Origin: Psychromonas sp. L1A2
GTDB lineage: Bacteria; Pseudomonadota; Gammaproteobacteria; Enterobacterales; Psychromonadaceae
DNA length: 64,000 nucleotides
NCBI RefSeq assembly: GCF_009828855.1
Contig: NZ_WUAG01000001.1
Location: 1,674,001 to 1,738,000 of the forward strand
Direction of reading: 5' to 3'
Of this stretch, positions 1 through 64,000 are shown piece after piece. The position numbers and the translations under genes are program-made. Below the pieces are notes generated by a model. That model was not told the DNA's origin. It did no database searches and was given only the letters and a program-made list of their open reading frames with translations. The number at the start of each line of letters is the position of its first letter. Within the stretch, counting starts at the first letter, position 1.

Positions 1-206
<206 letters not shown>

Positions 207-278
207 TAACACAATACTATTACCATACTATTAGATAATTTATAGATAGTTTAATTTTTATACAATAAAGGATATAAC

Positions 279-617
279 ATGAGTTTATTTATCTCTCAAG
301 CACACGCAGCAGCAGAAGGCGCTCCAGCTGACGGCGGCGGCATGCAAATGATTTTTATGTTAGTTGTTTTTGCAGCTATTTTCTACTTTATGATTTACCG
401 CCCTCAGGCGCGTCGTACAAAAGAACATAAAAACCTAATGGATAACATTGGTAAAAATGATGAAGTATTAACAACAGGCGGTTTGATTGGTCGTGTTGCT
501 AAAATTAGTGCTGATAGCGAATATGTTCAAGTAGAGTTAAACGAAAATAACATTATTCTAATCAAAAAAGACTTTATTACAGCAGTACTTCCAAAAGGTA
601 CGCTTAAGTCAATCTAA
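279..617 (+). CDS. yajC: Sec translocase accessory protein YajC
   Basis: A 112-residue inner-membrane protein of the SecDF-YajC complex that assists protein export. One transmembrane helix (about residues 22-41) is followed by the family signature YRPQARR and a basic cytoplasmic domain. The start is preceded by AAGG with good spacing. It sits 72 bp after tgt and before secD; a strong hairpin terminator separates it from secD. Length and sequence are typical. Confidence 0.97.
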   Translation: MSLFISQAHAAAEGAPADGGGMQMIFMLVVFAAIFYFMIYRPQARRTKEHKNLMDNIGKNDEVLTTGGLIGRVAKISADSEYVQVELNENNIILIKKDFITAVLPKGTLKSI

Positions 618-620
618 ATA

Positions 621-646
621 AAAAAGGCAGGGTCTCCTGCCTTTTT
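621..646 (+). terminator. Intrinsic terminator between yajC and secD
   Basis: A-run, stem GGCAGG/CCTGCC, small loop, then five T. It lies inside what is normally one operon, so it probably acts as a partial terminator that lowers secDF expression relative to yajC. Confidence 0.8.
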
Positions 647-730
647 GATATACCTTCATCGCTTAATAAACGTCTAATTAAGTAATGAAGGTATTTTTAT
701 TACCTTTAGCGTCAAATAAAGGACATTATC

Positions 731-2593
731 GTGTTAAATAAATATCCTCTTTGGAAGTATCTATTACTAGGGTTCATAGTTTTATTTACTTTAGTTTATG
801 CCGCTCCAAATCTGTATGGTGAAGATCCTGCTGTGCAAGTTTCTGCTACTCGTGGTGCTACTGTTGAATTATCTACTTTAGATAAAGTACAAGACATCCT
901 TAAGCAAGCGAATATCTCACCAAAATCAACCGTGCTAGAAAACGGTCAAATTTTAGTAAGACTGTCTTCAAGTGAAGAACAATTAATTGCACGTGAAACA
1001 ATCAGCGCACAAATAGGCGATGGTTTTGTTACGGCATTAAACTTAGCAGCCGCAACCCCAGCTTGGTTAGAAGCAATTGGCGGTAGCCCATTAAAGCTAG
1101 GTCTTGACCTTCGTGGTGGTGTTCACTTCTTAATGGAAGTGGATATGGACGAAGCAATAAGCAAAGAACAAGAACAAATGGTTCAAGACTTACGTGCTGA
1201 TTTAAGAGAACAGAAAATTCGTTACCGTGGTATCGAAAAAGCGTCTACAGAAACGGGTGTAATACTACGTTTTACGTCGCAAGAAATTCTAGACAGTGCT
1301 GTTGATTATTTGAAACCGATTAATCCTGGTTTTACATTTGACGAAAAAGAAACAAGTGGCACTTTCTACTTAACTATCAGCATGACTGCTGAAAAGTTAA
1401 AGACTGCAAAAGAAGATGCATTACAACAAAACTTAAGCATCTTACGTAATCGTGTTAATGAACTTGGTGTTGCTGAACCGTTAGTACAGCGTCAAGGCAC
1501 TGACCGTATCGTCGTTGAACTACCGGGTATTCAAGATACTGCTCGTGCTAAAGAGATCCTTGGCGCAACGGCAACGTTAGAATTCCATGCTGTTGACTCT
1601 GATACGGATGTGTCTGATGCATTAGCAGGTCGTGTTCCCGCTTCTTCTGCACTTTATAAAGAGCGTGATGGTCAGCCAGTTGTTGTTAAGAAAAAAATCA
1701 TCTTAACGGGTAATCATATTGTTGATGCACAATCGAGTGCTGATGAATATGGTCGTGCACAGGTAAATATTTCTTTAGACTCGCAAGGTGGCAGTAAAAT
1801 GTCGCGCTTCACTAAAAATAATATCGGTAAACCAATGGCAACATTGTTTATTGAATATTTACCAACGGGTAAAAAGAAAGCAAACGGTAAGTCTGAAACT
1901 GAGAAACGTATTGAGGTTGCTAACGTTGCAACGATTCAAGCACAGTTAGGACGTAGCTTCCGTATCACTGGTTTAGATAACACTGCTGAAGCACATAACT
2001 TAGCGCTATTATTACGTGCAGGTGCACTAACAGCACCGATTCAAATTGTAGAAGAACGCACTATTGGCCCAAGCTTAGGTCAACAAAACATCGACAACGG
2101 TATTAAAGCCATGGTTTATGGTTTATTAGCGGTTGTTCTGTTTATGTTTGTTTATTACCGTAAGTTTGGTGTAGTGGCGAATACCGCATTACTATTCAAC
2201 ATCGTAATGATTGTTGGTTTAATGTCATTAATTCCTGGAGCAACTTTAACGTTACCGGGTATTGCTGGGATTGTATTAACGATTGGTATGGCTGTTGATG
2301 CCAACGTATTGATATTTGAACGTATCCGAGAAGAGTTAAATGCTGGTAAATCAATTCAGCGTTCAATTAATGAAGGTTACTCAAATGCATTATCAACGAT
2401 TGCTGATGCGAATATTACTACCTTTATTACCGCGGTTATCTTGTTCGCAGTAGGTACTGGCCCAATTAAGGGTTTTGCAGTAACGCTTGCACTTGGTATT
2501 TTAACTTCAATGTTTACTTCTATCTTCGGCACACGTGCGATTGTTAATGCACTGTGGGGTGGACGTAATGACATTAAAAAACTTTCAATCTAA
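731..2593 (+). CDS. secD: Protein translocase subunit SecD
   Basis: 620 residues (E. coli about 615). RND-type membrane protein that uses the proton gradient to help pull secreted proteins across the inner membrane. An N-terminal membrane helix (about residues 10-26) precedes the large periplasmic region with the motif [17 protein letters not shown]-terminal group of membrane helices starts near residue 455 and contains [17 protein letters not shown]. secF follows after 12 bp and is presumably co-transcribed. Confidence 0.98.
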
Positions 2594-2605
2594 GCAGGGT
2601 TAACT

Positions 2606-3553
2606 ATGTTGGAATTAATTAAGTCGAAGCATACTATTAGCTTCATGAAATATTCAAAACCTGCAACCTGGTTATCAATGTTGTTATTGGTTATCTCTTT
2701 AGGGTCTTTGAGTATTAATTGGCTAAACTGGGGGTTAGATTTCACCGGTGGTACGTTAATCGAAGTTGGATTTGAACAACCTGCAAACCTAACAGAAGTA
2801 CGTGAAACATTAACTGCAGCTAACTTCTCTGATGCAGTAGTACAGCATTTTGGTACAAGCCATGAAGTGATGGTACGTTTAGCACCTCGTGAAGGCGTTA
2901 AAGGACAAGTCATTGGTAATCAAATACTAGATGCTTTAACAGCCGCTGATTTTGGCAATGTTGATATGCGCCGAATTGAGTTTGTTGGTCCTAATGTAGG
3001 TGCTGAATTAGCGGAAAATGGTGGTATTGCTATTATCATTGCGCTGATTTGTATCATGCTTTATGTGAGCATGCGTTTTGAATGGCGTTTAGCTACGGGC
3101 TCTGTGTTAGCTTTGGCACACGATATTATCATTACGCTAGGTGTGTTTTCGTTATTTCAAATCGAATTCGATTTAACGGTTTTAGCTGCACTACTTGCTG
3201 TAGTCGGTTACTCGTTAAACGATACCATTGTTGTATTTGACCGTATTCGTGAAAACTTTCGTTCAATGCCGGCTTTAACGCCTGAAGAGATTGTAGATAA
3301 ATCGTTAACACAAACCTTAAGCAGAACAATTATTACGTCGGGAACGACTATTTTTGTATTAGTTTCATTGTTTGTTGTTGGTGGTGAGTTGATTCACGGT
3401 TTTGCTACCGCATTGTTGATTGGTATCTTCGTTGGTACTTATTCATCTATCTATGTTGCAAGTGCATTAGCGATTCGCTTAGGTGTTCAACGTGATCATA
3501 TGATCCCTGAAGTCATCGAAAAAGAGGGTGCAGATCAAGACCCATTGATGTAA
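2606..3553 (+). CDS. secF: Protein translocase subunit SecF
   Basis: 315 residues (E. coli 323). Partner of SecD in the SecDF-YajC complex. Visible signatures are GLDFTGGTLIEV after the first membrane helix, then GYSLNDTIVVFDRIREN within the C-terminal helices. It starts 12 bp after secD with an AGGG-type ribosome site and ends just before a strong terminator, so it closes the operon. Confidence 0.98.
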   Translation: MLELIKSKHTISFMKYSKPATWLSMLLLVISLGSLSINWLNWGLDFTGGTLIEVGFEQPANLTEVRETLTAANFSDAVVQHFGTSHEVMVRLAPREGVKGQVIGNQILDALTAADFGNVDMRRIEFVGPNVGAELAENGGIAIIIALICIMLYVSMRFEWRLATGSVLALAHDIIITLGVFSLFQIEFDLTVLAALLAVVGYSLNDTIVVFDRIRENFRSMPALTPEEIVDKSLTQTLSRTIITSGTTIFVLVSLFVVGGELIHGFATALLIGIFVGTYSSIYVASALAIRLGVQRDHMIPEVIEKEGADQDPLM

Positions 3554-3581
3554 ATATCGAGAGTCAGCACCAACTAAAATT

Positions 3582-3612
3582 AAAAAGCACTGCATTGCAG
3601 TGCTTTTTTTTT
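3582..3612 (+). terminator. Intrinsic terminator after secF
   Basis: Perfect stem AGCACTGCA/TGCAGTGCT followed by nine T, 29 bp after the secF stop. Confidence 0.93.
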
Positions 3613-3747
3613 GATTGTTGTCTGCAAAGTCAATTTAAGTTCTTTTTTTACCCCAACCGCCGATTAATTAGTTAAACGAATTGCTAAAACTTTACATTAT
3701 CGTAGATATAGTACACTCTTGAAGCTCTTGTTTAGAAGGGTTAAATC

Positions 3748-4704
3748 ATGCGATTATCATATAATAAGTTACTTATAGTCCTCTCTTTTGTCACTCTTAC
3801 TGCGTGTTCAAATAATCAAAATAAAAATGAAAGCTACACACTAAGTGCCACTGGCTATGGAAGTTCAGTTTTCCCACTGGCGACGCCAATTCAAGTTTCC
3901 TACCAAGATGAAGTTAAATTATTGCGTATCAATCAACTGATTGCAGATAAAACTAAAGTTGATGATAAACAACGTGCAATATTGTTATATGAACGAGGTC
4001 TGATTTACGACCGGATGGGGCTTAATGCTAATAGTCGTTACGACTTTACTCAATCAATTAGCCTGGACCCAACACTAGCGGCATCTTATAACTCATTAGG
4101 TGTTTATTTATTAATGGGTGAAGCTTACGATGAAGCTTTTGATGCCTTTGATTCTGCAATAGAACTGTCAGACCAAATGGATTACAGTTATTTACATCGC
4201 GCTATTGGATTATCGTTAGTCAATCGTTATGACGTGGCACAAGCAGATATCGATCATTTTTATGAATTAGATAAAACTGACCCATATCGTTCTTTATGGC
4301 GTTATATTATTAACGCTCATGTTGATTTAAAAGCGGCAGAGCAGCAATTAAAAACAGCTCAAGCAACAGAAGAAGATAACCGTTTTGCTTGGGCTATTGT
4401 TGGTGTAATAAATGGCGAAATATCTGAAAGGGATTTTTTCGACAATATTGGCAACGGTGTTGAAACCAATGAAGAACTCGCTCAGCGTTTATGTGAAGCC
4501 TATTATTATTTAGCACATTGGTATATGAATAATGATAACTTAACTAAAGGCATTTATTACTTAAAACTGAGTGCAGCAACGAATGTGAAAGACTTTATTG
4601 AATATAAATATGCGTTGATTGACCTAAATAATATTCAAAATAAGTTACAACAACAGGCTTTAAAACTACAACAAGCTCAGCAAGCCAATAATCCAAGCAG
4701 CTAA
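3748..4704 (+). CDS. nlpI: NlpI-type TPR lipoprotein
   Basis: 318 residues. NlpI is an outer-membrane-anchored TPR lipoprotein that acts as an adaptor for murein hydrolases and their turnover protease. The signal peptide ends in the lipobox LTAC with Cys20. TPR-type repeats follow (AILLYERGLIYDRMGL, AASYNSLGVYLLMGE, FDAFDSAIELS), plus the family block DPYRSLWRYI. The C-terminus is Gln-rich. An AAGGG ribosome site precedes the start. It is a single gene between two terminators. Confidence 0.9.
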   Translation: MRLSYNKLLIVLSFVTLTACSNNQNKNESYTLSATGYGSSVFPLATPIQVSYQDEVKLLRINQLIADKTKVDDKQRAILLYERGLIYDRMGLNANSRYDFTQSISLDPTLAASYNSLGVYLLMGEAYDEAFDAFDSAIELSDQMDYSYLHRAIGLSLVNRYDVAQADIDHFYELDKTDPYRSLWRYIINAHVDLKAAEQQLKTAQATEEDNRFAWAIVGVINGEISERDFFDNIGNGVETNEELAQRLCEAYYYLAHWYMNNDNLTKGIYYLKLSAATNVKDFIEYKYALIDLNNIQNKLQQQALKLQQAQQANNPSS

Positions 4705-4712
4705 GCTGAATT

Positions 4713-4739
4713 AAAAAGCTCACTACGGTGAGCTTTTTT
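4713..4739 (+). terminator. Intrinsic terminator after nlpI
   Basis: Stem AGCTCAC/GTGAGCT with flanking A and T runs, just after nlpI. Confidence 0.9.
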
Positions 4740-4789
4740 AGTTTTAATTTTAGTTTTATTGTCCTATTTTATGCCTAAAATGATAGTGA

Positions 4790-5491
4790 TTATTTGGCAA
4801 ATAAGAAGTCAGTAACAAAGCGGTTAAAGGCTAAACTATCTATCTTAATTGCTTCTGTTATTGTCGCGGCTTCAATTTCATCTTGTTGAAATATATCTAT
4901 ACGTTGCGAAAGTAGGGCATTAAAAAAAGCCGACGTAAATTCTGGATGGCCTTGTACTGTTAATACTCGATCTTGATATTTTGTCATATAATGAGGACAA
5001 AATTCGCTTCCCGCTAACACTTCGAAGCCTGCTCCGGTGCTAATGACTTGATCTCGATGAATAGCAATTAACTTCATTTTTTGGCCCGATGTTAACTCAT
5101 CTATGCTCTGCTTTAATAACACATCATAAGCCCCTAATCCCCAGCCTCTCTTTGTTTCCTCTACCTTTCCGCCAAGCGCATAATTAATCACTTGATGACC
5201 AAAGCAAATACCAAACAGTTTCCTTTTAGCGCGAAAAGCAGATTGAATAAAAGCGGTTAAATCTTTCACCCAATTTAAATTATCATTCACGCCAGATGGG
5301 CTTCCTCCAATAATATAAACATCACATTCATTAATAAACTTAGGAAATGCATTATTTTGATAAACATTCCAAGTTTTAACTGAACCATAGCTATCTAAGC
5401 GATAATGCATTTTTAAACAGTCGCTGTAACTACCGAACTCTTTGATAAGCTTTGCAGGAACGTCACCACACAATAAAATTCCAATGTTCAT
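4790..5491 (-). CDS. Class I glutamine amidotransferase-like protein
   Basis: 233 residues with a complete class I GATase triad: nucleophile Cys96 in GICFGHQ, and His182 and Glu184 in QGHPEF. It is a stand-alone domain like the GMP synthase-related amidotransferases that act on glutamine or gamma-glutamyl compounds; no synthase domain is fused. It converges on nlpI and is 73 bp from the permease gene. The substrate cannot be read from the sequence. Confidence 0.8.
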   Translation of the reverse strand: MNIGILLCGDVPAKLIKEFGSYSDCLKMHYRLDSYGSVKTWNVYQNNAFPKFINECDVYIIGGSPSGVNDNLNWVKDLTAFIQSAFRAKRKLFGICFGHQVINYALGGKVEETKRGWGLGAYDVLLKQSIDELTSGQKMKLIAIHRDQVISTGAGFEVLAGSEFCPHYMTKYQDRVLTVQGHPEFTSAFFNALLSQRIDIFQQDEIEAATITEAIKIDSLAFNRFVTDFLFAK

Positions 5492-5564
5492 ATTTACTAT
5501 CTCTTCTTTATACTTTTTAAATGACGATGGGCTGACTCAATTAGCTCAGACCCTATAGAAGGAT

Positions 5565-6560
5565 TTAGACAACGTACTGGAATAACAAACCTGCAATCAC
5601 TGCGGTCGTTAAAATAATACCCACAAATGCGATGACTGCCTTTGGTTTTAGCACTGAAGAAACCAGTGCAATCTCAGGTAAACTTGCCCCCGTACCACCG
5701 ACAATTAATGCCATCGCTGGGCCTAATCCCATCCCTTTCGCAATCAAAACACTCAATAGTGGAATCGCCATTTCAATTCGTAAATAAAGTGGAACGCCAA
5801 TCACTGCAGCAATAAAAATAGCGAGGATACTGTCGTCTCCTACATACTTTTCAACCATATCTGCTGGTAAATAAGCTGCGGATAAACCACTAATAATCGC
5901 ACCGAGTAATACGTAAGGAATAATTTTCTTAAACAAAATCAGCGCAAAGCGTAATGCATTCTCAGCTTTACTTGATTCAGCAGATGGCGTTGCCGAACAA
6001 GACGATATAGTTGAACAGCTACTTGTAGTTGCTACTGGCTTTATTTCTGTTTCCGGTGCTGAACATGAAGAGGTGACAGGAGTTGCGGAGCAAGTTGGTG
6101 CATTGTTACCCTCAATGTCATCTGCGCGTTTGATTTCATTTCTCCATGGTGTTTTGGTGATTAACCATCCACCCAATACTGCTGAGGTAAAGGTTAGCGC
6201 CAAATAAACGATAGTGACTTTAAATCCGAAGGTTGCGTAAATCATTGCGAGTACAACAAAGTTACACAACGGAGCTGAAATCAAAAAGCTTAAAACGGTG
6301 CCAAGTGATACGCCCATGGTTGCCATCCCCATTGTGACAGGCACCACTGACGCGCTACAAAATGGCGTCAACATGCCAAATAGAGATCCTAACAGCGGCC
6401 CCCATTTTTCATGTTTTGTTAATTTCTTTTGAAGTTTATCTTGAGGAATATATTCACGCATAAAACCTGTTAATACTGAGACCACAGCAATAACAATGAC
6501 TAAAGCGCCACCTACATGAAAAAATTCATTCAATGCGAGTGTTAGTTTATCTATGTTCAT
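5565..6560 (-). CDS. ArsP/DUF318-family permease with a Cys-rich cytoplasmic loop
   Basis: 331 residues, about eight membrane helices, of the predicted permease family PF03773 that includes the organoarsenical exporter ArsP. The hallmark TPFCSAS is at residues 65-71, and its counterpart in the second half is the GGTGAS block. The two halves are joined by a Ser/Thr/Cys-rich loop of about 50 residues (roughly 148-198) with Cys157, 166, 182 and 188, each next to Ser (CSA or CST). An ArsR-type regulator lies nearby on the other strand, suggesting metal(loid) export. The substrate is an inference. Confidence 0.75.
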   Translation of the reverse strand: MNIDKLTLALNEFFHVGGALVIVIAVVSVLTGFMREYIPQDKLQKKLTKHEKWGPLLGSLFGMLTPFCSASVVPVTMGMATMGVSLGTVLSFLISAPLCNFVVLAMIYATFGFKVTIVYLALTFTSAVLGGWLITKTPWRNEIKRADDIEGNNAPTCSATPVTSSCSAPETEIKPVATTSSCSTISSCSATPSAESSKAENALRFALILFKKIIPYVLLGAIISGLSAAYLPADMVEKYVGDDSILAIFIAAVIGVPLYLRIEMAIPLLSVLIAKGMGLGPAMALIVGGTGASLPEIALVSSVLKPKAVIAFVGIILTTAVIAGLLFQYVV

Positions 6561-6699
6561 AACATTACCTTTATGTTGTTTATTAGCAAATGCTTCATTA
6601 GTGGAACGGAGCTATCATAATTACATATGCATAAATGCGCAAGTGTGATTTTGTGTTGTTTTTTATGTATACTGAAAATCTTCAAGTGGAGGGGATATA
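6561..6699. promoter_or_regulatory. Divergent promoter region of permease and ArsR-type operon
   Basis: 139 bp between divergent genes. Around 6621-6640 there are overlapping palindromes (CATATG, ATGCAT) that could be part of an ArsR-family operator. No clear -35/-10 pair could be assigned. Confidence 0.3.
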
Positions 6700-6966
6700 A
6701 TGTTAAAAATGATAATCGGCAAGTTGAGTCAGCTCTGTGCTTACACTCATATATGGAAAGTTATTTCAGATTTGTTAAACAATGAAGGGCTATCAGAGCA
6801 AACAAAGGCAGGGCGAAACATTGCTTTGCTCGGCTTCTTTTGCCCTTTTTTTTGGTATGCATTATTGACAGGAGCAAGCAGAGAAGTGGTGATCATGCAT
6901 GCGATTCATTCAAGTATCGTGTTATTGATTGGAATAGTGATAATATTTGTAAGTATAAGAAAATAA
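6700..6966 (+). CDS. Small two-helix membrane protein of unknown function
   Basis: 88 residues, preceded by GGAGG at a suitable distance. Two hydrophobic segments (about residues 42-58 and 66-84) are separated by a short loop; the N-terminus is amphipathic. It lies 12 bp before the ArsR-type regulator and is probably co-transcribed with it, divergent from the ArsP-like permease. Not recognised; possibly a helper of the permease. Confidence 0.6.
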   Translation: MLKMIIGKLSQLCAYTHIWKVISDLLNNEGLSEQTKAGRNIALLGFFCPFFWYALLTGASREVVIMHAIHSSIVLLIGIVIIFVSIRK

Positions 6967-6978
6967 AAAGAGTAACAA

Positions 6979-7371
6979 ATGGAATTACAATATTTAGATG
7001 CATTAAAAGCCCTCGCTGAACCGCATCGCTTAAGGTTATGTTGGCTGCTAATTCACGTTGATCAAAAAGTCACCGTGGCAGAAGCAATGGATGTAATAGG
7101 GGAAACGCAATACAACGTATCTCGAAACTTAAAAATGCTATTTAAAGCAGGATTGCTTGATCAAGAAAAGAACGGGAAATGGGTTTATTACACCTTAGCA
7201 AAGCAAACAGAAAAACACTGGTTGCTATTAGTTGATTCTGTTCGTCAATTGCCTGCAAGTCAGTTTGAAAGTGTTGCAGGGCGCTGCAAGTTACGTTTAG
7301 GAATGCGAGTGGAGGGTGAATGTGTTGTTGGGCCAAATAGCGACGATTGGATAAAGCTGATAAATTTATAA
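6979..7371 (+). CDS. ArsR-family winged-helix transcriptional regulator
   Basis: 130 residues. Winged helix-turn-helix of the ArsR/SmtB class: ALAEPHRLRLCWLL at the N-terminus, recognition region TQYNVSRNLKML, wing KNGKWVYYTL. It likely represses the divergent permease operon. Cysteines include Cys23 in the first helix and two in the tail (GRCKLRL, GECVVG), which could bind metalloid; this is an inference. Confidence 0.85.
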   Translation: MELQYLDALKALAEPHRLRLCWLLIHVDQKVTVAEAMDVIGETQYNVSRNLKMLFKAGLLDQEKNGKWVYYTLAKQTEKHWLLLVDSVRQLPASQFESVAGRCKLRLGMRVEGECVVGPNSDDWIKLINL

Positions 7372-7445
7372 CGTAGCTGTCCAACCATTTTTAAAAAAAG
7401 ACTGGTATCAAATTATTTTTTAATTAAAAGTTATAGCTATATTAG

Positions 7446-7549
7446 CTCGTCTGCGCTCGTCGGAGCATTTAGATTTTTGTTCGCATTGGTTTCGCCCTGT
7501 CAGCGACATACTTTTTCTTACCAGAAGAATAAAGTAAGCAAAAAGACTG
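7446..7549 (+). repeat. Extragenic repeat, inverted copy of 14965-15071
   Basis: About 100 bp from CTCGTCTGCGCTCG through TTTCGCCCTGTC to a hairpin-like CTTTTTCTTACC stretch. The reverse complement of 14965-15071 has the same order of blocks (CTCGTC, GGCATTTAGATT, TTTCGCCCTGTCGGCGAC, TACTTTCTTTT). The two copies bracket the cassette island in inverted orientation. 7372-7445 shows nothing further. Confidence 0.75.
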
Positions 7550-7553
7550 AAAA

Positions 7554-7609
7554 GGATACGCAGAGCTTAATCCGCTCGTAAAACTATGCTGACGCATAAC
7601 TCGCTTCCA
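7554..7609 (+). repeat. ~55-bp extragenic direct repeat, copy 1
   Basis: Begins GGATACGCAGAGCTTAATCC and ends CTCGCTTCCA. A second copy at 7714-7768 differs at several positions. Not coding. Confidence 0.75.
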
Positions 7610-7713
7610 ATTCGTTTTTTAATCTACTCTTTTTAAAATAAAGTAATAACTAGCTTCTAAACGCACCGTTCATACTCGACATCCATGTCTCGAAATGAGC
7701 TAGCAACGGCAAA

Positions 7714-7768
7714 GGGTACGCAGAGCTTAACCCGCTCATTGCACTATGCTGTCGCATAATTCGCTCCA
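7714..7768 (+). repeat. ~55-bp extragenic direct repeat, copy 2
   Basis: Begins GGGTACGCAGAGCTTAACCC and ends TTCGCTCCATG; a direct copy of 7554-7609, with 104 bp between them. Confidence 0.75.
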
Positions 7769-7809
7769 TGCCTTAAGCTTGCTGAAGTCAGTAATTGATT
7801 CAGAAAAAA

Positions 7810-7841
7810 CTCAACGGGAGAGTTGTCGCAGCCACGTTGAG
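7810..7841 (+). repeat. Small hairpin repeat, inverted copy of 14800-14830
   Basis: CTCAACG and CGTTGAG arms around a GAGAGTTGTCGCAGCC-type loop. The reverse complement of 14800-14830 has the same arms and a nearly identical loop. Confidence 0.7.
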
Positions 7842-7905
7842 TTTCGCGTTGTATTGTTAACTAATTGATAAGGGTGGGCTTATAAAGTGGCTGTCCAACA
7901 CTTAA

Positions 7906-8157
7906 TCAGGTAGAACTAAATTAAGCTCATCAAAAATAGCAAGTTGTTATCAAATTGATAGAGCTTGGGATACCGATGTGTATTGGACTCGTATGGACAT
8001 TATGCCTGACGTCTGTGATGGAAATTTAAAAGTATTAGTAGGTGTAGATAAAAAACAAAATTGGGAAGTTATGACTTTAAGCTTAGAAACAGGTAAAGAA
8101 CTCTCTAGTAAAAAAGTGATTAAACCTGAACTAGGGGCAGCTGTCTGTCAGTTGTAA
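7906..8157 (+). pseudogene. Gene fragment, unknown protein (C-terminal remnant)
   Basis: An open frame of about 83 codons follows an in-frame TAA at 7903 and ends at TAA 8155-8157. Its first ATG is at 7993 (54 codons) and no ribosome site is evident there. The product reads as the end of a folded protein (VYWTRMDIMPDVCDGNLKV ... GAAVCQL) and is not recognised. It is on the plus strand, opposite to the cassettes, so it probably is a truncated gene at the island edge. Confidence 0.45.
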
Positions 8158-8250
8158 CAAAGTAAATAAAAGTACTAGACCCATAAAATTTGACGACTGA
8201 TATTTTCAGCTCTATCTTTTTCGCATGCCAAGAGGTCATTTTTATAAAAA

Positions 8251-8325
8251 GTATCGGACACCCACTAGTTCATCGCAATAAAATCAAAGCTTTAGGATGT
8301 TAAATCGATGAGTGTCCAGCACTTT
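8251..8325 (+). repeat. Imperfect palindromic element, copy 1
   Basis: Starts GTATCGGACACCCACTAG and ends GAGTGTCCAGCACTTT; the ends are imperfect inverted repeats around a conserved core (TTCATCGCAATAAAATCAAA). The reverse complement occurs at 11387-11467. It cuts into the intron remnant of the last cassette. Confidence 0.7.
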
Positions 8326-8335
8326 GGTGTCCGGA

Positions 8336-8380
8336 AGGGTGGTGTGGGGGCTGGAGGTTAGATACCTCCGGCTACCCGAT
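8336..8380 (+). mobile_element. Group IIC intron 3' end fragment (domain V half + VI)
   Basis: Holds the 3' strand of domain V (GGGTGGTGTGGG) and the domain VI hairpin (CTGGAGG/CCTCCGG) ending CCCGAT. It is identical over its length to the 3' end of 12228-12662 but truncated on its left by the palindromic element. It abuts the stop codon of the LysE cassette, where the attC R'' box (GGTTAAC, minus strand) would be. Confidence 0.7.
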
Positions 8381-9018
8381 TAACCGTTTTTCATGAAAGC
8401 TAGTTTTGAACCAAAAGCAATAAAAACGACTCCTGTAATTGAGTTTAACCACACTTTAAACTTTGCTCCACTTGTAATGCCTTTAACTTTTGAAAGCATT
8501 ATAATCATCATTGAAAACCATAAAAAATTAACAATTGCATGAGTAGTAACTAGAGTATATGCACTGAGCGCTGCTTCACTTGCAGGCATAAATTGTGGAA
8601 ATGCAGCTAAATAAAACATTGATACTTTGGGGTTTAATACATTGGTTAGAAAACCTTCAAAAAAGGCTATGCGCATTGAAGTGTTTTTGCTGAAGCTTTG
8701 ATGAGTATTTTCAGTAGAGCTTTCAGTTTGCTTGAAAGCACCAATAATCGCTTTAATACCAATCCAAATTAAGTAAGCCGCACCTAACATTTTAAAGATA
8801 AAAAATGCTTGAGCAGATTGAACTAATAGCACAGAAATACCAAAAATTGATAGAGTGCCATGCACATAAAATGCTGCTACGAATCCCCATATATTAGCAA
8901 AACCTGCTTTCCTACCTGAAACAGGAACAGTTTTTGCTATAAGGAACCCGTTAGGTCCAGGTGAAACAACAAGTAATGTGGCTACTGCTATAAAAGTTAA
9001 AATATTATTTATATCCAT
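8380..9018 (-). CDS. LysE/RhtB-family amino-acid exporter (integron cassette)
   Basis: 212 residues from the ATG at 9018, chosen because AGGAG lies 6 nt before it; an ATG at 9024 has no spacing. Six-helix LysE fold: an N-terminal ILTFIAVATLLVVSPGPNGFLI with the family PGP motif, and the NPKVSMFYLAAFPQF block after the long loop. Such proteins export amino acids or their analogues. It is the last cassette: an attC R'-like GTTAG lies 40 bp upstream of the start, and an intron fragment follows the stop. The substrate is unknown. Confidence 0.85.
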   Translation of the reverse strand: MDINNILTFIAVATLLVVSPGPNGFLIAKTVPVSGRKAGFANIWGFVAAFYVHGTLSIFGISVLLVQSAQAFFIFKMLGAAYLIWIGIKAIIGAFKQTESSTENTHQSFSKNTSMRIAFFEGFLTNVLNPKVSMFYLAAFPQFMPASEAALSAYTLVTTHAIVNFLWFSMMIIMLSKVKGITSGAKFKVWLNSITGVVFIAFGSKLAFMKNG

Positions 9019-9058
9019 ATACATCTCCTATTTTAAAATGATGAACCTATAAAGACGG

Positions 9059-9472
9059 CTAACAGCTTTATTAACTCACAAAATGTCATTTTAACGGTGA
9101 AAAAACGACAAGAGTTAATGATTAAAATATTATTATTACTTTACGTTCATTTATCTATAAAACAAAGAGATATAGTTCACTTGTGAATTTCTAATCATCT
9201 AAAAACGTGGGATGTTGCAATATTTACGGTGGAAATACTGCAGGTGAGAGAGATATCACAAAAGTTTTGGACTGCCATTCATTGAAGTTAGTTCGAAAAC
9301 CAAAGGGATCAATATAGCGATCAGTAATGCGTTTTTAGCCAGACAAGGTTTGATATCATTAAAGGATTTGTGGATTAATATTCACTATTAATCATAAGAT
9401 GAACCTTCCTGTGCGGAGCCGCATGCAGGTTGGTGTGGGGGCTGGAGGTTAGATACCTCCGGCTATCCGATT
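9059..9472 (+). mobile_element. Hybrid attC / group IIC intron remnant, copy 1
   Basis: About 414 bp repeat, antisense to the cassettes. The left part begins at the attC R' box (CTAACAGC, bottom strand) with an attC-like inverted repeat (TTAACTC ... GAGTTAA) and a small hairpin with loop ACGGTGG. The right part has the tail of a reverse transcriptase frame (FLARQGLISLKDLWI, stop 9389-9391), domain V at 9401-9434 and a domain VI hairpin ending CCGAT. Domain V is altered: CCTTCC replaces CCGCCC of the canonical copy, so the catalytic CGC triad is lost and two pairs are broken. About 93-95% identical to copies at 9946 and 12228 by eye. Confidence 0.8.
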
Positions 9473-9480
9473 AGGTGAAT

Positions 9481-9939
9481 TTATACTTGTACCATATAGA
9501 AACAGTTTTCCAGTGGAATTTCTTCCGGATAATCAGCCATAAAAAAGCCAAGTTTTGTATAAGCTTGAATTGCACTTTTATTGTGCCCTAATACAAATAG
9601 TGAGCATGAATCAGTTTTTAACTCTGTTTTACCCAGAACACCCAACTTTTGTATTAAGTGGGAAGCGATACCTTGCCCGCGAAAATTAGGGTTAACAATT
9701 AATCGACCAAGATGACACTTATCAAGTCTTAGATAATATTGCCCAAATGCCAATAAATTTCCTTCAACCGAAACCAGAGAGAATGACTTTAGTGAATCAA
9801 GTTTTAAGTCACTCTTAAAAGAACTTAAATCAAATGGATATCTAAAACCAGGTCCAGACCAAATACTTAATTCTTCCTCGGTCGAAAACCAAGACATGAT
9901 TTCAATAAAATTTGCATCAGAAGGTTGATTTAAACGCAT
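9481..9939 (-). CDS. GNAT-family N-acetyltransferase (integron cassette)
   Basis: 152 residues from the ATG at 9939; a GTG two codons upstream is possible. The acetyl-CoA site is seen as LIVNPNFRGQGIASHLIQKL (motif A, RGQGIA), followed by the C-terminal ALQAYTKLGF-like block (AIQAYTKLGFF). The ribosome site AGGTG is formed by the attC R' box (GTTAGGT) itself, typical of cassettes. The 3' end runs into attC R'' (CACCTAA) interrupted by the intron remnant. The acetylated substrate is unknown. Confidence 0.85.
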   Translation of the reverse strand: MRLNQPSDANFIEIMSWFSTEEELSIWSGPGFRYPFDLSSFKSDLKLDSLKSFSLVSVEGNLLAFGQYYLRLDKCHLGRLIVNPNFRGQGIASHLIQKLGVLGKTELKTDSCSLFVLGHNKSAIQAYTKLGFFMADYPEEIPLENCFYMVQV

Positions 9940-9945
9940 ATTCAC

Positions 9946-10353
9946 CTAACAGCTTTATTAACTCACAAAATGTCATTTTAACGGTGGAAAAACGACAAGA
10001 GTTAATGATTAAAATATTATTATTACTTTACGTTGGTTTATCGATAAAACAAAGAGATATAGTTTGCTTGTGAATTTTTAATCATCTAAAAGCGTGGGAC
10101 GTTGCAATATTTACGGTGGAAATACTGCAGGTGAGAGACATATCACAAAAATTTTGGACAGCCATTCATTGAAGTTAGTTCGAAAAATAAAGGGATCAAT
10201 ATAGCGATCAGTAATGCGTTTTTAGCCAGACAAGGTTTGATGTCATTAAAGGATTTGTGGATTAATATTCACTATTCATCATAAGATTAACCACCCTGTG
10301 CGGAGCCGCATGCAGGGTGGTGGCTGGAGGTTAGATACCACCGGCTACCCGAT
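9946..10353 (+). mobile_element. Hybrid attC / group IIC intron remnant, copy 2
   Basis: Same module as 9059-9472. Domain V (10289-10322) begins AACCACCCTG, i.e. CAC in place of the CGC triad, but its stem pairs fully. The TGGGG linker between domains V and VI is missing, and domain VI has ACCACC instead of ACCTCC. The reverse transcriptase tail is still open and reads through two extra Ser codons to TAA. The left end coincides with the R' box of the GNAT cassette. Confidence 0.8.
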
Positions 10354-11258
10354 TAGAGGGCAGGAGGAAAATCTCGGATAATGGGATATGCTCTACCTAG
10401 CTTTTTAGATGAAAGTGAGCATAATTTATTGTTAGGAACACCAATACTCAGTAATTTATAATGTGTATCTGAAACACCATTATTTTCTTCTCCTCTATGG
10501 TTCCAATTCCTCCACAATGCATCTGGATATGCATTTAAAATACACTTGAAATATGGAACATCGATCTCATTAATAGAGTGACCAAGCACAATAATCTTTT
10601 TAACATCACCATATTTCTCAAGGTGTTCCCTATGCTTTTCGAGTATTTCATTAACAGGCTTATGAAATCTATCGGTTACAGATGCGAGGGTTTGATATGA
10701 CTCCTCAAACCAAGGCTGATTAGTATTTGATTCCATAGATGAGGATTTATTACCATTCCCTATACCATGTCCAAATATCACGTTAAATCTAGCTTTACCA
10801 TGAATATGCAGGACATCTTCATCTGGTACTGAATACACATCTTGAAGAGTAGATGTATAATTAAAGTTTATAAATTTAAACCCTGTAGGGAAGTCCATAA
10901 ACTTAATAGCTTGCTTTACATCTATTCCTCTAATCCAAGTTCTAAATGCACTTTGTATATCGTCTACTAACTCATCTGTTTTTTGGGATATTTCGTCATT
11001 ATAGCCGTTCACGTATTTAGATGACTCTATCATGTCATCCATGCTTGGTTCACATGCAGAACTCTCTCTGAAGTTATCCTCCTCAAATAGTCCTAAATTT
11101 TCTTCGAAATTTGACCATTCTTGATCATCAAAAAAGTCTGAAAAATGTACAAAGTAATCATCGAGTTGATCATTATATTGCTTGTGAAAATACCAATAAC
11201 TTGTAGGTAAACTGTTTTGTATATCAAATCCATTACCGACGATAACTAAAGTTGTCAA
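10353..11258 (-). CDS. AbiH-family protein (integron cassette, putative phage defence)
   Basis: 301 residues, starting with TTG at 11258 behind an AGAG ribosome site. The N-terminus TLVIVGNGFDIQNSLPTSY is the hallmark of the AbiH family (PF14253), whose founding member causes abortive infection in Lactococcus. Further family-like blocks are FINFNYTSTLQDVY, LHIHGKA, IFGHGIGN and IIVLGHSINEIDVPYF. The stop codon TAA falls inside the attC R'' box (CTCTAAC), and the intron remnant follows directly. A compact attC-like site lies before the start. The molecular activity of AbiH is not established. Confidence 0.8.
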   Translation of the reverse strand: MTTLVIVGNGFDIQNSLPTSYWYFHKQYNDQLDDYFVHFSDFFDDQEWSNFEENLGLFEEDNFRESSACEPSMDDMIESSKYVNGYNDEISQKTDELVDDIQSAFRTWIRGIDVKQAIKFMDFPTGFKFINFNYTSTLQDVYSVPDEDVLHIHGKARFNVIFGHGIGNGNKSSSMESNTNQPWFEESYQTLASVTDRFHKPVNEILEKHREHLEKYGDVKKIIVLGHSINEIDVPYFKCILNAYPDALWRNWNHRGEENNGVSDTHYKLLSIGVPNNKLCSLSSKKLGRAYPIIRDFPPAL

Positions 11259-11332
11259 TCTAAGCTCTCTATATATTAAACAAAGTAAATCAAAAAAATT
11301 TAGGTATGTGGGGAATCACTCAATATATTGCC

Positions 11333-11374
11333 CTCTAACGCTGTTTTAGTTCCGTTTTAAATGCCTTGTTAACT
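11333..11374 (-). other. Compact attC-like recombination site before the abiH cassette
   Basis: Minus strand: R''-like GTTAACAA, then GGCATTTAAAACGGAAC, then AGCGTTAGAG with an R'-like GTTAGAG. The ends are normal for attC, but the whole is about 42 bp, shorter than usual sites, so an internal deletion is likely. 11259-11332 shows nothing else. Confidence 0.5.
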
Positions 11375-11386
11375 TTACTTACAATG

Positions 11387-11467
11387 CAAAAGTGCTGGAT
11401 ACCCATCTATTTTTAATCCTAAGGCTTTGATTTTGTTGCGATGAACTATTGGATGTCCAATACTTTT
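11387..11467 (-). repeat. Imperfect palindromic element, copy 2 (inverted)
   Basis: Ends AAGTGCTGGATACCCAT and ATTGGATGTCCAATACTT are imperfect inverted repeats (about 12 of 17 pairs). The interior matches the reverse complement of 8251-8325. As at 8251, it lies directly left of a truncated intron end. Confidence 0.7.
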
Positions 11468-11472
11468 CTACA

Positions 11473-11493
11473 AGATACCTCCGGCTCCCGATT
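11473..11493 (+). mobile_element. Group IIC intron 3' end fragment (domain VI tail only)
   Basis: Only GATACCTCCGGCTCCCGATT remains, the 3' strand of domain VI with one base missing. It abuts the attC R'' (GCATAAC, minus strand) downstream of the DUF4145 cassette gene. Confidence 0.6.
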
Positions 11494-11520
11494 ATGCAGC
11501 AACAACTCGGTATATTAAAA

Positions 11521-12210
11521 TTAAACACCTGCGATATGTGATTCAAGATCTTTAATATTGGTAGGTAATTCATAAATATATTCGAAAAGGTATTCCAATA
11601 GATCTATCATGGCTTTTGCTACTTCTTCATTTGGCTCTTTACTCTCATCAAAATGTGCACCTAAATTTCCACCTTTTCTGATAAGGTGTGCCAAATTGTT
11701 TAGGGGCTCGACCCAATCTACAGAGCCTTTAGCGGCTTCAATTGCACTTGCTAAATTCTTTTTTCGTTCGCCTTCAGGAAGTAAATAATAAAATATCCCC
11801 TCTAGTGTTCTCCTACAGCCTACGGCTGTAGCTATATAGTTTTTTGAATTATAGGAAACTAGTGAAGACTCATATGCAATTTGTAATTGCTCAGGAATAT
11901 ATTTTGTATAGTCTTTTTTTGCACGTATTGAGCTCATTTCTGGGTACATATAAAGGTTATCTAAATCTGTAACCTCATCGGCTTTTGATTTAGGCCCCAT
12001 ACAGTAAAAATTTGCATCATGGTCACAAGAAGGACAAGGCGAAGAAAAATTGAAAGCCTTACGAAATTGCATGTCATTAACAGGGTTTTCCAATTTAAAA
12101 ATTACTTGTTCTGAGCATTCAGGACAATGTGTTTTGATTGAAAACGGCAAATAATATTGATTTCCATACCAATGCCACCTTTTAACTGAGCTTAATGATA
12201 ATTTTTGCAC
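11521..12210 (-). CDS. Zinc-ribbon DUF4145-domain protein (integron cassette)
   Basis: 229 residues from the GTG at 12210, preceded by AGGA at 6 nt; the open frame further upstream runs into the intron/attC repeat and is not used. The N-terminus has two CxxC pairs (Cys29/32 and Cys59/62), likely a zinc ribbon. The C-terminal half has the DUF4145 signature: ATAVGCRRTLEGIFYYLL, then HLIRKGGNLGAH. DUF4145 occurs alone or fused to restriction and defence proteins, but its function is unknown. The cassette stop is followed by an R'' remnant and an intron end fragment. Confidence 0.7.
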   Translation of the reverse strand: MQKLSLSSVKRWHWYGNQYYLPFSIKTHCPECSEQVIFKLENPVNDMQFRKAFNFSSPCPSCDHDANFYCMGPKSKADEVTDLDNLYMYPEMSSIRAKKDYTKYIPEQLQIAYESSLVSYNSKNYIATAVGCRRTLEGIFYYLLPEGERKKNLASAIEAAKGSVDWVEPLNNLAHLIRKGGNLGAHFDESKEPNEEVAKAMIDLLEYLFEYIYELPTNIKDLESHIAGV

Positions 12211-12227
12211 GATAGTTCCTTTGATGC

Positions 12228-12662
12228 ATAACAGCTTTATTAACTCACAAAATGTCATTTTAACGTTGAAAAAGCGACAAGAGTTAATGATTAAAAATAT
12301 TATTATTACTTTACGTTGATTCATCTATAAAACAAAGAGATATAGTTCACTTGTGAATTTCTAATCATCTAAAAGCGTGGGACGTTGCAATATTTACGGT
12401 GGAAACACTGCAGATGAGAGACATATCCTGCAGGTGATAGGCATATCACAAAAGCTTTGGACAGACATTCATTGAAGTTAGTTCGAAAAATAAAGGGATC
12501 AATATAGCGATCAGTAATGCATTTTTAGCCAGACAAGGTTTGATATCATTAAAGGATTTGTGGATTCATATTTACTACTCATCATAAGATGAACCGCCCT
12601 GTGCGGAGCCGCATGCAGGGTGGTGTGGGGGCTGGAGGTTAGATACCTCCGGCTACCCGATT
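12228..12662 (+). mobile_element. Hybrid attC / group IIC intron remnant, copy 3 (best preserved)
   Basis: Same module as 9059 and 9946 with a short internal duplication near 12410-12450 (CTGCAG.TGA.AG.CATATC repeated). Domain V (12591-12624) is canonical for group IIC: AACCGCC with the CGC triad, a GGAGCC tip and a GGGTGGT return strand with a G-U pair. The domain VI hairpin CTGGAGG/CCTCCGG ends CCCGAT. The reverse transcriptase tail (AFLARQGLISLKDLWI) is open to TAA. The left boundary is the R' box ATAACAGC of the DUF4145 cassette. Confidence 0.85.
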
Positions 12663-12665
12663 ATA

Positions 12666-13088
12666 TCAGACCGTTACGGCAGGCGATTTTGCTAGAAAAT
12701 CATCAAACTCTTTCTCAAATTCACTTTGTAATGACTTAAAGCCAAAAGCAAAATTACCATTTTTTTTCAAAAAGTCTGAAAACCATTTTTGCTTAGTTTT
12801 TGATAACACGATTGGAGGGTTAAACACTTTAATAGATCCTTCCTCACCAAACATTTCTAGGTGTTTATCAGAAACATCAACGTCAGCAACTTCGAAAGTA
12901 TATGCGATATAGTAATCGCTTGAATTTGGATCGGTACGGTGAATTAACCAGACTCTTCCACCATTTTCCCAAGCATCAACTACGATTGACTCTTTCATGC
13001 TATTAAGCTTCGTAAATACATATGGCTGAGGATTAGAAAGTGGGTTTCCCTCTTCCCAACTTTTATGGTACTGAATAAAGTGTTTCAT
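12666..13088 (-). CDS. Unknown protein (integron cassette)
   Basis: 140 residues with an AGGA ribosome site before ATG. It is soluble and acidic, with no recognised domain. Strands alternate with polar turns (ESIVVDAWENGGRVWLIH, YYIAYTFEVADVDV), and a helical C-terminal tail is rich in Phe and Lys (LQSEFEKEFDDFLAK). It lies between a full attC (13105-13206) and the intron remnant at 12228-12662. Function cannot be assigned. Confidence 0.7.
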   Translation of the reverse strand: MKHFIQYHKSWEEGNPLSNPQPYVFTKLNSMKESIVVDAWENGGRVWLIHRTDPNSSDYYIAYTFEVADVDVSDKHLEMFGEEGSIKVFNPPIVLSKTKQKWFSDFLKKNGNFAFGFKSLQSEFEKEFDDFLAKSPAVTV

Positions 13089-13104
13089 GAATTTCCTATT
13101 TTGA

Positions 13105-13206
13105 TATAACGCTTTGCTAAGCGCGCAAAAAATTGTTGGCTAAAATTAGCGAGGAACGAGCAAAAAGCCAACTGTTTTTTGTCCGTTTAAGCAACTTGTT
13201 AGATGC
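13105..13206 (-). other. Complete attC recombination site
   Basis: Read on the minus strand: R'' ATCTAACAA, L'' GTTGCTTAAACGG, an internal stem (GTTGGCT ... AGCCAAC with flanking A/T runs), L' GCGCGCTTAGCAAAGC and R' GTTATAT. The outer arms TAACAAGTTGCTTAAACG and TAACGCTTTGCTAAGCG pair as in Vibrio/Shewanella-type attC sites. The stop codon of the upstream cassette lies in R''. This is the only intact, intron-free attC in the island. Confidence 0.85.
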
Positions 13207-14572
13207 CATGAGGCGACAAACCTGTCAGCACCGTATATGCAGTGCATGCTCTATCAAATAAGTCATCATATGTTAAAAATTCATCGATAGTATACTGTTG
13301 AATTATCATCTCTTTATACCGATTAATATCTGCGACATTATTGAAACTGGATTGAGTCGAACGACTCATGATCAGACTTGTTTGGCACTTAGTATGTATA
13401 CCGGGGTAGCGTGTTTTTATTTGATTATAATGTTCTCTAATATAATGAACCCACTCAGCTGTTTGAAAAGCAGCTTGACCAACTTCTGCTCTAGGCTGTC
13501 CTTGTTTTGTCGCTACCTTTTTAGAAGCTCTTTCTAATTCAACTAATTTATAAGATTGGTCTGCATATATAACAATAAAGTCAGGTTCTACATAAGTTTT
13601 TCCGATTGGTGATAACTCATCTGCGGGGTAATGTAACTGTGGTTTACTTTCACAACTGCCATACACATCTAAAAGAATCGGATGCTTTTCAATTAACTTA
13701 TGGAATACATCTTCAGTTTCATGAGATTGAAATAATAATACATTTTTAAAGTCGTCAATCGCTTGTTTTAATTTCCCCAAACGATTTGTATAGTTTTCTA
13801 CCCATTGGTTTGTTGCCCCCATACTTATTGAGCCACCTTTATCACCATCGGGGTTAGATAGAGTCTTAGCGAAATCACGCCTTAAGTCATTTTTTACGCG
13901 TAAATTTATTATTCTTTTGTCCCAAGCTTCAAAGGATGACTGACCATAAATCTCGATATAATTGAAAAAACATCGATTGTTTAAATCTGCAGGAAAGAAA
14001 CCCATTTTTTCAATTATGTAAGGCTCGCCAAAGGCAGTCGTTGTATCAGGTAAATGTGGATCTAAAACGATACCATACGCACCAAAAGTCATATGACAGA
14101 TAAGGTTTTTTAAATTTGTTTTTACTTGTTTTAAGTGTAAAGAAACATTTAAATCATCGTTTACTGCAGTTTTTTGATAAGAAACATTTTTAATTTTACC
14201 TTTCCAAACTGAAGAAGGTATATGTTCTTTGGGTACAATTCTGTATATACCAATAGGTTTTCCTGTCAAACCATTATCGTCGATAAACTTTGTAACTTCC
14301 TTTGGCGTTTTTGTGGGTTCCAGATCAACTTTAAAAGCTGGTCCACCTGCAATATACCATTGATGTTCAGGCTCATTCGCAACCTCATTAATCACAACAC
14401 CATCTTCTGCAAGGATCACTTCAAATGCTTCTGAATTCAAAAATGGGGAAATTGAATGCCTGGGATAACCAGCGCCTTTAGGAGGTAAAGAAGTGAAATT
14501 ATCGTATGTTTCTCTATATTTTGAAATATACTCGAAAATAAAATCCCGGAGTTTATCGATTTCAATGCTCAT
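13199..14572 (-). CDS. Shedu-like (DUF4263) PD-(D/E)XK-type protein (integron cassette, putative defence)
   Basis: 457 residues. The C-terminal third resembles the Shedu/DUF4263 nuclease domain: HKLIEKHPILLDVYG, then EPDFIVIY (Glu329, Asp331), then YKLVELERAS (Glu345, Glu347) and AEVGQAAFQTAEWVHYI (Gln366). The usual ExK is ExE here, with Lys351/352 nearby. The N-terminal 280 residues are unlike known nucleases and may sense the trigger. The start follows attC R' (GTTAGATGCC); the TAA stop lies in the next attC R''. The family assignment rests on pattern only. Confidence 0.6.
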   Translation of the reverse strand: MSIEIDKLRDFIFEYISKYRETYDNFTSLPPKGAGYPRHSISPFLNSEAFEVILAEDGVVINEVANEPEHQWYIAGGPAFKVDLEPTKTPKEVTKFIDDNGLTGKPIGIYRIVPKEHIPSSVWKGKIKNVSYQKTAVNDDLNVSLHLKQVKTNLKNLICHMTFGAYGIVLDPHLPDTTTAFGEPYIIEKMGFFPADLNNRCFFNYIEIYGQSSFEAWDKRIINLRVKNDLRRDFAKTLSNPDGDKGGSISMGATNQWVENYTNRLGKLKQAIDDFKNVLLFQSHETEDVFHKLIEKHPILLDVYGSCESKPQLHYPADELSPIGKTYVEPDFIVIYADQSYKLVELERASKKVATKQGQPRAEVGQAAFQTAEWVHYIREHYNQIKTRYPGIHTKCQTSLIMSRSTQSSFNNVADINRYKEMIIQQYTIDEFLTYDDLFDRACTAYTVLTGLSPHGI

Positions 14573-14585
14573 AACTTCCCTTTGG

Positions 14586-14642
14586 CATCTAACAGTGTAA
14601 CTAAGCCGAATTATTCCGTATTTACGGTGGAAATACGGAATA
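14586..14642 (-). other. attC R' end and adjoining hairpin, right edge of the cassette cluster
   Basis: Minus strand CTGTTAGAT (R', GTTRRRY) lies 8 bp before the Shedu-like gene start region. It is preceded by a perfect 12-bp hairpin, TATTCCGTATTT / AAATACGGAATA, with loop ACGGTGG (14612-14642, plus strand). The same loop and inner stem occur in all three hybrid intron/attC modules. No integrase gene or further cassette lies beyond it. Confidence 0.55.
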
Positions 14643-14741
14643 GTTTAATTTGATAAATTAGAGGTTACTTTAGTGCAATAAAACATTAAATCAATAATTT
14701 AAATAAAAACATAAAACCTTTCTCATGTGGAAAGGCGGAAA

Positions 14742-14772
14742 AATTCTGTATTTACCGCAGAAACACGGAATT
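14742..14772 (+). repeat. Second AATTC-type hairpin related to 14612-14642
   Basis: Arms AATTCTGTATTT and AAACACGGAATT around loop ACCGCAG; 10 of 12 Watson-Crick pairs with two G-T. The same family as the hairpin 130 bp to the left. Confidence 0.55.
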
Positions 14773-14799
14773 GAGTTTTCTGTAGATAATAAAATATTA

Positions 14800-14830
14800 C
14801 TCAACGCGGCTATAACTCTCCACCGTTGAG
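14800..14830 (-). repeat. Small hairpin repeat, inverted copy of 7810-7841
   Basis: CTCAACG/CGTTGAG arms; the reverse complement nearly matches 7810-7841. Confidence 0.7.
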
Positions 14831-14845
14831 CTTTCCCAAGCAATG

Positions 14846-14937
14846 AATACCTTTCTGCAACAGCAAACAGGACGTTTGCTGTAAGTTCATCCGGCACAGG
14901 GAAGTGCCGTATGAACTGGTGCGTTAAGAAAGGTATT
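14846..14937. repeat. Three-way-junction palindromic element
   Basis: Outer stem AATACCTTTCT (14846-14856) with AGAAAGGTATT (14927-14937) encloses two hairpins: CAGCAAAC/GTTTGCTG (14861-14881) and AGTTCAT-CCGGCAC / GTGCCG-TATGAACT (14884-14917). Noncoding; the structure is visible directly and resembles REP-type extragenic elements. Confidence 0.75.
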
Positions 14938-14964
14938 TATTGATTGGATTAGAAAGCGATTCGG

Positions 14965-15071
14965 TGTCAGTTTCTTTGCCTACTTTCTTTTCTGATAAAA
15001 GAAAGTAGAGTCGCCGACAGGGCGAAAATACTGCAATTAATAATCTAAATGCCACAACGAGCGAAGACGAG
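14965..15071 (-). repeat. Extragenic repeat, inverted copy of 7446-7549
   Basis: Contains the hairpin CTTTCTTTT ... AAAAGAAAG and the block GTCGCCGACAGGGCGAAAAT. See 7446-7549 for the match. Confidence 0.75.
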
Positions 15072-15115
15072 TTAAAGGGCAATCAAATCAGTAAATAATA
15101 TCGTAGAAATATGAA

Positions 15116-15165
15116 TTCCCACGCGGAGCATGGGAACTAGGAGATCCCCACTCAGACCATGGGGA
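15116..15165. repeat. Tandem REP-like palindromes
   Basis: Two short palindromes in tandem: TTCCCACGCGGAGCATGGGAA (written to its first 20: TTCCCACGCGGAGCATGGGA) and ATCCCCACTCAGACCATGGG with its GA end, linked by CTAGGAG. Palindromes of the type CCCACGC-nnn-GCATGGG are common extragenic repeats in gammaproteobacteria. Confidence 0.65.
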
Positions 15166-15228
15166 CTAGAAACGCTGGAGTACAGGAACTAAAAAGCAGC
15201 ACCATTCCTGCGCTGAATTTCTATCTCA

Positions 15229-16356
15229 TTATCTCCCTAATGTGTTTTTAAAATCCTCATACCCAAACTCATTTAATACCTCAATATCACCATTTACTCT
15301 TTCAAAATAAATACTCGGCATTTTCAAACCATTAAACCAATTCAGTTTCACCATGGTATAACCAGCACTGTCTAAAAGGTGTAGCTTTTGACCTATTTGT
15401 AACGGCTTTTCAAATTGTGTTTCACAGAACTGATCCCCCGCTAAACATGAACATGAACCAATCACATAGTTATGTTCAGCGCCTTCAGTGGCTTCTTTAA
15501 TAGAGGCTGGTTCATCATAGATAAGCGTATCTAAACGATGGGCTTCAGTGGCACTATCAACGATTGCCGTTTGTTTATCATTTTCAACGATATCAATTAC
15601 GCTAACCACTAAATCTGCAGTGCGTGTAATGATTGCTTCACCGGGTTCTAAATAAACTTGCAGGTTATGTTTTTCAGCGAACGCTTTTAAGGCTAACCCT
15701 AGCTTTTCAATAGGGTAGTTTGGATAAGTAAAAAAGATACCACCGCCTAAACTAAGCCAAGTTAATTGATCAAGGTATTCAGTGAAGGTCGTTGATATAT
15801 GGTCCAGTACTCGAATAAACGCATCGACATCTTTGTTTTCACAGTTCATGTGAAACATAAAACCATCGACTTTATTAAGAACTTCTAAGCTTAAAAGATC
15901 TTGTTTAACACCTAAACGAGAATAAGCACGAGCTGGATTGGCTAAGTCTTGCCCTGCAACGCTCATCTCAGGGTTGATGCGTAAACCTAATGAAGCACTG
16001 TCTTTACAGTTATCGTAATGTGCTTCAAGCTGTGAAAGAGAGTTAAAGATGATTTTATCTGAAAGGGGCTTAACTGCTTCAATATCTGCATTGGAATAAC
16101 CCACGCTGTAGGCATGCGTTTCACCACCAAACTTTTCATGCCCTAATCGTACTTCATAAGGCCCTGAGCTTGTTGTACCGTCTAAATAAGGTTTGATGGT
16201 ATTGAATGTTCCCCAAGTTGAAAAACACTTTAAAGCGAGCACTAATTTAGCGCCTGAAATCTCTTTCAACTGTTTCGCTTTTTCTAGATTATTAATCAAA
16301 GCTTTTTCGTTGATCATAAAGTAGGGCGTATTAAGATTTTCTTTTTGTAATGACAT
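15229..16356 (-). CDS. nspC: Carboxynorspermidine decarboxylase
   Basis: 375 residues. A PLP enzyme (alanine racemase fold, type III) that decarboxylates carboxynorspermidine to norspermidine, the last pathway step. The PLP lysine is Lys43 in [10 protein letters not shown]; further motifs are [19 protein letters not shown], and the active-site region [11 protein letters not shown]. The start is ATG 16356 with only a weak ribosome site. It is downstream of the carboxynorspermidine dehydrogenase but separated by a terminator and an AT-rich stretch, so it may have its own promoter. Confidence 0.95.
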
Positions 16357-16380
16357 GTTAGTTACTCGGTTCTAATTTTT

Positions 16381-16485
16381 ATATATAGATTTTATATCTA
16401 TATGTTTTATATATAGTTTTATATGTATAGGTTTCTATAAATAGGTTCTGAGATATAGGACCTTATGTATAGATTTTGCGTTATA
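16381..16485. repeat. Degenerate AT-rich TATAG repeats upstream of nspC
   Basis: Several imperfect units of the form TATAGRTTTTATAT follow each other across about 100 bp. They offer multiple TATA-like -10 sequences for nspC, but none has a clear -35. Confidence 0.5.
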
Positions 16486-16511
16486 AACGCTAAGACATAA
16501 AGACTATAAAC

Positions 16512-16541
16512 AAAAAAGGCGAAGCCATTAGCTTCGCCTCA
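16512..16541 (-). terminator. Intrinsic terminator after carboxynorspermidine dehydrogenase
   Basis: Minus strand: GGCGAAGC, loop TAATG, GCTTCGCC, then six T. It lies 22 bp after the stop of the upstream gene. Confidence 0.88.
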
Positions 16542-16562
16542 AAATGATGTTATTGCTAAAAA

Positions 16563-17783
16563 CTATTCAACATCAAGTTCCATGACTTCCCAACTAAGTC
16601 CTATTTTAGGCATTAATGCTAAGAAGTGGTCTGGGTTTAGTTGTTCAACGTTGTATAAGCCTTTGTCACTCCATTTACCTTGAAAGTAAAGTAATGCAGC
16701 AGTGATCGCAGGTACACCGGTTGTGTACGAAATTGCTTGATGCTCTACTTCATTGTATGACTCTTTATGGTCACAAATGTTGTAGATAAAGATACTTTTA
16801 GCGACACCGTCTTTTTTACCGCGTAACCAAGTACCGATACACGTTTTGCCCGTGTAGCCAGGTGCTAAAGAAGTTGGGTCTGGCAAAATAGCTTTCAATA
16901 CTTTAAGCGGTTCAACGGTAATACCATCGCAGGTTGTTACAGGTTTGGTATCTAACAAGCCGATAGTACGCATTACGTTGAAGAAGTTTAAGTAACTGTC
17001 TGAAAAGCCCATCCAAAACTCAATACGTTTAGCAGGAATAAACTCAGCCATTGAACGTACTTCATCATGTGCCATCGAATATACTTTTTGCTTACCGACG
17101 ACAGGGAAATCAAACTCCATCATACGGCTATGACAAGGAACTTGATTCCATTCACCGTTTTCATAATAGAAAGAGTCACCTTGAATTTCTAACATATTGG
17201 TTTCAGGGTCAAAATTAGTGGCAAACTTTTGACCGTGATCGCCGGCATTCACATCCATTACATCGATACTATCGATCTCATCGAATAGATGTTTATGAGC
17301 ATAAGTAGCAAATACGCTGACGACACCTGGATCAAAACCTGCGCCTAAAATACCCGTGATACCGGCTTCTTTAAAGCGGTCTGCAAAAGCCCATTGTGGA
17401 TCGTATGCTTCAGGTACTTGTTGTCCTGGACTACAAAGGTCAGTAGCAACTGATGTATCTAGGTAAGCTGTTTTCGTTTGCACGCAAGCTTCCATAATGG
17501 CAACGTTCACCCATGGAGGGCCTGCATTAATCACCAAGTCAGGTTGTACTTGTTTAATGAGTGCGACTAGCGCGTCGATATCGTCGGCATTGATTGTTTG
17601 TGCGGTAATCGTTTTGCTACTGTCTTTAAGGTTGTTACGACCTTTAATTGACGTAATGATTTTTTCACATTTAGAAACAGTGCGAGAAGCAATAGTAATA
17701 TCACCAAACACATCATTATTTTGAGCGCATTTATGTGCGATCACCCATCCTACGCCGCCGGCGCCAATTTGTAGTACAGACAT
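16563..17783 (-). CDS. Carboxynorspermidine dehydrogenase (saccharopine dehydrogenase family)
   Basis: 406 residues from ATG 17783 (AGGA upstream); a TTG two codons earlier is less likely. It condenses diaminopropane with aspartate semialdehyde and reduces the product with NADPH to carboxynorspermidine. The Rossmann motif QIGAGGVGWVIAHKC is at the N-terminus, followed by NAGPPWVNVAIMEACV and GAGFDPGVVSVFA, typical of the Lys1/saccharopine dehydrogenase family. Its neighbours ddc, dat and nspC complete the pathway. Confidence 0.93.
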   Translation of the reverse strand: MSVLQIGAGGVGWVIAHKCAQNNDVFGDITIASRTVSKCEKIITSIKGRNNLKDSSKTITAQTINADDIDALVALIKQVQPDLVINAGPPWVNVAIMEACVQTKTAYLDTSVATDLCSPGQQVPEAYDPQWAFADRFKEAGITGILGAGFDPGVVSVFATYAHKHLFDEIDSIDVMDVNAGDHGQKFATNFDPETNMLEIQGDSFYYENGEWNQVPCHSRMMEFDFPVVGKQKVYSMAHDEVRSMAEFIPAKRIEFWMGFSDSYLNFFNVMRTIGLLDTKPVTTCDGITVEPLKVLKAILPDPTSLAPGYTGKTCIGTWLRGKKDGVAKSIFIYNICDHKESYNEVEHQAISYTTGVPAITAALLYFQGKWSDKGLYNVEQLNPDHFLALMPKIGLSWEVMELDVE

Positions 17784-17891
17784 TATCAATTCCTATTCTT
17801 TAATTCTAAATTCGTATTTTTTAGCTAACTACTACTTAGTAACCTTAAGTCAGTGTTAGTAATCTCATTAGTCGTTAATTTAATTAATAGT

Positions 17892-19370
17892 TTAACGACT
17901 TTTAATTAATCTTAGTGCTGACTCTTCAATTTTAGCGATGAGTGAATCAAAATCACTGATGCGTAAACAAGGGTTTAATAAGGTAAATTTTAGTACTAAT
18001 TGACCATCCACTTTTGTTTCTGCAATAACGGCTTCACCACTGGTTAACATCGTTAAGCGTAATTGTTGATGTAACTGATTAAACTCAGTTTCGCTTAAAT
18101 CACCTTGTAATAATGGTGATAAACGGAATAATACTGTTGATAACAAGGGGGTGCAGCATAATTCAAAGTGTTTGTTCTGCTCAAACTTGCTCGCCACTTC
18201 TTGCGTGAGTAATAACAGGTAATCGTAAAACTCACCTAATTGCTTTTCACCGACTGCTTTGAGTGTCATAAACATTTTTAGTGCATCAAATCGTTTGGTT
18301 GTTGCAATACTTTTATCGACTAAGTTAGGTAATTCATCACCTTCACGATTCAAGTAATCGGCATGATGTAGTAATGTATTAAAGTTAGCTTTATTTTTGA
18401 TCAGTAGGGCGCCACAGCTGATTGTTTGGTAGAAAAGCTTATGGAAGTCAACACTGACGGAGTCTGCTAATTCAATCCCTTTAAGGCGTGATTTATGTTG
18501 TTGGCTTAACTGTAATGCGGCGCCGTAAGCACCATCAACATGAGACCAACAACCTGCTGCTTTAGCAATATTAACGACAGCAGCTAAATCATCAATCGCA
18601 CCGTGATCAGTGGTACCTGCCATTGCAACAACGGCAAAAGGTAATAAATCCTGTGCTTTTAAGGCATCGATAGTTAACTGTAGTTCTTGGACATCAATTT
18701 GCCCTTGAACATTAGTTTTAACTAAGACAACACTGCGTTCACCTAACCCCATTAAAGAGGCTGATTTTTGTACGGTAAAATGGCTTTTATCAGAACAAAT
18801 GATACGCATTTTTTGTGCATACTCAGGTAAACCATCTTGTTGCACATCATGTTGAGAACGATTCGCCGCAAACCAATCACGCGCTAACAATAAACCCATT
18901 AAATTACTTTGCGTACCACCGCTTGTAAACACTCCGTCAGAGCGTTCACCTAGTTGATAGGTTTTACATAACCAGTCGACCATTTGCTGCTCTATGTAGG
19001 TCGCAGCTGGAGCTTGGTCCCATGAGTCCATTGACTGGTTTAACGCAGCAATAAAATGCTCCGCAACAATCGATGCAATGAGTGGCGGTGTATGTAAATG
19101 CGCAATGGTATGCGGATGTTGTACTAACAATGAATTTTTAGCGATAAGCTCATTAGTGCTTTCAATGACGTCTTGTAAAGAAGCGGGCTGAGAAAAATCC
19201 ACCGCATTAATTTGTTGTTTTAATAAAGCAGGTTCAAGCCCAGAGTAGGGCTTGTCCGCATTTTTAAATAAACTGTTAATGGCTTGTTGTGTTTGTTCTG
19301 TCGCTTGCTCAAAAGCTTGGTTTTCACCAAGCTGAGCAAAGTAATGCGACCAGTTATTACCTTGAGTCAT
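17892..19370 (-). CDS. ddc: L-2,4-diaminobutyrate decarboxylase
   Basis: 492 residues. A group II PLP decarboxylase that makes 1,3-diaminopropane from L-2,4-diaminobutyrate. Visible: the substrate region HPHTIAHLHTPP, GVFTSGGTQSNLMGLLLARDW, the AWxHVDGA block CWSHVDGAYGAAL, and the PLP lysine in SVDFHKLFYQ. Its ATG overlaps the stop of the aminotransferase by one base (TAATG), so translation is probably coupled. In Vibrio cholerae the two activities are fused in one protein; here they are separate genes. Confidence 0.93.
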   Translation of the reverse strand: MTQGNNWSHYFAQLGENQAFEQATEQTQQAINSLFKNADKPYSGLEPALLKQQINAVDFSQPASLQDVIESTNELIAKNSLLVQHPHTIAHLHTPPLIASIVAEHFIAALNQSMDSWDQAPAATYIEQQMVDWLCKTYQLGERSDGVFTSGGTQSNLMGLLLARDWFAANRSQHDVQQDGLPEYAQKMRIICSDKSHFTVQKSASLMGLGERSVVLVKTNVQGQIDVQELQLTIDALKAQDLLPFAVVAMAGTTDHGAIDDLAAVVNIAKAAGCWSHVDGAYGAALQLSQQHKSRLKGIELADSVSVDFHKLFYQTISCGALLIKNKANFNTLLHHADYLNREGDELPNLVDKSIATTKRFDALKMFMTLKAVGEKQLGEFYDYLLLLTQEVASKFEQNKHFELCCTPLLSTVLFRLSPLLQGDLSETEFNQLHQQLRLTMLTSGEAVIAETKVDGQLVLKFTLLNPCLRISDFDSLIAKIEESALRLIKSR

Positions 19371-20782
19371 TATTTTGCATCCACCGCAATAGCAATTGCT
19401 TTCGCCATTGTTTCAGCAACAAAATTAATTTGTACTTCACTGATGATTAAAGGGGGTAAGAAACGCAATACGGCACCTTGACGTCCACCTTTCTCAATAA
19501 TCAAACCTAACTCTAAAGCAGCACGTTGAATTCTAATCGCTAATTGAGGATCGGCTTCTGCTTGACCTAGTGCATTAAACTCACCTGGTTTTACAATTTC
19601 AATTCCGTTCATTAAACCGCGACCACGAACATCACCAATTTGTGGGAAATTAGTTTGAATTTGACGTAATGCTTCTCGTAACTGTTCACCGCGTTCAGCT
19701 GCATTTTGCGCTAAGTTATCACGTTGAATAATTTCTAATGTTTTTGCGCCACTTGCCATTGCTAATTGGTTACCACGGAACGTACCCGTGTGCTCACCTG
19801 CATTCCAGCAATCAAATTTTTCATTGTATAAAATAACTGACATCGGCATACCGCCACCAATTGCTTTAGACAAGATAAGAATATCTGGTTCAATGCCTGA
19901 TTCTTCAAAAGCAAAGTGATCGCCACTACGTGCAATACCACATTGTACTTCATCAAAAATCAACAAAATACCGTGTTCAGTGGTGATACGACGTAACTCT
20001 TGTAGCCATTTTTTCGGTGCTGGAATCACACCGCCTTCACCTTGGATTGGTTCAACAATAATAGCAGCAGGTTTAGTAATGCCTGACTCGTCATCACATA
20101 ACACAGATTCAATATAACGAATGCTTTGCTTAGCGCCTTCTTCGCCACCTAAACCAAATTTACAACGGAAATCGTATGGGAATGGCATAAAGTGCACATC
20201 AGACATCAAGCCTGTGCGACGGCTTTTAGAGCCAAGGTTACCAGTAAGCGCTAACGCACCATTGGTCATACCGTGATAAGCACCGTGGAAAGACATCATG
20301 GTATTACGTTTAGTGTATAACTTAGCTAATTTAATTGATGCTTCAACTGCATCTGCGCCCGATGGGCCACAAAATTGGATTCGAGCTGTTTTTGCAAAGT
20401 TAGCTGGTAAAAACTGCATCACTGCTTTGATGAATGCGTCTTTACTTGGCGTTGTTAGATCTAATGTTTGGTAAGGGACACCAGTATTAATTTGGTTAAT
20501 TAACACTTGGTTAATCTCACTGTGGTTATAACCCAACGGTAAAGCGCCAGCACAAGCTAGACAATCAAGGTAAACTTGTCCTTTTGTATCTTCAATGATA
20601 GCACCACGACCACTTTTGATAGCAATCGGTAAGCGACGAGGGTACGAACGCACTTCAGATTCATAATGCTCTTGACTGAGTAACACTTCATCAGGTGTTA
20701 AGTCATAAGGTGAAGTAATAACAGGTACTTCTGAATAGTTTTCTGCGTGACATTCTGGTGCTAAATTTAGGACGTTTGGCAT
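19370..20782 (-). CDS. dat: Diaminobutyrate--2-oxoglutarate aminotransferase
   Basis: 470 residues from ATG 20782, which has GGAGCG upstream; the open frame extends 28 codons further but that part lacks similarity. A class III aminotransferase that forms L-2,4-diaminobutyrate from aspartate semialdehyde. Visible: FCGPSGADAVEASIKLAK, SFHGAYHGMTNGAL, DEVQCGIARSG and the PLP lysine in LSKAIGGGMPMS. First gene of the norspermidine operon; a possible 33-residue leader ORF lies 138 bp upstream. Confidence 0.93.
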   Translation of the reverse strand: MPNVLNLAPECHAENYSEVPVITSPYDLTPDEVLLSQEHYESEVRSYPRRLPIAIKSGRGAIIEDTKGQVYLDCLACAGALPLGYNHSEINQVLINQINTGVPYQTLDLTTPSKDAFIKAVMQFLPANFAKTARIQFCGPSGADAVEASIKLAKLYTKRNTMMSFHGAYHGMTNGALALTGNLGSKSRRTGLMSDVHFMPFPYDFRCKFGLGGEEGAKQSIRYIESVLCDDESGITKPAAIIVEPIQGEGGVIPAPKKWLQELRRITTEHGILLIFDEVQCGIARSGDHFAFEESGIEPDILILSKAIGGGMPMSVILYNEKFDCWNAGEHTGTFRGNQLAMASGAKTLEIIQRDNLAQNAAERGEQLREALRQIQTNFPQIGDVRGRGLMNGIEIVKPGEFNALGQAEADPQLAIRIQRAALELGLIIEKGGRQGAVLRFLPPLIISEVQINFVAETMAKAIAIAVDAK

Positions 20783-20920
20783 TTTACGCTCCGCTAAATT
20801 GGAATAAATAAAGTACATCATCCTATTTATAAAATATAAATAGAATCGATAAATAAGGGTTAGCAATAATTGTAATTACAAGTAATCGTTAGTGAACTAG
20901 GGCTAGATGAATTGGTTAAT

Positions 20921-21022
20921 TCAAGGTTCTACCGCACGTTCTCGACACTGTATTAAATACTGATCTTGGGGAGTAAAATAACGCTTTAGAGGTTTAGATG
21001 AATCAATGTAAGTGTGTTGCAT
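20921..21022 (-). CDS. Putative 33-residue leader peptide upstream of dat
   Basis: ATG at 21022 follows GGAGG at 8 nt, a stronger ribosome site than that of dat. The frame encodes 33 residues (MQHTYIDSSKPLKRYFTPQD then QYLIQCRERAVEP) and ends with TGA. It lies 138 bp before dat on the same strand, with an AT-rich 9-bp hairpin (CTATTTATA/TATAAATAG) between. Position and form suggest a regulatory leader, comparable in principle to speFL in front of speF; no homology is claimed. Confidence 0.5.
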   Translation of the reverse strand: MQHTYIDSSKPLKRYFTPQDQYLIQCRERAVEP

Positions 21023-21378
21023 TGTAATAAGCCTCCGTAATAATAAGTCGTTATAATAAAATAGGTTGAATTGGAAAACGCGCGCATTTTATCATCGTTT
21101 ATAGTGAGTGCAAGCTTAAAAAGCAGCTTTATTTAAATTAAACCAACAGGAATAGTTAACTATATGATAGGTAAGTTGTTATTGATTTAATTGTTTGAAT
21201 ATTAATCTGAGTGCTTATTGTTTTAATGACACTATTTTATGATGGTTTTGAGTGCTGACTCGATACTTGAGCACAAAATTACAATCAATAATGTTCGCTA
21301 TAACTTATTTGCTTTAAAATAAGCAGACTAAAGCAAATATTTTTAAATGGTTAACTTTCAAGTAATAAGCGAGTAAAT

Positions 21379-22104
21379 GTGGACAATACAAAGCAAATAT
21401 TAGTGGTTGATGATGATAAATCGATACGTGAATTATTATCTGAATATTTAGCTAAAGCAGGCTTTTCTATTATTTCTGCCGAAGACGGTATTGAGATGAC
21501 TCTCAAATTAAAAGACAACCAACCAGATTTGATTATTTTAGATGTGATGATGCCTGGTGACGATGGCTTTACCTTATGCCAACGCATTCGCCAAACCTCT
21601 AATGTGCCTATTATTATGTTAACTGCAAACTCAGATGAAGTAGACCGAGTATTAGGCCTTGAGATTGGTGCAGACGATTACATTGCTAAACCTTTTAGCC
21701 CACGTGAATTACTGGCTCGTATTAAAGCTTTATTACGCAGAAGTAGTTTCATTAAAGATGAATCTAAATCGACTAATCCTCGTTATATTAAGTTTGCGCA
21801 ATGGAAGTTAGATACACTTCAACATAAATTAGTGAGCGAGATGGGAGAGACGTTAACCTTGACGGGCGCCGACTATCAATTATTAATGCTATTTTTAAAT
21901 AGTCCTTATCAAGCTATTTCCAGAGATGAAATATGCCAAGCGTTACATGGTCGGGATGCTTTTGCTAACGAGCGTGGAATAGATGTTCACTTAAGTCGTT
22001 TACGTCAGAGCTTAGGGGATAACGCGAAATTACCTCAAATTATTAAAACGGTGCGTGGTGCTGGGTATATATTCATTGCTGAAGTACAGCATCTTACTCA
22101 ATAA
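21379..22104 (+). CDS. OmpR-family response regulator
   Basis: 241 residues, GTG start. Receiver domain with the acidic pocket DDD (residues 11-13), phosphoacceptor Asp55 in IILDVMMPGDDG, Thr in MLTANS and Lys in YIAKPFSPREL. A C-terminal winged helix (DYQLLMLFLNSPYQAISRDE ... VRGAGYIF) binds DNA. The sensor kinase follows 58 bp downstream, then a sugar-binding protein, so it probably controls sugar uptake genes. It is divergent from the norspermidine operon. Confidence 0.93.
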   Translation: MDNTKQILVVDDDKSIRELLSEYLAKAGFSIISAEDGIEMTLKLKDNQPDLIILDVMMPGDDGFTLCQRIRQTSNVPIIMLTANSDEVDRVLGLEIGADDYIAKPFSPRELLARIKALLRRSSFIKDESKSTNPRYIKFAQWKLDTLQHKLVSEMGETLTLTGADYQLLMLFLNSPYQAISRDEICQALHGRDAFANERGIDVHLSRLRQSLGDNAKLPQIIKTVRGAGYIFIAEVQHLTQ

Positions 22105-22162
22105 AATAATGAGTTACTTGTTAATTAGGTGACCGATGATTATAAAGTAGGTATTGTAAAAT

Positions 22163-23593
22163 ATGGCATATATTAGAAAGCTGTTTGGTTCATTAATCTC
22201 GCGAATGCTATTACTGACTATTGTGTCCGTTGTATTAGCACAGAGTATCACCAGCATTTTTTGGGTAACGCAGATTGCAGATAGTGAGAAAAATGTCGTA
22301 TTAACTAATGCTGAAAATTTAGCAAATAGTGCGGTGAGTACGATTTCATTTTTTCAAAAACTACCTAATACTTATCGACATCTTGTGTTAGAGCAGCTAC
22401 GAGATTTAGGCGGTTCACGATTTTTTGTATCGCTTAATAAACAAATGGTTGATATTAATCCGATTAACGATAGTGAATTAAAACAACAAGTACTGACTGA
22501 TATAAAAAGTATCGTCTATAAAAAACTAGGTGATCATAGAACACTCTTATTAGAGTTTTCAAGCCCTGATGATTTGCATGTTATTAACAACAATATTTTG
22601 CTTAAAGATTTACCGCCATCATGGGGAGCTTATAACTTAATTATCCCCTCTGTGAGTTCACCTATTTTAGTATTACAAATGGAACTCGCCCAAGATGAAT
22701 GGTTGTACTTGGCAGCCGTATTACCGCCACCCTATTTACTCGATGACTTACCTGTTATTTCGACACAACAGTTTGTATCTATCATTTTTACTACATTGAT
22801 TTTATTGGTATTGATTTATATCGCATTTCATTGGCAAACCAAACCATTAAAGAATTTAGCATCCGCGGTAGGGGAGTTTAGTATCGATTTCACTAAGCCC
22901 CCTTTACAAGAGAAAGGAGCAACGGAAATTGTGGCCGCCACGCGTGCTTTTAACCACATGCAACAAAAGCTACAAAGTTATATTAAAGATAGAGAAGTAC
23001 TGTTTCGTTCAGTTTCTCACGATTTAAAAACACCGATCACTCGCCTTCGACTTCGTTCTGAACTGTTAGATGATGAAAAGCAAACCGCTGCATTCAATGT
23101 CGATTTAGAAGATTTAGAGATGTTAGTTAAAGCGGCATTACAAACAGTGAAAGATACGGATATTCATGAGAACATTGCTGATATTGATATTCAAAAATTA
23201 TTGTTACAAATAGTCGGTACTCAGCAAGATGTTGTGACGTTGCATATTAATACGCATAATAATTTCAGAGGAAAACCGCATGCACTTAAACGTAGTTTAT
23301 CGAACCTAATTGATAATGCGGTTAAGTATGGTGAGAAAGTGGATATCTATGTTAAAGATTCAGCACAATCACTAGTGATTGTTATTAAAGATCAAGGTCC
23401 AGGGATTGCAGAGTCTGCTCTATCATCGATCTTTACACCTTATGTTAGGTTACATGATGATCAAGAAGGACACGGTTTAGGGTTGGGTATTGCGCGTAAC
23501 ATCATTCAGGCACATGGTGGCGATATTCATCTATTTAATCATCCAAAAGGTGGCTTAGAAGTGTGCGTGATTCTACCAAGGGCATACCGATGA
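22163..23593 (+). CDS. Sensor histidine kinase (EnvZ-like)
   Basis: 476 residues. Membrane helices at about 12-34 and 203-222 enclose a periplasmic sensor domain of about 165 residues. A HAMP-like region follows, then the H-box FRSVSHDLKTPITRLR with His286, an N-box NLIDNAVKYGE, DQGPGIAESA and GHGLGLGIAR. The stop overlaps the start of the sugar-binding protein gene (ATGA). The coupling suggests that the kinase senses the sugar through that periplasmic protein. Confidence 0.93.
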   Translation: MAYIRKLFGSLISRMLLLTIVSVVLAQSITSIFWVTQIADSEKNVVLTNAENLANSAVSTISFFQKLPNTYRHLVLEQLRDLGGSRFFVSLNKQMVDINPINDSELKQQVLTDIKSIVYKKLGDHRTLLLEFSSPDDLHVINNNILLKDLPPSWGAYNLIIPSVSSPILVLQMELAQDEWLYLAAVLPPPYLLDDLPVISTQQFVSIIFTTLILLVLIYIAFHWQTKPLKNLASAVGEFSIDFTKPPLQEKGATEIVAATRAFNHMQQKLQSYIKDREVLFRSVSHDLKTPITRLRLRSELLDDEKQTAAFNVDLEDLEMLVKAALQTVKDTDIHENIADIDIQKLLLQIVGTQQDVVTLHINTHNNFRGKPHALKRSLSNLIDNAVKYGEKVDIYVKDSAQSLVIVIKDQGPGIAESALSSIFTPYVRLHDDQEGHGLGLGIARNIIQAHGGDIHLFNHPKGGLEVCVILPRAYR

Positions 23594-24897
23594 GAAATAG
23601 TCTATTTTGCAAGCTTGTAAGTAAATTTTTCGTGTCTCTAAAAAAGAACACTCTATCAAGGTTAACTTTTTCTGTCTCTTGTTTATGGTTAGTTTTTTGT
23701 AGCAATGCTATCGCGTCACCTTTTGAAGTGCTGCATTGGTGGACAGAGCAAGGTGAATTAGAATCCAAACAAGTCCTCGTTAAACACTTAAAAGTGAATG
23801 ATATTGAATTTGAAGACTTTGCCATTGTAGGCAGTGGCGGCGGTGGAGCGATACACGTTTTACAAATGCGAGCCTTATCAGGAAATCCACCAGAAGCGGC
23901 TCAAATTAAAGGGCCAGATATCGCTGAATGGAACAACCTAAGTATGTTAATTGGTATCAATGAATTGACCGACACTAGTGCTTGGGAACATTTTTTACCG
24001 AAAGTGGTGATTGACGATATTACTGTTGAAAAACAATATATGGCGGTACCCATCAATATACATAGAGTTAATTGGTTATGGTTGAACACTAAAATATTTA
24101 ATCAATATGGCTTAGCGGCGCCGACCACGTGGAAGCAGTTTTTTTCTGTTGCGAATTTCTTAGCTTCTAAAGGAGTAAAGCCGGTGGTGTTTGGTGGGAC
24201 ACCTTGGCAAGATGCATTATTGTTTGAGTCGGTTGCGATATCAGAGCTTGGAGCAGAAAAGTATAAACAAGCTTTTGTAGCATTTAATCATGATGTGATC
24301 TCTTCTATTGAAATGGTTAATACTTTTAAGCTATTCAAACAACTTCATCGTTATGCAACTCCTGAGCAACAAGGGCAAGATTGGACTTGGTCTTCAAAGG
24401 CTTTTATTAATAATAAAGCAGCGATGTTGTTTATGGGAGATTGGGTCAAAGGGAGTTGGACTGCTATTGGTAAAAAAGCGATGCAAGATTATCAGTGTGT
24501 TCCAGTACCAGGTACAAAAGGGGTTTTCAGTTACAATATCGATAGCTTCGTATTATTTAAGAAAGCACATTCATCAATCGATCAGCATAGTCAAAGTATA
24601 TTCGTAGAGACACTTATTTCACCGGAGTTTCAACAAGATTTTAGTCAATTAAAAGGGTCTATTCCTGCGCGTACGGACCTTGATTTATCAGCCTTTGATG
24701 AATGCTCACAATTATCTTCTACTGATTTTAAAGAAGATATCAAAGTCCCTTCTTTTACACAAAACATGGCTACAAGTAGTCATCAAAAAGCACAAATTAT
24801 TCAATTGATCAGTGATTATTTTAATAGTGATTCATTAAGTGCAGAAGAGGCCGTAAAACAGTTAGGCGTGATGGTTAAAGCCTTAACTTCAAAATAA
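23590..24897 (+). CDS. Periplasmic sugar-binding protein (ABC family 1, glucose/mannose type)
   Basis: 435 residues from ATG 23590, which overlaps the kinase stop. A long N-region and hydrophobic segment (LTFSVSCLWLVFCSNAIAS) form a signal peptide; the mature part starts near PFEVLHWWTEQGE, typical of glucose-type solute-binding proteins. Further blocks: MAVPINIHRVNWLWLN, KPVVFGGTPWQDALLFE, AAMLFMGDWVKG. No permease or ATPase gene is nearby, so it may serve signalling rather than, or as well as, transport. Confidence 0.85.
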   Translation: MRNSLFCKLVSKFFVSLKKNTLSRLTFSVSCLWLVFCSNAIASPFEVLHWWTEQGELESKQVLVKHLKVNDIEFEDFAIVGSGGGGAIHVLQMRALSGNPPEAAQIKGPDIAEWNNLSMLIGINELTDTSAWEHFLPKVVIDDITVEKQYMAVPINIHRVNWLWLNTKIFNQYGLAAPTTWKQFFSVANFLASKGVKPVVFGGTPWQDALLFESVAISELGAEKYKQAFVAFNHDVISSIEMVNTFKLFKQLHRYATPEQQGQDWTWSSKAFINNKAAMLFMGDWVKGSWTAIGKKAMQDYQCVPVPGTKGVFSYNIDSFVLFKKAHSSIDQHSQSIFVETLISPEFQQDFSQLKGSIPARTDLDLSAFDECSQLSSTDFKEDIKVPSFTQNMATSSHQKAQIIQLISDYFNSDSLSAEEAVKQLGVMVKALTSK

Positions 24898-24904
24898 AAA
24901 CACT

Positions 24905-24952
24905 TTGATAAGGAAATACCTAGATAAGAAAGTACCTTGATAAGGAAATGGC
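24905..24952 (+). repeat. 16-bp tandem repeat, three units
   Basis: TTGATAAGGAAATACC, TAGATAAGAAAGTACC, TTGATAAGGAAATGGC, directly after the binding-protein gene. Confidence 0.7.
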
Positions 24953-25124
24953 TAAGATATATTGATTGTGTATTTTTATTATTAAATTAATGCACAATCA
25001 TTATAACTAACGATTGGTTAATGAGATTGGTATTAATAGCGGTGTAGTTTGCCCTTAATTCTGTTTAGTACTCTTATACTTTTATAGCCGTTTATTTTTA
25101 AAATTATGTCGTTTTAAATAATGA

Positions 25125-25646
25125 TCAAGCACTGCATATAGGCATGATTACTAGTGCTTTTCCATCTAGGTCGAATGCTGCTTTTACTATTTCATCTCCA
25201 TTGATCTTGATTAAGACAGAAGCATTTGCTATTTCATTGCCTGTGACACGTATATTACCCAATTCACTTGTGGTTAATGTATCGTCAACATCAATAGTGA
25301 AACTGGCAAAATCATTAGCTGCTATTGTTGTGATATCCAATGATAATTGTGTCGCGCCATCATTCACTTGTGTGTCTGTTTTAAGTGCTATTTGTCCTCT
25401 GGTTACTTCAAAAAGTTGAAATACTTCAACACCTTTTCCCGATTCCGATGTATCAAAAATTAAACGTCCTGTGCTTTGCAATAAATCGATTGTCATGGAT
25501 ATATCTTTTACAGCACATGTACTGGTATTTTCTATTACAAACTTATCTTTAGGTGCGCCGTCTTTAAAGCTGACTTGAATATCGGCATAGACAGTTGCTG
25601 ATAGCATAGAGATAAAAAGTATTACTAATTTAATTTTAAACATCAT
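25125..25646 (-). CDS. Secreted protein of unknown function
   Basis: 173 residues with AAGGA before ATG. A signal peptide (KIKLVILFISMLSATVYA) is followed by a beta-rich, acidic domain with few helices predicted by eye: IQVSFKDGAPKDKFVIENTS ... VFQLFEVTRGQIALKT ... ASFTIDVDD. Two cysteines (in STCAVKD and at the end, PICSA) could form a disulfide. No family recognised. It is a single gene, convergent with the sugar-binding protein gene. Confidence 0.65.
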   Translation of the reverse strand: MMFKIKLVILFISMLSATVYADIQVSFKDGAPKDKFVIENTSTCAVKDISMTIDLLQSTGRLIFDTSESGKGVEVFQLFEVTRGQIALKTDTQVNDGATQLSLDITTIAANDFASFTIDVDDTLTTSELGNIRVTGNEIANASVLIKINGDEIVKAAFDLDGKALVIMPICSA

Positions 25647-25696
25647 TTTATTCCTTTAAGTGACTTTTTCCTTCAGTTACATGTATTACACACATA

Positions 25697-25938
25697 ATAC
25701 CAATCATGCTAATTAACTGATCTATTTTACTTCTTGGATTTAGATCATAAGTACATAACTTAGTGCTTTGTTATCAATTTCTTTCGTAAAGGGGGCAACC
25801 ATTAAAGCATTAACCTCTTTTGCTTAATTCCTCGACCGAAGATTTACCACGTTAATCTTTGCAAGACCTCAACTTACGCCTTGAATTGAATTGTTTTTCC
25901 AGTGCGAAATTTAGATAGCATATTTAATGTAATCGATA
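25697..25938 (+). repeat. MITE-like element, family 1, copy 1
   Basis: About 240 bp bounded by terminal inverted repeats: ATACCAATCATGCTAATTAA at the left and a degraded TTTAATGTAATCGATAT at the right. Shares its interior (CGTAAAGG, TTAATCTT, TTACGCCTT, TTTTTCC) with 31486-31707 and 41650-41870. Noncoding. Confidence 0.75.
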
Positions 25939-26064
25939 TAACGGTTATATATCTATTAATTACGTTTATAAACGCTGAATAGATCATTATGTAGGATAAG
26001 GGATTCATACTTTTATAATCAGAAAGATAGTTGTGGTGCTTATGATAGGTTGATATTTATAAAG

Positions 26065-26099
26065 GCGACATAGCTATAGGTGACTATGTCGCTTTTTTT
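26065..26099 (+). terminator. Strong plus-strand terminator without an upstream plus-strand gene
   Basis: Perfect stem GCGACATAG/CTATGTCGC, 10-nt loop, then seven T on the plus strand. The neighbouring genes on both sides are on the minus strand. It could end an unannotated RNA; on the minus strand the T-run is poor. Confidence 0.7.
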
Positions 26100-26167
26100 A
26101 ATTATTACTGATGTGACTATCGGTCATTTAATAATTAGCCCTGATATGGCTGTATTATTTATAGGGG

Positions 26168-29100
26168 CTACTTTTCTAAGGTAATATTTTTGACTTTAAA
26201 TGAAAATCCAGCCTGTGAAGATCCCCATGAAGCTAACAATGCTAATGGTTTATTTACCGTCGTAATATCTAATTCTCCTGTATTTAAATCAGCGATGTTT
26301 ACTGTAATAGTATGCCAAACTTCAGTCGGATAGTCCGCTTTAGGCAACAAATAATCATTGCCAGTGCCTGCTTCAGATTCTATTTTAAAGGCTAAACCTT
26401 CGGTGGCGGTTTCTCCATCATTAGCAGGAACACCATAGCTATCAATATATAAATCAAATGTTAACGTACCATCGATATAATTTGTTAGGTTTTGAGGCTC
26501 TCCAATGATATTCATAATGCCTTTATAGCTTTCAGGACTAGATGAATCATAGGCCACTGACAATATAGTTTCACCGTCAATACTTTCTTCACTATAGGTT
26601 AAGTGATTCTCAATACTTGACCAATCATCTGTGGTGGTTTGATAAGTACTTAAACTTGTCCAAGTATCACGTACATTAACTGAGTCTACATCAAGTGCTA
26701 CAATGGCATCTTCTTGTAACGTACTACAGGAAACTGCATCTTCCGCCGCATCAACGCTGTTTGGTACAAAGCGTATTTCTCCTAAATTGAACTCAACAGC
26801 TTCTGTTGAATACAGTAAGAAAGCTGTATTAACAATTGAAAAGTCCATTCCCTCTTCAACAAAACAGCTTAAAGGCACTTTGATTGTTGTCCAAGCGCTA
26901 TCATTCGCTTCTGTTACCGCTGGTAAGACTTTATTAATTGCGACTTCACCAAGGCATGGCCATTCACAATGCATTGATAGTGTTAAGCTTTCAGGTGCTG
27001 TTGATTTCATATCAATATCAAATTGGACGGTAGCATCGGCATTTACATAACTGTATTTATCGATGCCGTTGGTATCACTGGTTTGTAAATAAACCTGTGC
27101 AGCTGACTCACCACTAAAGCTTACATTAACTGCATCTTGTTGGTGTAAGTAGTTAATGGGTGTTGTTGTGATAGAACCAATCGTTGTTTCTGAACCATTA
27201 GATACATCAACACCTGCCCATCCATTCGCTTCACCACTAACTCGAATCGTAAATTCACCTGAAGATTCACGACCATAAAGTTCTAAATTAACGGTTGCTG
27301 TATCAGTATCAGGTTCTGACTGTCCACAGCCGTAGTCTCGAACATCAAGCTCAATATTATCAAGATCTGTCGTTACCGATTGAGTCTCACTTGAGGAATA
27401 ACCTAAACCATACCCGTAAGGGAATAGTGGTTTATTCTCTCCTTCGATATCTTGCTCAATCAATTCGCCAGTGCTGCCATCAATAGGTGTTGTATAATTA
27501 TCAATATTAGGGGCATGACGATTAATAGTGGTTGAGCATACTTTCATTGGCCACGAATAAGAGAGTCGACCAGAAAAATCCATTCCATCTTCTGCAAATA
27601 ACACATCAGTGATACCGCCAGCTTCAGTGCCTGGTAACCAAGCTGCAATAAAGGCATCTGATGTATTGATCTCTTCATTAACATACAGTGGGCGACCTGA
27701 GTAGAAAATAGTAACAACTTGATGGCCTGCTTCTTTCATCTCTTGAATGGCGACAAGATCTGCTGCATAAGTCGAATCTAATGATGAAAATTCTAAGGTT
27801 TGTGAGGATTTAATATCGCCAAACATTTCTGCGTAAGGGTCTTCACCAATGACCACAATGGCAATGGCATCTTCTGGTGCTTCGGTTGCATTAGTGAAAA
27901 TATTTTCTGTACCGACTACATTTTGCAATGCCATTAGTAGTGTCGTCGCACCTGGGAAATCATCTTCGATAGTATTTTCTGTGCCTTGCCAGGTTAAACT
28001 CCACCCACCTGTTTGTTTTTGAATATCATTGGCCGCACTACCTGTGACAATATAAGAAGCATCTTTACTTAATGGCAGAATGCTTCCTTTATTTTTAAGT
28101 AATACTAGTGATTCACTTACGGCTTGCCTTGCTAGTGCTCTATGAGCATCAGATCCTAGAATATCAGCATCTCCGGCTAGCTCTCGCTCTGATGGTTTGG
28201 GTTTATCCCAAAGATTCGCTCGCATTTTTACACGCAAAATACGAGTCACTGCATCATTAATACGTTCAATAGCAATTGTGCCGTCATTCACTTGGTCAAT
28301 AACATTGCTATAAAAAGATTGCCAATCACTTCGTGATGTCACCATAAAAACATCATTACCAGCATTAACAGCTTCTGGGCAATTAGATGCAGTGCAACCT
28401 GTAATCTCTTGCTGACCATTCCAGTCGGTTACTATGATGCCATCAAATCCCATTTTTTCTTTTAAAATATCGTTAAGTAAATATTTACTACCATGCAATT
28501 TATAATTGTATTCGCCTGTTTCTGTTTGGTCGTAGTTGGCTTCGTTGTGCCATGAATTAAATGAACTCATTACCACTTGTGCACCCGCATCAAGACCTGC
28601 AAAATAGCCTGTCGCATGGATATTACGTAAATATTCTTCGCTATAATGGTTTTCGCCGCGGTCTTCACCATCGTAAGTACCACCGTCACCAACCCAATGT
28701 TTAACATTTGAGATAACATTAGTTTGACCCTTAAGTCCTTCAGTGCCACCTTGTAGACCTTCTACCATTTGTCCTGCAAATTGATAAATAATTTCAGGGT
28801 CTTCTGAATAGCCTTCATAAACTCGGCCCCAACGATAATCGCGTGGCGCAGCAACCGTTGGTGCAAAGGTCCAATCTAAGCCTGTTGCAACAATTTCTTG
28901 TGCTGTAGCGACACCAATTTTATAAATTAAATCAGGGTTATTTGCTGCGCCTAAACCGATATTATGCGGAAAAACCGTTGCTCGATAAACATTGTTATGG
29001 CCATGGACTGCATCGGTTGCCCACATAAAAGGAATTCTGAAAGGGCGTTCAGCATAGGCTTCTTCTAAAGCATCGTAATATTCATCGGCTTTGGAAGCCC

Positions 29101-29446
29101 AGTCTGCTGCCGTCGCATATTTGTCATCATTCGGCCAAGAACCACCACCATTTAATAAAGAACCTAATTTATATTGCTTTGCTTCTTCGACAGTCACTTC
29201 TCGAAGATCTGGTTGTATCATTTGACCTACTTTTTCTTCTAATGTCATTTGATCAAGAATAGTTACAATGGCTGCTTCAATGATAGGGTCAACTGCAACA
29301 ACACTATTAATTTGTGGCCAGTCTTGGAAGTAAGGTACTTTAGATTCAACAATGTTAATGTTTCCTGTTTCTTGTTCGGCATTGTTACAACCTGTGATAA
29401 GCGCCATGGAGACAAAACACGATAATATTGATCTTTTATAATGCAT
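26168..29446 (-). CDS. Glycoside hydrolase family 3 exo-beta-glucosidase, lipoprotein
   Basis: 1092 residues. Signal peptide with lipobox LITGC (Cys20) implies a lipid anchor. The GH3 catalytic module has KHWVGDG (about 249-255), the SSFNSWH block and nucleophile Asp341 in GIIVTDWNGQ; a second alpha/beta module follows (LVLLKNKGSILPL). The C-terminal 350 residues look like carbohydrate-binding beta-sandwich modules, as in the marine enzyme ExoP. It likely releases glucose from beta-glucans. An AAGGA ribosome site precedes the start. A glucose PTS gene lies 4.5 kb away. Confidence 0.92.
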   Translation of the reverse strand: MHYKRSILSCFVSMALITGCNNAEQETGNINIVESKVPYFQDWPQINSVVAVDPIIEAAIVTILDQMTLEEKVGQMIQPDLREVTVEEAKQYKLGSLLNGGGSWPNDDKYATAADWASKADEYYDALEEAYAERPFRIPFMWATDAVHGHNNVYRATVFPHNIGLGAANNPDLIYKIGVATAQEIVATGLDWTFAPTVAAPRDYRWGRVYEGYSEDPEIIYQFAGQMVEGLQGGTEGLKGQTNVISNVKHWVGDGGTYDGEDRGENHYSEEYLRNIHATGYFAGLDAGAQVVMSSFNSWHNEANYDQTETGEYNYKLHGSKYLLNDILKEKMGFDGIIVTDWNGQQEITGCTASNCPEAVNAGNDVFMVTSRSDWQSFYSNVIDQVNDGTIAIERINDAVTRILRVKMRANLWDKPKPSERELAGDADILGSDAHRALARQAVSESLVLLKNKGSILPLSKDASYIVTGSAANDIQKQTGGWSLTWQGTENTIEDDFPGATTLLMALQNVVGTENIFTNATEAPEDAIAIVVIGEDPYAEMFGDIKSSQTLEFSSLDSTYAADLVAIQEMKEAGHQVVTIFYSGRPLYVNEEINTSDAFIAAWLPGTEAGGITDVLFAEDGMDFSGRLSYSWPMKVCSTTINRHAPNIDNYTTPIDGSTGELIEQDIEGENKPLFPYGYGLGYSSSETQSVTTDLDNIELDVRDYGCGQSEPDTDTATVNLELYGRESSGEFTIRVSGEANGWAGVDVSNGSETTIGSITTTPINYLHQQDAVNVSFSGESAAQVYLQTSDTNGIDKYSYVNADATVQFDIDMKSTAPESLTLSMHCEWPCLGEVAINKVLPAVTEANDSAWTTIKVPLSCFVEEGMDFSIVNTAFLLYSTEAVEFNLGEIRFVPNSVDAAEDAVSCSTLQEDAIVALDVDSVNVRDTWTSLSTYQTTTDDWSSIENHLTYSEESIDGETILSVAYDSSSPESYKGIMNIIGEPQNLTNYIDGTLTFDLYIDSYGVPANDGETATEGLAFKIESEAGTGNDYLLPKADYPTEVWHTITVNIADLNTGELDITTVNKPLALLASWGSSQAGFSFKVKNITLEK

Positions 29447-29871
29447 ACTTTTTCCTTGTAATATTTAAGATAAAAGAAAATACCTCTATTTATTGTTGTA
29501 TGTGGTGAGATAGATAAATAGAGTCATTTTAATAAGAAGAAAAATGAAACTTTAAAAATAAAAAACATACTTAATTGTTATTTTAAAAAGTTTAAATAAA
29601 GCATTTTTACTTCGGCCTGCATTATAAAAAAAACATTTGAATAAAAAGCGATCAAGGTCTCTTATGTTACTGACTTTGTGTAACAAAAAGTAACGAGTTT
29701 GTAACGTGGGTAGCCATGAATTAAAGGTTTAATTAAGTCTTTAAAGAGATTTTTAATGTGAATTTATGGTCGTTCTTTAGTGGTAGTTAGTATTTATTAA
29801 TTAATCTATAGGCTTAATTTTAAAGGCTTCATTTGTATTGTATAAATAAAGATGAATTGAGCTTTAATTCG

Positions 29872-29918
29872 TTTTTTGCTTTGTAACAAAACTAATTATT
29901 CAGTTACAAAGCAAAAAA
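29872..29918. repeat. Perfect 16-bp-arm palindrome in a gene-free stretch
   Basis: TTTTTTGCTTTGTAAC and GTTACAAAGCAAAAAA flank a 15-nt spacer. The T-run is at the 5' and not the 3' side on both strands, so it is not an ordinary terminator. 29447-30332 holds no gene; a nearby stretch at 29676-29705 has three GTAAC motifs at about 12-bp spacing, and the MITE half-copy at 30125-30196 is the only other feature. Confidence 0.7.
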
Positions 29919-30124
29919 CACTTAAGCAAAAATGAAAGTTGATTTTTAAGGTCAATCTACTTTTTATCGATTTTTCATTGTTAATAAGAATGTGAATTCA
30001 AATTAAAGAGAAAAATAATTGCATAAGACTATCTATAATTTACTTTTCTTTTGAATTAACAATAAACCTATTTTGAATATAAGGGAGTAATTGCACTTAT
30101 TTTATGAATCTAGTCTGCTCTATT

Positions 30125-30196
30125 TGCGAAATTTATAACGAAGAAGTAAGTTGATGTCACCAGTAAAATAGATCAGTTAATTAGTGTGGTTGGTAT
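30125..30196 (-). repeat. MITE-like element, family 1, half copy in inverted orientation
   Basis: The reverse complement matches the left end of 31486-31707: ATACCAACCACACTAATTAA, then GATCTATTTTAC and TTACTTCTTCGTTATAAATT. The other half is absent. Confidence 0.7.
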
Positions 30197-30332
30197 AACA
30201 ACATTCATTATGCTGATGTTTATGAACGTATCGTTTATAACATTGAGCTGATGGTAAAAATCAATTTAAAAGATCCAATAAAATATTGCCTATGAGCATT
30301 ATTCTATGATGTTGTGAACGATAAGGGGCGCC

Positions 30333-30755
30333 ATGCAAGTACATTTATTACAATCTAATTCAGAGCTAGGAAAAGTAGCGGAAGTTCTTTTGCAACTTCG
30401 ACCTCAATATGATCTTCTAGGTTTAAAAGCGCAAATTGAAAAACAACAAGCAGCTGGCTATCAACTCGCTTATGTAAAACAAGGTGAAGAAATATTGTGT
30501 GTTGCCGGTTTTATTGTCGGTGAAAAATTAGCGTGGGGTAAGCATATTTATATCGATGATCTTGTGACTAATGAAGCATACCGCTCAACGGGTGCGGGTT
30601 CAGTTCTGATTAGTTGGTTTAAACAATATGCTAAAAATATTGGTTGCCAACAATTACATCTAGATTCAGGTGTTCAACGTTTTTCAGCGCATCGGTTTTA
30701 CTTAAGAGAGCGTTTTGATATTGGAAGCCATCATTTTTCAATAACAGATATTTAG
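30333..30755 (+). CDS. GNAT-family N-acetyltransferase
   Basis: 140 residues with a GGGG ribosome site. Acetyl-CoA binding motif A is IYIDDLVTNEAYRSTGAGS followed by VLISWFKQYAK, with the C-terminal HLDSGVQRFSAHRFYLRERF typical of small single-domain acetyltransferases. The acetyl acceptor is unknown. It lies 90 bp before a DJ-1/PfpI-type gene. Confidence 0.85.
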   Translation: MQVHLLQSNSELGKVAEVLLQLRPQYDLLGLKAQIEKQQAAGYQLAYVKQGEEILCVAGFIVGEKLAWGKHIYIDDLVTNEAYRSTGAGSVLISWFKQYAKNIGCQQLHLDSGVQRFSAHRFYLRERFDIGSHHFSITDI

Positions 30756-30845
30756 CCGATTAAAAGTCATTAGAAGGGGATTTAATCTATCCTCTTTGTT
30801 ACTCTTTGTAAGATTTTCCTCATACTAAGATAAATGGAGTTATCT

Positions 30846-31442
30846 ATGAATATTGCTATTTTAACCTTCGAAGGTTTCAATGAATTAGATTCATTTATTG
30901 CAGCAAGCATAATGAATCGTATGAAAGAGTTCGGTTGGAATGTGCAAATAACCTGCCCATCAGAATCTGTTACTTCGATGAATGGCGTTACCATTCTTGC
31001 TCAACAGCCACTTGAGTTCGCTAACAGTGCCGATGCTGTTTTGTTTGGTAGTGGTCTACAAACACGTGATATTTCTCAAGACCTTAGCATTTTAAATCGC
31101 TTATCTTTAAACCCTGACAAACAACTAATCGGTGGTCAATGTTCAGGAACACTTTTACTATCAGTCTTAGGTTTGTTAAATGATGTCCCTGCATGTACTG
31201 ATTTAACCACAAAACCTTGGGTGATTGAGTCTGGAGTTGATGTGTTAAATCAATCTTTTTTTGCAAAAGGAAATATAGCGACTGCTGGTGGATGTTTAGC
31301 CTCGCAATATTTGGCTACATGGGTGATTAGTAAGTTAGCAGATAAAAGCGCCGCTGAATCTGCAATACATTACGTTGCACCAGTCGGCGAAAAAGACGAA
31401 ACCGTTAAGCATTGCCTATCAGTTGTTTCTAAATATCTTTAG
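30846..31442 (+). CDS. DJ-1/PfpI-family protein
   Basis: 198 residues from ATG 30846, which has GGAG 6 nt upstream; an ATG at 30834 lacks a site. Class I GATase-like fold: MNIAILTFEGFNELDSF at the N-terminus and the nucleophile-elbow cysteine in LIGGQCSGTLLLS. Family members include chaperones, glyoxalases and isonitrile hydratases; the specific activity cannot be told. Confidence 0.82.
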   Translation: MNIAILTFEGFNELDSFIAASIMNRMKEFGWNVQITCPSESVTSMNGVTILAQQPLEFANSADAVLFGSGLQTRDISQDLSILNRLSLNPDKQLIGGQCSGTLLLSVLGLLNDVPACTDLTTKPWVIESGVDVLNQSFFAKGNIATAGGCLASQYLATWVISKLADKSAAESAIHYVAPVGEKDETVKHCLSVVSKYL

Positions 31443-31485
31443 TATTGTGGCTTAGCTTAACGTTGCATTTAAGTTTTATTTACTT

Positions 31486-31707
31486 ATACCAATCACACTA
31501 ATTAACTGATCTAGTTTACTTGTTAAAATAACTTATTTCTTCGTTGTAAATTTCGTAAAGGGAATAACCATTAAAGAATTAACATCCTTTGGTTAATTCA
31601 CCGATAGACGATTAACGAAGTTAATCTTCGAAAGGAGCAATTTACGCCTTAAACTAAGTCATTTTTCCTGCGCAAAATTTAGATCACTTATTTAATGTAG
31701 TCGGTAT
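31486..31707 (+). repeat. MITE-like element, family 1, copy 2
   Basis: 222 bp, terminal inverted repeats ATACCAATCACACTAATTAA ... TTATTTAATGTAGTCGGTAT, with inner GATCTA/AGATCA. The rest of 31443-31990 is AT-rich and contains no gene. Confidence 0.8.
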
Positions 31708-31990
31708 TAAGTACAATTGCTCGAGCCTTTTAGCTAACGCTTTCACCTCTACGTTTTATATCGGATTAACCTCTCTTGCCTTTCTTATTTACCCATTCTT
31801 AAATTTTTTAAATTATTTTTTCTATCTATAACAATAAGATAGGTTATATGCTTATTTTTAAAATGATTTGTAAATTATAATTTAATGATATAAGTTGTCA
31901 TTTGATCTTATTTTCTAAAAATTTGATTGAGTCTTTATGTCCGTTTAACGTAACCATAACGGTATTTAATTTATCTGTAACAGGAAGAAC

Positions 31991-33865
31991 ATGATGAAAA
32001 GAAAACTATCAAGGATATTTTTAGCAACTTCAGCGGTAATGATGTTAGCTTCGTGTAATGACTCTGACGAGACGAGTGTTGAAGCCTCAGTAAACTGTGA
32101 AATCGATCAAGCTAATCCTGAGTGTGCCTCTGGTTTTGAAGAAAGATCGGCGGTTATTGCTAATGATTATATGGCTGTCACTAATAATCCCTTAGCAACA
32201 GACGCTGCTTACGATGTACTTAAAGACGGGGGAAATGCTATTGATGCTGCGATTGCCGCGCAAATGGTCTTAACATTGGTAGAACCTCAGTCATCGGGGA
32301 TCGGTGGTGGAGGATTCATGCTTTATTATGATGCTGACACTAAGAATATTGTTCATTTTGATGGTCGAGAAACGGCACCCTCAGCAGCAACGGGTGATAT
32401 GTTTTATGTTGATGGTGTTGCGCCATCAGGTTACAACGGTTTCTTTCAAAGAGTGCTCGGTGGAAAGTCAACGGGCGTTCCAGGTACCTTAAAAATGTTA
32501 AAGAAAGCACATGATGAGTACGGCACTAAAGTCTGGAGTGATTTATTTACACCCGCTATATCACTTGCAGAAGAGGGTTTTGAAGTCTCAGAAAGGTTAG
32601 AAGCTTCGATAGAAGGTGATGCTGTTTTCTGTAAAGATTCAGATAATACCTCTGATTTTTATGTTGACCCTGATGCGAATAGTTATTTCTGTTTAACAGA
32701 TGAAAGCGGTGAATATACCATTCCTTTACCGGCGGGCTACCTTCTTAAGAATCAACCATTAGCCGATACATTTAAAGATGTAGCTAATGACGTTGAGCTA
32801 TTTTATACCGGAACTTATGCTACAAATATTGTGACTAAACTGTCTCAGAATCCTATTCCTGGCATTTTAACAACAGACGATATTGCAAACTATGAAGCCG
32901 TTAAAAATGAACCTGTTTGTAGTGTTTATAGAGGCTATACGGTATGCGGAACACCTCCTCCATCGTCAGGAGGGATAACAGTTGCACAAATTTTAGGTAT
33001 TTTAGAGAATCATGATATGAGCCAATGGTTACCAACGGATATTGACCTTAATGGTGGACAACCTACGGCGAACGGTATTCATTGGTTCTCAGAAGCCGCT
33101 AGACTTGCTTATGCTGATCGAGGCCTTTATATCGCCGATACCGACTTTGTTGCTCTACCTGGTGGTTCTTGGGAAAGCATGATTGACCCAACTTATTTAA
33201 CTGAGCGATTTAGCTTAATCGACGCGCAAAGTAGCATGGGCCCTGCTGAAGCAGGGAAACCTGCTGGTGCTGAAAACTGGTCTCCAGATCAATCTCCAAA
33301 TTTACCTTCAACAACGCACATGTCGATTGTTGATAAAGAAGGTAATGTTGTGTCTATGACGAGCTCGATTGAAACTGGGTTTGGTTCACATCAAATGGTT
33401 GATGGGTATTTATTGAATAATCAACTTACCGATTTTTCTACGGAATATCAAAGTGCAGATGGAACACTTATTGCCAACCGAGTCGAAGGTGGAAAGAGAC
33501 CGCGAAGCTCTATGGCGCCAACTATCGTATTAGATGCGGATGGTCAGTTCTTTATGGCAACAGGTTCTCCCGGTGGATCAACTATTATCACTTACGTAGC
33601 GAAAACATTAGTAGGTGTATTAGATTGGGGGCTTGATGCACAACAAGCAACATCATTAGTGAATTTCGGTTCAACGAACGGTTCAACGTTTATTGAAGAA
33701 GAACGACTTACTGATGAAGCAACGATTGTAAGTGAACTGGAAGCAATGAACCATACCGTTGATGTCACTTCTAGAGTGAGTGGTATTGCCACTATTGTTA
33801 GTGATAATGATGTATTTGTTGGAGGTGCTGATCCACGACGTGAAGGTGTTGCAAAAGGCGAGTAA
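31991..33865 (+). CDS. ggt: Gamma-glutamyltransferase, lipoprotein
   Basis: 624 residues (ATGATG start, AGGAAG upstream). Signal peptide with lipobox LASC (Cys22). It is made as a precursor that cleaves itself; the new N-terminal nucleophile is the Thr of LPSTTHMSIVDKEGNVVSMT (second T). Further motifs: GIGGGGFMLYYDA, FDGRETAP, PPPSSGGIT, and RPRSSMAPTIV. It hydrolyses or transfers the gamma-glutamyl group of glutathione and related peptides in the cell envelope. Confidence 0.93.
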   Translation: MMKRKLSRIFLATSAVMMLASCNDSDETSVEASVNCEIDQANPECASGFEERSAVIANDYMAVTNNPLATDAAYDVLKDGGNAIDAAIAAQMVLTLVEPQSSGIGGGGFMLYYDADTKNIVHFDGRETAPSAATGDMFYVDGVAPSGYNGFFQRVLGGKSTGVPGTLKMLKKAHDEYGTKVWSDLFTPAISLAEEGFEVSERLEASIEGDAVFCKDSDNTSDFYVDPDANSYFCLTDESGEYTIPLPAGYLLKNQPLADTFKDVANDVELFYTGTYATNIVTKLSQNPIPGILTTDDIANYEAVKNEPVCSVYRGYTVCGTPPPSSGGITVAQILGILENHDMSQWLPTDIDLNGGQPTANGIHWFSEAARLAYADRGLYIADTDFVALPGGSWESMIDPTYLTERFSLIDAQSSMGPAEAGKPAGAENWSPDQSPNLPSTTHMSIVDKEGNVVSMTSSIETGFGSHQMVDGYLLNNQLTDFSTEYQSADGTLIANRVEGGKRPRSSMAPTIVLDADGQFFMATGSPGGSTIITYVAKTLVGVLDWGLDAQQATSLVNFGSTNGSTFIEEERLTDEATIVSELEAMNHTVDVTSRVSGIATIVSDNDVFVGGADPRREGVAKGE

Positions 33866-33890
33866 TAATTTGTTAGTGTAAAACCGATAA

Positions 33891-33944
33891 AAGGTAATCA
33901 TTTCATTCAATGCGTTACATGAATTAATGATTACCTTTTTTATT
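33891..33944 (+). terminator. Terminator after ggt
   Basis: AAGGTAATCATT pairs with AATGATTACCTT across a 28-nt loop, followed by T-rich sequence. It may serve ptsG from the other side too. Confidence 0.75.
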
Positions 33945-33984
33945 TAGTTATTTCAGATAATAAATAGCTTTTAATTAAACGTGT

Positions 33985-35391
33985 TTACTTCGCTAAAAAA
34001 GCTTCCATATCTGTTTTTAGGTTGTCTGATTTAGTACCAAAAATTGCTTGGACGCCATTACCTGACACAACAACACCTGCTGCACCTAATTTTTTAAGTC
34101 CTGGTTGGTCAACAAGTGCAATATCATTAACACTGATACGTAAACGAGTAATACAAGCGTCTAAGTTATCAATATTTTCTTTACCACCGAATGCAGCCAC
34201 TAATGCAGAAGACATCTCTTCGTTATTTAATACAACAGACTCAACTTGCTCTTCATCTTCACGACCTGGCGTTTTAAGGTTTAGTGCTTTAATCACTACG
34301 CGGAATAATGTGTAATAAACGACTGCGTAAATTAAACCGATAACAATAAAGTAAACTATTTTTTGAGCGTTAGCTGATAGTACTAAGAAGTCAATCAAAC
34401 CATGTGAGAATGACGTACCGTGAACCATACCCAACATATTAGTTACAACAAATGCAGAACCTGCTAATAATGCGTGAATTGCATATAAAACAGGTGCAAC
34501 AAACATGAATGAGAATTCAATTGGTTCGGTAATACCAGTTAAGAATGAAGTTAACGCAGCAGACGCCATGATACCCATTACTTTTGCTCTGTTTTCTGGT
34601 TTAGCTGAGTGTGCAATTGCAATTGCAGCAGCAGGTAAACCAAACATTTTGAACATGTAACCGCCAGCTAGTTGACCAAAACCATTACCAGCTGCACGAC
34701 TTGCATCATCAGCAGATAAGTAACAAGTTAAGATACCGTGTAGTTCTTTACCGTTAGCATTAACACAATCACCCGCTTCAAAGAAGAATGGTACATTCCA
34801 AATATGGTGTAAACCGAATGGAATTAATGCACGTTCCACCACACCGTATATACCAAATGCAACGGTTGGATTTTGGTGAGCAGCCCATTCTGAGAATGCT
34901 GAAATACCAGCACCAATTGGAGGCCAAATAACCGATAATATTGCGCCTGCGATAATTGCAGCAAAACCTGTCATGATTGGTACTGCACGCTTACCTGCAA
35001 AGAAACCTAAGTAATCAGGTAATGAAATATTGTAGAAACGGTTAAACATGGCAGCAGCAATACCACCTGCAATAATACCGCCTAATACACCAGTATTTGC
35101 ACCAGGGGCTAATGTTTCGATTGTTTGCATCATGATGTAATAACCAACAGCGGCAGCAAGTGCTGATACACCATCGTTCTTAGTAAAACCAAGTGCAACA
35201 CCAATTGCAAACAAGAGTGCCATATTACCAAATACAGCACCTCCTGCTTGTTCCATTAGTTGTGAAACTACATCAGGTAAAATACTAAATTTAGCTGCAC
35301 CGACACCGAGTAATATCCCAGCAATAGGTAATACGGATACAGGAAGCATTAATGACTTCCCAACTTTTTGTAAATTCCCAAATATATTCAT
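33985..35391 (-). CDS. ptsG: PTS glucose transporter EIIBC
   Basis: 468 residues. The EIIC part (residues 1 to about 375, eight or more membrane segments) has the glucose-family blocks [31 protein letters not shown] and [12 protein letters not shown]. The EIIB domain carries the phosphorylated cysteine in [11 protein letters not shown]. No EIIA domain is fused, as in E. coli PtsG, which uses Crr. Ribosome site GGAGTG. It imports glucose, perhaps released by the nearby GH3 enzyme. 35392-35890 upstream has no gene and no clear CRP or Mlc site was found by eye. Confidence 0.93.
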
Positions 35392-35890
35392 AAATCACTC
35401 CGTTGTGGTTTTTTAATGTTAGCTCGATTGATTCGATGACGGGAGTGTAGCGATAGTGCTATTTAAAAAATGATAAAATGCTCACATAAAAAAAGAAGTT
35501 ACATTTACTTACAATTGAAGATGCATTTTTACAAAATATTACAAATTATTGTTGGAAGCGTATTTCAATATGATCTAAGGGAGGTTTCTTTTTCAGGTTC
35601 AGTGACGTGACACTGTATATAAGTCGATTCTTTGAGTTCTAATTAATGTGTGACTGGCGCTTTGTTCGAAATTAAAATTTGGGTAATAAAAAGGTGAAAT
35701 TACTGAAGATGTTTTTGATTGTTTTAAAGCGATAGGCCATTGTATAAGAAGAGATTATGGCTCAAATGTGGTTTTTGTTATGTGCTTTTAAATCAATCTC
35801 ATTTATTCGTTTTTTGTATTGAAAGAAGGTGTTTTTTGATTTTCATCTATAGGTTTTTGGTTACAGAGGGGATTGCGTAGAGAAGAAATA

Positions 35891-35924
35891 TTACCAGTTT
35901 AATTTGATCAAATTAAACTGGTAA
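35891..35924. terminator. 34-bp perfect palindrome after dbpA
   Basis: TTACCAGTTTAATTTGA followed by its exact reverse complement, 12 bp past the dbpA stop. It probably folds into a hairpin in the dbpA transcript; there is no proper U-tract, so termination is uncertain. Confidence 0.5.
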
Positions 35925-35936
35925 TTGATATAATGG

Positions 35937-37325
35937 TTAGCCTCTTACAACCATTACTCGGAAGCTTCTACCTTTTAGCTTTCCTTCACTTAGTTTTTTA
36001 AAGGCAATTTTAAGATGCTCTCGTTGTACTGCAACGTAAGACCAGTATTCAGATACTGCAATTTTACCCACTTGTTGACCTGTAATACCATCTTGTCCGG
36101 TTAATGCACCAACAATATCACCAGGACGAATTTTTTGTTTTTTGCCGCCTTCGATACGTATTGTGATCATTTCAGATGCTGCTGGTGGTGTATCTAATAA
36201 TGAATTATCAGGTAATGGACTTGGGTTGATATTTCGGTCAAGAATATCTTCTAATAATTTAATTCTATGGTCATCTTTATTGCTGTAGAAAGTAAACGCC
36301 AATCCTTTACTACCTGCGCGACCTGTACGGCCGATACGATGAACATGTACTTCTTGATCATGGGCAACATGGAAGTTGAATACAGCACTTAGGTTGTCGA
36401 TATCTAAGCCTCGAGCAGCAACATCGGTTGCAACTAAAATACGCGCGCTTTTATTGGAAAAGCGAATTAATGCTTGATCGCGGTCTTTCTGTTCTAAATC
36501 ACCATGAAGGGCAATCGCACTGTAACCACGGTTTGCAAGTTCTTCCGCAACTTCTTGCACTTCACGTTTGGTGTTACAAAATACCACGCTCGATTCTGGT
36601 TGATGACGGTTTAATAATAAACGCAACGCGATCATACGATCTTGGTTATTTTGAACAGAATAAAATGTTTGTTCGATTACATTATTATCGTGTGTTGCTT
36701 TTACGGTAACTTGTTTAGGCGCATTCATAATACGCTTTGCTACTTTTTCAATTTGCTCGGGATAGGTTGCACTGAATAACAATGTTTGACGTTGTTTTGG
36801 GCTGTGCTCAATGATGCTGTCAATAGCGTCTTGGAAACCCATTTCTAACATGCGATCTGCTTCATCAAGAACCAACACACTTAAGTGTTCAAGATTTAAA
36901 GATCCTCTATTAAGATGGTCTTGAAGGCGCCCCGGAGTACCAACAATAATATGGGCTCCATGCTCTAAAGACGCGGCTTGCGGACTAAGCGGTGTGCCGC
37001 CGCATAAGGTCATTACTTTAATATTATGAATAGAGCGTGCTAGCTTTCTGATATCTGTGGCGACTTGGTCTGCTAATTCGCGAGTAGGACAAACAACTAA
37101 TGATTGGATTCTAAATTGCTTAACGTTTAAGCGATGTAAAATACCAAGCGTAAATGCAGCTGTTTTGCCTGAGCCAGTTTTACCCTGTGCAATGACGTCT
37201 TCTCCATTTAAAATTAATGGTAAAGATTGTGCCTGTATTTCAGTCATCTTTTGATAGTTTAAAGACTCTAAATTAGTTAAAAGACTTTTCGATAAAGGTA
37301 AGGTTGCAAAAGAGGTGTCGCTCAC
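35937..37325 (-). CDS. dbpA: ATP-dependent RNA helicase DbpA
   Basis: 462 residues (E. coli 457), GTG start behind AGGAAG. DEAD-box motifs in order: Q-motif MTEIQAQSLP, AQGKTGSGKT, PTRELADQ, GTPGRL, DEAD, SAT, and HRIGRTGRAG. The C-terminal domain of about 75 residues (MITIRIEGGKKQKIRPGDIV ... FRVMVVRG) is the DbpA RNA-binding domain that recognises hairpin 92 of 23S rRNA. Role: 50S subunit assembly. Confidence 0.95.
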   Translation of the reverse strand: MSDTSFATLPLSKSLLTNLESLNYQKMTEIQAQSLPLILNGEDVIAQGKTGSGKTAAFTLGILHRLNVKQFRIQSLVVCPTRELADQVATDIRKLARSIHNIKVMTLCGGTPLSPQAASLEHGAHIIVGTPGRLQDHLNRGSLNLEHLSVLVLDEADRMLEMGFQDAIDSIIEHSPKQRQTLLFSATYPEQIEKVAKRIMNAPKQVTVKATHDNNVIEQTFYSVQNNQDRMIALRLLLNRHQPESSVVFCNTKREVQEVAEELANRGYSAIALHGDLEQKDRDQALIRFSNKSARILVATDVAARGLDIDNLSAVFNFHVAHDQEVHVHRIGRTGRAGSKGLAFTFYSNKDDHRIKLLEDILDRNINPSPLPDNSLLDTPPAASEMITIRIEGGKKQKIRPGDIVGALTGQDGITGQQVGKIAVSEYWSYVAVQREHLKIAFKKLSEGKLKGRSFRVMVVRG

Positions 37326-37466
37326 GATAATAACTTCCTGATAGGGTGGTGATAATGGACGCTACCATAACAGTTTGCATGGTAGGTCACAAAAAAATTG
37401 TTAATAGTATAACGTTAAATTGCAGATAAACCTGTTTTATCTGCACCTAAAAATAGAAAACTTACG

Positions 37467-39164
37467 TTATTTACTACTAACAATTGAAGACCGGAATAAT
37501 GACTGTTTAAAGGTCGTGATTATCATTAATAAAAATAAACTCCACCAATGTAAACTACCTCCACTGCTGCTATTATTACTACTTTCTACTACAACAGGTT
37601 CTAAAGAAGGTAAATCAGTAGCGGTATCTGTTGATGATTGATCGATCCCAATCATCCGTGCATTATGCAAAAAGGCGACATCTGAACCTCCATCCAAACT
37701 TGAATCTTTAGTATATTGCCAAGTAATAACGGTGTTTGTTCCAGCAATTTGGTAGTCTTCTGATGTGAAATCTTGTATGCCAGAAATACTCTGTATCGCA
37801 ATACCGTTAATAAACAGTGTCAAAAAGTCATAATTTTCTTCGGAACTAATCGCCCAATCAAACTTCAACGACCAATCCCCAGATACGATTGCGTTTATTT
37901 GTGTGGCACCATTATCAGAAATAGACGGTGATTGAAGGTAGCTTGCATCTTCCGAAAGTAACCATGGTAATGTATTTGATTGATACCAAGTTACATCGGT
38001 ATTTTCGGTAAAAGTAATATCATTAGGATTAACGATTTGCATGCCTTTAGCTTCAATTTCAATCGTTGAATCTGCTACTGTGTCATCATTGGTTTCTACA
38101 AGGAGGGTTGTTTTATCTGTTTGATAGGCATCCGGTTTATATTCAAAACTCACATCACAAGTGCTGTCTGCAGCTAACCCCGCGCACTCAATGGTTTGTA
38201 ACGTAAATTCAGCTTCGTTTGATAAAGAAAAAGTCGGAGAGATAAGAGATTCAGAATTATTTTGAATCGTGATAGTAAACACTCTGACTTCACCAATATC
38301 TGCGACAAAATAGTCAGTATTATTGACACTTGTAACCGCATTGATTTGTAAATCAATCCACTCTGAATAATTTGACACTTTAGTATAAGCCCCCGGATTA
38401 TTAGGCGCTGCGCAACCAAATCCGAAACTGACAATCCCAATTTGTTGGGTTTCATTTTGTTCTATCGATTCAACAACTAATGGGCCTCCACTATCCCCCT
38501 GACATGAGTCAATACCACCATTACTAATATCTCCTGCGCATACCATGTTATCAGTGAAATTAGGAATAGCTGCTCCACATGTTGTAGTAGATAGAAGGGG
38601 AAGTGAAACTTCATTTAAAATATCTGGGTAAATTGGGTTTACATCTTCGCCAGATGAAAAACCTACCGTCGATCCCCAGCCTATCGCTGTTGATGTTATT
38701 GTATTAACTGAAGTAAATTCTGTCGTTTCTAAGCTGGATAGTGCCATTATGGTAGTATTAGTTACAGGAGTTGATAATTTGATAAGTGCAATATCGTTAT
38801 CAAAAGTAACTGTATTAAAATTAGGATGAATAATTATTTTATCAATATTGGTCGATGGTGTTTCAGTAGAAGAAAATAAGTCGTATTCACCTACTGTCGC
38901 AATAATATTATCTGCCGATAAACCTTCCATACAATGTGCCGCTGTTAACACCCATTGTTCATCGATTAAAGAACCACCACAGAAATGACTTTCTGTGTTT
39001 GCCGTTTTGATACTCACTATCCATGGGTACGTTGATTTACTAGTAACTTCATCGCCACCGACAATACGTGCAGATGGTGGCAATGAATCTTCTGCAAATG
39101 AGTTCATTGAGGTCATCAATAAACATGAAAATGTAAGTTGTTTGAAAAATGTAGTGTTATTCAT
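37467..39164 (-). CDS. Secreted trypsin-like serine protease with GlyGly-CTERM tail
   Basis: 565 residues. Signal peptide ends near NSFA. S1 protease domain RIVGGDEV with triad His77 (LTAAHC), Asp124 (DNDIALIKL), Ser225 (CQGDSGGPLV). Two beta-rich modules follow, the first like an Ig/choice-of-anchor domain (YFVADIGEVRVFTITIQNNS). The end SSSGGSLHWWSLFLLMII plus a basic tail is a GlyGly-CTERM signal, processed by rhombosortase before type II secretion, as for Vibrio VesB. Ribosome site AGGG. Confidence 0.9.
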   Translation of the reverse strand: MNNTTFFKQLTFSCLLMTSMNSFAEDSLPPSARIVGGDEVTSKSTYPWIVSIKTANTESHFCGGSLIDEQWVLTAAHCMEGLSADNIIATVGEYDLFSSTETPSTNIDKIIIHPNFNTVTFDNDIALIKLSTPVTNTTIMALSSLETTEFTSVNTITSTAIGWGSTVGFSSGEDVNPIYPDILNEVSLPLLSTTTCGAAIPNFTDNMVCAGDISNGGIDSCQGDSGGPLVVESIEQNETQQIGIVSFGFGCAAPNNPGAYTKVSNYSEWIDLQINAVTSVNNTDYFVADIGEVRVFTITIQNNSESLISPTFSLSNEAEFTLQTIECAGLAADSTCDVSFEYKPDAYQTDKTTLLVETNDDTVADSTIEIEAKGMQIVNPNDITFTENTDVTWYQSNTLPWLLSEDASYLQSPSISDNGATQINAIVSGDWSLKFDWAISSEENYDFLTLFINGIAIQSISGIQDFTSEDYQIAGTNTVITWQYTKDSSLDGGSDVAFLHNARMIGIDQSSTDTATDLPSLEPVVVESSNNSSSGGSLHWWSLFLLMIITTFKQSLFRSSIVSSK

Positions 39165-39255
39165 AATATCCCTATTAAATAAAATCTGTTTACTATGTTA
39201 TTGGTGCCTTTAATTTTTTATATTTAAAGATGATGATTAATCTTCAATCTATAAC

Positions 39256-39603
39256 TTATAAGTTTGGGGCATCATAATTAGTTGGTTGATCGCTATACAC
39301 ACACACATTATGTGCTTCAACTAAGCCATTCTCTGCCACGCATTGTTGTTCAAAGAAATCAACAATCTCTTTACGTTGACAGTGTGCTTCAAAAGCTACT
39401 TTATTTGCCCAAATTTCATTAAATACTAAAGGAAAACTTTCTCCTGCCGCAAAGTCACTTTGTATATGACGGGTTGCTAAGTATTGAATACAACCATCTT
39501 CGCGTTGTGAGTTTGGTTCAAGTGATTGTAGTATTTTAAATAATGCATCTTCTTGGCCTGGCTTTGCTCTAAACATAGCGATGCAATAAATTTTTTGTGA
39601 CAT
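39256..39603 (-). CDS. Antibiotic biosynthesis monooxygenase (ABM) domain protein
   Basis: 115 residues, AGGA before ATG. Dimeric alpha-beta barrel of the ABM/YgiN type: KIYCIAMFRAKPGQEDALFK at the start, then REDGCIQYLATRH and FNEIWANKVAFEAHCQ. Relatives are quinol monooxygenases or heme/autoinducer-related enzymes; the substrate is unknown. Upstream 39604-40027 has no gene and no clear promoter by eye. Confidence 0.82.
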   Translation of the reverse strand: MSQKIYCIAMFRAKPGQEDALFKILQSLEPNSQREDGCIQYLATRHIQSDFAAGESFPLVFNEIWANKVAFEAHCQRKEIVDFFEQQCVAENGLVEAHNVCVYSDQPTNYDAPNL

Positions 39604-40027
39604 GTTATTTTCCTAATAAAATGGGATTGAAATTTTTGATATCTATTTAATGTAACGGTGTTAACTTTTAACTTAGTCGTCTCACCATAAGGACTGCTAA
39701 CACTTAATATTCTCAATAAAAGATACTAAACAATAAGTGCTCATGTGACCTTTATGTCAACAATCTCCGTATATAATTAGCAGTCGACATTTATCGTTAT
39801 AAAAATGTACTTAATCGGGATACTTGATTATTTTTATTTTCAATTTAGCCCTTAAATACATCGTATTTTTTGATGTGAAATTGACAACGCAAAAGATTGT
39901 ACAGTGCACCAATCACAATATTTAAACTCAAACTTATAGGTAAACGATAGAGGTTAATGATTTGTTTTATTTAATGAAGCAACACGTTACTATCACTTAA
40001 TTATATAATTTTAATAAAGGAATTAAT

Positions 40028-40963
40028 ATGGATATCTTATTTCAGTACATTTTCAATATACAAGTTTTTATTCTAGTGTTGGTCGTTATCATCTTAAAAA
40101 AATCAATTATTTTTGTGCCACAAAATCGTGCATTTTTAATTGAACGATTTGGTAAATACCAATCGACTCGAGAAGCTGGTTTGAATTTTCTTGTTCCTTT
40201 TATCGACCACATAGGCGCAAATCGTTCTCTTAAAGAACAAGCCGTTGATGTACCAAGCCAAAGTGCGATCACTAAAGACAATATTTCGTTAAGTGTTGAT
40301 GGCGTATTATTTTTCAGAGTACTAGACCCACATAAAGCAACTTACGGTATTGATGATTATGTTTTTGCCGTTACGCAGTTATCACAAACAACGATGCGTT
40401 CTGAGTTAGGTAAAATGGAATTAGACAAAACATTTGAAGAACGTGATGTACTAAATACCAATATTGTTGCATCAATCAATGAAGCCGCCGGTCCTTGGGG
40501 GATTCAAGTTTTACGTTATGAAATTAAAGATATTGTGCCACCGACAACCGTTATGGAAGCGATGGAAACGCAAATGAAAGCGGAGCGTGTTAAACGTGCT
40601 CAAATTTTAGAGTCTGAAGGTGATCGCCAAGCCGCTATCAATGTTGCTGAAGGTCAAAAGCGTTCAGTAGTATTAAAAGCGGAAGCTGAAAAAGAAGAGC
40701 AAGTACTGCAAGCTCAAGGTGAAGCTGAAGCCATTATTGCTGTTGCAACGGCTCAAGCAGAAGCGTTAAATCGAGTTGGTGAAGCTGCTAATACTGACTC
40801 AGGCCAAAAAGCTATTCAGTTAGATCTAGCGACTAAAGCGATTCAAGCTAAAGCTGCCATTGCTAAAGAATCATCAGTAGTATTATTACCTGATAGCGGT
40901 AACGATGCAGCGTCTATGGTTGCACAAGCAATGACTATCATTACTAGCTTAAATAAAAAATAA
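40028..40963 (+). CDS. qmcA: SPFH/stomatin-type membrane protein QmcA
   Basis: 311 residues. One N-terminal membrane helix (about 9-24) and an SPFH domain (IIFVPQNRAFLIERFGKYQ ... VPSQSAITKDNISLSVDG), then a long Ala/Glu/Lys-rich coiled coil (EAEKEEQVLQAQGEAEAI). QmcA organises membrane microdomains and associates with FtsH in E. coli. It starts after AAAGGA and is followed after 9 bp by the nfeD partner. Confidence 0.93.
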   Translation: MDILFQYIFNIQVFILVLVVIILKKSIIFVPQNRAFLIERFGKYQSTREAGLNFLVPFIDHIGANRSLKEQAVDVPSQSAITKDNISLSVDGVLFFRVLDPHKATYGIDDYVFAVTQLSQTTMRSELGKMELDKTFEERDVLNTNIVASINEAAGPWGIQVLRYEIKDIVPPTTVMEAMETQMKAERVKRAQILESEGDRQAAINVAEGQKRSVVLKAEAEKEEQVLQAQGEAEAIIAVATAQAEALNRVGEAANTDSGQKAIQLDLATKAIQAKAAIAKESSVVLLPDSGNDAASMVAQAMTIITSLNKK

Positions 40964-40972
40964 AGGCTGATT

Positions 40973-41428
40973 ATGGAATATATTCTTTTACATTTACCGC
41001 AGGCTTTAGTGGTACTGGGTCTTATTCTTTTAGCCATTGAAGTATTAGTCTTGGGTTTTTCAACATTTGTTTTATTTTTTGTTGGGCTAGGTACTATTAT
41101 TACTGGTATTTTGATGGCGTTAGGCGTTTTGCCTACGAGCATGCTTAATGCGTTATTAGCAACAGCCGTTATTTCAACAATTGTGGCTTTGATAAGCTGG
41201 CAGCCTATGAAACGATTGCAAAACAAAGGTGAAATACACCAAGTAAAAAATGGCATGATTGGTGAGACATTTACATTACCTGAAGATTTAGCAGTTGGAA
41301 AAACCATCACCCATCGCTATTCGGGCATTAATTGGCAAGTTAAAGCGAACCAATCATTAACTGCAGGAACCGAAGTAAAGATAACGGAAATGCAAGTCGG
41401 TTTATTAACCGTGGAACAAGCGCTTTAA
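40973..41428 (+). CDS. NfeD-like membrane protein (YbbJ type)
   Basis: 151 residues. Three to four membrane helices in the first 80 residues, then an OB-fold domain (IGETFTLPEDLAVGKTITHR ... VKITEMQVGLLTVEQ). NfeD proteins pair with SPFH proteins; the gene is 9 bp after qmcA and co-transcribed. Confidence 0.9.
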   Translation: MEYILLHLPQALVVLGLILLAIEVLVLGFSTFVLFFVGLGTIITGILMALGVLPTSMLNALLATAVISTIVALISWQPMKRLQNKGEIHQVKNGMIGETFTLPEDLAVGKTITHRYSGINWQVKANQSLTAGTEVKITEMQVGLLTVEQAL

Positions 41429-41649
41429 GCTGTAAATGTAGAAATATATTGGTGTTATGACGTAAACAACAGGTTTGCGTTGTACCACTTTTTTACCTTT
41501 AATTTTATTCCCTCTCTATTTTTTATTACAGTCTCATAAAAACCAGTCTATTAGCCGTCTCTAGATTTATTACGAAATATGACAACGTCTTAAACCTGTA
41601 ATTTACAATTAATTACCATCATTTAATTATTTAATGTAGAGAGTTTATT

Positions 41650-41870
41650 ATAGTAATCATGCTAATTAACTGATCTATTTAGCTTGTTAAAATGACTTAT
41701 TTTATCGTTATAAATCTCGTAAAGGCAACAACCACTAAAGCATTAACATCTTTAGTTAATTCTCCGACAGACGATTAACAAAGTTAATCTTCGAAAGGCC
41801 ACAACTTACGTCTTAAAATAGTTATTTTTCCTGTGTAAAATTTAGATCAGTTATTTAATGTAATTGGCAT
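41650..41870 (+). repeat. MITE-like element, family 1, copy 3
   Basis: 221 bp; ends ATAGTAATCATGCTAATTAA and TTATTTAATGTAATTGGCAT. Interior similar to the copies at 25697 and 31486. Confidence 0.8.
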
Positions 41871-41937
41871 TAGAACGCCTTTTATTATCTAAATTTTATT
41901 ATTTTGAATTTAAACAGCTAGTTTTAAAAGGGCAGTT

Positions 41938-42098
41938 ATACCAAAAGAATTAATAAGGTGATCATTCTTGCTGGTTAAAATCCCCCCTAACTGCGTTGTG
42001 AGTTTTGAAGTGAGAACAACTATCTCCTACAACTCCCGCCTTATTAGTGTTAATTTTTCCTGCGCAATCTCTGATCACTTATTTAATTCCATTGGTAT
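41938..42098 (+). repeat. MITE-like element, family 2, copy 1
   Basis: 161 bp; terminal inverted repeats ATACCAAAAGAATTAATAAG and TTATTTAATTCCATTGGTAT, with inner GTGATCA/TGATCAC. The copy at 47717 has the same length and only a few differences. Together with family 1 it fills the gene-free stretch 41429-42132. Confidence 0.85.
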
Positions 42099-42132
42099 TA
42101 AAGCAGGAAAATGAAGGATAAGTAAATGGTAA

Positions 42133-42160
42133 TAAAAAGCCGATAAAATTATCGGCTTTT
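42133..42160 (-). terminator. Intrinsic terminator after efpL
   Basis: Minus strand AAAGCCGATAATTTTATCGG continuing to CTTTTT; stem GCCGATAA/TTATCGGC, then five T. Confidence 0.88.
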
Positions 42161-42176
42161 ATAATTGGTATAACGC

Positions 42177-42743
42177 TTATGCACGACCCATAAATTTCTT
42201 TTCAGTCGTGTTAACACGGATTTTGTCACCCGTTGAGATATGCTCTGGTACTTGTACTGTTAAGCCAGTTGATAAAATAGCTGGTTTTGTACGAGCAGTA
42301 GCAGAACCACCTTTAATAGAAGGGTCTGTTTCTACAATGACTAAATCAACACTTGCTGGTAGTTCAACCCCTACTGGCGCACCATCAACAATAACAACTT
42401 GTAAACCTTGTGTATTTTCATCAATAAATAAAACTTCATCAGCGATGCTTTCTTTATTTAAGTTGTATGGCGTGTAATCTTCGCTATCCATAAAGACCAA
42501 CTCATCACCATCAAGGTATGAAAACATAACATTACGGCGAATTAAGTCCGCTAATGTGAGCATGTCACTGTCTTTGAATGTTTCATCAGTTTTTGCACCA
42601 GAAACAACATCGTACATACGCATACGATATAAACTGCCGCCTGCTCGACCTTGAGGAACTGAACGCTCAATGTCTTTAATAATGTAAACGCTGTTGTTAA
42701 ATTCAACTGCAGTATTTTTTTTGATATCACTTGCCTTAGGCAT
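42177..42743 (-). CDS. efpL: Elongation factor P-like protein EfpL (YeiP)
   Basis: 188 residues. It relieves ribosome stalling, like EF-P but without lysyl modification: the tip of the loop carries Arg33 ([15 protein letters not shown]), as in E. coli EfpL. Further blocks: [20 protein letters not shown] and [20 protein letters not shown], and the end FMGRA. AAAGGA precedes the ATG. Its neighbour tusE lies 23 bp upstream on the same strand, so both tRNA/translation genes may be co-transcribed. Confidence 0.95.
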
Positions 42744-42766
42744 ATTAACTTTCCTTTATATTGTGC

Positions 42767-43093
42767 TTATATACATCGAGCTGGTTTAGGTAAACCAGCA
42801 ATTTTAGTGGCTTGTTTCGCTGGGCCATCTGGAAATAATTTGTATAAATAACGACTACTTATTTGATCTTTGCCATATTTATTTTGCATCGCTTTGACTA
42901 GAGCGCGAATCGCTGGAGAAGTATTAAATTGTTCATAAAAATCACGAACAAAATAGATAACTTGCCAATGTTGATCTGTCATTGCTATCGTTTCTAATTG
43001 TGCTATTTCAGCTGCTAATGCTATATCCCACTGTGTTGAGTCGAGTAAGTAGCCTTGTGCATCTGTAGCAATTTCTTGACCATTAAATATCAA
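42767..43093 (-). CDS. tusE: Sulfur relay protein TusE (DsrC family)
   Basis: 108 residues, TTG start 8 nt after AAAGGA. Accepts sulfur from TusBCD and passes it to MnmA for 2-thiouridine in tRNA. Conserved DsrC-fold block [20 protein letters not shown] and [20 protein letters not shown]-like region, ending PARCI with the catalytic penultimate Cys. Confidence 0.93.
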
Positions 43094-43208
43094 GTCTAAT
43101 TCCTTTACCGTGTGAGCGCTTTATTGGAGCAAAATTCTATATTAAAAGTAATAAATTGCCTATCCTAAAAAGAGTAATCTTTTACTTTGTTTAAATTTGT
43201 TTGAGTAA

Positions 43209-45488
43209 TTATGCCAGAGAGGCGACTTCACCCTGTGCTCTATTTTCGATTTGTTGTAAAAGTACCTGTATATCTAATGCTGTGAAAGCAATTAATCGTA
43301 ATTGTTCAACGATTAATTTGGATTCATCTGACATCGTCTCTTTATATAATTGAAATGATTCAATTTCAATTTTTTCAATTGCAGCTTGTTTTAATTCAGG
43401 ACGATAGGTATACAAAATTTGTTCTGAAGTGGCTACAAAAAGTTGTTTTAATAACTCTAAATCTTGTTGAGGCTCTATTTTATGGCGATGTGAAGACAGT
43501 GCAGCAATATAGCAGTTTAATGCATCACAGCGATTAACTAAGCCATAGACCTCTTGTTTAAGATGTTGCTTTGAATTGGGTTCAAAGAGCATGCTTTGCC
43601 AAGCTGAAGTTAATGCTGCATCTGATTTAAAGGATGCAAATCGAGTCTGACGGAATACAATACTTTCGCTTCGTCCAAACTGATATTGCTGTGCTATTTG
43701 TTTAAAGTAACGACTGCTATTGAGCAAATGATTATTTACTAAAGCAGGGAAGCGTTTGAATTGCCAATCAGGGTAAATAAAGCTAATCGCTAAAAAGCTT
43801 AATACACAACCAATTAACGTTTCATAAATGCGTGCGTATAAAACATCAATACCGGAAGGGGCTAGTAGATTAGTTAATATCATTACAAATAAAGTAATAA
43901 ATATAACGGCTAAACCATAATTTGTTCGTACGTAGTTAATGAATAAGAATGCTGAAACGACCATTAAAATAGATTGTAATAATTCGTTTTCAATCATTAT
44001 AAATATCGGGAAGCTGAGCAATATCCCCAATAACGTACCAAAACTTCTTAAAGTAAGACGTTTACGTGTTTCACTGAAACTAGGCTGGCAAACAAATAAC
44101 ACCGTGGATAGTATCCAAAAACCATTATTAAGTTGAAATTGTACTTGAATCAGATAAGCGATCACTAAAGAGAGGCTAATACGTACCGCATGTTTAAATA
44201 CCGGTGTCTTTTGTTTATAGGCTTTACGTATTGTTTTCCAAAAGCTAAGAGGTTGTTTGTTTTCACTATCAACAACAATAACGGTATTGTCTTTGTTTAT
44301 GTTAGATAATGAGTTTAGTAGGCAGTCTATACCATTAAGGTTATCGTAGATTGCTTGTAAAGCTTGCATTGCTTCTTGATTATTATTGAATAATTGCAGT
44401 TTTTGTTTTAATAAAAAAAGTTGATCAGACAGCGCTTGTATAGTCCATTTTAAACGGCGTGAATGCTGATATATTTTTTTTTCACTGATGTTTGCACCTA
44501 CTTGGTGACAATCCATGCTCAATTGTAATAGTAATTGGTGAAAGCCTTCTAATATCTGACTTCGCCCAAAAGTATTTTCTAACTGGCTGTACAAATATTG
44601 ACTTGCGCTAATACGTTCATGAATTTGTTCTGCGACTAAGTAATATTGATTCAATAGACTTAATTCGCGTTGTCGTCTATTTGCTTTGTATTGACCTTTG
44701 ATCATGCTTTTAGATGACTCTAAACGTGCCATAATACTGATATTTAAGACCGCTAGTTTCTGCCTTGTATCAATGATCGCTTGTTTAGAATTTCCTTTTT
44801 GCGCATCAAATAAATCTGACTTTTGTAGTTGATAGCGGCTTATCGCATAAAATAGCTGTGAGAGTTGTTCACGCAAGGTTCTGTTAGGACTTAAATGCGA
44901 CCAATAAATAGCAAATAAACCATACCAGAGTGCGCCGATGGCTAATAAAAGAGGCTGTTCGAACCACACAACATTATCTTGGTGGCCAATCATGGTGTAG
45001 ATCGCAATTAAAATCGCGCCAAAACCAATTTTAGTATAATGCGTCCCTAAACTGGCTAGCATCATAAAAGCAAAAGTAGAGGTCCCTAAACCGATAGCAA
45101 AGAAGAGTGGGTAGGGTAATAACAGTTCAACGCTCGATGCAGCAACAAAGAAGCAAGCGATAACGGTCGCAATGAATTTCTTTCTCTCTTTGGTATTTTC
45201 ATCAACTTCAACGATAGCACTGGCCATTACGCCCAAACAAAGTGACAGAGAAATAGCTAAGTTAGATTGCTCAAACAAACCTAATTGGAGGTCAAATAAA
45301 ACAGGTATAAAGGTACATGTCATTGCAATAACAACACGAAATCCTGAATGTGCATTAGAGTCAGAAATTAACCGTCTAAGCATTAAAGTAAAAGAGTATT
45401 GCATGTACTGTTTCTCAGTAGCGTGGTTAATAGTTATTGATTTAGGTGCTTGGCCATTATTGCTGATTAAAAGAGTTTTGCTAAGCAT
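43209..45488 (-). CDS. yccS: YccS-type FUSC-family membrane protein
   Basis: Up to 759 residues. Two blocks of five to six membrane helices with a soluble region after each, as in YccS/YhfK aromatic acid exporter-like proteins; family pieces LLFPYPLFFAIG-like (VELLLPYPLFFAIGLGTSTF), IAIYTMIGH, FWILSTVLFVCQPSFSETR and IYPDWQFKRFP. The first ATG has no ribosome site; Met29 (45404) or Met36 are plausible starts, giving a length nearer the E. coli protein. Proximity to tusE is also seen in enterobacteria. Confidence 0.85.
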   Translation of the reverse strand: MLSKTLLISNNGQAPKSITINHATEKQYMQYSFTLMLRRLISDSNAHSGFRVVIAMTCTFIPVLFDLQLGLFEQSNLAISLSLCLGVMASAIVEVDENTKERKKFIATVIACFFVAASSVELLLPYPLFFAIGLGTSTFAFMMLASLGTHYTKIGFGAILIAIYTMIGHQDNVVWFEQPLLLAIGALWYGLFAIYWSHLSPNRTLREQLSQLFYAISRYQLQKSDLFDAQKGNSKQAIIDTRQKLAVLNISIMARLESSKSMIKGQYKANRRQRELSLLNQYYLVAEQIHERISASQYLYSQLENTFGRSQILEGFHQLLLQLSMDCHQVGANISEKKIYQHSRRLKWTIQALSDQLFLLKQKLQLFNNNQEAMQALQAIYDNLNGIDCLLNSLSNINKDNTVIVVDSENKQPLSFWKTIRKAYKQKTPVFKHAVRISLSLVIAYLIQVQFQLNNGFWILSTVLFVCQPSFSETRKRLTLRSFGTLLGILLSFPIFIMIENELLQSILMVVSAFLFINYVRTNYGLAVIFITLFVMILTNLLAPSGIDVLYARIYETLIGCVLSFLAISFIYPDWQFKRFPALVNNHLLNSSRYFKQIAQQYQFGRSESIVFRQTRFASFKSDAALTSAWQSMLFEPNSKQHLKQEVYGLVNRCDALNCYIAALSSHRHKIEPQQDLELLKQLFVATSEQILYTYRPELKQAAIEKIEIESFQLYKETMSDESKLIVEQLRLIAFTALDIQVLLQQIENRAQGEVASLA

Positions 45489-45704
45489 TAATGATTAATA
45501 TTAGTTTTAATCCTTCACCTTACCATCAATCATAGCTGCTTTATAAAGCAGAATGCCACCATAAAAAAGGGCTGTGGATCAAAGAGTTGATTTTAACCTT
45601 AATTTTGCAGTTTAAGTTACTCATTTTTGCATCTTTGATGTGACATTTTAAGTGAGTTTTGCGACAATGGCGTCGAATTTTTTAACTAAAAAGAGTAATG
45701 TTTG

Positions 45705-46559
45705 ATGTCTGCACAAATCATTGATGGAAAAGCGATTGCTGCTAAGGTTACTGATAAAGTAGCTATTGGAGTACAAGCCCGTAAAGACAAAGGGTTACGT
45801 GTACCTGGTCTGGCTGTAGTGTTAGTAGGAGGGGATCCTGCTTCACAAATTTATGTACAAAGTAAACGCCGTACCTGTGAGAAAGTAGGTTTCACTTCTA
45901 AAGCATTTGATTTACCAGCAACAACAACTCAACAAGATTTATTAGCACTTATTGATCAATTGAATGAAGATCCAAGCATCGATGGTATTTTAGTGCAATT
46001 CCCATTACCTGAAGGTTTAGATGAAACATCAGTGGTTGAACGCATTAAACCAGATAAAGACGTTGATGGATTTCACCCTTACAATGTAGGTCGTTTAGCA
46101 CAACGTATCCCTTTATTAAGATCTTGCACACCACGCGGCATGATCACTATGCTTGAATCAATTGATATTGATTTACATGGTAAGCATGCAGTTGTAGTTG
46201 GCGCATCGAATATTGTGGGTCGTCCAATGACGTTAGAGCTTCTATTAGCTGGTTGTACAACAACAACTTGTCATCGCTTTACTAAAGACCTTGAGTATCA
46301 TGTACGCCAAGCTGAGATATTAGTGGTTGCGCGTGGTAAAGCTAACTTTATTCCTGGTGACTGGATTAGAGAGGGCGCCATTGTATTAGATGTGGGTATT
46401 AACCGTTTAGACAATGGTAAAATCACTGGAGATGTAGAGTTTGAAGCGGCAAAAGAAAAAGCAGCTTGGATTTCTCCTGTACCAGGTGGTGTTGGCCCAA
46501 TGACGGTAGCAACATTAATTGAAAATACATTATTCGCTTGTAATGAATACCATTCATAA
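45705..46559 (+). CDS. folD: Bifunctional methylenetetrahydrofolate dehydrogenase/cyclohydrolase FolD
   Basis: 284 residues from ATG 45705. Interconverts 5,10-methylene-, methenyl- and 10-formyl-THF with NADP. Signatures: [14 protein letters not shown] with the catalytic Lys, [30 protein letters not shown] (dinucleotide site) and [18 protein letters not shown]. Divergent from yccS; single gene closed by a terminator. Confidence 0.97.
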
Positions 46560-46599
46560 AGCATTTGTTATAAAACGATATAATTAATAGCCTCATAAT

Positions 46600-46627
46600 A
46601 AAAAAGACTGCAAATGCAGTCTTTTTT
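46600..46627 (+). terminator. Intrinsic terminator after folD
   Basis: AAAAGACTGC, loop AAAT, GCAGTCTTTTTT. Confidence 0.92.
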
Positions 46628-46723
46628 GTTTTTAACCTCAAGGCTTTATTGATAGTAACTTAATAATTAAAATCTGCTATCAAAAGGTATTGCTAGAGAA
46701 CTGAAATTTTCTAGCAGAAAAGC

Positions 46724-47877
<1,154 letters not shown>

Positions 47878-47941
47878 AACACTGACCTTAATAATTAATA
47901 AATTATGTTAATACTAAACTTTTAGTATACAAACTTCAGTA

Positions 47942-47973
47942 AAAAAAAACGGATACTTCATAGAAATATCCGT
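47942..47973 (-). terminator. Intrinsic terminator after rne
   Basis: Minus strand ACGGATA, loop, TATCCGT, then nine T; 28 bp after the rne stop. Confidence 0.88.
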
Positions 47974-48000
47974 TCTTATCAATAGGTATTACCTACCAAG

Positions 48001-51000
48001 TTATAGTGACGTTTTTACTGTTTCACTGCTTGATTTATTGCTTGCAAATGAACTACCAGCTTGTTGTGTTGCTTTAACAATTGTTTGTCGTTCTGTTGCA
48101 GCAACAATCTTAATTTCTTTAGATAAGTCTAAAGGTTCTGAGATTGTTTTAACCATTGCTGATGTTGATTGACCTTTAGCAATACTGACAGTACCACTTT
48201 TACTTGGTGAAGCTGTCGTTGCTAATGGAGCGATAGGCTCTTCAATGGCTGTTTCAGTTACTTCAACTTTAGGTGCTTCAACAATTGCTTGAGTTGCCAC
48301 AGGTGTTTCAATTTTAGGCTCTTCAACAATAGTTTCAGTTACTACTGGCTCTTCAACCTTAGATTCTTCAACAATTGCTTCAGTAACTACTTCAGTAGCT
48401 ACAGGTGCTTCAACTTTAACTTCTTCAACAGTAGGAGCAGGAGTTTCAGTTTCAACTTGAGCAGTATTTTTTTCTACTTTTGCTGTGGTTTTAGCATTTT
48501 CAACTGGCAGTATTTTTTGTGCAGATGTCACCGGAGATTGTTCAACTATTTTCTGCAGCTGTTCAACTTCTTGTTGTGGTGTTTTGTTGTTCGCTATTTC
48601 ATCAACTGTTTTAGCAACAGGAACGGTTGCTTTTACTGTTGATGTTTCAGCTTCTATGTTTGCATCTGTTTCTGGGTAACGGCTCGTAACAGCTTCAGCT
48701 TGCGGATCGTTTTGTTGATCACGTTTGTTACGTTGTCCATTGTTACGTAAATAACGTGAACGACGTTGTGGGATTTCAACAGGAGTATAGCCTTCATCAT
48801 TAGTTGATGGGACGTTATCTGTTGACTCAGTTTCAACCGCATCTGTAACGACTGATGCTTGATTAGCTTCAACTTTTTTGGCCGCTTCAGGTGATTTTCT
48901 TACTTTAGCTTTTGGCTTTTTAGTTTCAACATTTGCTTTAGGTTGAGTTGCTGCATCAACGTTAGCATCAGTCACTTCTGTGTTTTTATTTTCAACTGCG
49001 CTTTCTACTGCGTTCTCAGGCTGTTGAACACGTACTTTTTTACGCATATTACGACGTTTACGACGCGCTACAACAACTTCTTGAGTATTGGTTTTCTCAG
49101 TATTATCTTGAGCAGGTTTTGCTTCATTCTCATACTTTTTAGTTTGTTGTGTAGGCTTGCGATCCGAAGGCTTACGATTACTGCGACGTTCAGCCGAATT
49201 ATCTGCTGATTTATCATTGCGGTTATTACGATTACGGTTCGGATTACCTTTGGCGTTACGTGTATTACGCGGAGTGTGGCTCGGTTCAGCTTTTGGTTCT
49301 GGTTTAGGTTGAACTTCTTTTTTAGTTTCAACTTTTGAGTCGTCACTGAAGAATTTAACTATTGCATTAATAACTTTAGTCACTAAAGAATCTGAATTAA
49401 CAGCTGCTTTTGTTTCTGTTGTTTTTTTAGCTTCAACTTTTACAGTTGGTGCCTCTTTAGTTGGAGCACTAAAACCACTTAGTAACGGCTCTTCTAGTTC
49501 TTCATGTTCTTTTTGAGCAATGTTAGGAATGTATACAGTATGTTGTTTTTCTAACGCATCATAATTGATGTCTTCTTTACCATCTTTACGAGTGCGTTTA
49601 ACTTCGAAATGAGGCGTTAATAAGTTTGCATCAGGCACGATGTAAACTTCACATCCATGACGGTTTTCAATTTTAGCCACTGCTTTACGTTTTTCATTAA
49701 GTAAGTAAGCAGCAACGGCAACCGGAACACGAGCTTGGATTTGAACTGTATTTTCTTTTAAGCCTTCTTCTTCAATTAAACGAAGAATCGCTAAAGATAA
49801 TGAGTCATTATCACGAATAGTACCTTGGCCATGACAGCGAGGACATACACGAGAAGCTGATTCACCTAGAGAAGGGCGTATACGTTGACGAGACATTTCC
49901 ATCAAACCAAAACGAGAAATGCGGCCTAATTGGATACGCGCTCTATCTTGACGTACTGATTCACGCATTCTGTTTTCAACTTCACGTTGATGGCGTGCAG
50001 GTGTCATATCGATGAAATCGATAACCACTAAACCACCTAAGTCACGCAAACGCAGTTGACGAGCAATTTCTTCTGCTGCTTCTAAGTTTGTGTTGAATGC
50101 GGTTTCTTCAATATCTCCACCACGTGTTGCACGTGCTGAGTTGATATCGATAGAGGTTAATGCTTCAGTCGGGTCAATAACGATTGAGCCACCTGATGGT
50201 AAACGTACTTCACGTTGGAAAGCTGATTCAATTTGGCTTTCCACTTGGTAATGTGTAAATAATGGAATTTCACCTTGATATAATTTAAGGCGATTTACAT
50301 AGTCTGGACGAATCATTTCGATATGACTTTTAGCTGTTTCAAAAGTCTTTGCATTATCGATAACAATTTCACCAATATCACGACGTAAATAATCACGGAT
50401 TGAACGTACAATAACATTACTTTCTCGGTGAATTAAAAACGGAGCTGCTTTTGTTTTTGATGCTTGGTCAATGGCTTGCCAATGAGTAATTAAGACGTTT
50501 AAATCCCATTCTAATTCTTCAGCTGATTTACCAACACCTGCTGTTCGTACAATCAATCCCATACCATGTGGTAATGTAAGATCTGACAATGCTGCTTTTA
50601 ATTCAGTACGCTCATCACCTTCGATGCGACGAGATATACCGCCAGCACGAGGATTGTTTGGCATTAACACTAAATAGCTACCAGCTAAACTAATAAAAGT
50701 GGTTAAAGCTGCACCTTTATTACCACGTTCTTCTTTTTCAATTTGAATTATAACTTCTTGGCCTTCTTTAATAACATCTTTGATGTTAGGGCGGCCTTTA
50801 AATGAGTATCCTTCTGGAAAATAGTTGCGGGCAATTTCTTTAAGCGGTAAAAAACCATGGCGTTCAGCGCCGTAATCTACAAATGCAGCTTCTAAGCTTG
50901 CTTCAACACGTGTAATTTTACCTTTATAAATATTTGCTTTCTTTTGTTCGTGACCAGGACTTTCGATATCAAGATCATACAGCTTTTGCCCATCGACTAG

Positions 51001-51051
51001 GGCTACACGTAACTCTTCTGCTTGAGTTGCGTTGATTAACATTCTTTTCAT
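48001..51051 (-). CDS. rne: Ribonuclease E
   Basis: 1016 residues from ATG 51051 (AAGAG upstream, [20 protein letters not shown] as in E. coli). Central endonuclease of mRNA decay and rRNA/tRNA processing. The S1 domain, the DNase I-like region with [20 protein letters not shown] and [11 protein letters not shown] carrying the catalytic aspartates, and the zinc-link [10 protein letters not shown] are present. [16 protein letters not shown] is a likely membrane-targeting amphipathic helix. The C-terminal half is Arg/Lys-rich then Glu/Val/Pro-rich with near-repeats, and should scaffold the degradosome. Confidence 0.96.
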
Positions 51052-51181
51052 TTGTGAACTCTTGTTTAATTTTTTCGTTATTTTTATATGTACTAACTGT
51101 TTTTTGCATGCTGACCTCATGTCTGGTTATACAATCTCTCGACTGGAAGTATTCTGAGGTGCGTTAAAAGCGGATACAAAT

Positions 51182-51207
51182 AGACTAAATTAAAATTAAT
51201 TTAGTCT
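51182..51207 (-). promoter_or_regulatory. Hairpin in the rne upstream region
   Basis: Perfect 11-bp arms AGACTAAATTA/TAATTTAGTCT with a 4-nt loop, about 130 bp before the rne start. E. coli RNase E controls its own mRNA through 5'-UTR hairpins, so this is a candidate counterpart. The rest of 51052-51377 contains a second weaker inverted repeat (AACTTTGTT/AACAAAGTT near 51296-51337) and no gene. Confidence 0.45.
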
Positions 51208-51377
51208 TGCAGCGTTACATTCTAATCATTTGATTTGCTTTCATAATAGTTATGCCTACCAGCGATTTTATAGTCATAAAATCACGAGGCATTAACTTTG
51301 TTATTGTCGCATTTATATCTACTTACAAGCAACAAAGTTTTTATATATTATGCGATCAGGCGTGATAAACTTAACGA

Positions 51378-52316
51378 ATGGAACAGATAAATCACTCAGT
51401 ACGCATTATTGACATCGCTCAAGAAAATGCACAACAACGCATCGATAACTTTCTTCGCTTACATCTTAAGGGCGTGCCTAAAAGCATGATCTATAGAATA
51501 GTGCGTAAGGGAGAAGTTCGAGTAAATAAAAAACGTATTAAACCAGATTACAAATTACAGGTTGGCGATAGTGTCCGGATTCCACCTGTTAAAGTTGACC
51601 CTGAAAATGCGTTACCATCACCTAAACTAAATAGCATTAAGAATTTAGAGTCAGAAATCGTTTATGAAGATGATGGTTTAATCATTCTTAATAAACCCTC
51701 TGGTCTTGCCGTTCATGGAGGAAGTGGAGTCGATTTTGGCGCCATAGAAGGGTTACGCGCATTACGCCCTGACGCCCGATTCTTAGAACTGGTACATCGT
51801 CTTGATAAAGCAACGTCGGGATGTTTATTAATTGCTAAAAAACGCAGTGTTTTACGTGCACTACATGAACAGCTTCGCCAGAAAACCATGAAAAAGCAAT
51901 ATTTTGCTTTAGTAAAAGGGCAGTGGAATATAAAAGACCGCTTAGTCCGTGAGCCGCTATTAAAAATTCCTCAAGATTCAGTGGTTAAAGTGAGCCCACT
52001 GGGAAAAGCATCAGAAACGCACTTTAAAATCGTTCAACGTTATGAGGGTGCAACATTGGTTGAAGCAAGCCCAGTAACTGGTCGAACACATCAAATTCGT
52101 GTTCATGCGGCTTGTAAAGGACACAATATCGCTTGTGATGAACGTTATGGCGATAAAACCTTTGATAGTAAAATGAAAGCATTAGGGTTGAATCGACTCT
52201 TTTTACATGCCGCTCACATTACTTTCTTTCACCCAGTGCTTGAGAAAAGAATGACGGTTAGTGCACCACTTTGTCCTCGTTTAGAGGAATTGTTAGGAAA
52301 ATTACAACGAAGCTAA
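51378..52316 (+). CDS. rluC: 23S rRNA pseudouridine synthase RluC
   Basis: 312 residues. Modifies U955, U2504 and U2580 of 23S rRNA. N-terminal S4 domain (QRIDNFLRLHLKGVPKSMIY ... GEVRVNKKRIKPDYKLQ), catalytic Asp in LVHRLDKATSGCLL, and VTGRTHQIRVHA. Divergent from rne, as in E. coli. Followed after 1 bp by the HAD gene. Confidence 0.96.
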   Translation: MEQINHSVRIIDIAQENAQQRIDNFLRLHLKGVPKSMIYRIVRKGEVRVNKKRIKPDYKLQVGDSVRIPPVKVDPENALPSPKLNSIKNLESEIVYEDDGLIILNKPSGLAVHGGSGVDFGAIEGLRALRPDARFLELVHRLDKATSGCLLIAKKRSVLRALHEQLRQKTMKKQYFALVKGQWNIKDRLVREPLLKIPQDSVVKVSPLGKASETHFKIVQRYEGATLVEASPVTGRTHQIRVHAACKGHNIACDERYGDKTFDSKMKALGLNRLFLHAAHITFFHPVLEKRMTVSAPLCPRLEELLGKLQRS

Positions 52317-52317
52317 T

Positions 52318-52952
52318 ATGAAATATCAATTAATTATTTTTGACTGGGATGGAACTTTAATGGATTCCATTGATAAAATTGTTCTGTGTATGCAACAAGC
52401 TGCAAAACAACAAAAGCAGACAATACCAGATGGGCTGGCAGTTAAAAATATTATTGGTTTAAGTTTATGCAACAGTTGTTTCCTACATTGTTATTGGAAG
52501 ATCAAGAAGCACTCGTTGAGGCTTATCGCGATCAGTATCATCGGATGCATGATATCGAGACGCCTTTTTATGATGGTATTGCAGAGTTATTAATTAACTT
52601 AAAAGAGCAAGGGTATACACTTGCTGTGGCTACTGGTAAAGGACGTAACGGATTAAACCGTATGATGAAGAAAACAAATACTGAACATTTGTTTTCTATG
52701 ACAATATGCGCCGATGAATCTAACTCCAAACCCGATTCATTAATGATTCAGTCCTTATTAAAAGCATTAAATATAAAGTCATCAGATGCTTTAATGGTGG
52801 GTGATTCAAGTTATGATTTAGATATGGCTGTGAATGCTGGTGTTGATAGTCTTGGGGTTAGCTACGGAGTACATGGCCGCAATGTTTTATTGTTGTCTAA
52901 ACCAATTGCAGTTGTTGATTGTTTAGTGACACAACTACCTGACTATATTTAA
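52318..52952 (+). pseudogene. HAD-superfamily phosphatase, frameshifted
   Basis: Two overlapping frames together give one HAD-IA phosphatase (phosphoglycolate phosphatase-like). The first (52318 to about 52466) has the nucleophile motif LIIFDWDGTLMDS and IIGLSL; the second (from ATG 52467) continues QQLFPTLLLED ... LAVATGKGRNGLNRMM ... SKPDS ... LMVGDSSYDLDMAVNAGV. The break follows AGTTTATG: relatives have a few extra residues (like DEA) at this spot, so a deletion that is not a multiple of three is likely, for example 10 nt. No slippery site is seen. The second frame alone lacks the catalytic Asp. Confidence 0.8.
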
Positions 52953-53060
52953 TGGTTATATTGAGTAAAACTGTTAATTTAATGAACAGTTAGTAAGTCA
53001 AGATGGCAATAATTTTAAACTTAGTCTTTGTGAAGTATTCATCGATTAAAAGGAATGATA

Positions 53061-54038
53061 ATGTTTAGTGAATATATTAAATTAACGGGTCGTGGTGAAA
53101 AAGGTCGCCGTCCTTTAACCATGGATGAATCAAAACAAGCTTTAACTGATTATTTAAATGGTGATGCAAGTTTACTGCAGCTAGCAGTATTGTTGATGTT
53201 GCAACGAGTTCGCTGTGAAACACCGGAAGAAGCAGCTGGATATATATCAGCACTTCGTACTAAAGTTTCAAATGATTGGCATACATTAACGCCAGATCTT
53301 GATTGGCCATGTTTTGCGGGCAAAAAAAGACAGCCGCCTTGGTTACTATTAGCGGCTAAGTTGCTTGCTGCCAATGGCGTCAAAATATTTTTACACGGTC
53401 ACATGACAGTTGATTTAGTAAAATATCAAGTTGAGTCAGCATGTCCTTTACTTAATATTGTTATTGCTGACACTCCTGAAAAAGCCAAGATTGCATTAGA
53501 AAATGATTCATTGGTGTATGTGCCTTTATCTGCTTATTGTCCTGAGTTAATTGAATTATTGGCATTACGCGAGCAAGTCGGTTTACGTACTCCACTTAAT
53601 ACGGTTGCTAGAAGCATCAATCCAAGTAACGCACCTTATAGTATTCATGGTGTGTTTCATAAAAGTTATGAAAAGATTCATGCACAAGCAGCATTATTAA
53701 ATAATGAACACAGTATTATTGCTTTCAAAGGGGAAGGTGGGGAAAGTGAAGTTAATCCTCGTGTTTCTACTTTGGCTTGTGGTGTAACGCAAGTAAATGG
53801 GAAAGCTCAGTATGTTGAGCAAGATTGGCCAACGTATTTAGAAGATTTCTCAGGTGCCCATACAGAAGTTTCTGCTGAATATTTGTTAAAAGTTTGGAAT
53901 AAAGAGATTGAAGATGCTTACGGAGATGCAGCTGTTATCACTACCGTTGCAATGGTCTTAAAACAAATGCAACCCGCTAGCTCGCAAGATGAAGCATTAC
54001 AAAAAGCGAAGCAGTTATGGGAAAGTCGAACTATTTAA
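53061..54038 (+). CDS. ybiB: YbiB-family protein (anthranilate phosphoribosyltransferase-like)
   Basis: 325 residues from ATG 53061, chosen because AAGGA lies 6 nt before it and directly touches the ATG at 53055. Fold of anthranilate phosphoribosyltransferase (TrpD/NDPRT), with EYIKLTGRGEKGRRPLTMDE at the start and RTPLNTVARSINPSNAPY in the middle. E. coli YbiB binds nucleic acid and is linked to the SOS response; no enzymatic activity is established. Confidence 0.9.
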   Translation: MFSEYIKLTGRGEKGRRPLTMDESKQALTDYLNGDASLLQLAVLLMLQRVRCETPEEAAGYISALRTKVSNDWHTLTPDLDWPCFAGKKRQPPWLLLAAKLLAANGVKIFLHGHMTVDLVKYQVESACPLLNIVIADTPEKAKIALENDSLVYVPLSAYCPELIELLALREQVGLRTPLNTVARSINPSNAPYSIHGVFHKSYEKIHAQAALLNNEHSIIAFKGEGGESEVNPRVSTLACGVTQVNGKAQYVEQDWPTYLEDFSGAHTEVSAEYLLKVWNKEIEDAYGDAAVITTVAMVLKQMQPASSQDEALQKAKQLWESRTI

Positions 54039-54064
54039 GTATTTTCAATACTGAGAGTTTAAAT

Positions 54065-54093
54065 AAAAAGGAAGCTAATTAGCTTCCTTTTTT
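54065..54093 (+). terminator. Intrinsic terminator after ybiB
   Basis: AAAAGGAAGCTAATTAGCTT then CCTTTTTT; stem GGAAGCT/AGCTTCC. Confidence 0.9.
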
Positions 54094-54157
54094 ATTTATT
54101 ATATTAGGCTTATTAGAGTGACTTTATAATCTTTAATACGACTCAATATTTAGTAAA

Positions 54158-55036
54158 TTATCTACGTATCTGAATAATAATACCGAATAAAGGGTGGTCT
54201 AAATAATGAATTTCTCCACTTTTTAGACGTCTAGTTTGATCAAATAAAGTTTCTGTTATTACTTTTTCAGTTCTTACCGTTCGTTTGGGTACAGATTCTT
54301 GAGCGACTACTTGTACTGTTGCTTCTGTATCGACCTCTGGCGTCTCCGTTGCAAGCACAGATACAGAAGATGAAACTGGTTTTTCTGTTTGTGTTCTAAC
54401 AATGAGCTGTGCATCTATTTGTAAGTAACGTTGTACATAAATTAAAAAGTTACCATCTATTTCATATAGATCTTGAAGTGTCTGGTTCTTTTGAAGAGAA
54501 GCTAATACATCTAGTTTTTCAGGATCAGTGACAAGATCATTTGATGTTGTTGCCGTGGCCTTTTCAAGTCTGGCTGATTGAGGCATGTCTAATGCGTAGT
54601 TTTTACCAGCAAATAGATGGATTGGTAATGCATCTTGCTTATTTTGAATCGGCATACGCCACGCTGTATGCAATAATGGTGTGAATAGTTGATGGTTATT
54701 AAGTCTTCTAAGTTGTTCTTTAAGTCTTAATCCTTTCAATAGTATGAGCCTATTACCTTCTTTTACCATTTCGTTATCAGTTATTTGAACAGGGTTTTGC
54801 TTATGTAAGCATGGCTCACCTGCTAAACAATTTGTTGCTGGAGCTGCTTTTATGACTTCAAGGCGATCACGTTGTTTTAAATACACATTATTCTGATCTA
54901 ATTGTTCACTGCTATTTTGAACATCAACATTGCGTTTAAACACGATTATTTCAACGTCGAACCAACGGTCTCCAGCTTGTACGTTGAATGAGCATGTTGT
55001 TGCGATAAGTAGTGGTAAAATATAACGTAAATTCAA
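54158..55036 (-). CDS. csiV: CsiV-family periplasmic protein
   Basis: 292 residues. Signal peptide ending FNVQA, then the family signature GDRWFDVEIIVFKRN (PF10972). CsiV of Vibrio binds peptidoglycan and is needed when non-canonical D-amino acids modify the wall. A Thr/Val/Glu-rich linker (about 222-262) precedes the C-terminal block GEIHYLDHPLFGIIIQIRR. It follows mfd after 19 bp, the same order as in Vibrio. Confidence 0.88.
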   Translation of the reverse strand: MNLRYILPLLIATTCSFNVQAGDRWFDVEIIVFKRNVDVQNSSEQLDQNNVYLKQRDRLEVIKAAPATNCLAGEPCLHKQNPVQITDNEMVKEGNRLILLKGLRLKEQLRRLNNHQLFTPLLHTAWRMPIQNKQDALPIHLFAGKNYALDMPQSARLEKATATTSNDLVTDPEKLDVLASLQKNQTLQDLYEIDGNFLIYVQRYLQIDAQLIVRTQTEKPVSSSVSVLATETPEVDTEATVQVVAQESVPKRTVRTEKVITETLFDQTRRLKSGEIHYLDHPLFGIIIQIRR

Positions 55037-55055
55037 AGTTTATCCTTTCTTGGAT

Positions 55056-58000
55056 TTATTTAATAAGGTGTAATTTAAAGCTATCAAGTAATTGTTTCAA
55101 CCAATTTAGGCGTTCTGCGCTATTTTCCAGAGCCATAGTGAATTTCAATTTACTTGGGCCGTCTAGTTTAAAGGTATTTGATTGAGTTTGCAGTAGTGAA
55201 ACAAGAAACATCGGATCTACTTTTGAATGTTCAGTAAAGGTAACAGCACCGCCTAGTGCATGTGCTTCAATTCGTGCAATCCCCAATTTTGAACAACGTT
55301 GTTTAATAGCAGTTACCGCCACTAAGTTTTTAGTCGCGTCAGGCAATAAGCCAAATCTATCAATTAGTTCAACTTGAATCTCATTTAATTCATTATTATT
55401 TTTACTATTCGCAATACGTTTATATAAAGAAAGGCGCATATTAACATCTGGAATGTAATCATCTGGTATCAGTGCCGGTATGCGTAACTCAACCTCTGCT
55501 TGTGTGGCTAACAGGTGCTCTAAACTTGGTTCTTGGCCATTACGCAATGCATCAACTGCTTGATTTAACATGTCCATGTAAAGGTTAAAGCCGATACTGG
55601 TTATTTGACCTGATTGCTCATCACCCAGTAATTCACCTGCACCACGAATTTCTAAATCGTGCGTTGCTAGAGTGAATCCTGCTCCTAATGTGTTTAATGA
55701 GCCGATTGCTTGTAATCGTTTTTTAGCATCTTTGGTCATTAATTTGGGTGTTGGGGTTAATAAGTACGCATAAGCTTGATGATGTGAACGACCAACTCGA
55801 CCACGTAATTGATGTAATTGAGCAAGACCTAAGTGATCTGCTCTATTAATAATAATGGTATTAGCCGTCGGAATATCAATACCTGTTTCAATAATGGTGG
55901 TACATACTAAAACGTTTTGACGCTGATGGTAGAAGTCAGACATGACTCGTTCGAGTTGCTGTTCATTCATTTGACCATGAGCGACTGAAATACGAGCTTG
56001 CGGTAATAAAACTTGTAAGTCAGCAGCTGCTTTGGCAATGGTTTCGACATTATTATGTAAAAAGTAAACTTGGCCACCACGCATAATTTCACGCGTGATA
56101 GCATCACTAATAGTTTGATCGGTTCTTTGCTCAACAAATGTTTTTACCGCTAAACGTTTAGCGGGTGGAGAAGCAATAATGGATAAGTCACGCATACCAT
56201 TCATCGACATATTTAATGTTCGTGGAATAGGTGTTGCAGTCAATGTTAGAATATCAATTTGGGCGCGAAGACGTTTGATTTTTTCTTTTTGGCGAACACC
56301 AAAACGATGCTCTTCATCGATGATTAATAGTCCTAAATCGGCAAACTTAATGCCATCACTTAATAGTTTATGTGTGCCTATTAATATATCGATTTTACCT
56401 TCAGCCGCTTCTTGTAAAATAAGCTTCTGTTCTTTTGCTGTTTTAAAACGAGATAAAACTTCTATTTTAACTGGCCAGTTAGCAAATCGGTCACGAAAAT
56501 TCTCAAAATGTTGCTGTGCAAGGAGCGTTGTTGGGACGAGCAAAGCAACTTGTCGTGCATTATCAGTGGCCATAAATGCAGCACGCATTGCAACTTCTGT
56601 TTTACCAAAGCCTACATCGCCACAAACAAGTCTGTCCATTGGTTGTGATGAGCACATATCTGAAATCACAGAATTAATAGAAAGTGCCTGATCATGCGTT
56701 TCTTCAAAAGGGAAGTCATCACTAAAGGCGGCGTAATTAGCTTGATTAAATTGGTATTTAAAACCTTTTTTCGCCGCTCGTTGTGCGTAAATCTCAAGTA
56801 ACTCAGCGGCGACATCACGTACTTTTTCAGCAGCACGTTTTTTAGCTTTAGCCCAAGTATCGTTACCCAATTTACTAATAGGTGCTGTTTCAACATCACT
56901 GCCACTATAGCGTCCAATAAGGTGTAAGGAGGTGACTGGAACATATAACTTGTCACCACGTAGGTATTCAAGTGTTACAAATTCATTAATGCTGCCTGAT
57001 ACTTCAATCGTTTGTAACCCTAAATAACGTGCAACACCATGGTCTATATGAACAACAGGTTGACCTACTTTTAATTCAGCAAGGTTACGTACTATGTGTT
57101 CAGAACTTTCTTCGCTTTGGTTCTCTTTATTTTGACGTCGACGTTGAGTAATTTTACTGCCAAGTAATTCCGTTTCAGTAATAAAAGCAAATTGACTGTC
57201 GATGATTAAAAAGCTGTTCTCAACACGACTAACGGTAATAGAAACTTTGTTTTTACTTTGATTGCATTCACTAATGCTAGCAACTGACTTGATGGATAGT
57301 TTAAGGGGACTTAATAAGGTTAATAACGCTTCTTTACGCCCAGCAGACTCAACACTTAATAAGACTTTACCAGGAAAACCTTCAATGAACGCAGCAACAT
57401 TTGCCAGTGGATTTTTATCTTTATGATGAATTTTTATATCTGGTAGGGTTGTTAGTGGTAAATTCGTTTTACCTGCTTTAGGCGCTGCAAAAGAATCTTG
57501 TTGTAATTGATACTTAGGAAACTCATTTAAGCGTTTAAAACATTGTTCTTGTCGTAAATAAAGGGCAATAGGTTGCAATAGAGGGCGTAATAAATCAACT
57601 CCTCGTTCTTCAAAGCGGTGTTCTATGGTTTTCCAGAAGTTATCAATTGCACTATTAATATCACCAACAATACAAAGGCGCGTTTGTTTAGGAAAATAGT
57701 CAAATAAGGTGGCAGTGTCATTAAAAAATAACGGTAAGTAGTATTCAATACCAGCTGGTAAGTTTGATTGAGAAATTTGCTGGTAAATAGAATCCGCACT
57801 TGTAGATAATTTCGAAGGAAATTTTTCACTATAAGCTGTTTTAAAATTCACTATAGCCTGTTTGTCCGTTGCAAATTCATGCGCAGGTAACATTTTAATT
57901 TCTTTTATCGTTGGTAATGAACGTTGTGTTTCAGTATCAAAAGGACGGATCGAATCAACTTCATCATCAAAAAAGTCAATACGATAAGGCGTATCACTGG

Positions 58001-58535
58001 CCATCGGATAAATATCTAACAATGAACCTCTAGCACAAAATTCTCCGTGCTCACGTACTTGGTCTACTGCGTAATAACCAGCTTCTTGAAGCTGTTCACG
58101 TAATATTTGTAGTTCTAGTTTTTGCCCTGTTTTAACCACTAACGTATGTTGTTTTAAATAACTTGGAGGCGCTAATCTTAATAGTAAAGTAGTGACTGGG
58201 ACTATCAATATACCATTTGTCATGGATGGTAATTGATACAAGGTTTCTATACGGGTTGAAATAATATCTTGGTGAGGTGAAAAATGGTCATAAGGTAAAG
58301 TTTCCCAATCAGGGAATAATTTTACTTCAAACTTACCTTCAGCAAAATAAAGCAGCTCTTGGTGCAACTTAATAGCACTAGGCGTGTCATTAACCACAAC
58401 TACTAAAGGGGACTTTTGAGGATTAGCTTCAGCGCATTGGTTAATAACAAAGCTTTGACTACTGCCAACTAAATTAGCAAGTTGTTGCGTGTCACTAGAA
58501 GATTTTAAAGGCGGTATATTAAGTAAGCTGTTCAT
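55056..58535 (-). CDS. mfd: Transcription-repair coupling factor Mfd
   Basis: 1159 residues (E. coli 1148). Removes stalled RNA polymerase and recruits UvrA. UvrB-like N-terminal modules, the polymerase-interaction domain VGQPVVHIDHGVARYLGL, then the RecG-like motor: Walker A GDVGFGKTEVAMRAAF, DEEH in LLIIDEEHRFGV, TATPIPRTLNMSM, and ETGIDIPTANTIII. The C-terminal TRCF domain closes it. csiV follows in the same direction. Confidence 0.97.
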   Translation of the reverse strand: MNSLLNIPPLKSSSDTQQLANLVGSSQSFVINQCAEANPQKSPLVVVVNDTPSAIKLHQELLYFAEGKFEVKLFPDWETLPYDHFSPHQDIISTRIETLYQLPSMTNGILIVPVTTLLLRLAPPSYLKQHTLVVKTGQKLELQILREQLQEAGYYAVDQVREHGEFCARGSLLDIYPMASDTPYRIDFFDDEVDSIRPFDTETQRSLPTIKEIKMLPAHEFATDKQAIVNFKTAYSEKFPSKLSTSADSIYQQISQSNLPAGIEYYLPLFFNDTATLFDYFPKQTRLCIVGDINSAIDNFWKTIEHRFEERGVDLLRPLLQPIALYLRQEQCFKRLNEFPKYQLQQDSFAAPKAGKTNLPLTTLPDIKIHHKDKNPLANVAAFIEGFPGKVLLSVESAGRKEALLTLLSPLKLSIKSVASISECNQSKNKVSITVSRVENSFLIIDSQFAFITETELLGSKITQRRRQNKENQSEESSEHIVRNLAELKVGQPVVHIDHGVARYLGLQTIEVSGSINEFVTLEYLRGDKLYVPVTSLHLIGRYSGSDVETAPISKLGNDTWAKAKKRAAEKVRDVAAELLEIYAQRAAKKGFKYQFNQANYAAFSDDFPFEETHDQALSINSVISDMCSSQPMDRLVCGDVGFGKTEVAMRAAFMATDNARQVALLVPTTLLAQQHFENFRDRFANWPVKIEVLSRFKTAKEQKLILQEAAEGKIDILIGTHKLLSDGIKFADLGLLIIDEEHRFGVRQKEKIKRLRAQIDILTLTATPIPRTLNMSMNGMRDLSIIASPPAKRLAVKTFVEQRTDQTISDAITREIMRGGQVYFLHNNVETIAKAAADLQVLLPQARISVAHGQMNEQQLERVMSDFYHQRQNVLVCTTIIETGIDIPTANTIIINRADHLGLAQLHQLRGRVGRSHHQAYAYLLTPTPKLMTKDAKKRLQAIGSLNTLGAGFTLATHDLEIRGAGELLGDEQSGQITSIGFNLYMDMLNQAVDALRNGQEPSLEHLLATQAEVELRIPALIPDDYIPDVNMRLSLYKRIANSKNNNELNEIQVELIDRFGLLPDATKNLVAVTAIKQRCSKLGIARIEAHALGGAVTFTEHSKVDPMFLVSLLQTQSNTFKLDGPSKLKFTMALENSAERLNWLKQLLDSFKLHLIK

Positions 58536-58629
58536 ATTATTGACTTATTTTCACTTTTTTTTTGCTAATTATAGAATGTGTTTATTTAACTATTCGATAC
58601 AGAGCGAACAGTTAAATATAGTTATGAGT

Positions 58630-59187
58630 TTAGGTATTTAATTCACGCTGTTTAGCTCTGTTTTTTAGCTGTTGTGATTGTACATGTAGACTTGCTCTAA
58701 TCAATAGCTCTCGATCTTGTTCGCGTATAAAGCTGTATGTAAAAGTACACTCTGTATCATTAATGTCAGACACGCTAGCATAACAGTAGATGGCTGATGA
58801 CTCTTCAGGTAAAAATATTTTAAGACGAACATTATCATCTATTTTCAATGTGTTGCTATTTTTTATGATAATACTACCAGCACTAAATTTAATCGTTTGA
58901 TGACGAGATTTTTCATCATCTTGTTGCGTCAGTACATAACTTAGTAGTGTATTGATTTTTTGATTCTGTGCTTGTAGATAATTCCATAGTGCTTGTGTAT
59001 TATCGCTGTTTAATTTTAACGGCGCTAAAATGCTCGCATCGGCTTTTGCAAGATCACTTGCCATTCTAAATGGCCCGGGGATCTCTTCTTCAAAAGCGAG
59101 TTGATTAAGTGGTAAATCGCTTTTATCAATTGATTTTAAATTGATTGATAGTACATGCTTTACTAAAAAATATTCATTATTGTTCAT
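58630..59187 (-). CDS. PilZ-type domain protein (PlzB-like)
   Basis: 185 residues from the Met at 59187; the frame extends 13 codons further but without a better ribosome site. Middle blocks IKFSAGSIIIKN, LKIDDNVRLKIFLPEE and AIYCYASVSDIN resemble a PilZ fold, although the RxxxR signature for c-di-GMP is not evident, so ligand binding is doubtful. It lies upstream of mfd, as the PilZ gene plzB does in Vibrio. The assignment rests partly on this context. Confidence 0.6.
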   Translation of the reverse strand: MNNNEYFLVKHVLSINLKSIDKSDLPLNQLAFEEEIPGPFRMASDLAKADASILAPLKLNSDNTQALWNYLQAQNQKINTLLSYVLTQQDDEKSRHQTIKFSAGSIIIKNSNTLKIDDNVRLKIFLPEESSAIYCYASVSDINDTECTFTYSFIREQDRELLIRASLHVQSQQLKNRAKQRELNT

Positions 59188-59402
59188 ATCTACAAACCAA
59201 GCTGTTATTGAATGATACAGAAACACCTTATTGTAGGCGTTTTGTCTGTCTTAGCGAATAAAGATACATTAGAATGGCCTGCATTAAAATGTAATCAATA
59301 AGTTAAGTCTAGATTTAGCGCTATTAATGTTGATTGTTGGCGGATAACGCTATTTTAATAACAATCTTGCTTTATTAAGACAACTAAAAATAAAAGGTAA
59401 CT

Positions 59403-60629
59403 ATGTTTTATCCTTTAAGTGTATTTATCGGTTTGCGATATACAAAATCTAAACGTAATAATCAATTTGTCTCGTTTGTTTCTTTATTTTCTACTGGCGG
59501 CATTATTTTAGGTGTTTTAGCCTTAATTACTGTTTTGTCGGTGATGAATGGTTTTGAAGGTGAACTAAAGCAACGAATTCTTGGTGCTATTCCCCACGCT
59601 AAACTAACTAATCAATCTCAAACGATTGATAACTGGCAACAACGTATTGATTTGATACCTTCTGAGTCATCAGTTGTAAGTATTGAGCCTATGATTAATG
59701 CTGAAGCGATTTTACAAAGTAAAACAGGATTGCAAGGTGTCAAAATAGAAGGTATTTATCCAGAAAAATACGGAAGTAAAACAGTACAAGATAATATCAT
59801 TATCGGTAGTATTGATGACTTAAAAGCCAGTGAATACAACATCATTATTGGTGATCAATTAGCAAATAAATTAGGTGTTCGTTTAGGAGATAAAGTTAGA
59901 GTGACTTCAACGCGAGGTGTTCGTTATACACCACTTGGCCAAGTTCCTAGCCAACGTAACTTCACTATTGCAGGTTTCTTTAACGTTGGTTCAGATGTCG
60001 ACCAATATCTAGTGTTAATGCATGCTGAAGATGCTGCTCGATTAATCCGAATCAACACTAATCAAGTGACAGATTTACGTTTTTATTTTAACGATCCTTT
60101 TGCCGTTGAGTCTTGGCAGCCTCCTGCACTTAATGATAACGAAATGATTATAGATTGGCGTAGCACTCATGGTGAACTTTTTGCTGCGGTAAAAATGGAA
60201 AAAAACATGATTTGGTTATTGTTATGTTTAATCATCGCTGTGGCAGCTTTTAACATATTATCTTCGTCAGTTATGGTGGTGACAGATAAAAGTGCAGAAG
60301 TCGCGATTTTAAAAACCTTAGGCATTCAAGCTTCTACCATTAATTTCATTTTTATTATTCAAGGTGCTTTCAGCGGTATTATTGGGGCTTTAATAGGAAC
60401 AGGTTTAGGTTTGTTATTAAGTACTTATATTAATGAAGTTATGACATTTTTAGGTTTACATTTATTAGCAAATGCCTCAGGAGGCGCACGCATATTACCC
60501 GTTGTACATGAACCAATACAAATAGTTTCAATCATGTTTGGTGCTATGTTTTTAAGTTTATTAGCTACTTTATATCCTGCTTATCGTGCAGGTAAAGTGA
60601 GCCCAGTAGAGGCATTAAGATATGAATAA
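59403..60629 (+). CDS. lolC: Lipoprotein-releasing ABC transporter permease LolC
   Basis: 408 residues. With LolD and LolE it extracts outer-membrane lipoproteins from the inner membrane and hands them to LolA. MacB/LolC topology: helix at about 25-48, a large periplasmic domain, and three C-terminal helices with [14 protein letters not shown]. The gene end overlaps lolD by 8 bp. Confidence 0.95.
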
Positions 60630-61305
60630 TTCAATAATAGTATGTGATGATTTAAGTAAAGTTTATCAAGAAGGGCGTTTAGCGACACCGGTACTACAGG
60701 GAGTGAACTTATCTGTTGATAAAGGTGAACTACTCGCGATAGTAGGGACATCTGGCTCAGGTAAAAGTACACTTTTACACTTATTAGGTGCGCTTGATGC
60801 ACCTACAACAGGTAATATTCTTTTTAATGGTAAAAATATACATCAGTTGTCTTCAAAGTTGCAGTCTAAATGGCGTAACCAAGAGCTCGGTTTTGTATAC
60901 CAATTTCATCACTTATTATCGGAGTTTAGTGCATTAGAAAATGTAGCTATGCCGTTATTGATTGCGGGCGAATCAATAAAATCCGCACAAAAAAAGGCCA
61001 CTGAATTATTAGAAAGAGTAGGGCTAAGTGAACGGATTGAGCATAGACCTTCTGAGTTGTCAGGGGGAGAAAGGCAGCGTGTTGCTATTGCTCGTGCATT
61101 AATTAATAAACCGTCATTGGTGCTTGCAGATGAGCCCACTGGTAATTTAGATGCTAAAAGTGCTGAGTCTGTTTATCAATTATTAAAAGAGTTAAATACT
61201 GAATTTGGTACTGCGTTTATTGTTGTCACACATGATCAACAGTTAGCGAATAAATTAGATAGACAGTTATATATGAGTAATGGCATTTTAAAGGATACGC
61301 AATAA
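60622..61305 (+). CDS. lolD: Lipoprotein-releasing ABC transporter ATPase LolD
   Basis: 227 residues. Walker [10 protein letters not shown], signature [15 protein letters not shown], Walker [14 protein letters not shown]-loop VVTHDQ. Overlaps lolC and lolE, so all three are translationally coupled. Confidence 0.97.
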
Positions 61306-62546
61306 TGTTTAGGCCTTTATCGTTATTTGTTGGTTTACGTTATAGCAAAGCCAAGCATAAGAATAAATTTGTTTCCTTTATTTCAATAGCCTCTATTTTC
61401 GGTATTGTATTAGGTGTTGCTGTTTTAATTGTTGGGCTTTCGACCATGAACGGTTTTGAGAATGCATTAAGGGATAAATTGTTATCTGTTATTCCTCATG
61501 CTGAATTAGAAGTGGTGAAAGGTGATTTTGAGGATGAAACCAATATTCTTGCTCAAGTAAGATCACATCCCGGTGTGACAGGTGCAAGCCCTTATATTGT
61601 GATGAATGCATTATTACAAAACAATATTAAAATGAAAGCCTTACAAATGAGGGCGATCACTCCTGAAACAGAAACCCAAGTAACAGCGATTGAAAAGTAT
61701 ATTAAACAGGGTGGGTGGGAGTTATTGTCAACAACAGACAGTAGCATTATTTTAGGAGAGCCTGTTGCTAAACAGCTTGGCTTAGCTGTTGGTGAGCATG
61801 TTACTTTATTGTTGCCACAAACCGGTAGCGATAAATTAAGAGCGCCACGTAAATTTATGTTTACATTGACTGGCACTTTTAAAATGGGTGGACAAGTCGA
61901 CAGTACATTAGGTTTTATCCACATTAATAAAGCCAAAAAAATGCTTAACCTTAATCACGCTACAGGCATTGCGTTTAAGGTGAATGATGTATTGCAAGCT
62001 CAGGTATTGTCTAGAGAAGTGGCCTATAGTATCCCTGTTTATATGTATATAAAGAGTTGGATCACCAGCCAAGGTTACTTATATCAAGATATTCAAATGG
62101 TAAAATCACTGATGTACGTAATTTTATTATTGGTAGTTGCAGTTGCTTGTTTTAATATTGTCTCGACCTTAGTGATGGCGGTTAACGAAAAGCGTGGAGA
62201 TATTGCTATCCTAAAAACAATGGGCGCTGATAAATGGTCTTTACGCGCGATCTTTATTGTTCAAGGTGCCTTTAATGGTTTAGTCGGATGTATCTTTGGT
62301 GCTTTACTTGGTGTGTATTTAGCCATGAACTTAAGCAGTATTTTTAGTGTTTTTGAAGAATTATTAGGTCGTAAACTACTGTCTGGTGATATCTATTTTA
62401 TTGATTACCTACCATCACAACTAGACTATCAACAAGTACTGATTATTACAGGCGTTGCTTTTGTTATGAGTGTCGTTGCAACCATCTATCCTGCTTGGAC
62501 TGCAAGTAATATTGAACCGGCCAAAGAGTTAGGTTATAGCCATTAA
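61305..62546 (+). CDS. lolE: Lipoprotein-releasing ABC transporter permease LolE
   Basis: 413 residues. Paralogue of LolC with the same start pattern (RPLSLFVGLRYSKAKHKNKF), VLGVAVLIVGLSTMNGFENAL, large periplasmic domain and C-terminal helices with RGDIAILKTMGADK. Its ATG overlaps the lolD stop by one base. Confidence 0.95.
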   Translation: MFRPLSLFVGLRYSKAKHKNKFVSFISIASIFGIVLGVAVLIVGLSTMNGFENALRDKLLSVIPHAELEVVKGDFEDETNILAQVRSHPGVTGASPYIVMNALLQNNIKMKALQMRAITPETETQVTAIEKYIKQGGWELLSTTDSSIILGEPVAKQLGLAVGEHVTLLLPQTGSDKLRAPRKFMFTLTGTFKMGGQVDSTLGFIHINKAKKMLNLNHATGIAFKVNDVLQAQVLSREVAYSIPVYMYIKSWITSQGYLYQDIQMVKSLMYVILLLVVAVACFNIVSTLVMAVNEKRGDIAILKTMGADKWSLRAIFIVQGAFNGLVGCIFGALLGVYLAMNLSSIFSVFEELLGRKLLSGDIYFIDYLPSQLDYQQVLIITGVAFVMSVVATIYPAWTASNIEPAKELGYSH

Positions 62547-62560
62547 TCTATTGCTTTAGA

Positions 62561-62590
62561 AATGCATAGAATATTCATGTTCTATGCATT
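62561..62590. terminator. Hairpin between convergent lolE and the esterase gene
   Basis: AATGCATAGAA and TTCTATGCATT, 8-nt loop; no clear T-run, so it may be a weak bidirectional terminator. Confidence 0.45.
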
Positions 62591-62620
62591 ATGCGCATTT
62601 ATATTGACGAATTTATGAGC

Positions 62621-63223
62621 CTATTTTAACGCTCCGTTATCTTCTAATAATTCGTAAATAGCCTCTGCAACTAATCGATAACCCTGTGCATTAGGGTGAA
62701 CGGCATCACTGTGAAGTGAAGGTTTCTTTAATACTTCTTTAATAATATTATTTTCTAATGGAATGTTATATTGTTCTGCAAGTTCTTGGTATTGTTTGAT
62801 ATTAGGTAAGAATAGAGAGGCTTCTGGTACCGAAATAAGCACTACTTGTATATCCCTATTTTGTGCCATTTCAATCATTTGTCCTAAATTGGCTTTCATT
62901 TTATCTAAACTTTGCTTTTTGAGTACATCATTACCGCCATGGCATAAAAGTAATAGTTGTGGTTGATACTTATCTAACAAAGCGCCTAATCGTTGCAATC
63001 CTTGTTTACTTTTCTCGCCACTGATCCCGGCATTGATTACTTCCATGTTTAAGAGTTGACTAAGTTGTTCTGGATAACTTAGTGCTTTAGGTGCTCCGTA
63101 TCCATAGGTTAAGCTATCTCCAAAGGCTAATATAGGTTGTTGATTATCAAGAGGGCTAAGTCGCTCAGAATCACTACAAGCAGCGAGCAATAGCATCAGG
63201 GATATACAAAGTAATTTTTTCAT
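62621..63223 (-). CDS. SGNH-family esterase/thioesterase (TesA-like lipoprotein)
   Basis: 200 residues. Lipobox LAAC with Cys16. SGNH blocks: Ser37 in AFGDSLTYGYG, the Gly block INAGISGE, Asn in CHGGNDVL, and Asp/His in DAVHPNAQGY. Similar to TesA/arylesterase, but the lipobox predicts an anchored form, whereas E. coli TesA is a soluble periplasmic enzyme. The natural substrate is unknown. Confidence 0.88.
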   Translation of the reverse strand: MKKLLCISLMLLLAACSDSERLSPLDNQQPILAFGDSLTYGYGAPKALSYPEQLSQLLNMEVINAGISGEKSKQGLQRLGALLDKYQPQLLLLCHGGNDVLKKQSLDKMKANLGQMIEMAQNRDIQVVLISVPEASLFLPNIKQYQELAEQYNIPLENNIIKEVLKKPSLHSDAVHPNAQGYRLVAEAIYELLEDNGALK

Positions 63224-63330
63224 TGATGAGTGTCTCGTAATAGTTATTTCATTCCCCTAATTGCTCATTAGGTTGGGAGGTCAGTTTCTAATAAAACTGG
63301 TATTAATAAATGAACAGCAAAATATAGGCA

Positions 63331-63356
63331 AAAAAAAGCGCACTTTACAGTACGCT
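63331..63356 (-). terminator. Intrinsic terminator after yccA
   Basis: Minus strand AGCGTAC, loop TGTAAA, GTGCGCT, then T-run. Confidence 0.8.
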
Positions 63357-63387
63357 ATTTGTTATCAGTTTTTTATAAAACTAATGA

Positions 63388-64000
63388 TTAATCATCTAAA
63401 ATACCAAGAATACTTAGTAAGTGTACGAAGATGTTGAAGATATTTAGGTATAAAGAAACTGTTGCACGAATGTAGTTTGTTTCGCCACCGTTAATAATAC
63501 GGCTTGTATCAACTAAAATTAGACCAGACATGATCATAACAACAACGCTGCTGATGACTAATTGTAGCATTGGAATTTGTAAGAAGATGTTGGCGATGAT
63601 TGCAACAATCACAGCAATCATACCTGCCATTAAAAAGCCGCTCATGAATGAGAAGTCTTTACGTGTAGTTAATACATATGCAGATAAAGCAAAGAAGATA
63701 ATCGCAGTTGTGCCTAACGCTTGCATGATTAACGCAGGACCGTTTGCCATAGTTAAGTAGTGGTTCAACATATTACCAAGCGATGCTCCCATCACTCCTG
63801 TAAACATGAATACCCAGAATAACCCTTTACTAGAATCTGCCGTTTTTGAAACAACAAACAAAAGGCCAAAACCAACTAGCATTAAAACTAATGATGCTAT
63901 TGGGCCAATACCAACCATTGTCGCAATAGTTGCTGTAACAGCACTAAACGCAAGTGTCATGCCTAATAACATATACGTATTTTTTAATACTTTGTTAATT
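63388..64000 (-). CDS. yccA: FtsH modulator YccA (BI-1 family), partial
   Basis: The frame stays open to the window edge, so the 5' end is missing; about 203 residues are seen. Upstream of the Met at 63972 the frame continues INKVLKNTYMLLGMTLAFSA, matching E. coli YccA (THKVLRNTY...), so that Met is internal. Seven membrane helices; YVLTTRKDFSFMSGFLMAG and GGETNYIRATVSLYLNIFNI are typical. YccA is a substrate and inhibitor of the FtsH protease. Confidence 0.93.
   Translation of the reverse strand, partial: INKVLKNTYMLLGMTLAFSAVTATIATMVGIGPIASLVLMLVGFGLLFVVSKTADSSKGLFWVFMFTGVMGASLGNMLNHYLTMANGPALIMQALGTTAIIFFALSAYVLTTRKDFSFMSGFLMAGMIAVIVAIIANIFLQIPMLQLVISSVVVMIMSGLILVDTSRIINGGETNYIRATVSLYLNIFNIFVHLLSILGILDD

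Follow-up and report, generated by a model that had tools for sequence, protein, structure and literature searches.

What are the ~410 bp sequences that stand behind several unrelated genes in a cassette array of Psychromonas sp. L1A2, and how did they come to be there? The window, a 64 000-nt stretch of the chromosome of this bacterium, contains three such repeats (~410–435 bp) placed antisense between cassette genes, as the preliminary description had claimed. Copies 2 and 3 are 94% (E 9e-181) and 90% (E 4e-171) identical to copy 1. Each copy is made of two common blocks, A (~184 bp) and B (178–183 bp), with a linker of 46–66 bp between them. Comparison of sequences points to an explanation that we consider probable as a whole: the module would be the fossil tail of a group IIC-attC intron followed by a complete copy of attI, the two standing in the place of attC.

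The modules and their array

The cassette genes, labelled a to f, are all encoded on the minus strand. They comprise a member of the Shedu SduA_C family by Pfam (a, 13199–14572), a gene with no Pfam family at E 0.01 (b, 12666–13088), a DUF4145 gene (c, 11521–12216; the start is our choice, as the longest open reading frame reaches 12324 within block A), an AbiH family gene (d, 10353–11258), a GNAT acetyltransferase (e, 9481–9945) and a LysE translocator (f, 8380–9024). An ordinary attC lies between cassettes a and b (13103–13214, minus strand; its bottom strand folds with z −2.80), and a collapsed one, read by eye, between c and d (11322–11372, minus strand). The first attI-like site of the array (14593–14771, minus strand; profile match at 14615–14768 with 43.9 bits, core read) is of a type different from A; no intI match was found beside it or anywhere in the window array. 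Cassette clusters without a neighbouring integrase are known as CALIN (PMC7923331, available in part); the array resembles them in having cassettes and attC with no intI match within, but differs in its attI-like site at the head and further attI copies inside. When the cassette starts were compared with their own R'' over 23 intervals, 128 of 184 positions matched, against a mean of 79.5 for shuffles, none of 10 000 being as high; thus the units are genuine cassettes.

In module 1 the attI-like block A (9060–9242, minus strand) has the G|TT crossover at its left end and reads towards cassette f; linker 1 (9243–9288) holds ~14 bp of attI flank and a short dispersed repeat; block B (9289–9471, plus strand, antisense to the cassettes) is the 3' end of a 5'-truncated group II intron, apparently of the IIC-attC type, in the R'' of cassette e. 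Module 2 has its attI-like block A at 9947–10129 (minus strand), reading towards cassette e, its linker at 10130–10175 and its intron tail B at 10176–10353 (plus strand) in the R'' of cassette d. In module 3, A (attI-like, 12229–12412, minus strand) reads towards cassette c, the linker (12413–12478) carries a 20-bp insertion repeating its neighbour, and the intron tail B (12479–12661, plus strand) lies in the R'' of cassette b. Two shorter intron tails, both on the plus strand, were seen at the 3' ends of other cassettes: one of 45 bp with no A behind it, in the last cassette f (8336–8380), and one of ~20 bp, read by eye, in cassette c (11473–11492).

Both boundaries proposed earlier held when more copies were aligned. 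One edge of the module is the integron crossover G|TT; the other is the 3' end of the antisense intron inside R'', the intron side terminating in CCGAT with T as the next base. The modules start with TAAC at 9060, 9947 and 12229, the additional C at 9059 and 9946 being a chance match. All eight full-length modules, three from the window and five from two other species, keep both ends, and two shorter relatives (L017 and L087) are deleted internally with both ends intact. As counts of promoter-like sites (8 versus 6.6 expected) and terminator-like sites (0 versus 1.2 expected) in the module were near expectation, we do not claim such functions for it.

An intron tail and a copy of attI

Block B consists of the C-terminal end of a reverse transcriptase frame with domains V and VI, as had been described. 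With E up to 1, the Rfam group II model reported one of the three copies (12592–12661, 47.6 bits, cut-off 40); in the remaining copies domains V and VI are identified by alignment, with no Rfam report of their own. The 5' half of the intron is absent from all three copies, which have neither a complete ribozyme nor a complete reverse transcriptase frame; in the explanation that we favour the module intron itself would no longer move. Its 3' end is joined to R'' in antisense orientation through a TTGT/T junction in all three window modules and in all five other full-length modules. Group IIC-attC introns have this junction, and the module end fits it (PMC7923331, available in part); from site, orientation and junction we infer class IIC. 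A search of the organism's own genome gave no RVT_1 match, so no full-length parent intron was found there, and TIGR04416 recovered only a remnant of 41 positions. A related intron of another species is divided between two contigs, one with domains I–IV and the reverse transcriptase (L101) and one with the 3' end (L085). Many cassettes of the genus carry intron tails of differing length in R''.

The other half had been taken for attC; judged by homology and folding, it is a copy of attI. A profile built from seven copies of A, none of them taken from an intI locus, matched just upstream of intI at 10 of 21 loci (eight over nearly the whole profile, two partially); at E up to 1 there was no match in the other 11. 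The first 122 bases of A folded no better than shuffled sequences (z 0.42). The controls, two ordinary attC sites, gave z −2.80 and −4.25; module 2 gave z −1.83 with its ends unpaired. The attC-type palindromic fold R''-L''-L'-R' was not seen in A. These matches upstream of intI, with the lack of an attC-like fold, rule out A as attC. Like attI, A has a G|TT core and direct repeats; the 22-base direct repeats, identical at 17 of 22 positions, are spaced by 132 in A and by 130 in the attI of the organism's own interrupted intI. We also rejected A as the 5' half of the intron: several loci have it with no B, and the related intron in L101 has a different 5' half.

No intI match scoring above the cut-off adjoins the module copies, and the same is true for six of the seven other profile-matched sites in the stretches of the own genome that were covered. 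The nearest relative found for A is a solo attI beside ssb, a site without intI that occurs in 5 of 24 Psychromonas genomes; it differs from A at 9 of 184 positions, in comparison with 37–88 of 184–185 for five other sites. Two further sites, L072 and L025, could be placed only roughly. In the modules, similarity to the ssb site begins 14 bp upstream of A.

A second kind of spacer, B-X, occurs in L018 and L096. Its X was considered as another attI and rejected, as it aligns at 72.5% to an IS1182-family transposase end and right end (L092).

Formation and spread of the module

The tail–linker junction is present in 3 of 24 genomes, in three, one and five copies, one of the five having no A behind it. 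A scan of GTDB r220, which may omit the own genome, found it in three stretches, all from two named relatives. The full-length modules share a single tail–linker junction with the same attI behind, the short dispersed repeat joining the intron and attI halves. Given this distribution, it is most likely that the junction formed once and then spread with cassettes; of the routes considered in the preliminary description, spread of the whole module is the one that the common junction and the attI favour. The starting point could have been an array at the ssb attI, where a group IIC intron entered the R'' of one cassette and then lost its 5' part. A single rearrangement in an ancestor common to three Psychromonas, for example a tandem duplication (we place it at the ssb locus by inference), would have set a copy of that attI behind the tail. 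The unit of gene, R'', intron tail and attI would then have spread and swapped genes, with the 410 bp direct repeats recombining homologously as the main route and IntI at the G|TT core of attI perhaps assisting; the sequences fit homologous recombination of modules as well as action of the integrase at the core.

Traces of exchange are visible between L1A2 and another species, SP041. Cassettes e and f with the module between them differ from SP041 at 6 of 1565 positions, while the flank of the site attI0 differs at 36 of 709 (~5% for the flanking chromosome), which indicates a recent exchange between the two species. In SP041, two copies of one gene differ at 2 of 454 positions and the modules behind them at 15 of 408 (p 0.0008, with one of these differences due to an end artefact). 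This suggests swapping of modules, although constraint on the gene may account for part of the contrast. Within the module, a breakpoint scan yielded p 0.0065 for a pair picked from 28, a value that is therefore weak after correction, and p 0.79 for a second pair.

One could suppose, with lower probability than the fossil reading but as a serious possibility, that units of gene, intron tail and attI are functional cassettes, excised and inserted by IntI via the attI core, with the module as a working replacement of attC. The edge at G|TT in all eight full-length modules and the match of cassette starts to their own R'' would be expected; IntI1 excises attI1-aadB-attI1 units at >97% (PMC12901181, available in part), and the own genome has an intact IntI frame (G000:C2:112967). 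At solo attI sites similarity between species reaches only to the core, beyond which the sequence is new, and the first cassette of SP041 lies immediately next to attI0 and has a module at its end, as insertion by IntI would give. However, an active matching IntI should quickly lose units with two attI (PMC12901181, available in part), and here several persist side by side. Also, among the intI of the own genome, the one with the attI closest to A (G000:C1:1098510) is interrupted, the same interruption being read in SP041, and the attI of the intact IntI, though roughly placed, is much less A-like.

It is very improbable that each attC received, by movement in trans, a short intron derivative complete between TAAC and CCGAT. 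The two ends are indeed exact, and the 3' junction is that of group IIC-attC introns; yet such movement should have left an attC remainder between A and the next cassette, and there is none, so this route, raised in the preliminary description, is not supported. Moreover, A is attI and occurs alone at several loci, and the own genome holds no RVT_1 match and, with TIGR04416, only the 41-position remnant, though a source elsewhere is possible. Least credible of all are separate full-length insertions into each attC, each decayed on its own: separate insertions may well occur, as the R'' tails of different lengths in the genus suggest, but they do not account for one tail–linker junction with the same attI behind. 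Full-length introns in relatives would speak for such decay; at the same chromosomal locus two relatives (L086 and L088) hold a module of the same kind instead.

Known systems and solo attI sites

For group IIC-attC introns a model was reportedly proposed by Leon and Roy in 2009. The module is like these introns (UHB.F1; PMC7923331, available in part) in lying antisense to cassettes in R'' with a TTGT/T junction, and an intron copy lacking its 5' part has already been reported there from a cassette array; it is unlike them in that several unrelated cassettes are followed by the same truncated tail with the same junction, fused to attI and not to attC. Delta-attI-type cassettes, in which attI sequence replaces attC downstream of the open reading frame (PMC12901181, available in part), are similar in just this respect, as the module too has attI sequence in that place. 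According to that source, they belong to class 1 and 2 integrons and in most cases contain 14–18 nt of attI1 or attI2; a 244-nt type and a single example with complete attI1 are also listed. The module differs by its ~184 bp of attI, its intron tail and its chromosomal arrays. The earlier claim that such a composite site is undescribed is weakened by the delta-attI-type cassettes; the combination of intron tail and attI was reported by no title or abstract in the literature searched, a weak indication given thin coverage of subscription papers.

Cassettes bounded by attI and standing side by side are described as rare because IntI removes them at once (PMC12901181, available in part); several of them in one array make a natural case. 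Through parasites with specific target sites (an intron in R'', an IS at the R' core) attC can be lost, and the portable repeats left behind could allow homologous recombination to shuffle cassettes with no integrase. Normally, attI is one fixed site beside intI; here it is multiplied inside arrays and carried along with cassettes. Rather speculatively, and with more doubt than assent, one may think of a scattered integron in Psychromonas, where one or two integrases would serve several solo attI in trans and attI-carrying cassettes would seed new entry sites on landing. At the ssb attI, five species, none with intI at the site, share the flank and the attI (86–94% identical, up to the core) with unrelated sequence behind. 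Two other solo attI sites showed the same pattern, in two species each.

Composite modules in the cassette array

In the 4.34 Mb, two-contig genome of L1A2 (G000), the cassette array lies on the minus strand, beginning at an attI-like site (14593-14771) and ending at 8336; its cassettes encode, in order, a Shedu-like protein, a product without a Pfam family, DUF4145, AbiH, a GNAT acetyltransferase and a LysE translocator. Defence genes are present as integron cassettes: AbiH at 10353-11258 and Shedu-like at 13199-14572. The module of ∼410 bp that the preliminary description placed between cassettes is indeed found at three junctions of this array; of the attC sites, an ordinary one (13103-13214) and a collapsed one (11322-11372) are left there. 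Just upstream of the array's first attI lies an Rfam TwoAYGGAY match (14813-14974; 57.3 bits, cut-off 43), and a weaker one, below the cut-off, was seen at 7621-7816 (minus strand).

With a module and its flanks as query, 16 places in the L1A2 genome matched (the query itself counted); besides whole modules, these were matches to the left block (A) alone or to the right block (B) alone, and therefore the module is made of two separable pieces. Block B corresponds to the final 183 bp of a group II intron and starts directly after the R'' box of the cassette. It holds the tail of the reverse transcriptase frame as well as domains V and VI, by a match to the Rfam group II model (E up to 1) in one of the three copies and by alignment in the other two. 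Block A (∼184 bp) ends, on the side facing the next cassette, in the crossover G|TT. The linker between B and A contains a short dispersed repeat, which occurs in four modules and at four further places of the same genome at 2-3 mismatches. As an intron, the module is non-functional. A related intron in another species is split over two contigs, with domains I-IV and the reverse transcriptase on one (L101) and the 3' end on the other (L085).

The start of each cassette was compared with its own R''. From 30 profile hits, two ending before profile position 150 were skipped, four were dropped because the core was unclear (one) or no B lay downstream (three), and one duplicate was removed; all 23 remaining attI-to-first-B intervals were kept, including related copies and some with more than one cassette and a poor match. 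Matches were found at 128 of 184 positions; shuffled start/R'' pairs gave a mean of 79.5, and 128 was reached in 0 of 10 000 shuffles. The compared intervals are therefore real integron cassettes, with the intron sitting in their R''.

The junction of intron tail and linker was found in three of 24 Psychromonas genomes, which hold 3, 1 and 5 copies of it; in Psychromonas sp. SP041, A is missing behind one of the five (G009:C28, L087:5906). In two shorter modules (L017:14748-15084 and L087:6430-6788), 27 bp are absent at the junction together with part of A. The simplest reading is that the junction arose once and then spread.

Block A and solo attI sites

Block A is an attI. A profile built from seven L1A2 copies (three in modules, four solo; none from an intI locus) was run on 21 Psychromonas integrase loci out of 31 intI matches in the genus, some near contig ends. 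It matched at 10 loci, always correctly oriented and immediately upstream of intI, with nearly the whole profile at eight and a part of it at two (L072, L073); at E up to 1, nothing was matched at the remaining 11. Direct repeats of 22 bases occur as a pair both in A (132 apart) and in the attI of L1A2's own interrupted intI (130 apart). In single-strand folding, the 122 bases of A next to the core did no better than shuffles (z 0.42), two ordinary attC sites were better (z -2.80 and -4.25), and module 2 as a whole gave z -1.83 with its ends unpaired.

Among the attI sites compared, the nearest to A (9/184 differences; next 37/184) is a solo site adjoining ssb on the other contig, and A has ∼14 bp of flank similar to the flank of that site. 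The ssb attI was found in five of the 24 genomes (its flank is split in SP041), in all of which an intI match was absent there at E up to 1e-60. Flank and attI were 86-94% identical in 10 of 10 pairs of these genomes, the alignment reaching the core; in the 300 bases past the core, none of the 36 pairs among nine solo sites (at the ssb locus and two others) had a match at E up to 1e-5. Solo attI sites with different cassettes thus occupy conserved chromosomal places: the ssb locus (L017, L087, L089, L090, L091), L021/L094 and L023/L095, all without intI. At each of these places flank and attI are conserved between species, and what follows the core is unrelated. In the examined stretches of the L1A2 genome, seven matches to another attI profile lay outside modules, five of them having served as training sequences of that profile; intI adjoins only one of the seven, and it is interrupted. 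One stretch (L018) retains, by eye, an apparent start of intI, so that decay of former integrons probably accounts for some of the solo sites.

A parallel spacer with an IS1182-family end

A second hybrid cassette spacer joins the same intron tail to the right end of an IS1182-family element (L096:6147-12853 in SP041; L018:6892-10547 in L1A2). In P. arctica, a complete element, whose 534 aa transposase (270.8 bits) is just over the cut-off of 270, sits at an attC core as GTT[IS]GTT (L092:2773-4619); in L070, L073, L076 and L080 an attC or attI-like core supplies the GTT that precedes the left end. Of the 24 genomes, 14 contain this combination of GTT and left end, with 33 occurrences in total; the left end by itself gives 98 matches in either orientation. 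IS1182-family targeting of integron cores was not reported in the literature that our search found. With the intron tail at R'' and the IS at the core, attC thus has parasites at both of its ends, and where the sequence between them is lost, precise edges like those of the preliminary description remain.

Cassette exchange and its possible routes

The locus is shared with SP041, the chromosome on its two sides being 94.4% and 94.9% identical. Within these flanks, the GNAT cassette differs at 0/474 positions, the module behind it at 1/413 and the LysE cassette at 5/678; the module flanking the GNAT cassette on its opposite side differs at 17/411, and the other cassettes at the locus have no similarity outside modules. 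The exchange of the two near-identical cassettes, with the module between them, therefore postdates the split of the two lineages. SP041 also carries one cassette gene twice in tandem, the genes differing at 2/454 positions and the modules behind them at 15/408, a pattern suggesting that modules exchange sequence. Direct scanning for breakpoints gave a weak result (p 0.0065 for one module pair among 28, p 0.79 for another).

The module most likely serves as portable sequence homology with an attI core at its end: copies can recombine by homology and so delete, duplicate or replace the intervening gene, and IntI may also act at the core. For class 1 integrons, PMC12901181 gives excision of a unit between two attI1 sites at >97%. 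The L1A2 integrase whose attI is closest to A (G000:C1:1098510) is interrupted, the same interruption being read in SP041, and the persistence of several attI-bounded units side by side fits its loss; L1A2 retains an intact IntI frame with a different attI. Either homologous recombination or IntI may be the dominant route, as both fit the sequence. A multi-copy gene pair (L027:1444-3377 and further places) joins an IS91-family transposase with a tyrosine recombinase of 295 aa that is integron-integrase-like and below the intI cut-off.
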